Source: Actinomycetota bacterium
GTDB lineage: Bacteria > Actinomycetota > Coriobacteriia > Anaerosomatales > JAUXNU01
Assembly: GCA_030682655.1 (NCBI GenBank)
Contig: JAUXNU010000100.1
Coordinates: forward strand, 1-47,955
DNA length: 47,955 bases
Reading direction: 5' to 3'
In this document: positions 1 to 47,955 of the stretch, in pieces
Layout: the number at the start of each line of letters is the position of its first letter
Numbering within the stretch: the first letter of the stretch is position 1
Notes under the pieces: generated by a model
Database searches by the model: none
What the model was told of the DNA's origin: nothing
The model's input: the letters and a program-made list of their open reading frames with translations, nothing else
Position numbers and translations under genes: made by a program

Positions 1-390
1 TCCGGCTCATACAGCAACGAGCCTACGGCTTCCACGACCCCTTCGCACTGATAGCGCTCGCCCAGCTCACGCTCTCCGGACTCTGCCCCCCGCTACCCGG
101 AAGAGGTCGGGCGTGACCCACACATGTGTCACAAGATCCGATTGAAACGTCTCCATGGTTCCCCCGAACCACGCGACGGACATCCGCCTCGCATCGTATC
201 CCCCGCCACGCGCGACACACAAACGCAAGCGTGAATCGCTCGCCGAATGCGCGAGGGACGGGACCGCCTCTGCAGCCAGAAGACCCCCCTGGTCGAGGAC
301 AAAGCCGTCGACCACAGACCGTTCGTCGATGCCGTTCGTCGCGCCTCCTCGACCCTTCTGCGCAATCATACCGCCGTTCATCTGAATCAC
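1..390 (-). pseudogene. Hypothetical protein, apparently frameshifted and cut by the window edge
   Basis: On the minus strand an open frame begins near 390 (GTG, or ATG at 381) and stops at 67-69. Beyond that stop a different frame carries on to the window edge with protein-like content (it reads ...ELGERYQCEGVVEAVGSLL...). The two frames join if one base is removed from the six-C tract at 86-91. I therefore read one gene broken by a single-base slip, either a real mutation, a phase-variable tract or a sequencing error. I do not recognise the family. The part seen has no signal peptide or clear membrane segment. It is divergent from the secreted protein at 624. Confidence 0.35.
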
Positions 391-623
391 TCTTCCGGCG
401 AATACCGAGGCGACCGCTTCCCGGGGTATACGGAGCGGGGAGGAGTATCCGCACCGTCAAAACCGCGGGGTTCGGCGTGTGAATTCGTCAACTCTCGTGG
501 TCATTTCGATTCTCACGAAGACGATCGACTCAACCAGCAGAGAGAGGGGGGGCACTCTACCGTTTCGCATCTTGGTGCGTCGCCTCTGTGCGACGCTCGA
601 TACGCCAAAGGGGTGATGTATCT

Positions 624-2525
624 ATGAAACGATTCCTCGTCTATCCATTGATACTCGCAATGCTTGCTAGCTCGATCGTGTTCGCGACCGGGACAGCGTT
701 CGCCGGTACACCGATGTCGGGCGCCATCTGGACCACCGATTCGGATGGCTCCGTGAACATCAACCTCTACGATGCCAAGGACAAGGTCTGGCTGAACGGC
801 GGTCCCATCGGCGGGCAGCAGAAGGGTCTGCCCGACGGGGAGTACTACGTGAAGGTGACCGAACCCGCCGGCGCGATGCTGGGCAAGAGCACCGGCACTG
901 TAACCGTCGTTGACGGCCGATTCGCGACAGCGGTTCGGCTCGTGGACTTCGTCAAGACGACAAGCAGCGGCTACACTGCCTTCGGCTACGACGACACGAC
1001 CAACAATGGTGGGGAGTACAAAGTCTGGCTGAGCAAGAATCCAGCGTTCCCCAACGATGAGTCCAAGACCGACAACTTCAAGGTCAAGGACGACGTCAAG
1101 CTCGTCACGAAGGTGTGGCGCGCCAGCGTCCCCGGCGTGCTGTTGAATCTGGTACCGGACGTCGAGTTCTGGGTCTTCTACTCGAGCACCGATCCGGCGA
1201 CTCCTGACGTCGACATCGACTGGGTGCACGTCCAGCTCGCACGCGAGGACAACACGCTGGTCTTCTCGGCAACAACCGTGCACGAGCTCGGCGAGACGAT
1301 CTGGTTCTGGTGGTTGGGAACCGGCACCGGATACGAACACAAGTCGGACGTCTCCTCAGAGGTGCTGATTCCGGCGACACCCGGCGCACCAATTGAGAAC
1401 GCCTACACGTACGGGGTTGCCTTCAAGGACTGGGCTCTGTACGCTCCTCAGCTCGAGGGCGTCAACTACTACGCAGCCTACAGCATAGACCAGGAGACGT
1501 GGACTCCTGAAGAGGAACTCCGCTATAACCCAGACGGCTACTTCGAAGCAACCAACGTCATCCCAACCGGCTTGACCATCTACTGGAAGTGGATAGCCAA
1601 GAAGGGCGGCGAGGTCTGGTGGGAGAGCAACGTGCTGGGCCCCGAGACTCTCACCGGAGACGCCTCGAACTCCTACGAACTCGTCCTCAAGACCTGGATG
1701 TTGCACACCGGCGCGATGATGCCACCAGTTGATGCGACTGCCTGGGCCTCGTGGAGCGACGACAACGGCTCGACCTGGAACGACGTGCAGCTCCAGCAGT
1801 CCAACGGCACGTGGAGCGCCATGAGCCTGTTCCCGGTCGAGACATCGATCAAGTGGCGCTTCTTCCTCAAGATCGGCGACGCCGAGATGTGGTCATCCGG
1901 AGTCAACGGGCCGGAAACGCTCATGGACGACATGACGAACCATGGCTTCTACGGAGGCCCGCGCACCATCGGCTACTGGATGAACTGGCGCAACCACTTC
2001 AGCCAGACGTCCATGGACGCCATCGTTGCCCAGGTCAATTCCGATGCCGGCGGCTTCAGTTCCGTCTTCAAGAGCGGCGCCGCAGGCGACACCGGGTGGT
2101 ACATGCTGCGCTCCGGCACCAACAAGAAGACCTCGGCCGTAGGCGACGTGGCCTACTGGCTCGGGGAGGCGCAGAACGCCAAGTCGATGTACCAGATGCT
2201 GCGCGCGCAGCTTCTCGGCCTGGAACTCAACGTAGCCATTGCGCAGGCCGGCCAGATGCCGAACAACGGTGACGTCGTAGGAATCTCGCCTTCGGCCAGC
2301 GTCTATCTCACGAAACTGCCGGGATACACGAGCGACCCAACGGTCAACCCATGGGCCACTGAGGTCGTGACGGTCGGACAAGTGATCGGCACCATCGAGG
2401 CCGCTTCCGCCAACAACTGGGTTGGCTGGAGCCGCGCGAAGCAGGAGTTCGCGAAGAACGTGTGCGACTCCATCAACAACTTCGGCCACGGCGGTCCGGC
2501 TGACGTCAGCATCCTCGAACCCTAG
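624..2525 (+). CDS. Large secreted protein with three tandem beta-sandwich-like repeats and a C-terminal GYW domain
   Basis: The 633-residue product starts with a signal peptide (MKRFLVYPLI..., cleavage likely after the AFA near residue 27). ATG 624 is preferred over the upstream ATG at 588 because AAAGGGG at 607-613 is a good ribosome site and the signal peptide begins there. Three repeats of about 85-90 residues are visible at roughly 160-250, 264-346 and 353-435. Each opens with K-x-W or K-D-W, has an I-x-W-x-W strand near its middle or end, and the last two end in GPETL. The C-terminal part (about 446-633) begins TIGYWMNWRNH, resembling the GYWxNH motif of secreted proteins of unknown function. 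No sortase motif or lipobox is present. It is probably an exported surface or matrix protein. It converges on a secreted protease gene, which could act on it (inference). Confidence 0.85.
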   Translation: MKRFLVYPLILAMLASSIVFATGTAFAGTPMSGAIWTTDSDGSVNINLYDAKDKVWLNGGPIGGQQKGLPDGEYYVKVTEPAGAMLGKSTGTVTVVDGRFATAVRLVDFVKTTSSGYTAFGYDDTTNNGGEYKVWLSKNPAFPNDESKTDNFKVKDDVKLVTKVWRASVPGVLLNLVPDVEFWVFYSSTDPATPDVDIDWVHVQLAREDNTLVFSATTVHELGETIWFWWLGTGTGYEHKSDVSSEVLIPATPGAPIENAYTYGVAFKDWALYAPQLEGVNYYAAYSIDQETWTPEEELRYNPDGYFEATNVIPTGLTIYWKWIAKKGGEVWWESNVLGPETLTGDASNSYELVLKTWMLHTGAMMPPVDATAWASWSDDNGSTWNDVQLQQSNGTWSAMSLFPVETSIKWRFFLKIGDAEMWSSGVNGPETLMDDMTNHGFYGGPRTIGYWMNWRNHFSQTSMDAIVAQVNSDAGGFSSVFKSGAAGDTGWYMLRSGTNKKTSAVGDVAYWLGEAQNAKSMYQMLRAQLLGLELNVAIAQAGQMPNNGDVVGISPSASVYLTKLPGYTSDPTVNPWATEVVTVGQVIGTIEAASANNWVGWSRAKQEFAKNVCDSINNFGHGGPADVSILEP

Positions 2526-2558
2526 AGCACAGACACAGGAACACTCGCGGAACCACGG

Positions 2559-2589
2559 AAGGCCCGGTAATCCCGGGCCTTCCTCTTTG
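2559..2589 (+). terminator. Rho-independent terminator
   Basis: A perfect 9-bp stem (AAGGCCCGG / CCGGGCCTT) with a five-base loop lies 34 bases after the secreted-protein stop and is followed by a T-rich stretch (tcctcttt). It sits between two convergent genes and probably serves the plus-strand gene. Confidence 0.8.
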
Positions 2590-2618
2590 CGGGTGACCGC
2601 ACAGGTTCCGCGGAGCTG

Positions 2619-4178
2619 CTACTTCTTCTTGACGACGCCGTTCGCAACCGTGACGGTGACCGCCGACGACTCGCCTCTGTTTCCCGCCGCGTCATATGCC
2701 CTCGCGACGATGGCGTGCGGGCCGTCGGTGACCGTCCGTGTGTTCCAGGCGACCGAGTACGTGGCACTCGAGTCCGCGCCGACGAGCTTCCCGTCCACAT
2801 AGACGTCCACCCGCGCAACACCTACGTCGTCGGTCGCCTTGAGCGTCACGGTGACGGTTCGCTTCGCTACAGAACCGGCCGACGGGCTGGAAACGCTCAC
2901 GATTGGCACGGTGCTGTCGGCCGGCGGCACGACCGGCACCGGCACCGGCTCGGGCACCGGAGCAGGAGCGGGTATCGGATCCGGAGCCGGAACGCCACCG
3001 AGAGAGTTCAGCGCGCGCGCCACGTTGATCAGGCCAGCGCCGGTCTGAGTGTCCCAGCCGACGGCGGCGACGTCGGTAGCCGTGGATGTGAGAACGCTCG
3101 CAACCTGCGCGGGAGACAGCGACGGGTTCACGCCTCTGACGAGGGCCGCAAGCCCTGAGACGAACGGCGCCGACGCGGACGTCCCGCTGAACAGGCCATA
3201 GCCGCCACCGAGCATGGTGGTGTACACGGTCACGCCCGGGGCGGCGACATCTACATGCGAGCCGTAGTTCGAGTAGATCGCCGGCCTGTCCGTGTCCCAT
3301 GCACTGACAGCAATCGCTTCGGGATAGGCAGCCGGGTACAAGGGGAGCTCCATGCCGTCGTTGCCGGCCGCACCAACAACCACCACACCCTTCGCCACCG
3401 CCAGCTTCACTGCGTCGTGCAGTGTCGTGATATCGACACTCACTAGGCTGAGGTTGATGACTGAGGCTCCGTGATCGGCCGCCCAGAGGATTCCTTTCAC
3501 GACTCCACTGGTCACGCCTGCGGCGTTCGAACCCAGCACCTTGACGGGCATGATCTTGGCACGCCAGTCCATGCCGGCTACGCCGATGCCGTTGTTGCCC
3601 GTGGCCGCGATGATCCCGGCGACAGCAGTTCCATGGTCGTGGTCATCCGTCGGGTCACTGTCGTTGTTCACGAAGTCGTAGCCCGCGACGATTCGACCCT
3701 GCAAGTCGGGATGGGAAGCGTCGACGCCCGTGTCGATCACGGCAACCACCACTGACTCGCTGCCCGTAGAGACGTCCCAGCCCTGCTCGACCGAGATGCT
3801 CCTGGCGTCGCTCTGCTGGCTCCAACACGTATCGTTCGGCGTCATAGTCGCGATCACGTACGCATCGGGCTCTGCATAGAGGACGTTCGGGTTGCGGTAC
3901 AGCGCCCCGACCATCTGCTTCACCGTACGGCCCTTCGGCACCGTCAACACGCGCACGCCGAGCTTGTCGATGCGATCGATCTCGCGCACGCCGTGCTCAG
4001 CTTCGATGCGCGAGATATCCGCGGCCGGGGTGCCGGGCCGAAACTTCACCAGCACCCTGTCGGGCGCATACCCCTGCGAGCCGGTCGCGCCACCGCCTGA
4101 GCCGGCAATGGCGACATTGGGTATGACGAGCGCGATTGCAGCTACGATCGCTATCAGCAATCGCATGCCGCGCGACAT
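2619..4178 (-). CDS. Secreted S8 family (subtilisin-like) serine protease with C-terminal Ig-like domain
   Basis: Numbering here is from the GTG at 4214. The order is signal peptide (hydrophobic 18-37), inhibitor-like propeptide (about 50-120), then a subtilase domain with Asp161 (VIDTGVD), His194 (DHDHGT), oxyanion Asn285 and Ser346 (SGTSASAP). A Pro-rich linker follows (about 409-432), then a bacterial Ig-like domain (about 436-525), ending in KKK. All triad residues are present, so it should be an active extracellular endopeptidase, matured by removal of the propeptide. I place the start at ATG 4178 (residue 13 of the longer frame) because AGGGG lies seven bases upstream; GTG 4214 is the alternative. 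The leader carries a c-di-GMP-I riboswitch, which suggests expression follows the second-messenger level. The gene is convergent with the secreted repeat protein. Confidence 0.93.
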   Translation of the reverse strand: MSRGMRLLIAIVAAIALVIPNVAIAGSGGGATGSQGYAPDRVLVKFRPGTPAADISRIEAEHGVREIDRIDKLGVRVLTVPKGRTVKQMVGALYRNPNVLYAEPDAYVIATMTPNDTCWSQQSDARSISVEQGWDVSTGSESVVVAVIDTGVDASHPDLQGRIVAGYDFVNNDSDPTDDHDHGTAVAGIIAATGNNGIGVAGMDWRAKIMPVKVLGSNAAGVTSGVVKGILWAADHGASVINLSLVSVDITTLHDAVKLAVAKGVVVVGAAGNDGMELPLYPAAYPEAIAVSAWDTDRPAIYSNYGSHVDVAAPGVTVYTTMLGGGYGLFSGTSASAPFVSGLAALVRGVNPSLSPAQVASVLTSTATDVAAVGWDTQTGAGLINVARALNSLGGVPAPDPIPAPAPVPEPVPVPVVPPADSTVPIVSVSSPSAGSVAKRTVTVTLKATDDVGVARVDVYVDGKLVGADSSATYSVAWNTRTVTDGPHAIVARAYDAAGNRGESSAVTVTVANGVVKKK

Positions 4179-4324
4179 GCGAAACGCCCCTGGAAATCCG
4201 ATTCCCCTTGACACGAGCCATCACTCCCTTGATCCGGCCCCCCGGGGAATGGGGCGACGGAGCCGAAGCGCGAGATGCGCTTCGAGCGATGGCGGCGTGG
4301 CACTGGTGGCGGGGCAGCGTCTTT

Positions 4325-4410
4325 GCCGTCGGCAGCCCGGCTATCCTCGTGGGACCCGTGGCTTTGCGTCGCCCCCTCGCGGGGGGTTTGCCTTTTCTTG
4401 GCGTTACATA
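4325..4410 (-). promoter_or_regulatory. Cyclic-di-GMP-I (GEMM) riboswitch aptamer
   Basis: On the minus strand the conserved blocks occur in the correct order. AAAAGGCAAACC ends at 4385; then a CCCCC/GGGGG helix is capped by a GCGA (GNRA) tetraloop; ACGCAAAGCCACGGG starts at 4369; a second arm GGATAGCCGGGCTGCC follows. The base matching position 20 of the Vibrio Vc2 aptamer is G, typical of c-di-GMP rather than cGAMP binding. Aptamer end to protease start is about 150 bases. A strong hairpin (CGAAGCGC/GCGCTTCG, 4264-4284) lies in the leader but is not followed by a T tract, so I cannot tell whether it is an ON or OFF switch. The motif match is seen in the sequence; ligand and direction are inferred. 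Confidence 0.88.
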
Positions 4411-4601
4411 GCACTAAGCTCTTCATCGGTGCTCCGCCCGAGTCGCTTGAGAGCCCGTCGGTGAACGGTAGTCACGACCGCGATGCTCCCCTGTTCCCGC
4501 TTCTCGCGATACGAGAAGGGCTCGCCTCGTGGGCGGGCTCCTGGGTAGGTTCTGATGCCGTCGACCGACGCTGCTAGCCGCGTGGCACCTCGCCGAACGC
4601 G

Positions 4602-4630
4602 CGAGGGGCGCCCGCATGGGACGCCCCTCG
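4602..4630 (-). terminator. Possible terminator hairpin after tRNA-Ser
   Basis: A perfect 9-bp inverted repeat (CGAGGGGCG / CGCCCCTCG, 11-base loop) begins 11 bases past the tRNA 3' end in the tRNA's direction. There is no T tract, so it could be a weak terminator or a processing structure. Confidence 0.45.
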
Positions 4631-4640
4631 GATTGTGCTC

Positions 4641-4734
4641 TGGCGGAGAGCCAGGGATTCGAACCCTGGGTACGGCTATAAACCGCACACACGATTTCCA
4701 ATCGTGCACCTTCAGCCTCTCGGTCAGCTCTCCG
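4641..4734 (-). tRNA. tRNA-Ser (GGA)
   Basis: The minus strand folds as a class II tRNA. It has a 7-bp acceptor CGGAGAG/CTCTCCG, anticodon loop TTGGAAA (anticodon GGA), a long variable arm, T loop GTTCGAATC and an encoded CCA at 4641-4643. It decodes UCC/UCU. Two more tRNA-Ser genes and serS lie in this window. Confidence 0.96.
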
Positions 4735-5194
4735 TGCGTCTCCGCGAAGACGGGCAGCCCGGCTCCGCGAAGCGCAGACGCGAGTATACCGAGGAGAGCT
4801 GCTGCGGGGCAACGTGCGACCGCGCACGAGCGGGGGCAATCACCGCATGCGCGATCCGATTCCGAAGGAGCCCGGAAGCTGGATTGTGCTCACCTATGCA
4901 CGCCCGTGTACCTTCTATGCATCCTATGACCGGGCTCAACATCTTCACTGCCCACAGATTCTGACGGAATCCACCCTTATTTGCGTGCGCATTTGCCCTC
5001 ACTTGAACTCAGATGGATTCAACTTCGATAATTCTTATCTAGCGCTGTTTACTCAGCATGTGAAGCGAGGTACAAGCTAATTGCCTCGCATTACCCTGCC
5101 TGATTCAGCCCACGTCGGAATACACGACCCTCCCCATCCCCAGGGTGCGAAGCAAGTGGTCGCCGAAGCAACACGAGGAGAGGAGCGTGACCCG
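4735..5194. other. Intergenic region, relatively AT-rich centre, with candidate promoter
   Basis: I see no convincing gene in these 460 bases. A TTGAAC box (5003-5008), 18 bases and a GATAAT box (5027-5032) make a plausible plus-strand sigma-70-type promoter for the gene at 5195, leaving a leader of about 160 bases. Open frames here have poor codon structure. Confidence 0.5.
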
Positions 5195-5503
5195 ATGTCA
5201 CTCACGTTCGAGATCGTGACCCCGCGAGGTCTCGTAATGCGCAGGACCGGGCTCGACCAGGTCGTGCTGCGCCGCAAAGAAGTGCAGTTCGACAACGGCG
5301 TCGAGGTGACCGTGCTTCCTCGCAGTGCCTCGATGCTTGTCAAGCTTCCCGCCCACGAGATGCGTCTCGTCGAGGGTCCCGAGACAACATACGTCAGGGT
5401 CGACGGCGGATTCGCGGAAATCAACAATGACGTCGTGAGCGTGCTGACGACGAGTGCAGCCGAGATCGCCCCGCTGGCTTCCCAGTGCGCCTCACCCTCA
5501 TAG
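5195..5503 (+). CDS. Orphan ATP-synthase epsilon-like (beta-sandwich) domain protein
   Basis: The 102-residue product resembles the N-terminal beta-sandwich of the F1 epsilon subunit. It opens FEIVTPRG, then VTVLPRSASMLVKLPAHEMRLV and YVRVDGGFAEI..DVVSVLTTSA, matching the strand order of AtpC. The C-terminal two-helix arm that regulates the ATPase is absent, and no other atp gene is nearby. ATG 5195 is chosen for its GAGGAGAGGAG ribosome site; the longer open frame to 5081 looks non-coding. It may be a paralogue or a reused domain rather than a working ATP synthase subunit. Family assignment is by eye. Confidence 0.72.
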   Translation: MSLTFEIVTPRGLVMRRTGLDQVVLRRKEVQFDNGVEVTVLPRSASMLVKLPAHEMRLVEGPETTYVRVDGGFAEINNDVVSVLTTSAAEIAPLASQCASPS

Positions 5504-5581
5504 TCGGAGGAGTCTTCAAACACGCGCGGCGTGCCTGACCACGTGTCGGGCGCGCCGCGCGAGCGTCTGACGGAGGTTCCT

Positions 5582-6160
5582 ATGCCCCTCGACCGCTACC
5601 GGGAGAAGCGCGACTTCGACCGCACTCCCGAACCCGAAGGCGGCGCTCCGGCGACCGACTCCCTGACCTTCGTGATCCAGAAGCACGCCGCTCGCCGACT
5701 CCACTACGACGTGCGACTCGAGCTGGACGGCGTGCTCATGTCCTGGGCGGTCCCAAAGGGTCCAAGCCTCGACCCGCATGACAAGCGACTCGCCGTGCAT
5801 GTCGAGGACCACCCGCTCGACTACGCCTCCTTCGAAGGAACCATCCCCGAGGGTGAGTACGGCGGCGGGACTGTGATGGTGTGGGATCGCGGCACGTGGG
5901 AGCCTCTCGTCGACCCCGCTGAGGGTCTCGCGAAAGGCGACCTCAAGTTCGAGCTGCGCGGCGAGAAACTCCTTGGCAGGTGGGTTCTTGTTCGGATGAA
6001 GCCACGCCCGGGAGATCGCGCCGAGAACTGGCTCCTCATCAAGGAGCGCGACGACCACGTCCGCCCGGCCGAGGAGTACGACATCCTCGAAGCGCGCCCC
6101 GAAAGCGCGCTGTCCGGACGCAACCTCGATCAGATATCTGCCAAGGAGAGTGCACCCTAG
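5582..6160 (+). CDS. Stand-alone DNA ligase D 3'-phosphoesterase domain protein
   Basis: This 192-residue protein corresponds to the phosphoesterase domain of LigD, the bacterial end-joining ligase, which trims 3'-phosphates and ribonucleotides from broken ends. Diagnostic stretches are FVIQKHAARRLHYDVRLELDG (about 31-51), SWAVPKGPS, then HVEDHPLDYASFEG and IPEGEYGGGTVMVWDRG, which hold the conserved metal-binding His/Asp and Arg residues. Neither the ligase nor the primase domain of LigD is present. ATG 5582 has GGAGG about seven bases upstream. It lies 78 bases downstream of the epsilon-like gene, possibly in one transcript. Stand-alone versions are known in bacteria and archaea. Confidence 0.9.
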   Translation: MPLDRYREKRDFDRTPEPEGGAPATDSLTFVIQKHAARRLHYDVRLELDGVLMSWAVPKGPSLDPHDKRLAVHVEDHPLDYASFEGTIPEGEYGGGTVMVWDRGTWEPLVDPAEGLAKGDLKFELRGEKLLGRWVLVRMKPRPGDRAENWLLIKERDDHVRPAEEYDILEARPESALSGRNLDQISAKESAP

Positions 6161-6219
6161 GACCCTTTGGCGGCTGAGACCGGAGCCCGCGCTCCGGCAG
6201 GCAAGCCGGGTATCGCGGA

Positions 6220-6450
6220 CTAGGCGAGTTCGCGGACCTTCTCGGCGGCTGCCTTCGCGAGATCCTGCCCGACCACCAGCCTGAGCGCCTCGACGAGGTT
6301 GTCGGCGATGGCCGACAGGTCGGCGCGCTCGAGCTCGTCCACGGTCTTGCCGATGCGCTTGGCCTCGACGTCCACCGACACGGTCGCTAGAACGGTCCCG
6401 ATCACGGGCCGCAGGACTTCCTCGATGCGATCGGCAAGGAGGCTAGCCAT
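6220..6450 (-). CDS. Small helical protein of unknown function
   Basis: The 76-residue, charged, mostly helical product (MASLLADRIEEVLRPVIG...) has no signal peptide or membrane segment. Its start overlaps the stop of the upstream membrane-protein gene by eight bases, so the two are probably translationally coupled and may act together. I do not recognise the family. Confidence 0.65.
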   Translation of the reverse strand: MASLLADRIEEVLRPVIGTVLATVSVDVEAKRIGKTVDELERADLSAIADNLVEALRLVVGQDLAKAAAEKVRELA

Positions 6451-6904
6451 CGTTCCCGCCCTCGCTCGGGACGGATCCGGCCGCCTTGGCCATGTCCTTT
6501 GCAGCCTTCAGGTACTGTGTCATCGCCGCACGTATCCGGTAGAAGTACACGCCAAGGAGAGCCAGCGCGGCGGTGACAAGCAGGTCGCCCGCCAAGGAGA
6601 CCTGCACGGCAAGGTTGACGTCCGTCGTGAACACGCCGACCCACCGGGCGATCATCGAGGCCGCGAAGCACACGACCGCCAACATCATGTAGACGATGTT
6701 GTCCGCAACCATAGAGCCGTCGGCGACGCTGCGCAGTGCATAGGCGTTCAGGAGCAGGATGAGCGAAATGCCCAGACCGACCAAGCCAACGATAATCGAA
6801 AGCCAGTGAGGCACGATCTCGAAGGCTGGCTCGGCGGCGTAGGCAGGCGCCGGTATCGCCATCAGGATGGCAACGAGTACCGTCGTTGTGCGTGCCCGCT
6901 TCAT
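6443..6904 (-). CDS. Small integral membrane protein of unknown function
   Basis: The 153-residue product has a signal-like N terminus (MKRARTTTVLVAILMAIPAPAYA) followed by three or more hydrophobic segments (about 35-57, 68-90, 98-122) and a polar, partly amphipathic C-terminal tail. AAGGAGGA lies just upstream of ATG 6904. It is upstream of, and overlaps, the small helical gene. The function is unknown; the pair looks like a small membrane complex. It may be cotranscribed with the DUF2207 gene 128 bases upstream. Confidence 0.78.
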   Translation of the reverse strand: MKRARTTTVLVAILMAIPAPAYAAEPAFEIVPHWLSIIVGLVGLGISLILLLNAYALRSVADGSMVADNIVYMMLAVVCFAASMIARWVGVFTTDVNLAVQVSLAGDLLVTAALALLGVYFYRIRAAMTQYLKAAKDMAKAAGSVPSEGGNDG

Positions 6905-7032
6905 CGAGCTGCATCCTCCTTGCAGGCTGCCCGCCGACGTGGAGTCGACGCAACCTTTCCCTACATGCCTCATGTTTTCGGCAAACACCCCCGGTAAGGA
7001 TAGTGCATCGGTCACATGACCGCGACAGGCGA

Positions 7033-8934
7033 CTAGCCTGCACCGCCCCCTCCGCCGCCCCCTCCGCCGCCCCCTCCGCCGGAGAAGCCGCCCCCTCCGC
7101 CAGAGGACGATGACATCTCGGAAGACGCGATGGACGCTGCGGAGGCGAAGCCGGTCTGCACCGCACTGACCGGCGAGTTGCCATATCCACTGGCCGAATA
7201 CACCCACCAGTACGTTGTGGCGAACGCGGGATCCGCGACGATCTCGGGTATCTTGACCCGCATCTGCTCGATGACCTCCTGCGCGACGCCGAACACCACC
7301 GCGAGTACGAGGAAGTGGTTCCACAACTGCACGTGCATCGGCGGCGCCTCGTCGAGGCGACTGAAGTCGCGCAGGTAGTTGCGCAGGCCCAGGTACTTCG
7401 CGTGGAGATCGTTCGCCTCGCGTGACCGGCGGCCCATCTTGGCCGCCACCACGCCGACGGCGATCGCGCACGGGCCCGCAATCAGGCCGACCCACCAGCG
7501 CTCGGACGTGATCGACCCGAGGACCGTCGCGATCAGAACCACCACCGCAAGTGCGCCGAGCCCCACCTGGCCGAAGGTCCCGCTCTTCTCGAAGAATCCC
7601 CTGCTCTCGGCGTCCTTCTTCACGAGACTCTTCCACTCGGTCATCTTCTTGCTGAAGGACTCCGCGTGGTCCTTGGCGTACTTCTTGAGCTCCTCGATCG
7701 TGAAGCTGTCACCATTGCCGACCTTGTCGAACAGTATCTTCACAAGCTCCTTGTCCAGTGCCGACAGCTCGTTGTGCCTAGCCCTCACCAGCGTGAGCTC
7801 GTGTGTCGCGACATCCTTCGTGCCGATGCCAAGGAACTTGCCCTTCTGCTGCACGGTGACCGGCTGCATGGTGATCGTCCCTTTGTTCGCCATCGCCATG
7901 AGCGAGGCGGCGATGTCGGAGTCCTCCACGGTCCCCCAGCGCCACAGCGCACCCACGACGGCCGGGTGCAGGTCAGCGGGCTCCTCACGGAAGTAGTCTC
8001 CTTGGAAGGACGGCTCGTGCTCCTTGCCGTAGCGCAGGAAGAACCAGATTGACGCCGCAAGCGCACCGAGCGCGAACAGGAGCGTCCCCCATGTCGCGCC
8101 TTCCACGACGAGCCTGGCCGAGGTGCGTTTGAGATTCGCCTCCTCGGCCCAGCCAGCCTCCTGATCGAGCGCTTCCTGGCGCCGCGCGCCGGGCGTGGCC
8201 TGTGCCTGCGGCAGCCACGTGGTCGGGAAGAGCACGCGCGCTTCGACGAAAGTCAGCGACGGGATCTCGGGAACCGTGAGCTCGACGTCGCCGACCACCA
8301 CGGGCTGCGGGCCAGCGGACGACAACGGGTCGACGATGCGCACGCCGCCGGTCAGCGGTCCGTGCGCCCACGCCCGTAGGTTCTCCCCCCGCTCGACCAG
8401 GTCACCGGGGTTCGGCAGCGTGATGCCGATCGCGATATCGCTCGCGCCGAGGTCCCACTGGTCGCCGATGAACTTCCAGTACAGCTCGCCCGTGTCGTCC
8501 CAACGCTTCGCGGCGCCGAGGACCTTGTAGCGCAATGTGAAGGGCGCGCTCGTGTCGCTCAGACGGAGGAATGCGCGTACTTCGACGGCGTCACCCATGT
8601 CGGTGATCTGATACATCTGGGGTGGGCGCTCATCGCGCGCCGTCGGGGAGTCGGTCCTGGTGTAGGGACCCTCCGGCCCATCCAGCCCAAGGACCTCGAT
8701 CCCGGCCGAGTCGCCCTTGCCGAGTTGCCAGTACACGAACGTGAAGTCGCCAGAGAAGTTGAAGGTGCGCTCCTCAGTCACAGTCATCGAGCCGTCGGGT
8801 GCTACGGCGGCCTCGATGCGCACCGGCCCCATCGTGTAGTCCTTGGCCAGTGCCGGTGTGACTCCAAGGCCGGTGAAAGCGCAGGCCAGTGTGGCTACGA
8901 TCGCGAGTCGCACCCAGCGATGTCGAGCGACCAT
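7033..8934 (-). CDS. DUF2207 domain membrane protein with poly-glycine tail
   Basis: The 633-residue product has a signal peptide (1-30), a long extracytoplasmic beta-rich region (about 31-265; MGPVRIEAAVAPDGSMTVTEE is typical of DUF2207), a membrane segment (about 280-300), a soluble domain (about 305-465), and then two close membrane segments (about 470-515). Another hydrophobic stretch is near 560, and the protein ends in a Ser/Gly-rich tail with about 20 glycines. Family function is unknown. The tail is encoded by a 12-bp tandem repeat (separate entry). It starts four bases after the tadA stop, so tadA and this gene form one operon. Confidence 0.9.
   Translation of the reverse strand: MVARHRWVRLAIVATLACAFTGLGVTPALAKDYTMGPVRIEAAVAPDGSMTVTEERTFNFSGDFTFVYWQLGKGDSAGIEVLGLDGPEGPYTRTDSPTARDERPPQMYQITDMGDAVEVRAFLRLSDTSAPFTLRYKVLGAAKRWDDTGELYWKFIGDQWDLGASDIAIGITLPNPGDLVERGENLRAWAHGPLTGGVRIVDPLSSAGPQPVVVGDVELTVPEIPSLTFVEARVLFPTTWLPQAQATPGARRQEALDQEAGWAEEANLKRTSARLVVEGATWGTLLFALGALAASIWFFLRYGKEHEPSFQGDYFREEPADLHPAVVGALWRWGTVEDSDIAASLMAMANKGTITMQPVTVQQKGKFLGIGTKDVATHELTLVRARHNELSALDKELVKILFDKVGNGDSFTIEELKKYAKDHAESFSKKMTEWKSLVKKDAESRGFFEKSGTFGQVGLGALAVVVLIATVLGSITSERWWVGLIAGPCAIAVGVVAAKMGRRSREANDLHAKYLGLRNYLRDFSRLDEAPPMHVQLWNHFLVLAVVFGVAQEVIEQMRVKIPEIVADPAFATTYWWVYSASGYGNSPVSAVQTGFASAASIASSEMSSSSGGGGGFSGGGGGGGGGGGGGAG
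7043..7099. repeat. 12-bp tandem repeat encoding the poly-Gly tail
   Basis: Three perfect copies of CCGCCCCCTCCG at 7043-7078 and a fourth at 7088-7099, separated by nine bases. Each unit encodes four glycines on the minus strand. Slippage here would alter tail length in steps of four residues without breaking the frame. Confidence 0.9.
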
Positions 8935-8938
8935 AACG

Positions 8939-9394
8939 CTACCCCTTCCGCAAGCTTTCGAAGAAGCCCTTGAGCAGTGCCGAGGACTCCTCGGCGAGTA
9001 TCCCTGAGGTCACGGCGAAACGGTGGTTGAGCCGCTCGTCGTTCGAGAGGTCGTAGAGAGTGCCGACGGCGCCGGCCTTCGGGTCGGTGGTCCCGTAGAC
9101 GAGCCGGTCAATGCGCGCCTGATGCATGAGCCCCGCGCACATCGGACAGGGTTCGAGGGTGACGTAGACGGTGCAGTCCGAGAGACGCCAGCGCCCGAGC
9201 TTGGCTGCCGCCTCGCGGATCGCGAGGAACTCGGCGTGACCAGCTGGGTCATGGTCGATCTCGCGGCGGTTGTGGCCACGGGAGACGATTGCGCCCTCGC
9301 AGACAACCAGCGCTCCGATCGGGACTTCGCCGAGGTCGCCAGCGTGTCGCGCTTCATCAAGCGCGAGAGCCATGAATGTCTCATCGGCATGCAC
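8939..9394 (-). CDS. tadA: tRNA adenosine(34) deaminase
   Basis: The 151-residue protein is a cytidine-deaminase-fold enzyme converting A34 to inosine in tRNA-Arg(ACG). The zinc site is seen as GHAEF (His ligand plus catalytic Glu) and EPCPMCAG (two Cys ligands); ETFMALALDEARHA at the N terminus is the usual TadA opening. GTG 9394 is chosen because GGAGGA is nine bases upstream and the family begins here; the longer frame runs back through a tRNA. It is the first gene of the tadA-DUF2207 operon. Its substrate tRNA gene lies at 9866, about 470 bases away on the other strand. Confidence 0.95.
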   Translation of the reverse strand: MHADETFMALALDEARHAGDLGEVPIGALVVCEGAIVSRGHNRREIDHDPAGHAEFLAIREAAAKLGRWRLSDCTVYVTLEPCPMCAGLMHQARIDRLVYGTTDPKAGAVGTLYDLSNDERLNHRFAVTSGILAEESSALLKGFFESLRKG

Positions 9395-9551
9395 GCGTCT
9401 GACTCCTCCGGCCTCTGCTGCCTCTATGCAGATTCTACCATCGGTGCGTCTGAGGTGTGGCGCGCACGTGGTCGGACGCGCGGTGCGCGCGCGAGCGAGG
9501 GGTGCTAGACTACCTGCGCGCGGGCAGGAATCGCGCGTGGTGCCCCGGCGC

Positions 9552-9641
9552 GGAGGGGTGGCAGAGTCTGGCTTAATGCGGCGGTCTTGAAAACCGCTGA
9601 CCCGCAAGGGTCCGGGGGTTCGAATCCCTCCCCCTCCGCCA
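9552..9641 (+). tRNA. tRNA-Ser (UGA)
   Basis: Class II tRNA: acceptor GGAGGGG/CCCCTCC, anticodon loop CTTGAAA (anticodon TGA at 9588-9590), long variable arm, T loop GTTCGAATC, encoded CCA at 9639-9641. First of three plus-strand tRNAs. Confidence 0.96.
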
Positions 9642-9717
9642 TGTGCTGCCCCCGCTTCCTCGGCAGGGGTCACCTTGCTACAATGGTTCGGCGCTGCGCC
9701 CCTCCCGGGGGACGTAC

Positions 9718-9811
9718 GGAGAGTTGGCCGAGTCGGTTGAAGGCGCTCGCCTGCTAAGCGAGTAAGGGGCTAATCGCCCCTTCGAGGGTTCGAATCCCTC
9801 ACTCTCCGCCA
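9718..9811 (+). tRNA. tRNA-Ser (GCU)
   Basis: Class II tRNA: acceptor GGAGAGT/ACTCTCC, anticodon loop CTGCTAA (anticodon GCT), long variable arm, encoded CCA at 9809-9811. It decodes AGC/AGU. A TACAAT box at about 9679-9684 could be a promoter -10. Confidence 0.96.
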
Positions 9812-9865
9812 TTTGACAACCACGCTGCCGATTGGCAGTATTGCTAGGCCCGTACGCGGGCACAC

Positions 9866-9942
9866 GCGCCCTTAGCTCAGCTGGATAGAGCGTCCGGCTA
9901 CGAACCGGGAGGTCGCAGGTTCGAATCCTGCAGGGCGCGCCA
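9866..9942 (+). tRNA. tRNA-Arg (ACG)
   Basis: Acceptor GCGCCCT/AGGGCGC, anticodon loop CTACGAA (anticodon ACG), T loop GTTCGAATC, encoded CCA at 9940-9942. This is the standard substrate of TadA, whose gene is nearby. Confidence 0.96.
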
Positions 9943-9954
9943 CTCGCATCGCCC

Positions 9955-9985
9955 GGACCCCGTCGCAGCTGCGGCGGGGTCCTTT
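9955..9985 (+). terminator. Rho-independent terminator of the tRNA cluster
   Basis: A long stem (GGACCCCGTCGCAG pairing with CTGCGGCGGGGTCC, one mismatch, essentially no loop) followed by TTT, 13 bases after tRNA-Arg. Confidence 0.75.
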
Positions 9986-10080
9986 GCGTCCCGGCCTCGC
10001 GCGAACCGCACGCTCCGCCCGCACGTCCAAGCTTGTGACGCGTGCCCACCAACGGGTTCGCGCGCCCGGAGGGAGGACCC

Positions 10081-10806
10081 ATGCGCATCACGCACGCAGG
10101 CGTCATCGCCGCGACACTCGCAGCCGCATTGCTGCTCACAGGCTGCCAGACGAAGGTCGTCACAGCCCCCGCCCAGTCGACCGCTCTGGAGACAGTGACC
10201 GCCCAGGGCATGGGCAAGACCTTGGCCGCACCAGACGCCGCCGAGATCAGCCTCGGCGTGTCGTTCACGGAGCCCAGCGCCAAGGACGCGCTCGACAAGG
10301 CGTCAAAGGCTGCGGACAAGCTCTCCGCGGCGGTTCAGAAGGCCGGAGTCGCCAAGGAGGACGTCCAAACGGCGAACATCAGCGTCTACCCGCAGTACCG
10401 TCAGAAGAGCGGCAAGCCCGAGATCACCGGGTACCAGGCGTCGATCGACGTGCGCGTGAAGGTCCGCGACATCGAGCGCGTGGGCGACGTGATAGCTGCG
10501 GGTTCGGACGCGGGAGCCACCAACATCGGCGGCCCCAGCTTCGTGCTGGACGATGACGCTGCCGCCAGCGCCGAGGCGATCGAGAACGCGATTGACAAGG
10601 CCCGCGCGCGCGGCGAGGCGATGGCCAAAGCCGCCGGCCGCACGCTCGGCGCGATTCGGGCGGTGAGCGACTCGGGTGTGTCCACGCCCGTCTACCACGG
10701 CACGTGGTCCGACGGTCTCAGGGGGTACGCGCCGGAAGCCATCGCCGTCGAGCCCGGACAACTCGACATCACCGCGAACGTGACGGTGATCTTCGACCTG
10801 GAGTAG
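10081..10806 (+). CDS. SIMPL (DUF541) domain lipoprotein
   Basis: The 241-residue product has a lipoprotein signal ending LLLTGC (Cys22) and a SIMPL domain (about 38-240) with the family's opening VTAQGMGKTLAAPDAAEISLGV. Its middle has alternating strands and helices and it ends ITANVTVIFDLE. SIMPL proteins are exported; a few bind signalling partners, but most have no known role. GGAGGGAGGA sits just upstream of ATG 10081. It is probably anchored on the outer face of the membrane. Confidence 0.92.
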   Translation: MRITHAGVIAATLAAALLLTGCQTKVVTAPAQSTALETVTAQGMGKTLAAPDAAEISLGVSFTEPSAKDALDKASKAADKLSAAVQKAGVAKEDVQTANISVYPQYRQKSGKPEITGYQASIDVRVKVRDIERVGDVIAAGSDAGATNIGGPSFVLDDDAAASAEAIENAIDKARARGEAMAKAAGRTLGAIRAVSDSGVSTPVYHGTWSDGLRGYAPEAIAVEPGQLDITANVTVIFDLE

Positions 10807-10861
10807 ACGCGCGCGACTGGTGCCTCCCCGTCGCGCTACACTGCTGCGGTAGGGAGGCACA

Positions 10862-11356
10862 ATGCGCACGATCATCGGAGTCATGGGCGGTGGCGAGGCC
10901 GATCCCGCGACCACTGCAGCGGCCGGCCAGCTCGGCGCGCTCATCGCTGCGCAGGGTTGGGTGCTCCTCACCGGCGGCCGCGCATGCGGGGTCATGGACG
11001 CTTCCTCACGTGGCGCGCACGAGGCCGGGGGAACCGTCGTCGGCGTACTGCCGGATGACGACACGCGACGCACGTCGGGCCACGTGGACATCCCGATCCT
11101 CACGGGCATGGGCGACGCCCGCAACGTGATCAACGTGCTCTCGAGCCGGGTTGTCGTCGCCATGCGGGGCAGCGCCGGCACGATCTCCGAGGTCGCGCAC
11201 GCCCTCAAGGCAGGTCGGCCCGTGGTCGCCCTTGACTTCCCGCTCGGCGAGCGGTTCATCGAGTACTACACGTCCGGACGCCTCGTCGACGTCTCCAACC
11301 CGATTGAGGCAATCGAGGCAGTCCGCACGTTCCTTGGCGAAAGGGACACGCCGTGA
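10862..11356 (+). CDS. TIGR00725-type Rossmann-fold protein (LOG / lysine-decarboxylase-like superfamily)
   Basis: The 164-residue protein begins IIGVMGGGEADP and has LLTGGRACGVMDASSRGAHEAGG and RGSAGTISEVAHALKAGRPV. These are the glycine-rich phosphate-binding segments of the TIGR00725/molybdenum-cofactor-carrier-like fold. The full PGGxGTxxE motif of cytokinin-type LOG enzymes is replaced by RGSAGTISE, so phosphoribohydrolase activity is uncertain. Its stop overlaps the GTG of the next gene by four bases. The ribosome site is AGGGAGG before ATG 10862, and a TACACT box near 10835 is a possible -10. Confidence 0.85.
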   Translation: MRTIIGVMGGGEADPATTAAAGQLGALIAAQGWVLLTGGRACGVMDASSRGAHEAGGTVVGVLPDDDTRRTSGHVDIPILTGMGDARNVINVLSSRVVVAMRGSAGTISEVAHALKAGRPVVALDFPLGERFIEYYTSGRLVDVSNPIEAIEAVRTFLGERDTP

Positions 11357-12171
11357 GCGTTGCCGGCAAGGTCGTGGTCATCACAGGCTCAACACGCGGC
11401 ATCGGTCGCTCGATCGCCGAGGCCTGCGCGGGCGCGGGAGCGCATGTCGTGGTGAGCTCGCGCACGCCCGAGGCGGTCGAGGGCGCGGTCGCCGACATCG
11501 CGACAGCCGACGGCGGCTCGGTGTGCGGCATCGCCTGCGACGTCTCCGACCCTGCCCGGCTCCAGGCACTGTTCGACTTCGCGATCGCCCGCTACGGCCA
11601 CATCGATGTCTGGCTCAACAACGCCGGCGTCTCCGAGGGCTACCGCCCCCTCGACGAGCTGTCCGGCGCAGAGATCCGCAGCCTCGTCGACATCAACCTC
11701 ACGGGCACGATGCTCGCGTGCCGGCTCCTGGTCCCGTACTTCCGCGAGCACGGCGGACTCCTCATGAACGTGACCGGCCGCGGGTATCGCGGCGAGGCCA
11801 CCCCCTACACGGCCGCCTACGCCGCCACCAAAGTCGCGATCGCGAGCCTCACCCGCTCAATCGCCAAGGAGAACGCCCGCTTCCCGATGTCTATCCACGC
11901 ACTAGTCCCCGGCATGGTCGCTACCGACTTCTACCGCGACATCAAGGTGAGCCCACGACTGCAGACCACCAAGCACAATTGGCGCTACGCCCTCGACGCG
12001 TTCGGCGTGCCGCTCGACCGCGTGGGTGTCGAAACCGTGTCGCTGCTTGGCCAGGAGCCGGGCCGCGTCACCGGCAAGGTCTACTCACTCATCACACCGG
12101 CGCGCACCGTGCGCGGCATCCTGAAGATCATGGGCCACCGCGCGAGCGGCATGCTCAAGGCCGAGGACTAG
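11353..12171 (+). CDS. SDR family oxidoreductase
   Basis: The 272-residue classical short-chain dehydrogenase has a cofactor loop TGSTRGIG (11-18), a DVS adenine-binding motif, NNAGVS, and an active-site YAATK. The stretch that normally holds the catalytic Ser reads NVTGRGYRGE, so Ser appears replaced, which is unusual and may alter activity. Substrate cannot be told from sequence. GTG 11353 overlaps the preceding stop (GTGA), and the following gene starts five bases after its stop, so the three genes form an operon. Confidence 0.92.
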   Translation: MSVAGKVVVITGSTRGIGRSIAEACAGAGAHVVVSSRTPEAVEGAVADIATADGGSVCGIACDVSDPARLQALFDFAIARYGHIDVWLNNAGVSEGYRPLDELSGAEIRSLVDINLTGTMLACRLLVPYFREHGGLLMNVTGRGYRGEATPYTAAYAATKVAIASLTRSIAKENARFPMSIHALVPGMVATDFYRDIKVSPRLQTTKHNWRYALDAFGVPLDRVGVETVSLLGQEPGRVTGKVYSLITPARTVRGILKIMGHRASGMLKAED

Positions 12172-12175
12172 CGCG

Positions 12176-13843
12176 ATGGACCCGGAACGCCGACACGAGC
12201 CCATTCTCCGTGCACGGCAGCGCCGGTCCGGGTATGGCTCATCGCGTCGCGCGGCCCGCCCGTCGCGTCGCGACGCGATACTCATCTCCCCGGGCGGCAC
12301 GCGATCGTCGGTGTCGGCCTACGGGCGGCCGCGCAGACGCGGGGGCGGGCGGGCACTCCTTGGCGTGCTCGCCCTCCTGTTGGTTGCCGGCGCGGTGGGC
12401 GTCTTCACGTACACGCGGCCGGTCGGCGCGGCGATAGCGGCCACACCTGCCGACGCAGCGATCGCGTCGTGCGAATGCACGGCCACCGGGTCGCTCGCGC
12501 TGGCCGACCTCGAGCCAGGCACATACGCCGTCCGTGTCGAGCGCGCGGGCTTCGAGCCGCTCGACACGAGCGTCGCGCTCAAGCGGTTCTCGGACAACGA
12601 GTTCAGCTTCGCGCTCAAACCGCTGCCACAGAAGACCGAGGTCGTGGTGCATCCCGAAGGTGCGACCGTCCGCATCCTGGCGGGCGAGCGCGAGGTCGCC
12701 GCCGACACCGGGAAGCTCGCGGCGGAAATCCCCTCCGGGTCCTACACCGTCGAAGCGACCCTCAAGGGCTGCAACGCATACCGGCGCGACCTCGTGATCG
12801 ACCGGAAGACCTCGCTGGAGCTGTGGCTCGACCCGAAGGGCCAGCTCGTGCACAGCCTTGGCATGGTGACCACGTCCGGCGCACCCAAGGCCGTCGCGAT
12901 CACGCCTGACGGCCGCGAGGTCTGGGCGACGATACTGAACGGCCCGCCGTCGATCGAGATCTTCGACCCCGTAACGCTTCGCCGCACCGGCACGGTCGAC
13001 ATCGGCGAGCACGGTGCGGTCGAGATCGAGTTCTCGGCCGACGGGACGCGCGCCTACGCGAGCCAGATGGAAACGGCCCGTGTCTTCGAGATCGACACGA
13101 AGACGCGCAAGGTCCTGCGCTCGATGGACACCGAGAGCGCGTGGACCAAGGTCGTCGAGCTGTCCCCGAACGGCAAGACCGCTTACGCGGCGAACTGGTC
13201 CGGCCACGACGTGTCCGAGATCGACATCTCCTCGGGCAAGCTGCGGCGGCGCATACGCACGGCGAACACCCCGCGCGGACTGTACGCGACCGAGGACGGC
13301 GCCGCCCTCTACGTGGCAGGCTTTGGCACCGGCGATCTCGACCGGATCGACCTGGCCTCCGGCGATTCCAAGACGGTTTTCGACGGCGGCGGGGCCCTGC
13401 GCCATATCGTCGCGGACGCCGACAAGAGCATCCTCTACATCTCCGACATGTCCAAGGACGTGGTCTGGAAGCACGACATGCTCACCGGCAAGACGACGAA
13501 GTTCCTCGAGACCGACGAGAAGCCCAACACGATCGACCTCTCCCCCGACGGGGCCGTGCTGTTCGTCTCCTGCCGAGGAGAGAACAACTCCAAGAGCTAC
13601 TACATCCCCGGGCCAGAGTGGGGCACGATCCTGCTGTTCGATACCGAGACCGGCAAGCCGCTAGATGCGGTTGTAGGCGGCAACCAGTGCACCGCGCTCG
13701 ACGTTTCGGGCGACGGCAAGCTGCTGGTGTTCTCCGATTTCCTGGACAACCGGCTGCGGTTCTATCAGGTTCCCGACATCGGAACGTTGCGGGCCGGCGA
13801 CGGAGGCCGTTTCAAGCAGCACTTCGCCGATCTGCAGAAGTAG
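12176..13843 (+). CDS. Membrane-anchored PEGA-domain and YncE-like beta-propeller protein
   Basis: The 555-residue product has a basic cytoplasmic N terminus, one membrane segment (about 60-80), two PEGA-like beta domains (about 85-145, 150-215; LADLEPGTYAVRVERAGFEPL is typical), and a propeller (about 220-550) with repeated blades marked by SPNGKTAYAANW, SPDGAVLFVS and similar. YncE-type propellers bind ligands or partners, often at the cell surface. It is the last gene of the operon from 10862; its role is unknown. Confidence 0.88.
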   Translation: MDPERRHEPILRARQRRSGYGSSRRAARPSRRDAILISPGGTRSSVSAYGRPRRRGGGRALLGVLALLLVAGAVGVFTYTRPVGAAIAATPADAAIASCECTATGSLALADLEPGTYAVRVERAGFEPLDTSVALKRFSDNEFSFALKPLPQKTEVVVHPEGATVRILAGEREVAADTGKLAAEIPSGSYTVEATLKGCNAYRRDLVIDRKTSLELWLDPKGQLVHSLGMVTTSGAPKAVAITPDGREVWATILNGPPSIEIFDPVTLRRTGTVDIGEHGAVEIEFSADGTRAYASQMETARVFEIDTKTRKVLRSMDTESAWTKVVELSPNGKTAYAANWSGHDVSEIDISSGKLRRRIRTANTPRGLYATEDGAALYVAGFGTGDLDRIDLASGDSKTVFDGGGALRHIVADADKSILYISDMSKDVVWKHDMLTGKTTKFLETDEKPNTIDLSPDGAVLFVSCRGENNSKSYYIPGPEWGTILLFDTETGKPLDAVVGGNQCTALDVSGDGKLLVFSDFLDNRLRFYQVPDIGTLRAGDGGRFKQHFADLQK

Positions 13844-13871
13844 GCCCACCCCGCGATTCCCCGCCTCATCC

Positions 13872-14302
13872 TCAGAGGGCATGCCCCCCGAACTGGTTGC
13901 GCAATACCGAGAGCACCTGTCCCGCGTAGCTCGGGTCGCGCTCGGACTCCACACGAAACTGCAGGGCGCCTTCGATGATGCGCGCCGGCACCCCGATCTC
14001 CTTGGAAGCGTCGACCGTCCAGGCGCCTTCGCCGGTGTGTCTTACGGCACCGCCTACCCCACCAAGATCCTGGCCGAACTCCTCGAAGGCGGATTCCAGC
14101 CACCCGATCAGCCGTGACTCGATGACCGAACCGTTCTGGTAGACGTCGGCCACACGGGCGAGATCGAGACCGTACTCGGACGCGTGCATGATCTCGAACC
14201 CCTCGGCGATCGCCTGCATCATGCCGTACTCGATGCCGTTTCCCCGGTCGCCCCGAACACGACGAGCACCGTCGGGGTGTTGAATGCAGCGTCGAGCGCC
14301 AT
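13872..14302 (-). pseudogene. Deletion scar: zwf start joined out of frame to the 3' part of gnd
   Basis: ATG 14302 opens a frame MALDAAFNTPTVLVVFGATG, which is the N terminus of glucose-6-phosphate dehydrogenase up to its NADP loop. It then breaks at about 14240, where another frame begins NGIEYGMMQAIAEGFEI. That is the C-terminal 122 residues of 6-phosphogluconate dehydrogenase, intact to its stop at 13872. The zwf frame closes soon after the joint. A deletion of the rest of zwf and the first part of gnd explains this; an assembly join would look the same. Neither enzyme can be made from this locus. Confidence 0.8.
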
Positions 14303-14446
14303 CTGCCCTGCCCTCCGCAGTCACGTGCCCGAAGCGTCGGCGTCCGCGACACCGGCCGAGGAGTACATTCCCCATGCGCGGGAGGCCGCGTTGGCACGGA
14401 GTTCGCAGCCGCGGAAGACCAGCGGACTCGGCTGGAGAGGTGAAGC

Positions 14447-14815
14447 ATGCTCGCATACAAGGAAACGCTCACGTCGGACATCACGCGGGTGGCGCTGGAG
14501 TGGCTGCCGAGCCCGGTGTTCGTGCACGATGTGGACACCCTCTTCTACGCGAATCTCGCCGCACAGGAGCTCTTCGGGGCGTCGGATCGCTCGCACCTGG
14601 AGGGACTGGCAATTGAGTCTATCGTGCACCCCCATGATCGCGACGCTGGAGCACAACGAAGGACGCTTGTCCTCCAGCACGACCACGTCTATGAACGCGT
14701 GCCCCTCAAGCTGCTCACACTCCAGGGGGAGCCGCTGTATCTCGAGGTATCGGCGCGGCGCATCTTCGTGGGAGGCGTCCCGCTCATCCTCGCCGTCGGC
14801 CGCTGGGGCTCGTAA
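14447..14815 (+). CDS. Stand-alone PAS domain protein
   Basis: The 122-residue protein is a single PAS domain: WLPSPVFVHDVDTLFYANLAAQELFG, then HLEGLAIESIVHPHDRDA and the closing strands. It has no output domain, so it probably acts as a sensor or adaptor for a partner protein. The start has AGAGGTG upstream. It is divergent from the zwf/gnd scar and converges on serS. Confidence 0.8.
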   Translation: MLAYKETLTSDITRVALEWLPSPVFVHDVDTLFYANLAAQELFGASDRSHLEGLAIESIVHPHDRDAGAQRRTLVLQHDHVYERVPLKLLTLQGEPLYLEVSARRIFVGGVPLILAVGRWGS

Positions 14816-14830
14816 CCCCGGCTCGCCGCT

Positions 14831-16114
14831 CTACCCCACCGGCTCGATGACCTCGACGCCGCCCATGTACGGGCGCAGCGCCTCGGGTACGACAACGCTG
14901 CCGTCTGCCTGCTGATAGTTCTCGAGCACGGCGACGAGCGTCCGCCCGACTGCAAGACCCGAGCCGTTCAGCGTGTGCACGAGACGACTTCCCTTGAACG
15001 CCGCCGGGTCCCGGTACTTGATCGCCGCGCGTCGCGCCTGGAAATCGGTGCAGTCGCTGCAACTCGAGATCTCCTTGTACGCGCCATAGCTCGGCAGCCA
15101 GACCTCGACGTCGTAGGTCTTGGCAGCGGAAAAGCCCATGTCCCCCGTGCACAGCGTGATGGTGCGATACGGCAGGCCAAGGAGCTGCAGGATGTTCTCT
15201 GCGTCGACGACCATGGTCTCGAGCTCGTCGAAGCTCGTCTCCGGTGTCGCGAACTTCACCATCTCGACCTTGTCGAACTGGTGCACGCGAATCATCCCGC
15301 GCGTGTCGCGACCGGCCGCCCCGGCCTCCTCGCGGAAGCACGGCGTGTACGCGCAGTAGCGCAAAGGCAGCTGGCTCGCATCAAGCACCTCATCGCGGTG
15401 CAGGTTCGTGAGCTGCACCTCGGCGGTGGGAATCAGGTAGAGCCCCTCGTCGGTCCGGAACAGGTCCTCCTCGAACTTCGGCAGCTGGCCGGTTCCGGTG
15501 AGCGTCTCGGCGTTCGCAAGCGCCGGAAGCGACCACTCCGCATACCCGCGCGATGAGTGCGTGTCGAGCATGAAGTTGATGAGTGCGCGGTTGAGCTTCG
15601 CCCCCATGCCGCCCAGGACGATGAAGCGCGACTTCGCGAGCTTCACGCCACGGTCGAAGTCGATCGCACCGAGTGCAGGGCCAAGGTCCCAGTGCGGGAC
15701 CGGCTCGAAGTCGAACTCGCGAGGCGTGCCCCACCGGCGCACTTCGACGTTGGCAGTCTCGTCCGGACCGACCGGTACGGACGCGTCGGGAATGTTGGGA
15801 ACCGTCATGAGAAGCTGACGGACGTCGGCCTCCACATGCTCGAGATGGGCGTCGTGTTGTGCGATCTCGTCGTTGACCTCGCGGACCGACTCCTTGGCAA
15901 CTTCGGCCTCTTCACGCTTGCCGTCCTTCATGAGCGCGCCGATCTGCTTCGAAGCCTCGTTGCGGCGTGCCTGGAGGCCTTCGACGACCTGTATCAGCTC
16001 ACGGCGCTCCTCGTCGAGCCGCGCAAACGCCTCGATGTCCCAGCTTGACCCGCGTGCGGCGAGCGCCTCGCGAACAGCGTCGAGATTCTCGCGAACGAAC
16101 TTGGCATCGAGCAT
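14831..16114 (-). CDS. serS: Serine--tRNA ligase
   Basis: The 427-residue class II synthetase charges tRNA-Ser. The N-terminal coiled-coil arm (about 1-105, reading long tRNA variable arms) is followed by the catalytic core with TAEV, motif 2 [22 protein letters not shown] and motif 3 [19 protein letters not shown]. Length is normal. ATG 16114 follows GGAGG and matches the family N terminus ([14 protein letters not shown]); the upstream in-frame ATG at 16156 is unlikely. Only 84 bases separate it from the glycosyltransferase gene, and I see no T-box. Three tRNA-Ser genes lie within 11 kb. Confidence 0.98.
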
Positions 16115-16198
16115 GGAGGGGCCTCCCGGATACTCCTGCCGAGGAGATGGCATCAACTCGTTTGCGAGTATACCGTACGGTTGTCGTGAGACGGCCCG

Positions 16199-17920
16199 TC
16201 AGCGCGCCTCGATGATCGAGTACCACGTGCCCGCGACCTCGTAGGTGACGAGCGCGTCCTCGGCGGCCCCTTCCTCGACCAGCCTCAGCCGCAGTTCGTC
16301 GAGGCCGGCGTCCGCCGAAGAGCGGAACATACTGCCGTCAGAAGGCTCGAAGCACCCGAGCTTCCAGTAGCTGGCGCTACGCGCAATCAACTTCGGGGTC
16401 ACGAACTTGTGGCCGAGGACCTCGGGCGCGAACTCCACTCGCACCGGCGAGACTGGTGACGCGAGTTCGTCGGCGACCCACGCAATCTCCTTGCCATGCC
16501 GTGCATAGACCTGGTGCAACATGAGCCGGTTGTAGTAGGCCCCGACGCCGAAGAGGTAGAACACGACGAGCCCCGCCGTAAGCATGAGAGTCGCGTGCTT
16601 CGGCGCACGCCACAGCACGACACTCATTCCGGTCACCAAGATGAGCGCGACCCACAACAGCGGCCTTCCAAGCAGCCACATGCGGTAGACATCGATAGCC
16701 CCGCGATCGGTCATGAGACTCGCGAGGTCAGACTCGACCAAACCCCTCCAGGCACGCAGGACAAGCGCGACAGGGAGCGCCCACCCGACAATGACTGCAG
16801 TAGCGCCGAGTGGTTGGAACCACCGGCGCATCCTCGGCAGGGTCATGAACGCAAGAATGATGTAGAACGCCACCATGTAGATGGCGTAGCGGCCCATCAC
16901 CTTCGACGGATCCGGGTAGTTGTAGTACGCGCGCCACGAATGACGGACCATCGCGACGGCGAACGCGGCGTTCAGCCCGAACACGAGCACGACCGCGCGC
17001 TCGTATACGCCCAGAGTGCGAGACCGGAGCGTTTCGGGCACGGACATGAGCACCAGACCGAGCACCGGCGCGGCGGCGAGCACGAAGTAGGCGCCGTACA
17101 CGCGCACCCATAGGCCGAGACGCGCAAGCGTGAGCTGCGCGGGGTCGGGACGGGCCGCGATGCCGAAACCGAGGATGTCCTTGAGTGACGCCCCCTGCGG
17201 CGCCTGCATCGCGATCCAAACGCCGAATGTCACCGTGATCGCGGTGACCAGGACCGCGAACCGCCCGAGCTTCGCGGCCGAAGGCGAGAAGAGCCGTCGA
17301 CCCTCGTCAGTCGCCGACGGCCGAAGCCACCACACCGCGACGAACACGGGGATGAGCGCGAAAGATATGTAGCGCGTGAGGTACAGCGCACCCAGGAGCA
17401 CGCCCGTCCCGAGATCCCAAAGCACCGGTCTGCTCTTCGGCTGTCGAAGGACCATCCACGCGGCGAACAGAAACAGCGGGAAGTACAAGTTCTCGCTCAA
17501 GACGGAGCGTGGCAGCACGAGGTGGAACGGGATGAGAGCGAGCACGCCCGCGCACGCGAGGCTCTCCCGGCGCTCCAGCGTCAGACGTGCGATCAGGTAG
17601 GCCGGAACGACGATGGCCGACGAGTAGAGTACGTTCAGGAGCTTGATGACCTCGTGGAAGTTGTCGCCGCAGAAGAACGCGACCGAGATGGACAGCGGGT
17701 AGAGTAGTGGGTAGTGCGTGCCGTCGTAGGATAGCGACCCGGCGAGAGATCGCGCATAGTCGGTGTACTGGGCCTCGTCCATGAAGACGACGGGACCGCA
17801 TGCGGTCTTCGTGACGAGAAGCAGCTTCACCGCCACGAGCGCCGCGAACAGGAGGATGACTCCCGTATACTCCTCGGCTATACCTCGGACATTCTCGCGC
17901 ACATCCGTCTCCTCGCACAT
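16199..17920 (-). CDS. GT-C type membrane glycosyltransferase (PMT/ArnT-like)
   Basis: The 573-residue product has about 11-12 hydrophobic segments and a first periplasmic loop with MDEAQYTDYARSL (about 47-59), the acidic motif of lipid-linked-sugar GT-C transferases. A soluble C-terminal part (about 475-573) follows. It probably transfers a sugar from a polyprenyl carrier outside the membrane; acceptor unknown. ATG 17920 lacks a good ribosome site, while GTG 17902 has GAGGAG six bases upstream and may be the true start. It may be cotranscribed with serS. Confidence 0.85.
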   Translation of the reverse strand: MCEETDVRENVRGIAEEYTGVILLFAALVAVKLLLVTKTACGPVVFMDEAQYTDYARSLAGSLSYDGTHYPLLYPLSISVAFFCGDNFHEVIKLLNVLYSSAIVVPAYLIARLTLERRESLACAGVLALIPFHLVLPRSVLSENLYFPLFLFAAWMVLRQPKSRPVLWDLGTGVLLGALYLTRYISFALIPVFVAVWWLRPSATDEGRRLFSPSAAKLGRFAVLVTAITVTFGVWIAMQAPQGASLKDILGFGIAARPDPAQLTLARLGLWVRVYGAYFVLAAAPVLGLVLMSVPETLRSRTLGVYERAVVLVFGLNAAFAVAMVRHSWRAYYNYPDPSKVMGRYAIYMVAFYIILAFMTLPRMRRWFQPLGATAVIVGWALPVALVLRAWRGLVESDLASLMTDRGAIDVYRMWLLGRPLLWVALILVTGMSVVLWRAPKHATLMLTAGLVVFYLFGVGAYYNRLMLHQVYARHGKEIAWVADELASPVSPVRVEFAPEVLGHKFVTPKLIARSASYWKLGCFEPSDGSMFRSSADAGLDELRLRLVEEGAAEDALVTYEVAGTWYSIIEAR

Positions 17921-18059
17921 CAACTACGAGAACGCCGTATGAAGACTGGCTGCGATGCGGGAGAATCATAGCAGAGCGCAGCCCCGGCATCGGGCGGGAC
18001 TGCGGGCGCGATCGCACGTCGAGGTAAGTGCTGGTCGTAGAAGCCGGGAAGGAACCCCC

Positions 18060-18836
18060 GTGACTCAGAACGATTCTCCTCGGCATCCCTTGCTGCCAAC
18101 GCTGGAGCGCCTTCCAACCTCGGTGGTCATCTCGAGCACCGCCACAGGAATCATCCTGTGGACGAACGCATACAACCTCAGTGTCATCGGCACGACCGAC
18201 CCGAACGACATCATCGGTCGTAACCTGCTCGACTTCCTGCCTCCCGAACAGCACGGCGTCGCCCTGCGCGACATCGAGGCGATGGCCCGGGGAGAGCGCA
18301 AAGTAGAGTCCGTGGTGTATCGCCTGCGCCGACTTGACGGCGGCACGTCGTACGTACACATCTCCTCGGTCCCCATCCGGTTCGAAGGTGTCCCGGCGAT
18401 GCTCAGCCTCGTATTCGATGTCAGCGATCGCGAGAAGGCACTCCGCAGGCTCCAAGAGAGCGAAGAACGCTACCGCTCCCTCGTGGACAACTCACCCGAC
18501 TGCGTCATGGTTTGCCAGGGGGACATCGTGAAATACGTGAACCCGACCACGGTGCGCGTCTTCAGGGCCGGCTCTGCCGAGGACATCTGTGGCCGATCGC
18601 TGTTCGACTTCGTCAAGCCGGACTTCCGCGCCATAGCCCGAACGCGCCAGAAGGCGATGTACCGGACTGGGAGGTCGTCGCCCCCGGTCGTCCTTGGCCT
18701 GGTGCGCCTGGACGGCACGTGCTTCCCCGGTGAAGCTCGCTCCTCGGTCATAACATGGGACGACGAACGCGCGACGCAGACGGTCATCCGGGACGTCGAC
18801 GGCCTGATGGACGTCGACGTCGGCTGCAGCGAGTAG
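18060..18836 (+). CDS. Tandem PAS-domain sensory protein without output domain
   Basis: The 258-residue protein holds two PAS domains (about 10-125 and 135-250) joined by the helix LRRLQESEERYRSLVDNSPD, the usual PAS-PAS linker. There is no kinase, GGDEF or DNA-binding domain after them. GTG 18060 has AAGGA upstream and starts the first PAS fold; the frame extends to 17955 but that part looks non-coding. It is probably a signal-sensing adaptor. Confidence 0.85.
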   Translation: MTQNDSPRHPLLPTLERLPTSVVISSTATGIILWTNAYNLSVIGTTDPNDIIGRNLLDFLPPEQHGVALRDIEAMARGERKVESVVYRLRRLDGGTSYVHISSVPIRFEGVPAMLSLVFDVSDREKALRRLQESEERYRSLVDNSPDCVMVCQGDIVKYVNPTTVRVFRAGSAEDICGRSLFDFVKPDFRAIARTRQKAMYRTGRSSPPVVLGLVRLDGTCFPGEARSSVITWDDERATQTVIRDVDGLMDVDVGCSE

Positions 18837-18845
18837 GCGCGGTGT

Positions 18846-19061
18846 CTACTCCGGCTTCCGGGCCAGCATCACGAGTTGCCGGTGTCGGAAGCGGATGATA
18901 CCGCGGTCTGCCAACTCGGGCGCCAACCATTCGTGCACCGCATCGAGCGGCTTTCGTTCACGGCGGGCACAACTCTCGCACAGCGGATCTGTTCCGAACG
19001 TACTCTCGGAGCCGTCCTTCTGGGTACGATGAAACCGTATCGTCAACTGGGGGGTGGTCAC
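18846..19061 (-). CDS. Small hypothetical protein with CxxC motif
   Basis: The 71-residue frame starts at GTG 19061 and has good GC-rich third positions. It contains LCESCARRERKPLD, then EWLAPELADRGIIRFRHRQLVML. Its start codon lies inside the beginning of the macro-domain gene on the other strand, so the 5' ends overlap head to head by eight bases if both annotated starts are right. Family not recognised; a false frame is possible. Confidence 0.45.
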   Translation of the reverse strand: MTTPQLTIRFHRTQKDGSESTFGTDPLCESCARRERKPLDAVHEWLAPELADRGIIRFRHRQLVMLARKPE

Positions 19062-19644
19062 CGTTCGCTACAACGTGACGTCCGACCGGTCCGTCAGCAT
19101 CCGGCGCGGGGACATCACGCGCGTGGAGGCGGACGCTATCGTCAACGCCGCGAACTCGCATATGGCGCCGGGCGGTGGCGTGAGCGGCGCGATACACAGC
19201 GCCGCCGGACCGGAGCTTGCCGAGGAGTGTCTTGCGGTCGTCTCCGCCTGTGGCCCGCTCCAAACCGGCCAGGCCGCGATCACCGGTGCCGGAGCCCTCT
19301 GGTGGGCGAAGCACGTCGTGCACGCGCTCGGTCCCGTGTGGCACGGCGGCGGGCGAGGCGAGCCGGAAGCGCTCGCAAGCGCCTACCGCTCCGCGATTCG
19401 ATGCGCCGATGAGGCCGAGGCGACGACAATCGCGTTTCCGAGCATCTCGACGGGGATCTTCGGCTATCCCGTGAAGGAAGCGGCCCCCGTCGCGCTGCAT
19501 GCGATCGCGTCAGCGCTGCGCCAGACCCACAGCGTGCAGGTTGCCAAGATGGTGCTCTTCGACGAGACGACCTACAACGCCTACGAACGAGCGCTGAAGC
19601 AGCTGGCTGCCGAGGAATCCGCCGAGGACGCCCTCTCGGAGTAG
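19054..19644 (+). CDS. Macro domain protein (ADP-ribose-binding / deacylase type)
   Basis: The 196-residue protein carries a macro domain: GDITRVEADAIVNAANSHMAPGGGVSGAIHSAAG near the N terminus and FPSISTGIFGYPVKEAAPVA in the second half, the two loops that hold ADP-ribose. This resembles the YmdB/MacroD group, which removes ADP-ribose or acetyl from ADP-ribose. GTG 19054 is possible, but GTG 19075 is an alternative closer to the domain start. No ADP-ribosyltransferase gene is visible nearby, although two Fic genes (AMP transferases) lie 24 kb away. Confidence 0.9.
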   Translation: MVTVRYNVTSDRSVSIRRGDITRVEADAIVNAANSHMAPGGGVSGAIHSAAGPELAEECLAVVSACGPLQTGQAAITGAGALWWAKHVVHALGPVWHGGGRGEPEALASAYRSAIRCADEAEATTIAFPSISTGIFGYPVKEAAPVALHAIASALRQTHSVQVAKMVLFDETTYNAYERALKQLAAEESAEDALSE

Positions 19645-19677
19645 AGCGCTTCCGATAGCTCAGCCGGGTGCCCCGCG

Positions 19678-20427
19678 CTAGGACGACCCGATGTGCGAGA
19701 GCGCAGCCCCGTACGCCCCAACGGTCTGCGCCTCCACCGGAACGACGACATCGTCGCCGAACCCGTCGGAGATCAGCCGGACCATCGCGGGGTTCTTCGC
19801 CACACCGCCCGCGAACACGAGCGGGCCGCTCGCGTCGAGGCGCTTGAGCGAGCCGAGAGTCCGCGTCGCGATGGATTCGTGCAGGCCTCTCGCAATACGG
19901 CCCCGGTCGACACCACGGTGAACGAGACATGTGACTTCGCTTTCCGCGAACACCGTGCACATCGAGGAGATGGCCACGCCGGTCGCGGCGTCGAGCGCCG
20001 CGGTGGCCATTTCCTCTAGGGTGTACCCAAGCGCATGCGCCATGACCTCGAGAAACCTGCCGGTCCCTGCGGCGCACTTGTCGTTCATCGTGAAATCGGC
20101 AACATGGCCCTGAGGGCTCAGAATGATGACCTTCGTGTCCTGACCGCCTATGTCGAGCACCGCCCCTGCCTCCGGGAACAGCCTCGATGCCCCCATGGCG
20201 TACGCCTTGATCTCCGTAACGGCATCGCAGCCAAGATTCTGCCGTGCGGCGTGTCGGCCATAGCCGGTCGCGACGACCACGTCGTGCTCGCCACGCGACA
20301 GAAACTCCGCATAGACAGCGGCGGGCTCGAACCCGGAGTCCGCGATCTCGTACGCGACAACCGCGCCGTCCTCAACCCACACCGCGTCGACGCTGCGTGA
20401 ACCGATGTCGAGTCCGAGAATCCGCAT
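19678..20427 (-). CDS. ATP-dependent activator of a 2-hydroxyacyl-CoA dehydratase-like / double-cubane protein
   Basis: The 249-residue ASKHA-fold ATPase (BadF/BcrA/HgdC family) shows ILGLDIGSRSVDAV (phosphate 1), AVLDIGGQDTKVI (phosphate 2), and the two Cys segments NDKCAAGTGRF and SSMCTVFAESEV, which hold the bridging [4Fe-4S] cluster of the dimer. It should use ATP to inject low-potential electrons into the partner encoded just upstream (gap 28 bases). Length is typical. This is an oxygen-sensitive, strictly anaerobic type of system. Confidence 0.95.
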   Translation of the reverse strand: MRILGLDIGSRSVDAVWVEDGAVVAYEIADSGFEPAAVYAEFLSRGEHDVVVATGYGRHAARQNLGCDAVTEIKAYAMGASRLFPEAGAVLDIGGQDTKVIILSPQGHVADFTMNDKCAAGTGRFLEVMAHALGYTLEEMATAALDAATGVAISSMCTVFAESEVTCLVHRGVDRGRIARGLHESIATRTLGSLKRLDASGPLVFAGGVAKNPAMVRLISDGFGDDVVVPVEAQTVGAYGAALSHIGSS

Positions 20428-20455
20428 GTCCGGGTCCGGCCCCTCCCCTGAGCCT

Positions 20456-21736
20456 TCAGAGCATCTCGAGAAACGCTTCGACGCGCGTCGATAGTTGCCC
20501 GATGTCCTCCATCGAGTAGTCGGTGTCGATCTTCAGCACCGGGATACCTGCATCCTTGGCTGCCTTCTCGACCGACGTCGCCTCGATCTGATACGGGCCG
20601 CAGAACTGCAGCGCATAGTGAAGGATGCCGTCAGCCTTGTACTCCTTGGCAAGGCGGAGCACGTCTTCGATACGTCCGGAGTTGGGCGTGAAGCACGCGC
20701 AGTTGATGTCGAGGTACTTCTCGGCGATGTCATCGAGCATGGAGTCGACGTCGGCGGAGCCTTCGGCGACGAGCTTCTCGTAGTAGCGGCTGCCGGTGCA
20801 GAGCTCCTCGGCCACCACGATGCCGCCGGCCTTCTCGATGACGTCGTGGACTTTCCAGTTCGGGATCGCCATGGGCGAGCCGGTCACGAGCACGCGCTTG
20901 GAGCCGTTCGACACGGCCACGCCGTCGGCGATGCGCTGCTCGAGCTCGTCAGCGATGGCATTGACCATCTGCGTGAAGCGCGGAACGTCGTCGTAGAAGG
21001 CGACCTGGACGGCGAGCAGAGCGTCCTTGCCGGAGATGGGCACGCCCGAGGCCGCGCGAGCGGCGTTGAGGCGCTGCAGGGCGCGGCGCTTGTCGTTGAC
21101 CTCCTTGATGGCTCGGCTCAAGTTCTCCTCGATCAGCTTATTGCCGGTCAGCTCCTCGAGACGCACCACCAGGCGGTCGATCTCGGCGCGCCACAGCGTC
21201 TTGTCCTCGGGGCGCTTCATCTGCGGAAGCTCCATGACGTGGACCGGCGCCATCTCACCGAGGAGCTCGTAGGCCTTCTTCTTGCCGTCGCAGGTAGTCT
21301 CGCCGATGACGAGGTCGGCCGACTCAATGTAGGGGCAGACCCGGCCGATCTTGAAGCCCATGAAGGACTTGATGAGCGAGCACGTGTTGCGGGGCAGAAT
21401 GCGCTCGACCTCGTCGTAAGCCCATTCGGCCCCTGCGCACAGACCGATGGACTGGCCGCCAAGTGCACGGATGATCTCCTCGGGAACGTAGAGGCAGAAG
21501 GTCCCAACGATGGTGCCGCCCGCCTCCTTGTGGTCGAGCAGCTCCTTGATACGCAACCCGTGGATCTCAGAAAGCACGAAGTCGAAGTACTTCATGCCTT
21601 CGGGACGGTTCTCCTGCGAGAGATAGGCGTCTGCGTAGAGCTTCGGGATAGCCTCCAGCAGTGCGCAGTGTGCTCGTATGTTGATTCCGAGCTGTTCCCA
21701 CATCTCCGAGTAGTCGACGGTCTCCACGTCAGCCAT
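20456..21736 (-). CDS. Double-cubane-cluster / 2-hydroxyacyl-CoA dehydratase (HgdB-like) family reductase
   Basis: The 426-residue protein resembles the DCCP/YjiM group. It has KLYADAYLSQENRPEGMKYFDF and SEIHGLRIKELLDHKEAGG followed by GTFCLYVPEEII. Several conserved cysteines (FCLYV, LCAGAEW, NTCSL, RVCPY, TTCDGKKK, CACFT, QFCGPY) could bind iron-sulfur clusters. Members reduce small substrates at a [Fe8S9] double cubane with an ATP-driven activator; the physiological substrate is unknown. ATG 21736 with GGGAG upstream is preferred to the frame start at 21799. It forms an operon with the activator and lacks the second dehydratase subunit (HgdA), favouring DCCP over an acyl-CoA dehydratase. 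Confidence 0.9.
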   Translation of the reverse strand: MADVETVDYSEMWEQLGINIRAHCALLEAIPKLYADAYLSQENRPEGMKYFDFVLSEIHGLRIKELLDHKEAGGTIVGTFCLYVPEEIIRALGGQSIGLCAGAEWAYDEVERILPRNTCSLIKSFMGFKIGRVCPYIESADLVIGETTCDGKKKAYELLGEMAPVHVMELPQMKRPEDKTLWRAEIDRLVVRLEELTGNKLIEENLSRAIKEVNDKRRALQRLNAARAASGVPISGKDALLAVQVAFYDDVPRFTQMVNAIADELEQRIADGVAVSNGSKRVLVTGSPMAIPNWKVHDVIEKAGGIVVAEELCTGSRYYEKLVAEGSADVDSMLDDIAEKYLDINCACFTPNSGRIEDVLRLAKEYKADGILHYALQFCGPYQIEATSVEKAAKDAGIPVLKIDTDYSMEDIGQLSTRVEAFLEML

Positions 21737-21908
21737 GCGCACTCCCCTTTCGTCCGGCATAGTACGCCATAAGATAACCGTATCGCAGCCATCTGTCACG
21801 CTTATGCCGTTATTGCGTTCACGGACTCTTCTCCAGGGTGCGGGTGCCGCGGTGCACCGATGCCTTATACTCGTCGCGGAGAGAGCTCACGCCCCGACGG
21901 GAGGCACG

Positions 21909-22334
21909 ATGACCGCCGCTCACGATCCACAACGCACGGATTCCGCGACTAGCGAGGACCGGCGCTCCTACGCCGCGCTCGGCACGGTTCTCATGGTCAT
22001 CGTGGTGATCGTGGTGATCCTGCTGCTCTGGCGCTCCTGCGGCAAGCAGGACGTCGCTCCCGACGAAGGTTCCGGTGGCGGAATCATAACGTCGGTTCCC
22101 AGTCTCGAGACCGTCCCTGGCGGAGTTGCGCTGTGGTTGAAGCCCGGGGCCAACGTCAGCGAAGTCCTCGCGCGCAACGGTCTGTCGGGCACGTCCGTAC
22201 TCGACATGGGCGACGGCACGTACGTGATCACCGTCGGCGAGGCTGAGGTATCGGCCACCGTCGAGAAGCTCAAGAAGGATCCCGGACTCCTGGACGCCGG
22301 GTTCCTCTATGCCGAAGACGGCACAAACGAGTAG
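21909..22334 (+). CDS. Single-pass membrane protein of unknown function
   Basis: The 141-residue product has a short polar N terminus, one membrane segment (about 25-44, VLMVIVVIVVILLLW) and a small exported domain of about 95 residues ending in a likely alpha/beta fold (VALWLKPGANVSEVLARNGL...). GACGGGAGG precedes ATG 21909, and a TATACT box at 21866-21871 is a possible -10. Not recognised. It converges with pheA, with stop codons only three bases apart. Confidence 0.7.
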   Translation: MTAAHDPQRTDSATSEDRRSYAALGTVLMVIVVIVVILLLWRSCGKQDVAPDEGSGGGIITSVPSLETVPGGVALWLKPGANVSEVLARNGLSGTSVLDMGDGTYVITVGEAEVSATVEKLKKDPGLLDAGFLYAEDGTNE

Positions 22335-22337
22335 CGG

Positions 22338-23156
22338 CTACCTCACACGCGGATAGCTGCCAAGGACCTTCACCGTGCGCAGCTTGAGCCGCAGGCAATC
22401 CAGCGCCAGCCGCACATTCTCATCGTCCATATGACCGGCGAGATCGATGAAGAACATGTATTCGCCAAGGGCCTTGCGCGTCGGACGCGACTGGATCTTC
22501 GTCAGGTTGATCTGTCCGAATGCAAACTCGGACAGGATCATGTGCAGCGTACCCGGGCGGTCGGCCTTCATGAACAACGCAAGCGATGTCTTGTCGTCCC
22601 CCGTGCGCTCCCGGATACCCCGACCGACAGTCACAAAGCGCGTCTGGTTCCCCGCGTAGTCCTCGATCGCGTCAACAAGCACCTCGGCACCGTACAACTG
22701 GACGGCCAGAAGATTCGTGATGGCAGCCGTCCGAGGCTGCTCGATGATAGTCTTCGCTGCTTCGGCGGTGGACGTCGCCGCATGTATCGGCCTGGCCGGA
22801 AGGTTCTCGGCAAGCCACCTGCGGCACTGACCGACCGCCTGGGGATGACTCACGATCGACTCGATATCCGTGAGAGCGGTCCCGGGGGCGGCGCACAGGA
22901 CATGGTGGATGTCCCGTACGACCTCGCCCTGTATCTCAAGGTCGGTCTCGAACGCCAGGGCATCGAGGGTGGCGTTCACGGATCCCTCGAGTGAATTCTC
23001 TATGGGCACCAACCCCATGTCGGCCTTGCCGCGCTCAACCGATGTGAAGACCTCTTCGATGGTCGCGCATGGTAGACCGTCGATGCCCTCTCCGAGCGAG
23101 AGCAGGGCATCATGGGAGTGGGTCCCTTCAGGTCCAAGGTACGCATAGCAGATCAC
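22338..23156 (-). CDS. pheA: Prephenate dehydratase
   Basis: The 272-residue enzyme converts prephenate to phenylpyruvate in phenylalanine synthesis. The catalytic domain (1-180) opens YLGPEGTHSHDA, has VPIENSLEGSVNATLD and the NQTRFV motif. The C-terminal ACT domain (about 193-272) contains RPGTLHMILSEFAFGQINLTKIQSRPTR, with an ESRP-like Phe-binding site varied to QSRP. No chorismate mutase domain is fused. GTG 23156 overlaps the stop of the upstream GGDEF gene by four bases. Confidence 0.96.
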   Translation of the reverse strand: MICYAYLGPEGTHSHDALLSLGEGIDGLPCATIEEVFTSVERGKADMGLVPIENSLEGSVNATLDALAFETDLEIQGEVVRDIHHVLCAAPGTALTDIESIVSHPQAVGQCRRWLAENLPARPIHAATSTAEAAKTIIEQPRTAAITNLLAVQLYGAEVLVDAIEDYAGNQTRFVTVGRGIRERTGDDKTSLALFMKADRPGTLHMILSEFAFGQINLTKIQSRPTRKALGEYMFFIDLAGHMDDENVRLALDCLRLKLRTVKVLGSYPRVR

Positions 23157-24754
23157 GTCGCGGCCTCTCCCTCATTCGGTGCCCCGACGCGCGCGCCGCC
23201 GACGGCTGTCCCGGGCCCGATGCGCGGTGAGCGCACCCGGTTCTTCCCGCTGTTCTTGGCGTGGTAGAGCGCATCGTCAGCGAGCCGCAGCAGCGACTCC
23301 TTGTCGCGCGCATGGTGCGGATAGGTCGCAAGTCCGAGGGACACGGTGATGTGGCAGGACCGATCTCCGTCCGAATCTGCGAACAAGTGGCTCGCAATGG
23401 CCTCGCGAATCTTCTCGGCCACGACGAAGACTCCAGCGCCGTCGGTCTCCGGCAGGATAACGGAGAACTCCTCACCGCCGTAGCGCGCCACCACATCGAC
23501 CTCGCGCACCGAGTTCCTGAGCACGGTGCCGAGCTCCGCAAGGGCCAGATCGCCCGCGATGTGTCCCTGCGTATCGTTGAAGCGCTTGAACTCATCGACG
23601 TCGAGCATGACGAAGGAGACGTCCTTCGAGTAGCGGCGCGCGCGCTCGATCTCCTCGTCGAGACGCTGCTGGAGGTAGCGATAGTTGTTAAGGCCGGTCA
23701 GCTCATCTGTTATGGCAAGCCGCTTCGTGAGCTTGTAGAGCTGCGAGTTCTCAACCGCGACAACAAGCTCGCTCGCCACTGCTTGCAGCACGAGCCGGTC
23801 CTCCTCGGTCAGGTCGTCCACGGCACCCGACTCGGCGCAGAACACAACCATCATCTGATGGTGATCGAGTATCGACAGACACGTGTAGTGGTCGTCGGTG
23901 ACCGGCATGCCCCCAGCCAGTTCGCGGAAACGCGGAGGCACAACGGCCCCATCGCCGCTCATGCCGACACTGGCGCTGAACAGCGTGCGTGACTTCTGGC
24001 GATCGATCACGAACAGGCAGCATGACGGTACGTCGATGACCTTCGTGACTATGTCGAGGACGAGCGGCCCCACCCGGTCGAAATCGAGGCTTGAGTGGAT
24101 GATCTCGTTCATCTGGGACACGGCTTGCAGTTCCGCAAGGCGGCGGCGCAGCTGGGTGTTGAGCACGTCCTTCTCTTCCCGGCTAGCTTCGATCTCGCTT
24201 TCGCGCTCGCGATAGCGCCCGGCCATCGCCGTAGCGATGGCGGCAACGAATCCGATCGCAGCGGTCTTGACGAGGATGAACCCGAGCGCCGGAAGATCAT
24301 TCGGCATCTCGGCTATGTTGTGCGCGATGAGATAGGTGAATGCTGCAGCGGCGGCAATGATCATCCCGTCCCGCCGACGCACCACGTAGCTGTAGAACAC
24401 AGGAATGGAGATCAGCGCGGGGTAGACCGGGTCCTCGTATGCGTGCAAAGCAATCGTGAGCGCACCCAGTCCGACAAGGTCCAGCGGTGCCAGCCAGGTG
24501 AGAAGCTGCGTCAACTCGACGTCCTCGCGGCGCCTGAGTGCGAAATACGCCACTGTGACAACCGTGAAGACTCCGGCTGCGACAAGGACGATCGGCATGC
24601 GCATGTCGTTCTTGATGTACGTGCCAAGAATGGCGAGCGCCACTACCAGCACATACAGGACGACACGGACGCGCGCGTACGTGCGCTTGGCTTGCAGATC
24701 GAACTCTGTATCTGAGGGGTGCGCCACTGCGCTCCGCATCTGTCGTTTCCACAT
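23153..24754 (-). CDS. Membrane-bound diguanylate cyclase (TM-GAF-GGDEF)
   Basis: The 533-residue protein has five or six N-terminal membrane segments (about 30-190), a short coiled coil (about 195-220), a GAF-like domain (about 225-370) and a GGDEF domain (about 375-510). The active-site motif is GGEEF, and RxxD of the inhibitory site (REVD) precedes it at the proper spacing. It should make c-di-GMP and be product-inhibited. ATG 24754 is chosen as the last start before the membrane region; the frame runs to 24967 through an intergenic palindrome. pheA overlaps its 3' end. This is the likely local source of the ligand for the riboswitch at 4325-4410. Confidence 0.93.
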   Translation of the reverse strand: MWKRQMRSAVAHPSDTEFDLQAKRTYARVRVVLYVLVVALAILGTYIKNDMRMPIVLVAAGVFTVVTVAYFALRRREDVELTQLLTWLAPLDLVGLGALTIALHAYEDPVYPALISIPVFYSYVVRRRDGMIIAAAAAFTYLIAHNIAEMPNDLPALGFILVKTAAIGFVAAIATAMAGRYRERESEIEASREEKDVLNTQLRRRLAELQAVSQMNEIIHSSLDFDRVGPLVLDIVTKVIDVPSCCLFVIDRQKSRTLFSASVGMSGDGAVVPPRFRELAGGMPVTDDHYTCLSILDHHQMMVVFCAESGAVDDLTEEDRLVLQAVASELVVAVENSQLYKLTKRLAITDELTGLNNYRYLQQRLDEEIERARRYSKDVSFVMLDVDEFKRFNDTQGHIAGDLALAELGTVLRNSVREVDVVARYGGEEFSVILPETDGAGVFVVAEKIREAIASHLFADSDGDRSCHITVSLGLATYPHHARDKESLLRLADDALYHAKNSGKNRVRSPRIGPGTAVGGARVGAPNEGEAAT

Positions 24755-24757
24755 CTT

Positions 24758-24791
24758 CACACGTGGGCTACGTGTGGCACTATAGTGCCAC
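24758..24791. promoter_or_regulatory. Two abutting inverted repeats between divergent genes (possible operator/promoter)
   Basis: CACACGT-GGGCT-ACGTGTG (24758-24776) overlaps by three bases the perfect 18-bp palindrome GTGGCACTATAGTGCCAC (24774-24791). The centre CTATAG could serve as a -10 box in either direction. The site lies between the starts of the GGDEF gene (minus) and larB (plus), suggesting one regulator controls both. Confidence 0.6.
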
Positions 24792-24851
24792 GCCCCCACA
24801 AGCCCGTCGAACCTCAGGGTATGAGTGTCATCGCCAAGAGAGAGGCGCTTC

Positions 24852-25643
24852 ATGGATCCCCAAGACCTTCGTTCCCTTCTTGAGTCAGTTGCAGCGGGAA
24901 CCGTCGACACCGACGGCGCCTTCGAACAGCTGCGCACTCTCCCGTTCTCCGACATCGACGTGGCCAAGGTGGACCATCACAGAGCGCTGCGATGTGGGTT
25001 CCCGGAAGTAATCTTCTGCCAGGGCAAGACGCCCGGGCAGGTCCGAAGCGTCGCGCGCGAACTGCTCGACCACGGAGATGTCGTGTTGGCCACGCGGGCC
25101 AGTGCGTCGCAGTACCAGGCGCTCGCCCAGATAGCGCCTGACGCGCGCTACTTCGAGGCGTCGCGGCTCATTGTGGTCGACCGCCGCACCGACCCGCCCC
25201 GCACCGGTCACATCGTTGTTGCGTCCGGCGGCACCGCGGATTCTCCGGTAGCGGAGGAGGCCGCCATCTGCGCGGAGGTCATGGGCAACCGGGTGACCCG
25301 CGTGTTCGACGTCGGTGTCGCAGGCCTTCACCGCCTGCTCGCGCATCAGGAAACCCTGCACTCAGCCCGCGCAATCATCGCGGTGGCCGGTATGGAGGGC
25401 GCCTTGCCCTCGCTCGTCGCGGGCCTTGTGTCGGTCCCGGTCATCGCGGTTCCGACATCTGTCGGCTACGGTGTGAGCTTCGGCGGAGTCGCTCCTCTCC
25501 TCACGATGCTCAACTCATGTGCCTCGGGAATCGGGGTCGTCAACATCGACAACGGATTCGGGGGCGCGGCCCTGGCAAGCAGGATAAACCACACGCCCCC
25601 GGCCGAGGACTCTCCGGCCGATGCCACCCCTGAGCAGCCGTGA
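24852..25643 (+). CDS. larB: Nickel-pincer cofactor biosynthesis protein LarB
   Basis: The 263-residue protein has an N-terminal helical part and a C-terminal PurE-like domain (about 115-245) with VVASGGTADSPVAEEAA, VFDVGVAGLHRLL and AVAGMEGALPSLVAGLV. LarB carboxylates and hydrolyses nicotinic acid adenine dinucleotide, giving the first intermediate of the nickel-pincer cofactor used by lactate racemase and relatives. ATG 24852 has AGAGAGG upstream. Its stop overlaps the GTG of larC. No larE or larA gene is in the window. Confidence 0.95.
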   Translation: MDPQDLRSLLESVAAGTVDTDGAFEQLRTLPFSDIDVAKVDHHRALRCGFPEVIFCQGKTPGQVRSVARELLDHGDVVLATRASASQYQALAQIAPDARYFEASRLIVVDRRTDPPRTGHIVVASGGTADSPVAEEAAICAEVMGNRVTRVFDVGVAGLHRLLAHQETLHSARAIIAVAGMEGALPSLVAGLVSVPVIAVPTSVGYGVSFGGVAPLLTMLNSCASGIGVVNIDNGFGGAALASRINHTPPAEDSPADATPEQP

Positions 25644-26803
25644 TCGCGTATCTCGACTGCACGAGCGGTATCTCCGGCGACAAGTTCCTGGCCGCCCTCA
25701 TCGATGCCGGCCTTGCCGAGGAGACCCTCGCGGCCGCGCTCGATTCCCTGGGTATCGGCGCGCGCGTAGCGACCGCGCGGGCGGTGCGGGGCGGGTTCGA
25801 GGGTCTGTCGCTACGCGTTGACTCCGGCGATGTCCAGCCCTCCCGGAACTGGTGTGACATACGGGCGCTCATCAGCTCCTCGGCCTTGGACGCGCCCGTC
25901 ATCGAGGGCGCACTTGCCGCATTCGACCTGCTGGCCCGGGCCGAAGCACTGGTACATGGGGTTCCGGTCGACGAGGTCTACTTTCACGAGGTAGGGGCCG
26001 TCGACTCGATCGCGGACATCGTCGGGGTTGCCCTTGGGCTGCACGTTTTGGGCATCACCGGGCTGTACTGTTCGCCCGTATCGCTCGGCTGGGGCACCGT
26101 CGACACCGAGCACGGAACACTCCCCGTGCCTGCCCCTGCCACCGCCGAGCTGCTCCAGGGCATCCCGGTAGTCGGGGGACCAGCCGAAGGCGAGATGACG
26201 ACGCCCACTGGCGCGGCTCTCTTGCGAGCGCATGTCGTCGCCTACGGCCCGATGCCCGCCATGCGCGTCGAGCGCATAGGCCGGGGGGCCGGCTCTCGCG
26301 AACTGTCCGTACCGAACGTCGCGCGCCTGTTCTTTGGCGAGGCGGAGCATGGCGAGGCTGAAACTGAACCGGTCGTGCTCCTTGAGTCCAACATCGATCA
26401 CCTCTCGCCCGAGCATGCCGCATTCGCGGCCGAACAGCTGCTCGAAGACGGTGCGCTCGACGTGTGGCAGACCCCGATCGTCATGAAGAAGGGGCGCGCG
26501 GCGACCCTGATCAGCGTGCTCGTTCGCGCGGGTGACGAAGCGCGAACGGCTGCTTCGATCATGGAGCTCACGGGCACGCTGGGCGTCCGCATCGCACCAA
26601 CAGCGAGGTATGCGGCAACGCGAACCATCGTGCATGCCGAAACGATCTGGGGACCGGTTGCCGTCAAGGTCGCCGACTTCTCCGGCGCACCGCGCTACCG
26701 GGCCGAATACGAGGATTGCGCCCGCATCGCGCGGGAACAGGGCGTCCCCATCCGCGAAGTATGTGAAGCTGCGGAGAGGGCTGCGCGCGACGACAGCGCG
26801 TAG
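25640..26803 (+). CDS. larC: Nickel-pincer cofactor nickel insertase LarC
   Basis: The 387-residue protein starts AYLDCTSGISGDKFLAALIDAG, contains DEVYFHEVGAVDSIADIVG and VDTEHGTLPVPAPATAELLQG, and ends with a ferredoxin-like C-terminal domain. LarC inserts Ni into the dithiolated pyridinium precursor using CTP. In Lactiplantibacillus the gene is split by a programmed frameshift; here it is one continuous frame. It overlaps larB by four bases, so the two are translationally coupled. Confidence 0.95.
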   Translation: MIAYLDCTSGISGDKFLAALIDAGLAEETLAAALDSLGIGARVATARAVRGGFEGLSLRVDSGDVQPSRNWCDIRALISSSALDAPVIEGALAAFDLLARAEALVHGVPVDEVYFHEVGAVDSIADIVGVALGLHVLGITGLYCSPVSLGWGTVDTEHGTLPVPAPATAELLQGIPVVGGPAEGEMTTPTGAALLRAHVVAYGPMPAMRVERIGRGAGSRELSVPNVARLFFGEAEHGEAETEPVVLLESNIDHLSPEHAAFAAEQLLEDGALDVWQTPIVMKKGRAATLISVLVRAGDEARTAASIMELTGTLGVRIAPTARYAATRTIVHAETIWGPVAVKVADFSGAPRYRAEYEDCARIAREQGVPIREVCEAAERAARDDSA

Positions 26804-26816
26804 CGACCCGCTACGC

Positions 26817-26841
26817 GGCAGCCCCGCCAGGCGGGGCTGCC
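26817..26841 (+). terminator. GC-rich hairpin after larC, possible terminator
   Basis: A perfect 11-bp stem (GGCAGCCCCGC / GCGGGGCTGCC) with a three-base loop, 14 bases after the larC stop. No T tract follows on either strand, so it may act as a weak or factor-assisted terminator for both convergent units. Confidence 0.5.
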
Positions 26842-26896
26842 AGGCAGGGCCGACGTCGGTGCTCGCTGATCTTGTCTAGCGCCCGCAAGCCCCGAA

Positions 26897-27028
26897 CTAA
26901 GTTGGCGCTGGGACCCTCATGTGGAGATGCCGTTGGCAGGAGTCCCACTTCATGAATCGGCAGAAACAGTCCGCGGGATAACCCTCGCAGCAAAGGTTGC
27001 GGGCATGGTTCTCGCGCCTCGCCCGCAA
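26897..27028 (-). CDS. Possible 43-residue Cys-rich protein
   Basis: A short minus-strand frame 25 bases downstream of the helicase gene reads CCEGYPADCFCRF, then MKWDSCQRHLHMRVP, with five cysteines and two nearby histidines, the look of a small metal-binding protein. The best in-frame start is TTG 27028 and it has only a weak ribosome site; an out-of-frame ATG at 27006 has a better one. The same stretch has several inverted repeats, so an RNA cannot be excluded. Low confidence. Confidence 0.28.
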   Translation of the reverse strand: MRARRENHARNLCCEGYPADCFCRFMKWDSCQRHLHMRVPAPT

Positions 27029-27053
27029 GGTGGGCCACCGAATCGGCAGCCGA

Positions 27054-28280
27054 CTAGAAGCGACGTGTGCTCGTGCGCCCCCCGCGCTTCCCGACGCCGC
27101 CCGAGAATACGCGCCGGGGAGCCGCCGACGCCGTTTCGCGGTCCACGTCAGGAATCACGCGATCGCGATACTCGAAACCCTCCACGTCGCGGGTGGGAAC
27201 CACGGTGTCGATGGCGCTCTCGATCTCACGCCAGGCCGTCATCTCCTCGTATGAGAGGAGTGTGATCGCGATACCCGTCTCCCCCGCGCGGGCGGTGCGT
27301 CCGATGCGATGCACGTAGTCATCCGGACGCTCGGGCGCATCGTAGTTGATCACGTGTGTGATGCCATCGACATCGATACCTCGGGCCATTACGTCCGTGG
27401 ATATGAGAAGCGCGTGCTTGCCATTCCGGAAGCCCTCGAGCGTTTGCGTGCGGGTAGACTGAGGGAGGTCGCTGTGAATGGTCGCCGCCTCGACACCGCT
27501 GGAGTTGAGCGCCGCCGCAAGCCGGTCAGCCCGCCGCTTTGTCCGTGTGAACACGATGGCCCGGTATTCGGTCGTCTGCTTGAGCAGGGCGACCATGAGT
27601 TCGGTCTTCTGCATCGAGCTCACCGGATACGCGTACTGCGCGACCTCGCTCACTGGGGTGGAGGACGGAGCGACGTCGACGCGAACCGGGTCGTGCAACG
27701 TGTCACCGATGACGCGGAGGACCGCGCTTGAGAGGGTCGCCGAGAAGAGCATGTTCTGCCGCTTGGGCATAAGTAGTCTCAGAATCTTGCGCACATCCGG
27801 CCAGAACCCCATGTCGAGCATGCGGTCCGCCTCATCAAGCACCAGCAGTTCCACGTGAGACAGGTCGACATCCCCGCGTTGCTGGAGATCGAGAAGCCGT
27901 CCCGGTGTGGCCACGAGCATATCCACGCCCGCGTGCAGCCCCTTGATCTGCGACTTATAGCCCACTCCCCCGTAGACGGCGAGCACGCTGTGGTGCGTGT
28001 GGTGCGCCACGGCTCGCGCGACCTTCTCGATCTGCACGGCGAGCTCGCGGGTCGGTGTGACGACCAACGCTATGGGTCGCTTGCGATGCGGTATGGACTG
28101 CAGCAGGGGAAGCACGAAAGCCGCCGTCTTCCCGGTGCCGGTCTGAGCGCAAGCTAGGACGTCTCGTCCTTCAAGCACATATGGTATCGCCTGCTCCTGA
28201 ATCGGTGTCGGCTCATCGAAGCCGAGCTCCGCAATAGCCTCGAGCACAGCTCCGTCAAGTCCAAGGTCAGAAAACCCCAT
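27054..28280 (-). CDS. DEAD-box RNA helicase (RhlE-like)
   Basis: The 408-residue helicase has all core motifs: Q motif (FDEPTPIQEQAIP), AQTGTGKT, PTRELA, TPGRLLD, DEAD, SAT, FTRTKRRADRL, ARGIDV and HRIGRTARAG. The tail is short and basic (GGVGKRGGRTSTRRF), as in RhlE-type enzymes. It unwinds RNA in ribosome assembly or mRNA turnover. ATG 28280 follows AAAGGAG. The 193 bases upstream of it hold nothing I can name. Confidence 0.96.
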   Translation of the reverse strand: MGFSDLGLDGAVLEAIAELGFDEPTPIQEQAIPYVLEGRDVLACAQTGTGKTAAFVLPLLQSIPHRKRPIALVVTPTRELAVQIEKVARAVAHHTHHSVLAVYGGVGYKSQIKGLHAGVDMLVATPGRLLDLQQRGDVDLSHVELLVLDEADRMLDMGFWPDVRKILRLLMPKRQNMLFSATLSSAVLRVIGDTLHDPVRVDVAPSSTPVSEVAQYAYPVSSMQKTELMVALLKQTTEYRAIVFTRTKRRADRLAAALNSSGVEAATIHSDLPQSTRTQTLEGFRNGKHALLISTDVMARGIDVDGITHVINYDAPERPDDYVHRIGRTARAGETGIAITLLSYEEMTAWREIESAIDTVVPTRDVEGFEYRDRVIPDVDRETASAAPRRVFSGGVGKRGGRTSTRRF

Positions 28281-28473
28281 GCATCTCCTTTGTGTTCACC
28301 GCGTCGAGCGATCTCGCCGCTCATCGTCAGAGCATCGCCCCCAGGGCCATACGTTCCGATGATACCCCGTGTGGCCCGGCTTTACTTGCGTGGGTCGCGT
28401 CCGGCACGTTCAGGCAGGTAGGATGGAGGGGCCTGGCCGAAGACCGTGACCCCGGCAGGCGAACCCCAGATCC

Positions 28474-28689
28474 CTAGAGGTGCCGGATGTAGTAGCGGCA
28501 GTGACGATTCCGAGGGCAGTCGGACGGCAGCTCTTTGAGCGGGAACGTCCAGTAGTCGCCCTCGACGAAGCAGCTGCACGCCCAGCGCCTTTCATCCTCA
28601 TTGATGCGCCTTTGGAACAGGTCGTCCTCGAGCGGGCGCTCCCGCCACCAAGTGCACTTCCCTTTGACGGGCGCGTAGCCCTCGCTCAT
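28474..28689 (-). CDS. Small Cys-rich conserved hypothetical protein
   Basis: The 71-residue product has six cysteines or so in pairs (GKCTWW, ACSCF, DCPRNRHCRYYI) with many aromatic residues, suggesting a small metal-binding fold. ATG 28689 has GGGAG upstream and the codon use is normal for this genome. No family name comes to mind. Confidence 0.7.
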   Translation of the reverse strand: MSEGYAPVKGKCTWWRERPLEDDLFQRRINEDERRWACSCFVEGDYWTFPLKELPSDCPRNRHCRYYIRHL

Positions 28690-28862
28690 GCGATCGCTCC
28701 CGGTAGCCCTCCTGCGTTACGTCCCATCATCGCACCTGCGTGCCCGGCGGAACTACCTGCCGAGGAACCTGTGGTGATTGTACCCTTCGGGCGGCCTCAC
28801 TCGTCGGCGGCGGGCGGTCGGGTCGGATAGGTCCGGCTCGAGAAGACGCCCCCGTAGACGCA

Positions 28863-28890
28863 GAACGACCCCGGAGGCCGGGGCCGTTCG
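28863..28890 (-). terminator. Terminator-like hairpin after tRNA-Leu
   Basis: On the minus strand GAACGGCCCCGG pairs with CCGGGGTCGTTC (one G-T pair, short loop) 10 bases past the tRNA 3' end. A few Ts follow. Probably ends the tRNA transcript. Confidence 0.65.
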
Positions 28891-28899
28891 ATGTCGCTT

Positions 28900-28985
28900 T
28901 GGTGCGGGTGAAAGGAGTTGAACCTTCACGGGGTTGCCCCCACATGGACCTGAACCATGCGCGTCTGCCATTCCGCCACACCCGC
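28900..28985 (-). tRNA. tRNA-Leu (CAG)
   Basis: Class II tRNA on the minus strand: acceptor GCGGGTG/CACCCGC, anticodon loop TTCAGGT (anticodon CAG), long variable arm, encoded CCA at 28900-28902, discriminator A as expected for Leu. Confidence 0.95.
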
Positions 28986-29061
28986 GTAGCGCGAGTAGTG
29001 ATGGTAGCACTGCTGGTCACAGTGCGCAAAGAGGGTGGATGTCGCAAGTGCGAAGATGGTG

Positions 29062-29904
29062 CTACGGCGCGGTCTCCCACGGCTGCACCTCATGGATCGC
29101 GTAGCCGTGCTCGGTGCCCCACTTCGTCGCGGCCGCCTTGGCCTCTTCGCTTCCGCTTGCCAGAATCGCGTTCGCCATCTTCACGTCGCCGAACTCCTCG
29201 AGGGCGGCTAGGATGTCGGCGTCGGGCACGCTGCCCCAGCCCCGAACCACGCCCACATATATGCGAAACGTCTTCTTGCTCGCCAGCATCTTCGAGAGCT
29301 CGTCCGGAGAATCGGCGAGTATCTCTGCCAGTCCGATCGAGGCCGGTCCAAACACATCCGCGTCCTTGCTTCCGAGCCGCTTGCGCAGCTCGGGCACGGC
29401 GGCCTGTCCTTGGCCGGCAAGACCCTCGCCGAGGGCTTCGACCGAGAAGACGACCGCCCGCTTCGCGTCGACCTGTTCGAGCAACGCCGACAGGACGCGC
29501 GGGTCCTCGAGCCCGCCGAACGCCCGGGCGAGAGCCGCCAGCTCCATCTTGCGCAGCGTGTCGTAGGTGTCGGTCGCGGGGTCGAGCGTGGCCACGTAGG
29601 CAAGAAGCGGCTCCACGGCGCGGGCGTCACCGGCGACACCCAGAGGGCCGACGGCCATCGAGGCCGTGTCGGGCGATTCGAGCAGGCCGAGGAGTGCGTC
29701 GACGGCTTCGGGCGTACCGAGCTCCCCGAGCGCAGCCACGGCATCGGAGCGCTTCGTGTAGTCGAGGTTCCGGTCCTTGGCCATCTCGACGAGGCCGGCC
29801 ACGTCCCCTTTGTCGCGCAGGCTTGACGCGGACGCGCCGCATCCAGCAAGGCCGAGCGAGCACACGAGCAGAGCAACGAGCAGTACGATGCGGCTCTTCT
29901 TCAC
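29062..29904 (-). CDS. HEAT-repeat lipoprotein
   Basis: The 280-residue product has a lipoprotein signal ending LGLAGC (Cys22) and six or so helical repeats of HEAT/armadillo type (AVAALGELGTPEAVDALLGLLES, PELRKRLGSKDADVFGPA...). It is anchored outside the membrane and probably binds another protein; no enzyme motif is seen. It is divergent from the membrane kinase operon. Confidence 0.85.
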   Translation of the reverse strand: MKKSRIVLLVALLVCSLGLAGCGASASSLRDKGDVAGLVEMAKDRNLDYTKRSDAVAALGELGTPEAVDALLGLLESPDTASMAVGPLGVAGDARAVEPLLAYVATLDPATDTYDTLRKMELAALARAFGGLEDPRVLSALLEQVDAKRAVVFSVEALGEGLAGQGQAAVPELRKRLGSKDADVFGPASIGLAEILADSPDELSKMLASKKTFRIYVGVVRGWGSVPDADILAALEEFGDVKMANAILASGSEEAKAAATKWGTEHGYAIHEVQPWETAP

Positions 29905-30027
29905 GGCAATCGCCTCCCTGCGGGGATTCTACGCCGGAACGTACCTCCCGGTCTCGTACATTCTGCTCGGCACGCTGACGGGCTCGCACGCTAGAATAGG
30001 CATCGCACCGGCGCACCGGGAGACTCC

Positions 30028-31755
30028 TTGGACCAGCCGCTCATCCTCGACAGGTACCGCCCGCTGACCGAGCTTGCGACCGGCGGCTTTGGCGAGGTAA
30101 CACTCGCCTACGACACGCGCATGCAGCGACGTGTCGCCATCAAGCGGCTGCCGTTCCCACACGACCGCTCCGGGCACCCCGTGACGCCTGCCGGCCTCGC
30201 CGAGGCAAGAACGGCCGCGCTACTCAACCATCCAAGCATCGTCACCGTCTACGAGTGGGACACCGACGATGATGAAGCGTTCATCATCATGGAGTACGTG
30301 GACGGCGCATCCCTGGCCGACCTGCTCGACGCATACCGGGGCCCGCTCGACGACGACGAGGCCGCAGCGGTGATCGAAGCGGTCGCCTCGGCACTCGAGT
30401 TCGCACACGACAACGGGGTGCTGCATCTCGACATCAAGCCGGAGAACGTTCTCATCACGCGCGACGGGCGCGTGAAGGTCACCGACTTCGGCGTGGCAAC
30501 GCTCTCGGCGGCGAGCGGCCACGGTCCCGCCGTCGGAGGCACGCTGGGCTACATGCCGCTCGAACAGCTCCGCACCGAGCGGGTCGACGAACGCACCGAC
30601 GTATGGGCCTTCGGCGCCTTGGCCTTCGAGATCCTCACCAACGCGAACCCGTTCGTTGCCGACAGTATCGAGGGCGCGATCTTCAAAGCCGAGATCGTCG
30701 AGCCTCCCGCCGCCGGGGAGTTCGAACCGTCGATCCCCCCGGCGATCGATCACATCCTCGCAGCCGCGCTGGAGACCCACCGCACCGACCGCTACTCCGG
30801 CGTGACGGAATTCGCGAATCGCCTGCTCGACCACCTCGGCGACGCGAGCGCTGGACGCGAGTCTCTTGCCGATGCGATAGCACTGCACTTCGCCGAGTCC
30901 GATGACTCTGCCGGCGGCGGCTTCGACACCCTCGGGCTGTGGGACCGCCTCGCGCCCCGCAGCGGCGCCGCCACGCGGGCGACCGCTGCCCTGCTGTCAG
31001 CCTGGCTCGCGTGGGCCGGCGCGCTGCCGCTCGGCTTCGGCACGGCAGCTGCCGCTGCCGTGGCCGGCCTGGTCGCGCTCGCGGCAGTCCTCGCGCCCGG
31101 CCTCGGCACCGGCCTCGCACTCCTCGTGCTGTGCGCCGGCATCGGCGCCGGTGCCTCGTGGCCGCTCGCAGCAGCCCTCGCCGCGATCGGGACCGCCGTC
31201 TGGCTCGCAGCCGGTCGCCGCGACAGCGGCGTCCTCGCGGCCCTCGTCGCGCCGCCGCTTGGCGTCGCGCATCTAGCGCCGACGGCCCCGCTGCTCGCCG
31301 GGTTCGCACTGTCGCCGCTGCGGGCGGCTCTCCTCGGCGGCTTCGGCGCGACGCTCACGATGCTCGCGTCGGCCGCATCCGGCGGCGAGGCCCCGTACCT
31401 CCTGGTCGCCTCGCGCTGGCTCACGGACCCCATCGGCCTCCGTGCTCCAGACGCCACCATAAGCGCACTCCTCACGTCCTCCGCCGCGCTCGCCCCCATC
31501 GTCGCCTGGGGCCTCGCCGCTGCCGCGATGTCGCTCGCCTGCCGCCGGGCATCCCGCCCCGCCGCGGTGCTCGGGGCGTTCCTTGGCACAGCTGCGCTGT
31601 ACGGGGGCTACGCGCTCGCTGACGCAATCGCCCGGCTCGGCAACACCTCGGCAACGTGGTCGGGGCAATCGTTGCTCCCACACGTGACCGCCTCTCTTAT
31701 ACTGATAGTGCTCGTCATCGCGGCCGGCCCTCCGGTCCGCGGCGAGGAAGAGTGA
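30028..31755 (+). CDS. Ser/Thr protein kinase with polytopic membrane domain
   Basis: The 575-residue protein has a kinase domain (about 8-280): ATGGFGEV, Lys39 in VAIK, HLDIKPEN with catalytic Asp135, and DFG Asp153. The HRD motif is HLD, so this is a non-RD kinase and may not need activation-loop phosphorylation. After a linker come eight or more hydrophobic segments (about 320-570), Ala/Leu-rich, without an external sensor domain. TTG 30028 with GGGAG upstream is the likely start. First gene of the cell-wall signalling operon, in the position where mycobacteria have other kinase genes; a TAGAAT box at 29992-29997 may be its -10. Confidence 0.92.
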   Translation: MDQPLILDRYRPLTELATGGFGEVTLAYDTRMQRRVAIKRLPFPHDRSGHPVTPAGLAEARTAALLNHPSIVTVYEWDTDDDEAFIIMEYVDGASLADLLDAYRGPLDDDEAAAVIEAVASALEFAHDNGVLHLDIKPENVLITRDGRVKVTDFGVATLSAASGHGPAVGGTLGYMPLEQLRTERVDERTDVWAFGALAFEILTNANPFVADSIEGAIFKAEIVEPPAAGEFEPSIPPAIDHILAAALETHRTDRYSGVTEFANRLLDHLGDASAGRESLADAIALHFAESDDSAGGGFDTLGLWDRLAPRSGAATRATAALLSAWLAWAGALPLGFGTAAAAAVAGLVALAAVLAPGLGTGLALLVLCAGIGAGASWPLAAALAAIGTAVWLAAGRRDSGVLAALVAPPLGVAHLAPTAPLLAGFALSPLRAALLGGFGATLTMLASAASGGEAPYLLVASRWLTDPIGLRAPDATISALLTSSAALAPIVAWGLAAAAMSLACRRASRPAAVLGAFLGTAALYGGYALADAIARLGNTSATWSGQSLLPHVTASLILIVLVIAAGPPVRGEEE

Positions 31756-31792
31756 CCCGCAGGCGGGTCGCAACCGAAACCAAGGGGCGCAC

Positions 31793-32545
31793 GTGAGTCT
31801 GCTGTCCGACTTCGAAGATCGCATCGGCGGAGCCGTCGAAGGCCTGTTCGCCGGCGCCTTCCGCTCACCGGTCCAGCCGGTTGAGGTCGCAAAGGCGCTC
31901 GCGAAGGCGATGGACGACCGCCGGGTCGTCGGCGTGGGCAAGATCTACGCCCCGACCTCGTTCACGGTGGCGCTCTCGTCGCAAGACACGGAGCAACTCG
32001 GCGCGTTCGCTCCGACGCTGGCCGGGGAACTCGCAACCTACCTCATCGGCCACGCCGACGAAGCGGGCTACACCCTCGCCGCCCGTCCGGCCGTACGTTT
32101 CACGGTGCACGACAACCTGAGGCTCGGGCGCTTCCGCGTGAGCGCCGAGATGGCCGAGGCGTCGCCGCCTGCGACGGCGAATCAGGCCGACAGCTCGATC
32201 GCAGCCTCGCCAGTCGCGACCGTCGGCGTCGGCTCGCCCTCACCACCGGCCGTCCACGCGCTCGCCACAGTCACAGTGTCCGGCGTGCAGCACGACGTCG
32301 CTCTCAAGGGCGACCGGGTGCTCATCGGCAGGCTCGCGACATGCGGAGTCTGCCTTCAGGACGCCAACGTCTCGCGCGAGCATGCCGCTTTCGTGCGCGA
32401 GGGTGCCGACTGGGCAATCGAGGATCTCGGGTCGACGAACGGCACGCTTCTCAACGGAATCCGCACCCCCCAAGCTCGACTCCGCGACGGCGACACGATC
32501 GTCGTCGGCGTCACCGAGCTCACGTACCACGAGCCGAAAGGGTAA
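31793..32545 (+). CDS. fhaA: FhaA: DUF3662 and FHA domain protein
   Basis: The 250-residue protein has an N-terminal DUF3662 domain (1-115: LSDFEDRIGGAVEGLFAGAFRSPVQPVEVAKAL), a linker, and an FHA domain (about 165-245) with LIGR, NVSREHAAF and LGSTNGT, the phosphothreonine-binding loops. In mycobacteria FhaA binds phosphorylated MviN/CwlM and tunes peptidoglycan synthesis. GTG 31793 start. It lies 37 bases after the kinase gene. Confidence 0.94.
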   Translation: MSLLSDFEDRIGGAVEGLFAGAFRSPVQPVEVAKALAKAMDDRRVVGVGKIYAPTSFTVALSSQDTEQLGAFAPTLAGELATYLIGHADEAGYTLAARPAVRFTVHDNLRLGRFRVSAEMAEASPPATANQADSSIAASPVATVGVGSPSPPAVHALATVTVSGVQHDVALKGDRVLIGRLATCGVCLQDANVSREHAAFVREGADWAIEDLGSTNGTLLNGIRTPQARLRDGDTIVVGVTELTYHEPKG

Positions 32546-32547
32546 CG

Positions 32548-32967
32548 ATGGTCGACATCGTCCTTCTCGTGGGCAAGTTCCTGCTTCTTGCGATGGTCTA
32601 TCTGTTCCTGCTCGCGGCTGTACGGGCGGGGGTCGGGCTTGTCGCCGAAGGCGGACCGCGCGCACCCCGGGGGCTCGCGCTCGCGGTGGTCGCCGGGCCC
32701 AAGGAACTCAGGGGCACGAAGATCTCCTTGGCGGGGCCGGTCGTGATCGGCCGATCGCCGGGTGCCGACATCGTGATCGCCGACGACTTCGTGTCGTCGA
32801 TGCACGCCCGGGTCAGTCCCTCGGGAGACGCTGCCGCCATCGTCGAGGACCTCGGGTCGACGAACGGCACGGTCGTCAACGGCCAGGAGATCCGCGGGGC
32901 GATCGAGGTCGTCGCAGGTGACGAGATCGACCTGGGCACAGTCCGCGTCAAGCTGGTGAAGACGTGA
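32548..32967 (+). CDS. fhaB: FhaB (FipA-like): membrane-anchored FHA protein
   Basis: The 139-residue protein has one N-terminal membrane helix (about 5-28) and an FHA domain (about 52-135: VIGRSPGADIVIADDFVSSMHA, LGSTNGTVVNG). It should recruit phosphothreonine-bearing division proteins to the membrane. ATG 32548 is two bases after the fhaA stop, and its stop overlaps the phosphatase GTG by four bases. Confidence 0.94.
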   Translation: MVDIVLLVGKFLLLAMVYLFLLAAVRAGVGLVAEGGPRAPRGLALAVVAGPKELRGTKISLAGPVVIGRSPGADIVIADDFVSSMHARVSPSGDAAAIVEDLGSTNGTVVNGQEIRGAIEVVAGDEIDLGTVRVKLVKT

Positions 32968-34043
32968 GCCCCCGGGCCGGACGCTCCGACTACGCAGGCC
33001 TGTCCGATGTGGGCCGGGTCCGCACGCACAACGAAGACGCGGTGCTGCTAAGCCCGCCCCTCTATGCTGTCGCCGATGGTCTGGGTGGACACCTGGCGGG
33101 CGAGGTGGCGAGCACGCTCGCCATCGAGACGCTGCTCCAGCACGCTCCGCTTCGTGCGGACGCGAAGGCGCTGGGGCGCGCGGCCCGTACCGCCAACAAG
33201 GCCGTGCTCGAGGCCGCGCGAGACGCTGATGCGCGCTCAGGCATGGGCACGACTCTCACCGCCGCTCTCGTCGAGGGAACACGCATCGCTGTGGCCCACG
33301 TCGGGGACAGCCGGGCATACGTCCTGCACAACGAGCGGCTCGAACGAATCACGGAGGACCACTCCATGGTGGCCGACATGATCCGCGCCGGCACACTCAC
33401 CGAGGAGGAGTCTCGCACCCATCCCAACCGCAGCGTCATCACCCGTGCGCTCGGCTCAGACCCGAACATGTACGCCGACACCTTCGAGGTGGACGCCTCG
33501 CCCGGTGACCGGCTCATTCTGTGCTCGGACGGCTTGACATCGATGCTCACCGACCCTCAGATCGCAGAGATCGTGAACTCCTACCGCGACCCCGAGGTCG
33601 CCGTACGCTCGCTCATCGACGCTGCCAATGCGGCCGGAGGCACCGACAACATCTCGGTCATCGTCGTGGAGATCCGCAGCGAGCACTACGAACCGACGGC
33701 GGGGCGTCGGCGGGGCGCGCTCTGGGTTTCGGGTGTCGTGTGGGTCTTCGCCGCGATCGCGCTCGTGCTCGTCGCGGGGTTCGGCGCCATGCGCTACGCG
33801 CAATCCCGCGCCTACGTCATCTCCGAAAGCGGCTCCGTCGTGCTCTATCGCGGAGTCTCCGGCGATTTCGCCGGAGTATCGCTGCGCTGGCTCGAAGAGG
33901 AAACGACCATCACCGCGCGCGCGCTGGGTCCGGTGACCTCCGCCCGCCTTCTGCAGGGAGTGCCGGTCGACGGGGTCGCCGCAGGGATGGCGCTTCTCGA
34001 CGAGTACCGCGCGCAGGTCGCCACCGAACCCCCGTCCTTCTAG
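32964..34043 (+). CDS. pstP: PP2C-type Ser/Thr protein phosphatase (PstP)
   Basis: The 359-residue protein has a PP2C catalytic domain (about 8-238) with RTHNEDA, VADGLGGH, VAHVGDSRAYV, SDGLTSML and GGTDNISVIVV. These carry the Asp residues of the metal centre. One membrane helix (about 252-272) and an extracytoplasmic domain of about 85 residues follow, as in mycobacterial PstP. It should reverse the phosphorylation set by the two kinases of the operon. Confidence 0.96.
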   Translation: MSPRAGRSDYAGLSDVGRVRTHNEDAVLLSPPLYAVADGLGGHLAGEVASTLAIETLLQHAPLRADAKALGRAARTANKAVLEAARDADARSGMGTTLTAALVEGTRIAVAHVGDSRAYVLHNERLERITEDHSMVADMIRAGTLTEEESRTHPNRSVITRALGSDPNMYADTFEVDASPGDRLILCSDGLTSMLTDPQIAEIVNSYRDPEVAVRSLIDAANAAGGTDNISVIVVEIRSEHYEPTAGRRRGALWVSGVVWVFAAIALVLVAGFGAMRYAQSRAYVISESGSVVLYRGVSGDFAGVSLRWLEEETTITARALGPVTSARLLQGVPVDGVAAGMALLDEYRAQVATEPPSF

Positions 34044-34051
34044 GGGACTCG

Positions 34052-36784
34052 ATGCGAAGCCGCCGCAACACAGAACTCCTGCTCCTCCTCGCGGCCGCGC
34101 CGGCCGTGGTCCTGGTGTTCGCCCTCGTGCACGGACACGCGCAGTCCACTCTCACCGCCCGCGACTTCGCGGTACCCGTCGGACTGATCGCAGCTTTCGC
34201 CGCCGCCCACCTCGCGATACGCCGCCTGGCGCCCGCCTCCGATCCGGTGCTCCTACCGATCGTTGCCGTGCTCTCGGGCATCGGCCTGGCAGTCGTCACC
34301 CGTCTCGACTCAACGCTCGCAGCAAGCCAGGTTGTTTGGGTGTTCGGCGGCGTTGCCGCAATGGTGGCCACACTCGTTGCGGTTCCCTCGCTCGAGCGAA
34401 TCGCGCGTTACAAGTACACCGTCATGCTTTCGGGCCTGGTGCTTCTGCTTCTGCCCGCGTTCGTCGGCCGAGAGGTCAACGGCGCCAAGCTTTGGCTGCG
34501 CATCGGAAGCCTGTCCTTCCAGCCCGCCGAGATCGCCAAGGTGCTCATCGTGCTCTTCCTTGCCGCCTACCTCGCCGAGAACCGCGAGGTGCTGTCGGTC
34601 TCCACCCGACGCGTCCTTGGCATGTGGCTTCCGCCTGCGCGGCAGCTCGGACCCCTCGTGATGATGTGGGCGATCTCGCTCGTCGTGCTGGTATTTGAGA
34701 AGGACCTTGGCTCGAGCCTGCTGTTCTTCGGCCTGTTCCTTGTGATCGTATACGTCGCCACGGGTCGCGTGGCCTACGTGTTGGTCGGCATCGTGCTGTT
34801 CGCGATCGGCGCTACGGGCGCCTACTTCGCGTTCGGCCACGTACAGACGCGCGTCGCGATCTGGCTCGACCCCTTCGCCGATGCTGCAGGCCAAGGCTAC
34901 CAACTCGTCCAGTCGCTGTTCGCTCTGGCGGCGGGACGTATGACGGGGGTCGGCATTGGCCGAGGATTCCCCGGGCGTATCCCCTTCGTCGAGACCGACT
35001 TCATCTTCGCCGTCATCGGGGAGGAACTCGGTCTGCTCGGCGGTGCCGCGCTCATCATCGCCTACCTGGTGTTCTGTATGCGTGGACTTGCCACCGCGGC
35101 AAGAGCTCGCTCCGACATGGCCGCTTTCGTGGCCGTCGGCCTCGTGGGCGTGTTCGCTCTGCAGACCTTCGTCATCATCGGCGGTGTGACCCGGCTCATC
35201 CCGCTCACCGGAATCACACTGCCGTTCGTCTCCTACGGCGGCTCCTCGGTGCTGTCGAACTTCATCCTGCTCGCGCTGCTGCTCCGCGCCGGCGACGCAG
35301 GTACCGGTCGCGAGACGGCGCTGACGACGGCCGATCCTCACGGCGTGCTCGGGCGCGTCGCGCTTTCGCGCAGGCTCTCGCACACGGCCGCAGCCATCTC
35401 GCTGCTCATGGTCGCGCTCGTCGCCAACCTCACCTGGGTGCAGGTCATCAGCGCCGACGCGCTCGCTGCCAACCCGGCCAACACCCGGGGACTGGCGGAG
35501 GAGCAGCGCTCACCACGCGGAACGATCACGACTTCCGACGGCGTCGTGCTTGCCGACGTGGCCAAGGAGGGCTCGCGCTACAGGCGCGTCTACCCTGAAG
35601 GTGACCTCGCGTCGCACGTCCTTGGCTATCACAGCCTGACGTACGGGCGGGCGGGCATCGAAGCCACGATGAACGAGGCTCTGACGGGCAAGCGGGAGTT
35701 CACGACCTTCCAGGACGCGATCGAGGCGGCGGCGGGGCTTCCGGTGCCCGGCAACGACGTGGTGCTCACCATCGACAGCGTGGTGCAGCGCGCGGCCGAG
35801 GAGGCTCTCGGGAAGACGCGGGGCGCATGTGTGGCGATCGATCCGCGCACGGGCGCGGTGCTCGCTATGGCGTCGAACCCGGGCTACTCTCCCGCCGAGG
35901 TCGACACGCGGTGGGAAGATCTCTCCTCGGCAGGGAGCGCACCACTGGTGAACCGCGCGACACAATCGCTGTACCCGCCGGGCTCGACCTTCAAGATCGT
36001 GACGCTGACCGGGGCGCTCGGCGCGGGCATCGCAACGCCCGAGAGCACGTTCTCCGGCAAGTCGCCGATGGAGATCGGGAACGCCCCGGTCACCAACTAC
36101 GGCGGCACGAGCTACGGCACCGTGACTCTCTCGAGGGCCACCAACAGCTCGATCAACACCGTATACGCGCAGCTTGCGGTCGAGCTCGGAGCGCGTGAAC
36201 TCGTTGCGCAGTCGGGCGCGTTCGGCTTTGGTGCCGTACCTCCACTCGAGATACCCGGCAAAGCCTCGCTGATGCCCGATCCGGGTGAGATGACGACGTG
36301 GGAGACGGCGTGGGCGGGCGACGGACAGCCGGTCGGCGAGCACGCGAGCCCGCCCGGGCCCCAGGCGACGATCACGCAGATGGCACTTATTGCCGCGGGA
36401 ATCGCCAACAACGGCGTGGTCATGCGGCCGTACCTGATCGACCACATCGCCGATGAGGCCGGCCTCACGCTCTCGAGCACTTCACCGCAGCCATGGATGA
36501 CCGCCACGGACCCATCGACCGCCGCAACCGTGCGCGCCATGATGATCGACGTGGTCAAACGCGGTTCCGGCGGCGGTGCGGCGATTCCTGGAGTGACCGT
36601 CGCGGGCAAGACCGGAACTGCCGAGGCAGGCAAGAGCCTCGAGACGCACGCGCTCTTCATCGCGTTCGCCCCTGCCGAAGATCCGCAGGTAGCGGTTGCG
36701 ATCATCCTCGAGAATGCGGGCGTCGGCGGCAGGGTAGCGGCTCCAGCGGCTCGCAAGGTATTGGAGGCAGCGCTCAAGCGCTGA
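34052..36784 (+). CDS. Natural fusion of SEDS glycosyltransferase (FtsW/RodA) and class B penicillin-binding transpeptidase
   Basis: The 910-residue protein joins two enzymes normally encoded by adjacent genes. Residues about 1-420 are a SEDS polymerase with some ten membrane helices: REVNGAKLWLRIGSLSFQPAE, EKDLGSSLLFFG, GGVTRLIPLTGITLPFVSYGGSS. A further helix near 445-465 anchors the PBP part (to 910): the SxxK serine is in PPGSTFKI (about 645), the SxN motif in NSSIN (about 700) and KTGTAE near 852. Lipid II polymerisation and crosslinking are therefore covalently coupled. ATG 34052 has AGGGG upstream. No frameshift or stop separates the halves. Confidence 0.96.
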   Translation: MRSRRNTELLLLLAAAPAVVLVFALVHGHAQSTLTARDFAVPVGLIAAFAAAHLAIRRLAPASDPVLLPIVAVLSGIGLAVVTRLDSTLAASQVVWVFGGVAAMVATLVAVPSLERIARYKYTVMLSGLVLLLLPAFVGREVNGAKLWLRIGSLSFQPAEIAKVLIVLFLAAYLAENREVLSVSTRRVLGMWLPPARQLGPLVMMWAISLVVLVFEKDLGSSLLFFGLFLVIVYVATGRVAYVLVGIVLFAIGATGAYFAFGHVQTRVAIWLDPFADAAGQGYQLVQSLFALAAGRMTGVGIGRGFPGRIPFVETDFIFAVIGEELGLLGGAALIIAYLVFCMRGLATAARARSDMAAFVAVGLVGVFALQTFVIIGGVTRLIPLTGITLPFVSYGGSSVLSNFILLALLLRAGDAGTGRETALTTADPHGVLGRVALSRRLSHTAAAISLLMVALVANLTWVQVISADALAANPANTRGLAEEQRSPRGTITTSDGVVLADVAKEGSRYRRVYPEGDLASHVLGYHSLTYGRAGIEATMNEALTGKREFTTFQDAIEAAAGLPVPGNDVVLTIDSVVQRAAEEALGKTRGACVAIDPRTGAVLAMASNPGYSPAEVDTRWEDLSSAGSAPLVNRATQSLYPPGSTFKIVTLTGALGAGIATPESTFSGKSPMEIGNAPVTNYGGTSYGTVTLSRATNSSINTVYAQLAVELGARELVAQSGAFGFGAVPPLEIPGKASLMPDPGEMTTWETAWAGDGQPVGEHASPPGPQATITQMALIAAGIANNGVVMRPYLIDHIADEAGLTLSSTSPQPWMTATDPSTAATVRAMMIDVVKRGSGGGAAIPGVTVAGKTGTAEAGKSLETHALFIAFAPAEDPQVAVAIILENAGVGGRVAAPAARKVLEAALKR

Positions 36785-36884
36785 GAAAGGACCCGATGCA
36801 GGGAGCATCGGCACGGCGCTTTCGGTAGAATGTATCAGGCTGTAGTGGCGATTCGGCCTCTGGGTCCCACAAAGGGAGACGCAC

Positions 36885-38711
<1,827 letters not shown>

Positions 38712-38757
38712 CCCAATCGATCCATCTGCCGCGCCCATCGGGGGAAGGATGGCGACC

Positions 38758-39546
38758 ATGACCAGGCTTCAGCGTCTCTGCGTAGGGGCTCTCGCAGCCG
38801 CGCTCGTTCTCGCCGCGCTTCCCGCCTGCAAGAAGACACCTGCCGAGGAGCCCTCCCCGGCGAGAGAGTCGGCCAGCATAACCGCGTCGGGCTGGGCGGC
38901 TGCAACATCGACGCCGGAACCCGCCACGGCCACCGGCGAGATCACCACGCCCAAGACCGGCACCGCACTGCGCACCGCTCTCATGGATGCCGCCCGCGCC
39001 AAGCTCGGAACGAAATCGCAATTCTACGTCTACCAGCTCTTCGTCCAGGGCAACACCGCCCTCGGTGACATCGAAACGGTGGACGGTGGCGTGCGCTCCT
39101 TCGTCGCGTGGTCGGGCCCCGTGTGGGAAGCCGAATGGAGCGCGACCTACGGCTCGCACGGCGCAAGCACCGGCGACGCTCGCACGACACTCCCCTCTCT
39201 CTCCGACGAGCTGCTGCGCACGCTGAACTGGGATATGCCCAAACCGGCACCTGCCGCTGCAATGAAAGCCAGCCTGTCCGACGAGGTCGTGAAGTGGTCG
39301 AGCAAGCTGATGTCAGGTGCGGGTGCCCCCTACAAGATCGCGGTCGTCAAGGTGGCCCAGGCCAACGACGGCACGTGGTGGGGCCGCGCTATCGTCCAGC
39401 CGATGCCGGGTGGCGGCAACGCGTACGAACCCCTCAACTTCTGGTGCAGCTACGTCGGTGCCGAGTGGACCGGACAGGCGCAGGACCCTGAGCCCCCCGC
39501 GCCTATGACGTACTTCCCGTCAGACGTGATCGACGAGCTGTTCTGA
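38758..39546 (+). CDS. Putative lipoprotein of unknown function
   Basis: The 262-residue product begins with a signal ending LAALPAC (a usable lipobox), then a low-complexity Ala/Thr/Pro linker (about 30-70) and a folded domain (about 75-262) rich in Trp (WSGPVWEAEW, GTWWGRA). ATG 38758 is preferred to ATG 38749 because GGGGAAGG abuts the earlier one. It directly follows pknB and overlaps the next gene by one base (TGATG). Confidence 0.75.
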   Translation: MTRLQRLCVGALAAALVLAALPACKKTPAEEPSPARESASITASGWAAATSTPEPATATGEITTPKTGTALRTALMDAARAKLGTKSQFYVYQLFVQGNTALGDIETVDGGVRSFVAWSGPVWEAEWSATYGSHGASTGDARTTLPSLSDELLRTLNWDMPKPAPAAAMKASLSDEVVKWSSKLMSGAGAPYKIAVVKVAQANDGTWWGRAIVQPMPGGGNAYEPLNFWCSYVGAEWTGQAQDPEPPAPMTYFPSDVIDELF

Positions 39547-40274
39547 TGCCCGACGAGATACATCTGGTACCGGTGTGGCTCGCCGAACCATTCGTGCTGC
39601 TCCGCGAGTTCATCCAGGAGGCGCTTGATCTCACTCTCGTGACGATCGGCGGCATCGAGACGATGGCTGTCCTGCCCTTCCTCCTCGACGACGCCGAGGC
39701 CAGTGCAGGAATCGCCGAGGACGGCTTCGACCGAGCCTACCTGAGCGCGCTCAGCTCGGTGCTTCCACTGGCCCAGCGCGAGCGTGACAGCGACTACCGG
39801 CTCACGCGCGGACACGCGGTCATAACATTGTGGGCGGCGCTGGAGACCTGGCGCGACGATCTCGTCGTGACCTGGCTGCTGCGGGTGCAGCCCGAGCTCC
39901 TTGGCGAGGAGACGGACGTGGAGCCCGATGACCTCGAAACGGCGGCGCGTGTCCGGCTTCGCAACTGGAACCGGGAACTGCGGGCCAACGGCGTCGAGGT
40001 GTTCGAACACATCTTCGCCAAGGTCGGGCTCGACGGAAATGTGCCGGATGAGACGGCGGAGGCATTGCTTGAGATGCGGCAGATCCGGCACGTGTACGCT
40101 CACGGAGGCGGTCGCGCCGATGCCACCTTCCTGGAGCGATGTCCGTGCTTCGAGGTCGCGCCCGGCGAACTGGTGCCGGTGTCGGATTCGCAATTCACGC
40201 GCTATGTCCGCGCCAGCCGCGCCTACACCGACCTCGTGATGTGTCGCGCGATCGCTTCGCTTGGGATCCAGTAG
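39546..40274 (+). CDS. HEPN-like all-helical protein
   Basis: The 242-residue helical protein carries near its C terminus IRHVYAHGG, an R-x4-H motif as in HEPN ribonucleases and HEPN-like adaptors; the rest (ALETWRDDLVVTWLLRV...) is compatible with this fold. There is no membrane segment or signal. Its start overlaps the lipoprotein stop, so it is translated with that gene at the end of the kinase operon. HEPN assignment is by motif only; no partner nucleotidyltransferase is next to it. Confidence 0.6.
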   Translation: MPDEIHLVPVWLAEPFVLLREFIQEALDLTLVTIGGIETMAVLPFLLDDAEASAGIAEDGFDRAYLSALSSVLPLAQRERDSDYRLTRGHAVITLWAALETWRDDLVVTWLLRVQPELLGEETDVEPDDLETAARVRLRNWNRELRANGVEVFEHIFAKVGLDGNVPDETAEALLEMRQIRHVYAHGGGRADATFLERCPCFEVAPGELVPVSDSQFTRYVRASRAYTDLVMCRAIASLGIQ

Positions 40275-40395
40275 CGAGCCGTTCTTCCGCGGCTCTCCAA
40301 GAGCGCGACGACGGCCTGCCACCTGCAGAGGGTATGATGCGGAGAAGGGAAGTCGGCGCGCCATGGACGGACGCGCGCTCAAAGGAGTCCTGCCC

Positions 40396-42771
40396 ATGTC
40401 GCCTGCACGCAGCGAGATACCAAAGGTCCAGCGACCCAGACGAGCCCCCTACTTCCTGAGTTTCGTGTTCATCGCAGCCTGCGTTGTCGGCGCTGCAACG
40501 TGGTACTACGCTGCGCAACGAGGTGAGGTCCAGCGACGGGCCTTCAACGAGATGGAGACGATCGCCGAACTCAAGGCGCAGAGCGTGTCCAAGCTCATGG
40601 GGAGATACGGAAGCCAGCTGCGCAGAACCGCACGCAGTTCCTACTTCGACGAAGAAGCTCGACTCTACATCGCAGGAGAGCGTGCGCCTTCATCGACCCA
40701 GGCAATGCGCGCGCGGCTGGATCTCGACCTGGGCGAGGGCGGCTTCTACGACATGGCCCTACTTGACCGCGAAGGTGGCGTGCTCGTAAGCGCCACACGC
40801 GGAGGCGACATGGTTCTTGCCCCGCAGGACCATGCCCTCGTGGCCTCTGCCGCCACCCCAGATGAGATCAAGTCGAGCAGCCTCTATCTCGACGCTCAGG
40901 GTCGCCCCATGATTGACCTCATCGCTCCCATCCCCCCCGATCCGGATTCGGAAGACGGCGAGCCACCCGGATTCGTGCTCGCCCGCGTGGATCCAGCCGA
41001 GGAGCTCTATCCGACGCTTCTCACGTGGCCCGTACCCAGCGAGACCGGAGAGACGCTGCTGGTACGGCGCGACGGAGACCAGATCGCGTACCTGAGCGAG
41101 CTCAGGCACCGCAAGGGAACCGTCCTCAAGCTCGCGCTGCCTGTCACTGTCGAAGCACTGCCGGCAGCGCGCGCGGTCCTTGGCGACTTGGCCCCGGCGG
41201 AAGGGACAGACTACCGCGGCGAACACGTCATCGCTGCGTCAGGAGCAGTGTCCGACCTGCCATGGTGGGTGATCGCAAAGGTTGACGCGGCCGAAGTCTA
41301 CGGGCCTTTGCGCACCCTCGGGATTACTACCGTGCTTATCGTGACCGGCCTGACGCTCACCGCCGGGGCAACCACGAGTTGGCTGTGGAACCGCCAAAAC
41401 ACGCGGTCCTACCAGTCTCTTCTCGAATCAGAGGGAGCCCGGGCCCACGCGGAGGATGCGCTTGCAGAGAGCGAGGAGCGGTACCGCCTCGCGGTGGAGT
41501 CGACCTCCGACGCTCTTTGGGACCTCGACGTCTCCACGGGCAACATGGTCGTCAGCTCCCGCTACTACACGATGCTCGGGTACGAGCCCGATGAGTGGCC
41601 GCCCACGATGGATGCGTGGCGTGGGCTCGTCCACTCCGAGGATCTGGCCTACGCGGAGAGCGCTCTCGAAACACTCTCCCGGGGAGCGTCGTTCGTCGCG
41701 GTCGAGTTCCGGCTGCGCGAGCAAGGTGGTGCTTGGCGGTGGGTTCTGTTGCGCGCCAGCGTGGTCGAGCGCCGCGAGGACGGGACACCCGTGCGAATCA
41801 TCGGCACGCATGCCGATATCTCGGAACGCAAGGCGCAGGAAGATGAGCTGGCCCAGCATCGCACGCAACTCAAAGGCCTGGTGAGGCAGCGGACCGAGGA
41901 ACTCGAAGCGGCAATGGAGCAACTGCAGGCTGCCAACGAAGAGCTGGCGGCGGTGAACGAGGAGCTCGATTCCTCAAACTCAGAGCTCGATTCGGCGAAC
42001 GATGAGCTCCAGACATCCAACGCGGAACTCGAACGACTGAATGCCGAGCTGAAGCAGGCGAATCAGGCGAAGAGCTCGTCCCTTGCCAACATGAGTCACG
42101 AACTGCGCACTCCGCTCAACTCGATCCTCGGCTTCACGGGTATCATTCTCCAGGGCTTGGCCGGACCGCTCACCGACGAGCAGCACAAACAGCTTGAGAT
42201 GGTCCAACATTCGGGCAGGCACCTTCTGGCGCTCATCAACGACATCCTCGACCTGCAGCGGGTCGAGGCAGGACTCACGATCGCCCATTCCCGGGATTGC
42301 ATGGTCCACGACCTGGTCGTTTCCCTCGTCGACACGATTCGCCCTCTCGCCGAGGAGAAGGGGCTCGAGGTCCAGATCGACCTCTCCGACGCCCCCGAGC
42401 ACATGGTTGTCGACAGCCGGGGCCTGGAGCAGATCCTGCTCAACCTCCTCGGAAACGCGGTCAAGTTCACCGAACGCGGCGAGATCGGCTTGAGGGTGTG
42501 GTCGATCGATTCCCTCGTTCGCTTCGCGGTGTGCGACACGGGCCCGGGCATACCCGTCGAGAAGCAGGACGCGGTCTTCGGCGAGTTCATCCAGCTGCCC
42601 TCCGACGATGAACTCAGCCCGACAGGCACCGGTTTGGGTCTGTCGGTTTCCCGGCATCTGGCAAGAGACCTCGGCGGTCGGGTCGAGCTGGAGAGCACGC
42701 CTGGCGAGGGCTCGACGTTCACGCTGGTGCTGCCGCTCCAAGCCGATGAGGGCCACAGAGTGCGCGCCTAG
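40396..42771 (+). CDS. Membrane sensor histidine kinase (Cache-like, PAS, long coiled coil, HisKA-HATPase)
   Basis: The 791-residue kinase has a first membrane helix (about 17-36), a large extracytoplasmic Cache-like sensor (about 37-310), a second helix (about 315-335), a PAS domain with PAC motif (about 365-490), and a coiled coil (about 495-560) of near-perfect heptads (ANEELAAVNEELDSSNSELD...). HisKA follows with H in SHELRTPLN (about 572), then HATPase boxes NAVKFTERGE, DTGPGIP and GTGLGLS. ATG 40396 follows AAAGGAG. No response regulator gene is adjacent, so it is an orphan kinase. Confidence 0.94.
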   Translation: MSPARSEIPKVQRPRRAPYFLSFVFIAACVVGAATWYYAAQRGEVQRRAFNEMETIAELKAQSVSKLMGRYGSQLRRTARSSYFDEEARLYIAGERAPSSTQAMRARLDLDLGEGGFYDMALLDREGGVLVSATRGGDMVLAPQDHALVASAATPDEIKSSSLYLDAQGRPMIDLIAPIPPDPDSEDGEPPGFVLARVDPAEELYPTLLTWPVPSETGETLLVRRDGDQIAYLSELRHRKGTVLKLALPVTVEALPAARAVLGDLAPAEGTDYRGEHVIAASGAVSDLPWWVIAKVDAAEVYGPLRTLGITTVLIVTGLTLTAGATTSWLWNRQNTRSYQSLLESEGARAHAEDALAESEERYRLAVESTSDALWDLDVSTGNMVVSSRYYTMLGYEPDEWPPTMDAWRGLVHSEDLAYAESALETLSRGASFVAVEFRLREQGGAWRWVLLRASVVERREDGTPVRIIGTHADISERKAQEDELAQHRTQLKGLVRQRTEELEAAMEQLQAANEELAAVNEELDSSNSELDSANDELQTSNAELERLNAELKQANQAKSSSLANMSHELRTPLNSILGFTGIILQGLAGPLTDEQHKQLEMVQHSGRHLLALINDILDLQRVEAGLTIAHSRDCMVHDLVVSLVDTIRPLAEEKGLEVQIDLSDAPEHMVVDSRGLEQILLNLLGNAVKFTERGEIGLRVWSIDSLVRFAVCDTGPGIPVEKQDAVFGEFIQLPSDDELSPTGTGLGLSVSRHLARDLGGRVELESTPGEGSTFTLVLPLQADEGHRVRA

Positions 42772-42809
42772 CGCTCCGCACGACCTCTCGAAAGTGCGGG
42801 ACTCTCTCG

Positions 42810-43967
42810 CTACCGCTCATCCTCCGCGAAGATGTCGATGTAGGACGTGTATCGGAACCTTCGGTTCCTGGCCCGCCCTGTCGTCTCGTTGAGCAGATCA
42901 TGCTCCACGAACTTCGACATCAGGCTGCTGGCTGCCGGATAGCTGACGTCCGTCATCCGCGCAATCTCGTTCACTGATACGTAAGGCCGAGTGTACAACC
43001 GCTCGAGCACCATGAGGGCGTTGCCCACAACCCGCCCGAACTGATCGACAATGAGTGAGCGATGCTCCTCGCGAAGGGCCACGATGCGGCGAGCGGTCTC
43101 GGTCGCCTCCCTCGATACCTCCGCCATGCCTCTCAGGAAGAATTTGAGCCAGCTCTCCCAGTCTCCCTCGTCTCGAATGCTCTGAAGGAGTTCGTAATAC
43201 ATCACACGGTGCCGTTTGAAGTAGTGGGAGATGTACAAGACGGGTTTGATCAACGTTCCTCTCTCACACAGCAGGAAGGTGATCAGTAGTCGACCCACCC
43301 TTCCGTTGCCATCAAGGAACGGGTGGATGGTCTCGAACTGCGCGTGCGCCAGCCCGATTCTGATGAGCGCCGGGATCGGGTCTCCCGAGTGCAGGAACCT
43401 CTCGAAATCCGCGAGCGCCGAGGATAGCTCGTGAACGGGCGGCGGAACGAACGATGCTTCTCGAAGAGTCGCACCGCCACCGCCAATCCAGTTCTGCGTC
43501 GAACGCAGTTCGCCGGGATGCTTCTCGGCCCCTCGGACATCCCGCAGTAGGCGCTGGTGTATCTCCCGTAGAAGCCGCGTGGACACGGGCAGGTCTGCCA
43601 GACGCGCAAGGCCATGGTTCATGGCATCTACGTAGTTCAGCACCTCGTCAACATCACGCGGACGTGTCGGGTCGGTTATGGCCGCCTCGGCCTCGAGCAC
43701 ATCGTTCAGGGAGCTCTGCGTCCCCTCAATCTGACTCGAAAGGACTGCTTCCTTTCGTACGTACATGAAGACGAAGATCTCCGGGTCCGGCAAGGTCTGT
43801 ATCGAACCATCCAGGCGGCCCAGTGCGCGATCTGCATCCGACAACAAGGCGACCATCTCATCGTCCATCTTGATGGGCGGATGAGGTGGCAGAGGCGCCG
43901 GAATGAACGCGAGGTAGCCTTGCGGTTGGCGAACGTAGCGCCCGGCTCGGTATCTCGTCTCAGTCAT
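42810..43967 (-). CDS. Fic family protein (AMP transferase) with winged-helix C terminus
   Basis: The 385-residue protein has the active-site motif HPFLDGNGRVGR (about 215-226) with catalytic His, and an N-terminal inhibitory helix SSQIEG (about 77-82), i.e. class II, self-inhibited. The C-terminal part (about 320-385) looks like a winged helix (VSVNEIARMTDVSYPAASSLM), so it may bind its own promoter. Fic enzymes usually attach AMP to a protein side chain; the target is unknown. ATG 43967 is preferred to ATG 43973, which touches the AGAGGG ribosome site. Confidence 0.94.
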   Translation of the reverse strand: MTETRYRAGRYVRQPQGYLAFIPAPLPPHPPIKMDDEMVALLSDADRALGRLDGSIQTLPDPEIFVFMYVRKEAVLSSQIEGTQSSLNDVLEAEAAITDPTRPRDVDEVLNYVDAMNHGLARLADLPVSTRLLREIHQRLLRDVRGAEKHPGELRSTQNWIGGGGATLREASFVPPPVHELSSALADFERFLHSGDPIPALIRIGLAHAQFETIHPFLDGNGRVGRLLITFLLCERGTLIKPVLYISHYFKRHRVMYYELLQSIRDEGDWESWLKFFLRGMAEVSREATETARRIVALREEHRSLIVDQFGRVVGNALMVLERLYTRPYVSVNEIARMTDVSYPAASSLMSKFVEHDLLNETTGRARNRRFRYTSYIDIFAEDER

Positions 43968-43983
43968 CGACATCCCTCTTTGT

Positions 43984-44046
43984 CTTGCTAAATGCTAGAT
44001 TGAATATAGACAGTATCGTGATTCTTGGCAAAGGCTAGGTTGAATA
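43984..44046. promoter_or_regulatory. Two 23-bp direct repeats upstream of the first fic gene (candidate operator)
   Basis: CTTGCTAAATGCTAGATTGAATA (43984-44006) and a copy at 44024-44046 agree at 19 of 23 positions and start 40 bases apart. They lie 17-79 bases upstream of the fic start; the 44000-44010 segment read on the minus strand contains TATATT, a possible -10. Placement suggests sites for a regulator, perhaps the Fic protein's own winged helix. The rest of 43968-44306 holds nothing else I can name. Confidence 0.55.
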
Positions 44047-44306
44047 GCGGCCACTTCGTTGTCGACAAGTCAATAGTGCCTTGAACATACGCGTGAAGCC
44101 ACGGTACCGTGAGAGCCGCTCAGATCCCGCCCGGTCGGCTGGTGACAGCTGCTATACGACTACTCGAACCGCTCGCGGAGCCCTCCGGCTTGTCGGGTCT
44201 GAGTGCACTTCCCTTGGGCGTCGTGGCAGGTGTAGCCTTCGCGTATGGGTCCACTGCCGATACGGCATTGCGGCGCTGTCGTGGTCTTTCGCCAAGGAGG
44301 CTAGTC

Positions 44307-44585
44307 GTGCTGAAGAGAAGCATAGAACTCATCCGTGACGGAGAACCCCAGGTGCTGCTTACCTGGCACAAGCCCGACGGGGAGGGTGGGACCATTCCTA
44401 TTGCCATGGAGTTCTCGGATGCTGTCGACGAGGAAACGCGGCAGCGAATCATCCACGTCTGTGAACGCCCCATCAATGTGCTCGAGAACGGCAGGCCGAC
44501 CAAGGCCCTCTCCGGAAGCTCCAGGCATTTCCTTAATCTGCCAAAGCTTCTGGCGCGGTTGGGTTTCCGGGTCCGGGTCTGCTGA
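44307..44585 (+). CDS. Small hypothetical protein
   Basis: The 92-residue product (MLKRSIELIRDGEPQVLLTW...) has no signal or membrane segment and probably an alpha/beta fold. GTG 44307 has AAGGAGG six bases upstream, a strong start; the frame continues upstream to 44109 but that part has no ribosome site and looks non-coding. It precedes the isomerase-like gene by 54 bases and may be cotranscribed. Family not recognised. Confidence 0.6.
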   Translation: MLKRSIELIRDGEPQVLLTWHKPDGEGGTIPIAMEFSDAVDEETRQRIIHVCERPINVLENGRPTKALSGSSRHFLNLPKLLARLGFRVRVC

Positions 44586-44639
44586 TCCGCCACCGCCCCG
44601 GGGACGCAAACACCAAGACAAGCCGAGGAGATGAAGTCG

Positions 44640-45881
44640 ATGCCCGCGCGCTTCATGTACACGCCAGTGCTCCCCCCGTTTGCGGGAGCTGGCCAGGACG
44701 AGTCGGTCGTATCCGGATACGCGGAGAGGCTCGAGACGATGGGCGGCATCCGCCGGGGCGCGGAGGACTACGAGGACCGATTGCCGCTGCTTCTGCTGAT
44801 CGCCACGGGCGGCACCGAGGGAGCGGCACTGGAGTTGCACGAACGGCGCGAGGCGAGCGTCCTCGGTGAGCCCGTGTTGCTCGTCGCCCATCCCGGCAAC
44901 AACTCCCTGCCCGCAGCACTCGAGATACTCGCGCGCCTGCAGCAGGACGGGACAGCCGGGCGCATCGTCTACCTGCGCGGAGTCGGCGACGAGGGTGGCT
45001 GGGCGGCACTCGACCGCACGGTTCACGACGCGGTTGTCCGCGCCGCACTCCACGAAGCACGCCTCGGGATGGTGGGGACGCCCTCGGACTGGCTCGTGGC
45101 AAGCTCACCGGCACCCTCGGTCGTCACGAACATGTGGGGACCAGAGATCGTGGCAGTCGCAATGGAGGAGCTGACCGCGGCGATCGAGGCAGTCGGTGAG
45201 GAGGTGGCGGCGGCGGGTGCGACATCGCTCACGAGCGGCGCGACCGCCTGCGCGGAGCCCACCACCGCCGATCTGACAGAGGTCGCCCGCGTGCATGCTG
45301 GGCTGCGCAACATCGTCGAAGCGCGCCGACTCGACGCACTCACGGTGCGCTGCTTCGACCTCGTTCTGCAGCGCGGCACGAGCGGTTGCTTCGCGCTCTC
45401 CGAACTCACCGACACGGGCGTGATCGCCGGTTGCGAGGGCGACGTCGTGAGCACGGTCGGGATGCTGTGGGCGAGCCTGCTCACCGGCGAGGTGCCGTGG
45501 ATGGCCAACCCCTCCGACCTCGACGAGGCGGCCAACGCACTGTGGCTGGCACATTGCACGGTCCCGCGGAAGCTGGTCGAGAGCTACTCCCTGCGCTCGC
45601 ACTTCGAATCCGGCCTCGGTGTCGGCATCCAGGGCACGCTGCCGAAGGGTCCCGTCACGCTGCTGCGCATCGGCGGCGCGCTGATGGACGAACTCTGGCT
45701 TGCCGAGGGCGATCTCACCGACGTCGGCGCCAAACCGAACCTCTGTCGCACGCAGGCGCGCATCGCACTCTCCCGCGGCAACGTGCGAGACCTGCTCACC
45801 GCGCCGCTCGGAAACCATATCGTGATGGTGCGGGGTCATCACGCGGACCGGCTCGCCCAGTGGTGGGAGACGATGCTCTGA
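44640..45881 (+). CDS. L-fucose/L-arabinose isomerase-like family protein
   Basis: The 413-residue protein resembles the fucose-isomerase-like group: an N-terminal alpha/beta part (LLLLIATGGTEGAAL, VLLVAHPGNNSLPAALEIL), a middle part, and a C-terminal domain with CFDLVLQRGTSGCFALSEL, AGCEGDVVSTVGML and LCRTQARIAL. In true isomerases acidic residues of such segments bind Mn; here CEGD is retained. Substrate uncertain. ATG 44640 (GAGGAG nine bases upstream) is preferred to ATG 44631, which abuts that site. Confidence 0.8.
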   Translation: MPARFMYTPVLPPFAGAGQDESVVSGYAERLETMGGIRRGAEDYEDRLPLLLLIATGGTEGAALELHERREASVLGEPVLLVAHPGNNSLPAALEILARLQQDGTAGRIVYLRGVGDEGGWAALDRTVHDAVVRAALHEARLGMVGTPSDWLVASSPAPSVVTNMWGPEIVAVAMEELTAAIEAVGEEVAAAGATSLTSGATACAEPTTADLTEVARVHAGLRNIVEARRLDALTVRCFDLVLQRGTSGCFALSELTDTGVIAGCEGDVVSTVGMLWASLLTGEVPWMANPSDLDEAANALWLAHCTVPRKLVESYSLRSHFESGLGVGIQGTLPKGPVTLLRIGGALMDELWLAEGDLTDVGAKPNLCRTQARIALSRGNVRDLLTAPLGNHIVMVRGHHADRLAQWWETML

Positions 45882-45988
45882 GCGTGGTCCGCAGGGGGTT
45901 CCGGGGACCGGTTGGGCTGATTGCCGGGCGATGATATCCTTACTCAGCCCTGCGAGTTCGATCGATCGGGATGGCTTGCAGGAAGAAC

Positions 45989-46064
45989 GCCCTCGTAGCT
46001 CAGGGGATAGAGCACAGGTTTCCTAAACCTGGTGTCGCAGGTTCGAATCCTGCCGGGGGCACCA
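45989..46064 (+). tRNA. tRNA-Arg (CCU)
   Basis: Acceptor GCCCTCG/CGGGGGC (with one T-G pair), anticodon loop TTCCTAA (anticodon CCT), T loop GTTCGAATC, discriminator A and encoded CCA at 46062-46064. The rare AGG-decoding tRNA-Arg is a common integration site; the DNA to its right has different composition. Confidence 0.95.
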
Positions 46065-46413
46065 ACGAAACACCGAGGTCGGCGGGGGAATCGCTCCCCG
46101 CCCCTCGTGCTTCATCGACGCGGTGTCTCGCGCTGCTGCGGAAATGCTGCGGAGCCAGTCACCCGCAAGAGCCTGGTTCACTGACTCCTCGTGCTCATCG
46201 TCGAGGCTATCAGTAGTTCGGTAAGATGATAGAACTCTGAGACTTGGAGTGTTTGCCCTGCTCAGGGGCCCAGACGAAGTGTCCGCCAATCTCAATCGTC
46301 TGACTGACTTGGCCACTATCAACTTGTACTTCAACTGATAGAACACTGATAGTTTAGACGTCTCCGCAGTTCACAGAACTTCTGGAAACCTCACTTGCCC
46401 GTGACCCTCTAGA
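46065..46413. other. Non-coding, AT-richer segment after tRNA-Arg
   Basis: These 349 bases hold no convincing gene. The frame on the minus strand at 46023-46346 runs through the tRNA and is rejected. There is a GC-rich hairpin just after the tRNA (about 46081-46108) and several ACTGATAG-type words (46207-46214 inverted, 46333-46341, 46345-46352), one of which recurs upstream of the fic gene. Confidence 0.5.
46333..46352. repeat. ACTGATAG direct repeats downstream of second fic gene
   Basis: AACTGATAGAACACTGATAG holds two ACTGATAG words 11 bases apart. AACTGATAG-AACACT (46333-46347) matches the sequence at 47799-47814 upstream of the gene, with one extra T there. Confidence 0.6.
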
Positions 46414-47769
46414 TCACTTAGGGACATGGCTGCCACGTATCAGTTCACGAAGGTTGGATGCGGGCGTGAATACGAACTGCCGCCCGCTCTTCTTCTTGGT
46501 CAGATAGACGCTATCAGCCAGTGCGTACAAGTCGGAACGAGAGGTCGCATAAGCGACATCATGTGATGACGCATGGGATTCGATTGTCACCTGCACACTG
46601 GGGTCCTTGAGTGCACGAATCAACACGGCCCGTTGACGATGATTGAGTGTGACATCTCTCTTCAAAGACCTCTGCAAGCGTTCGTCTTCTTCGCTCTTGC
46701 GACCGATATACTCGTGTAACTCAGTGATGGACTGCTCGATCGCGTGGAGGTTGAACGTCACGAAGTAGGTCACGTCGCAATCATCCTGCTCCGAGTAGAG
46801 ATAGGCTCTATCGTACTGCCCTCGTCTCCCGAGAATCACCCGCGAAATCGCCAGGTACTCGAACAACCAGTACCCCTGCTTCAGCACGAATAGGTAGAAC
46901 AGGGCACGTGCTGTTCGCCCGTTTCCGTCAACGAACGGATGCAGATAGGCTAACCAGAAGTGGAGAGCGATAGCCTTGAGTACTGGGTACTCGAAGTCCC
47001 CAGACTCGTTGTTTGCGTAGTCGCACAACGCCTGGAGTTGCGCGGGTATCTGGGAGGCTTCTGGGGGGGTGTGCAGAATCTCCAGTCTAATCTCGTCGGC
47101 CACCACGACATCGTCCTCACGAGTGCGGTAGCGGCCCGAGTCCTCGGGGTGCTCCAACGTTCCCTCGGTCATGAATGCTTGCAGTTCGCACAGCAATTGC
47201 GGAGTTATCGGCTTGTCGCGATAGCCCTTCATCTTCTGGATGGTCTTGTAGTTGTTCAGAATCATCCGCTCAGCGTGGTCGGCTGGCTCTCTGCCCGTTC
47301 GCAGCATGTCTTTCGCCACGCGAGTGGTCGTTGAAGCACCTTCGATTTGGCTAGAAGCAATTGCCTCCTCCATGAGCGAGTTCACGATGAAGCGCTTCTG
47401 GTTCTCGGCTGGAATACCCTCGCTCTCCATCGTGACAGTGCCGCCGGCCCTTTGGTCGATGACGTGCAAGCACCTCAGGACTTCAGGAGTAAGCGAGTAG
47501 GAGAACACGTGGCCATGCGCGTCGACAACAGGTGTGTCGCGCCTGTCTAGTGCTCGGCTCAGTTTCAGAAGGAACCACGCAAGGTTGTGGTCTAGACCCT
47601 TTGGTATGGGGAGATGCTTGAACTTGTCCCAGTACAGGTAGTCGCTGTTCGCCTTCCGTAATACGTCTCGCACCAAAGGATTCTGAGCTAGGCCCATGAC
47701 CTCGCTCAGGTTGAGAGTGGTCTTCGCAAGGTCAACTCTGGGGGCGGGTTCAAGCGTCTTCTTCTTCAC
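46414..47769 (-). CDS. Second Fic family protein, in a low-GC accessory segment
   Basis: The 451-residue protein has HPFVDGNGRTAR (about 277-288) and inhibitory SSQIEG (about 139-144), so it is a self-inhibited class II Fic. It is longer than the first Fic (42810-43967): it has an N-terminal DUF4172/Fic_N-like region and a C-terminal part (about 385-451) that may be a degenerate winged helix. GTG 47769 follows AGGAG. Codon use is more AT-rich than in neighbours, and it lies between tRNA-Arg and a transposase remnant, indicating horizontal acquisition. Confidence 0.92.
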   Translation of the reverse strand: MKKKTLEPAPRVDLAKTTLNLSEVMGLAQNPLVRDVLRKANSDYLYWDKFKHLPIPKGLDHNLAWFLLKLSRALDRRDTPVVDAHGHVFSYSLTPEVLRCLHVIDQRAGGTVTMESEGIPAENQKRFIVNSLMEEAIASSQIEGASTTTRVAKDMLRTGREPADHAERMILNNYKTIQKMKGYRDKPITPQLLCELQAFMTEGTLEHPEDSGRYRTREDDVVVADEIRLEILHTPPEASQIPAQLQALCDYANNESGDFEYPVLKAIALHFWLAYLHPFVDGNGRTARALFYLFVLKQGYWLFEYLAISRVILGRRGQYDRAYLYSEQDDCDVTYFVTFNLHAIEQSITELHEYIGRKSEEDERLQRSLKRDVTLNHRQRAVLIRALKDPSVQVTIESHASSHDVAYATSRSDLYALADSVYLTKKKSGRQFVFTPASNLRELIRGSHVPK

Positions 47770-47798
47770 ACGGACTCCTAAGTATCAATCGCACGCCT

Positions 47799-47814
47799 AA
47801 CTGATAGTAACACT
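47799..47814. repeat. AACTGATAG repeat upstream of second fic gene
   Basis: AACTGATAGTAACACT, 30 bases upstream of the fic start, matches 46333-46347 in the same orientation. Either a boundary repeat of an inserted unit or a shared regulator site. Confidence 0.55.
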
Positions 47815-47846
47815 CTAAGGACGCTATGCATAACAACATGAACGAG

Positions 47847-47955
47847 TCAACGTGTTGGGATGCCGCGCGGCGAGAGGCTGTAGTTCCATTCTCCGTGGAA
47901 GTCGCTGCGCTCGATGGCCAGGGAGTCCATCTCCTTGTCGGTGACCTTCCTGCCG
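47847..47955 (-). mobile_element. 3' end of an ISAzo13-like (Rhodopirellula-type) transposase gene, partial
   Basis: The minus strand at the window edge reads GRKVTDKEMDSLAIE then FHGEWNYSLSPRG and a stop at 47847. This matches the C terminus of ISAzo13-family DDE transposases, which end with a VTDEEM...FHGEWNYTI-type sequence. Only 35 residues are inside the window; the 5' part lies beyond it. No terminal inverted repeat can be confirmed from one end. Confidence 0.72.

Follow-up and report, generated by a model that had tools for sequence, protein, structure and literature searches.

A c-di-GMP-I riboswitch upstream of a secreted subtilisin that converges on an exported repeat protein in an Actinomycetota genome

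To our knowledge, only one bacterial protease/adhesin pair is under both classes of c-di-GMP riboswitch, that of Clostridioides difficile. There, CD2831 is released by PPEP-1 at low c-di-GMP (PMC6447587). A genome of the order Anaerosomatales (G000; 2.94-Mb assembly, the sole genome of its family in our comparison) has a related arrangement on contig C100. In the 47,955-nucleotide stretch analyzed here (the window), a secreted protease under c-di-GMP-I lies beside the gene for an exported partner, as PPEP-1 (Zmp1, CD2830) does beside CD2831 (PMC6447587, PMC6200980). Is this locus an independent version of that switch, built on a different protease?

Aptamer, protease, and partner in the window

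The features of the locus are as follows.

624..2525, plus strand: exported repeat protein, 633 aa, convergent partner of the subtilisin (signal peptide; homologues in sister family f5)
1431..1988, plus strand: two tandem "GPETL" repeats, about aa 270-455 (repeat HMM)
2557..2583, between the genes: perfect 11-bp GC hairpin, read from the sequence, followed by TCTTTGC on the plus strand
2619..4214, minus strand: secreted S8 subtilisin, 531 aa (Pfam; D161, H194, S346, N285)
4215..4327, minus strand: leader from aptamer to start codon (SD AAGGGAG; 10-bp helix predicted)
4328..4402, minus strand: c-di-GMP-I (GEMM-I) riboswitch aptamer (RF01051; short P3 form, GCGA [GNRA] tetraloop)
4424..4450, minus strand: candidate sigma28/WhiG-type promoter, TCAAG-N15-ACCGATG (motif; chance 0.002 in this 150 nt)

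The initial annotation described a well-formed GEMM aptamer upstream of the protease gene, and the covariance search agreed. RF01051 matched minus-strand positions 4402-4328 over the full model (1-87) with 59.3 bits against a gathering cutoff of 35 (E 3.4e-9, whole window searched). The match falls within the region originally claimed, whose end coordinate of 4410 was a few bases generous. The variant model RF03167 (c-di-GMP-I-GGC) gave 58.3 bits (cutoff, 59). The aptamer is on the same strand as the S8 gene and 113 nt from its start, in the 5′ leader. It scores 59 bits versus 77 bits in the best relatives and has several nonstandard pairs in P1 and P2; the conserved core (GGCAAA, GACGCAAAGCC, and the GNRA loop) is intact. 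A G precedes the GC pair, and we take this residue to be equivalent to G20 of Vc2, the position that favors c-di-GMP. The G20A variant of a c-di-GMP-I riboswitch binds cGAMP (PMC6274999).

No run of three or more U was found between the aptamer and the start codon, and an intrinsic terminator was therefore rejected as the expression platform. The SD is partly inside the predicted 10-bp helix GCCAUCGCUC:GAGUGAUGGC, and in folding it was partly closed by this helix whatever the state of the aptamer; constrained folding gave no difference in SD exposure between aptamer states. The window riboswitch is ordinary as an RNA, but the arrangement of genes around it is not.

The protease gene starts with GTG (4214), with an ATG at 4178 as a possible alternative. 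Its product proved to be the intact secreted subtilisin that had been proposed downstream of the aptamer, with a signal peptide, a fervidolysin-type prodomain, a Peptidase_S8 domain (PF00082, 184 bits; catalytic domain, aa 154-394), a Big_7 Ig domain (aa 437-503), and a basic C-terminal tail. The Asp/His/Ser triad D161/H194/S346 and N285 are in place. It is not a PPEP: the enzyme is an S8 protease without a homologous HExxH zincin domain.

The subtilisin gene converges on the exported repeat-protein gene as first described; the stop codons are 93 bp apart, and the partner has a signal peptide. The hairpin at 2557-2583 is likely the terminator of the repeat-protein gene, judging from its sequence. 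No Pfam family matched the partner over its cutoff (best, CBM_20, E 0.04). A profile of the GPETL repeat matched it three times, in the two tandem copies and in a partial copy upstream of them. The repeat was predicted to fold as a CBM20-like beta-sandwich (AF2 pLDDT 90.5). A Foldseek search of PDB ranked CBM20 domains first (E 5.6e-3, prob 1.00), which agrees with the weak Pfam match. The partner is probably a glycan-binding matrix or surface protein. It has neither LPxTG nor a membrane segment at its C terminus, which ends in ...GGPADVSILEP, and an Rfam search upstream of position 624 gave no c-di-GMP-II hit even at E <= 10.

Protease/partner pairs in relatives

Co-occurrence of the protease and the repeat protein in relatives, on which the initial annotation had staked its reading, held in sister family f5. 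Five of the six f5 hits of the window S8 showed 48-51% identity (E 1e-121 to 1e-137), and the sixth was a paralogue (45% identity, E 1e-102); outside f5, relatives reached at most 46% identity and E 1e-73. Two f5 genomes contain five convergent S8/secreted-protein pairs, four in G018 and one in G033. All five partner genes are preceded by RF03169 (c-di-GMP-II). No type I aptamer was found upstream of the f5 S8 genes in L137/L138 (E <= 5) or L143/L144 (E <= 1). With type I at the window S8 and type II on the f5 partners, no single S8 locus carries both halves, and the S8 module is wired from one side per lineage. Since the f5 partners carry type II, both sides of the S8-type pair are c-di-GMP linked, with different sides in different lineages.

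Over about 200 aa, two of the f5 partners share homology with the window partner (31-33% identity). The repeat profile, built from the window and f5 partners only, was searched against 688 ORFs. Of the 12 that it matched, nine are convergent partners at metalloprotease loci (E 3e-28 to 3e-6), and the rest are the S8 partners themselves. Because the profile matches both kinds of partner, the CBM20-like domain is a common building block of the proteins that face two unrelated proteases, and c-di-GMP riboswitches are present on these genes.

The metalloprotease loci include the only other c-di-GMP-I site in the G000 assembly, on contig C205. This locus (L033; G000:C205:60388-80387) contains, in its own numbering:

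about 9085-9816, minus strand: upstream sortase gene (Pfam Sortase)
10001-10093, plus strand: type I aptamer, c-di-GMP-I
10191-10766, plus strand: exported mini-metalloprotease
10977-16451, minus strand: convergent DUF11-repeat LPFTG surface protein, 1825 aa
16526-16613, minus strand: c-di-GMP-II-GAG

The window's own genome thus has a complete dual-riboswitch locus, with type I on the protease and type II on the convergent LPFTG partner. In 45 cases a type I aptamer was followed, at about 90-110 nt, by an exported protein of roughly 165-240 aa with the motif HE(I/V)WHIIDWRDNG-IDWGEN. Records with a protease of this type bear the names Coriobacteriia or Anaerosomatales, or the broader name Actinobacteria. 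LPFTG and a membrane segment end the convergent ORF in 35 of 38 loci, and a sortase gene adjoins the locus in at least 17 cases. Among the 31 pairs for which the contig extends at least 5 kb downstream, 27, C205 included, have RF03169 c-di-GMP-II-GAG at the far end of the surface-protein gene on that gene's strand. Two such aptamers were seen on the surface-protein strand of one locus at G018:C3, G027:C22, G061:C9, and G053:C3.

The HExxH family (A1, 44 sequences) belongs to no Pfam family, and a profile search against PDB found no related sequence. Its catalytic part was predicted with a pLDDT of about 96, and the best PDB folds were selecase and other minigluzincins (4qhi, E 5.7e-3, prob 1.00). 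A PPEP assignment was rejected, as none appeared in the PDB profile search or among the best 50 fold matches. Since selecase and minigluzincins lead and PPEPs are missing from these matches, the modeled fold indicates that the family is most likely a mini-zincin and not a PPEP.

The complete two-sided layout of PPEP-1/CD2831 is that of the metalloprotease module and not of the S8 module. The proposal that the window is an independent actinobacterial version of PPEP-1 using a subtilisin consequently stands in part: the riboswitch, the intact secreted subtilisin, and the convergent pair in relatives were all found, but the window partner lacks type II and LPxTG, and within this genome the C205 metalloprotease locus corresponds best to PPEP-1/CD2831.

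c-di-GMP-I was present in 59 of 99 relatives, usually in one copy, and the downstream genes were read for all 66 sites. An S8 protease follows at two of these, in the window and in G010, and the G010 gene has no convergent partner. The remaining targets are secreted GH26, GHL15, GH5-like, and pectate-lyase-like enzymes and two GGDEF proteins; the glycanase targets in the order also have no convergent partner. Examples are L054, L050, L060, L061, and L078 (GH26-like), L040 and L083 (GHL15), L056 (GH5-like), and L048 (pectate-lyase-like). Phylum-wide, c-di-GMP-I occurred in 155 of 396 genomes. An exported HExxH...DW protein follows the aptamer at 3 of 30 loci sampled outside the order. At one of the three (L261), the facing convergent genes encode a sortase and an LPYTG surface protein; a second is followed immediately by a sortase gene on its own strand. 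No type II was found at any of them in the stretches examined. In L259 and L261, from other families of the phylum, c-di-GMP-I and the HExxH...DW protein lie beside sortase genes.

Promoter class and switch direction

The pattern T[AC]A[AG]-N13-17-[GA]CCGAT was found upstream of the aptamer at 40 of 45 metalloprotease loci (shuffle expectation, 0.2), and the window candidate has the same motif and position. CCGATA elements can be read near the f5 S8 starts, where the fixed pattern matched only one. G000 has a gene for a FliA/WhiG-family sigma factor that scores above the curated cutoff. From these motifs we infer that the protease promoters may depend on sigma28/WhiG. In other Actinobacteria, the anti-sigma RsiG sequesters a FliA/WhiG-type sigma when bound to c-di-GMP (PMC8325347). 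The protease genes here have the same promoter class (TAAA/GCCGATAA) and the sigma is encoded, but an RsiG motif was not found in the scanned stretches of G000, which cover part of the genome. The genome has 14 GGDEF matches, one of which is a domain encoded in the window at 23237-23716 on the minus strand (155.7 bits).

In many members of the order, e.g., L046 and L063, a CRP/FNR-like palindrome (TGTGACGAAnCnCACA) was noted by eye just upstream of the sigma28-like promoter. Just upstream of the window protease promoter, ARAGORN placed a tRNA-Ser(GGA) at 4641-4733 on the minus strand; it scored 51 bits in a shorter Rfam scan and was missed by the window-wide Rfam scan.

The type II leaders have a terminator hairpin and a T-rich stretch, and in 26 of 30 the 5′ arm of the hairpin is the aptamer's own GAGACCG. 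Because ligand binding would prevent a terminator that overlaps the aptamer, the geometry suggests that these are ON switches. The metalloprotease type I leaders have in common a conserved CGGCCCG...CGGGCCG hairpin and an AAGGGG SD. When they were folded freely, the SD paired with aptamer nt 1-4. When P1 was set by hand, the SD was freed in 39 of 43 leaders, and mean accessibility rose from 0.23 to 0.54. The folding thus predicts an ON geometry, the reverse of PPEP-1. In the GH26 and G010 S8 leaders, 10-16 nt separate the aptamer from the start codon, with the SD in or next to the 3′ strand of P1, a layout that reads as OFF geometry. In C. difficile, the class I switches that proved functional were all OFF switches, and those of class II were ON switches (PMC6200980); another study describes type I aptamers as able to work in either direction, ON or OFF (PMC9262584).

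In many A3 leaders (41 metalloprotease leaders), a second SD (GGGAGGAG) lies in the conserved hairpin and is followed by ATGTGC, a possible short upstream ORF that is in frame with the protease in some genomes.

Proposed logic and alternatives

How might such a pair work? We suggest that the window is a c-di-GMP-controlled protease/target module with a shedding logic, in which low c-di-GMP yields the protease and high c-di-GMP the matrix protein. The subtilisin would probably be transcribed from the sigma28/WhiG-type promoter through the c-di-GMP-I riboswitch, and its output would follow the c-di-GMP level, given the presumed ligand response and direction. After export and loss of the prodomain, the enzyme would most likely act on the CBM20-like partner encoded head-on, its putative substrate. 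Homologues of the partner would be made at high c-di-GMP through c-di-GMP-II antitermination switches. Most likely, motile cells with low c-di-GMP would make the protease and release the matrix protein, and sessile cells with high c-di-GMP would make the matrix protein and little protease. The aptamer score, the intact S8 protease, the f5 convergence with type II, the shared repeat, the promoter, and the 14 GGDEF matches all argue for the module, as do the remaining type I targets of the order, most of which are secreted glycanases or proteases, and the OFF class I and ON class II switches of C. difficile (PMC6200980). Against it are the lack of an S8 locus with both classes, a partner without LPxTG, and a window SD unaffected by aptamer state; the ON geometry predicted for the metalloprotease leaders argues further against shedding. 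Since the evidence on type I direction conflicts, we hold the shedding model at even chances only.

If both proteins were made at high c-di-GMP, the protease would be a maturation or assembly factor and not a shedding enzyme. The freeing of the SD by P1 in 39 of 43 metalloprotease leaders is an ON design that would fit, type II on the partners also looks ON, and type I aptamers can work in either direction (PMC9262584). That P1 was imposed by hand, however, weakens the folding result, and the OFF geometry of the GH26 and G010 S8 leaders, the motile, low-c-di-GMP state suggested by a sigma28-type promoter, and the uniformly OFF class I switches of C. difficile (PMC6200980) all point the other way, so that we regard joint production at high c-di-GMP as unlikely. 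It is conceivable, though doubtful, that the subtilisin serves the dispersing cell as a general exoenzyme and that the facing repeat-protein gene is incidental to its choice of substrate. Type I aptamers do precede secreted GH26, GHL15, GH5-like, and pectate-lyase-like enzymes and the G010 S8 protease, all without a convergent partner, but the S8/partner convergence recurs at five f5 loci, each with type II on the partner, and the repeat of the partner is also found in partners of an unrelated protease. Finally, the aptamer might have decayed or might sense another dinucleotide, leaving the S8 gene outside c-di-GMP control. Its deficit of bits relative to the best relatives and its nonstandard P1 and P2 pairs would be consistent with this, but the score far above the cutoff, the intact core, and the G before the GC pair, presumably the Vc2 G20 position, make decay or a changed ligand highly improbable.

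Under the shedding model or not, the window arrangement is one branch of the c-di-GMP-wired protease/partner modules of Coriobacteriia-type Actinomycetota, with a protease not homologous to that of C. difficile. It differs from PPEP-1/CD2831 in that the genes converge, in the absence of type II and LPxTG from the window partner, and in the enzyme, which is S8 in the window and, at C205, a mini-zincin unlike PPEP in sequence and fold. In relatives and at C205 the likeness extends to a partner under c-di-GMP-II, and the C205 partner has a sortase motif. PPEP-2 of Paenibacillus alvei likewise has its substrate encoded beside the protease gene, as the putative substrates are here, but it is a PPEP-type metalloprotease with Pro-Pro specificity, and no such enzyme is present here (PMC12828418). 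The minigluzincins and selecase (4qhi, 4jiu, 4jix) are the best fold match of the C205-type protein. In contrast with them, C205-type proteins are exported, appear from their leaders to be riboswitch controlled, carry the HE(I/V)WHIIDWRDNG-IDWGEN motif, and have no Pfam family.

Pairing in relatives, with the opposite sensor class on the partner, suggests an independent origin of the protease/adhesin switch in these bacteria, and the likeness to the C. difficile switch is probably due to convergent evolution. We think it somewhat probable that Actinomycetota, independently of Firmicutes, evolved dual-riboswitch modules in which type II switches on exported adhesive proteins and type I controls a head-on protease, and that new exported mini-zincins and S8 proteases were recruited against partners sharing a CBM20-like repeat. 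If so, the same layout with nonhomologous proteases would be a repeatable regulatory solution for surface detachment. The modules offer dozens of putative protease/substrate pairs for testing, an exported metalloprotease family that Pfam lacks among them, and why two RNA classes serve the two sides is directly testable in them. No earlier account of such modules turned up in literature searches on combinations of c-di-GMP-I and subtilisin, c-di-GMP-II-GAG, Coriobacteriia, and sortase.

The other c-di-GMP-II-GAG aptamer of G000 lies in L228 at 6557-6642 on the plus strand (G000:C123:30556-30641). The large exported protein encoded after it contains several CxxCH haem motifs, resembles a multihaem cytochrome, and hints at c-di-GMP control of extracellular electron transfer.
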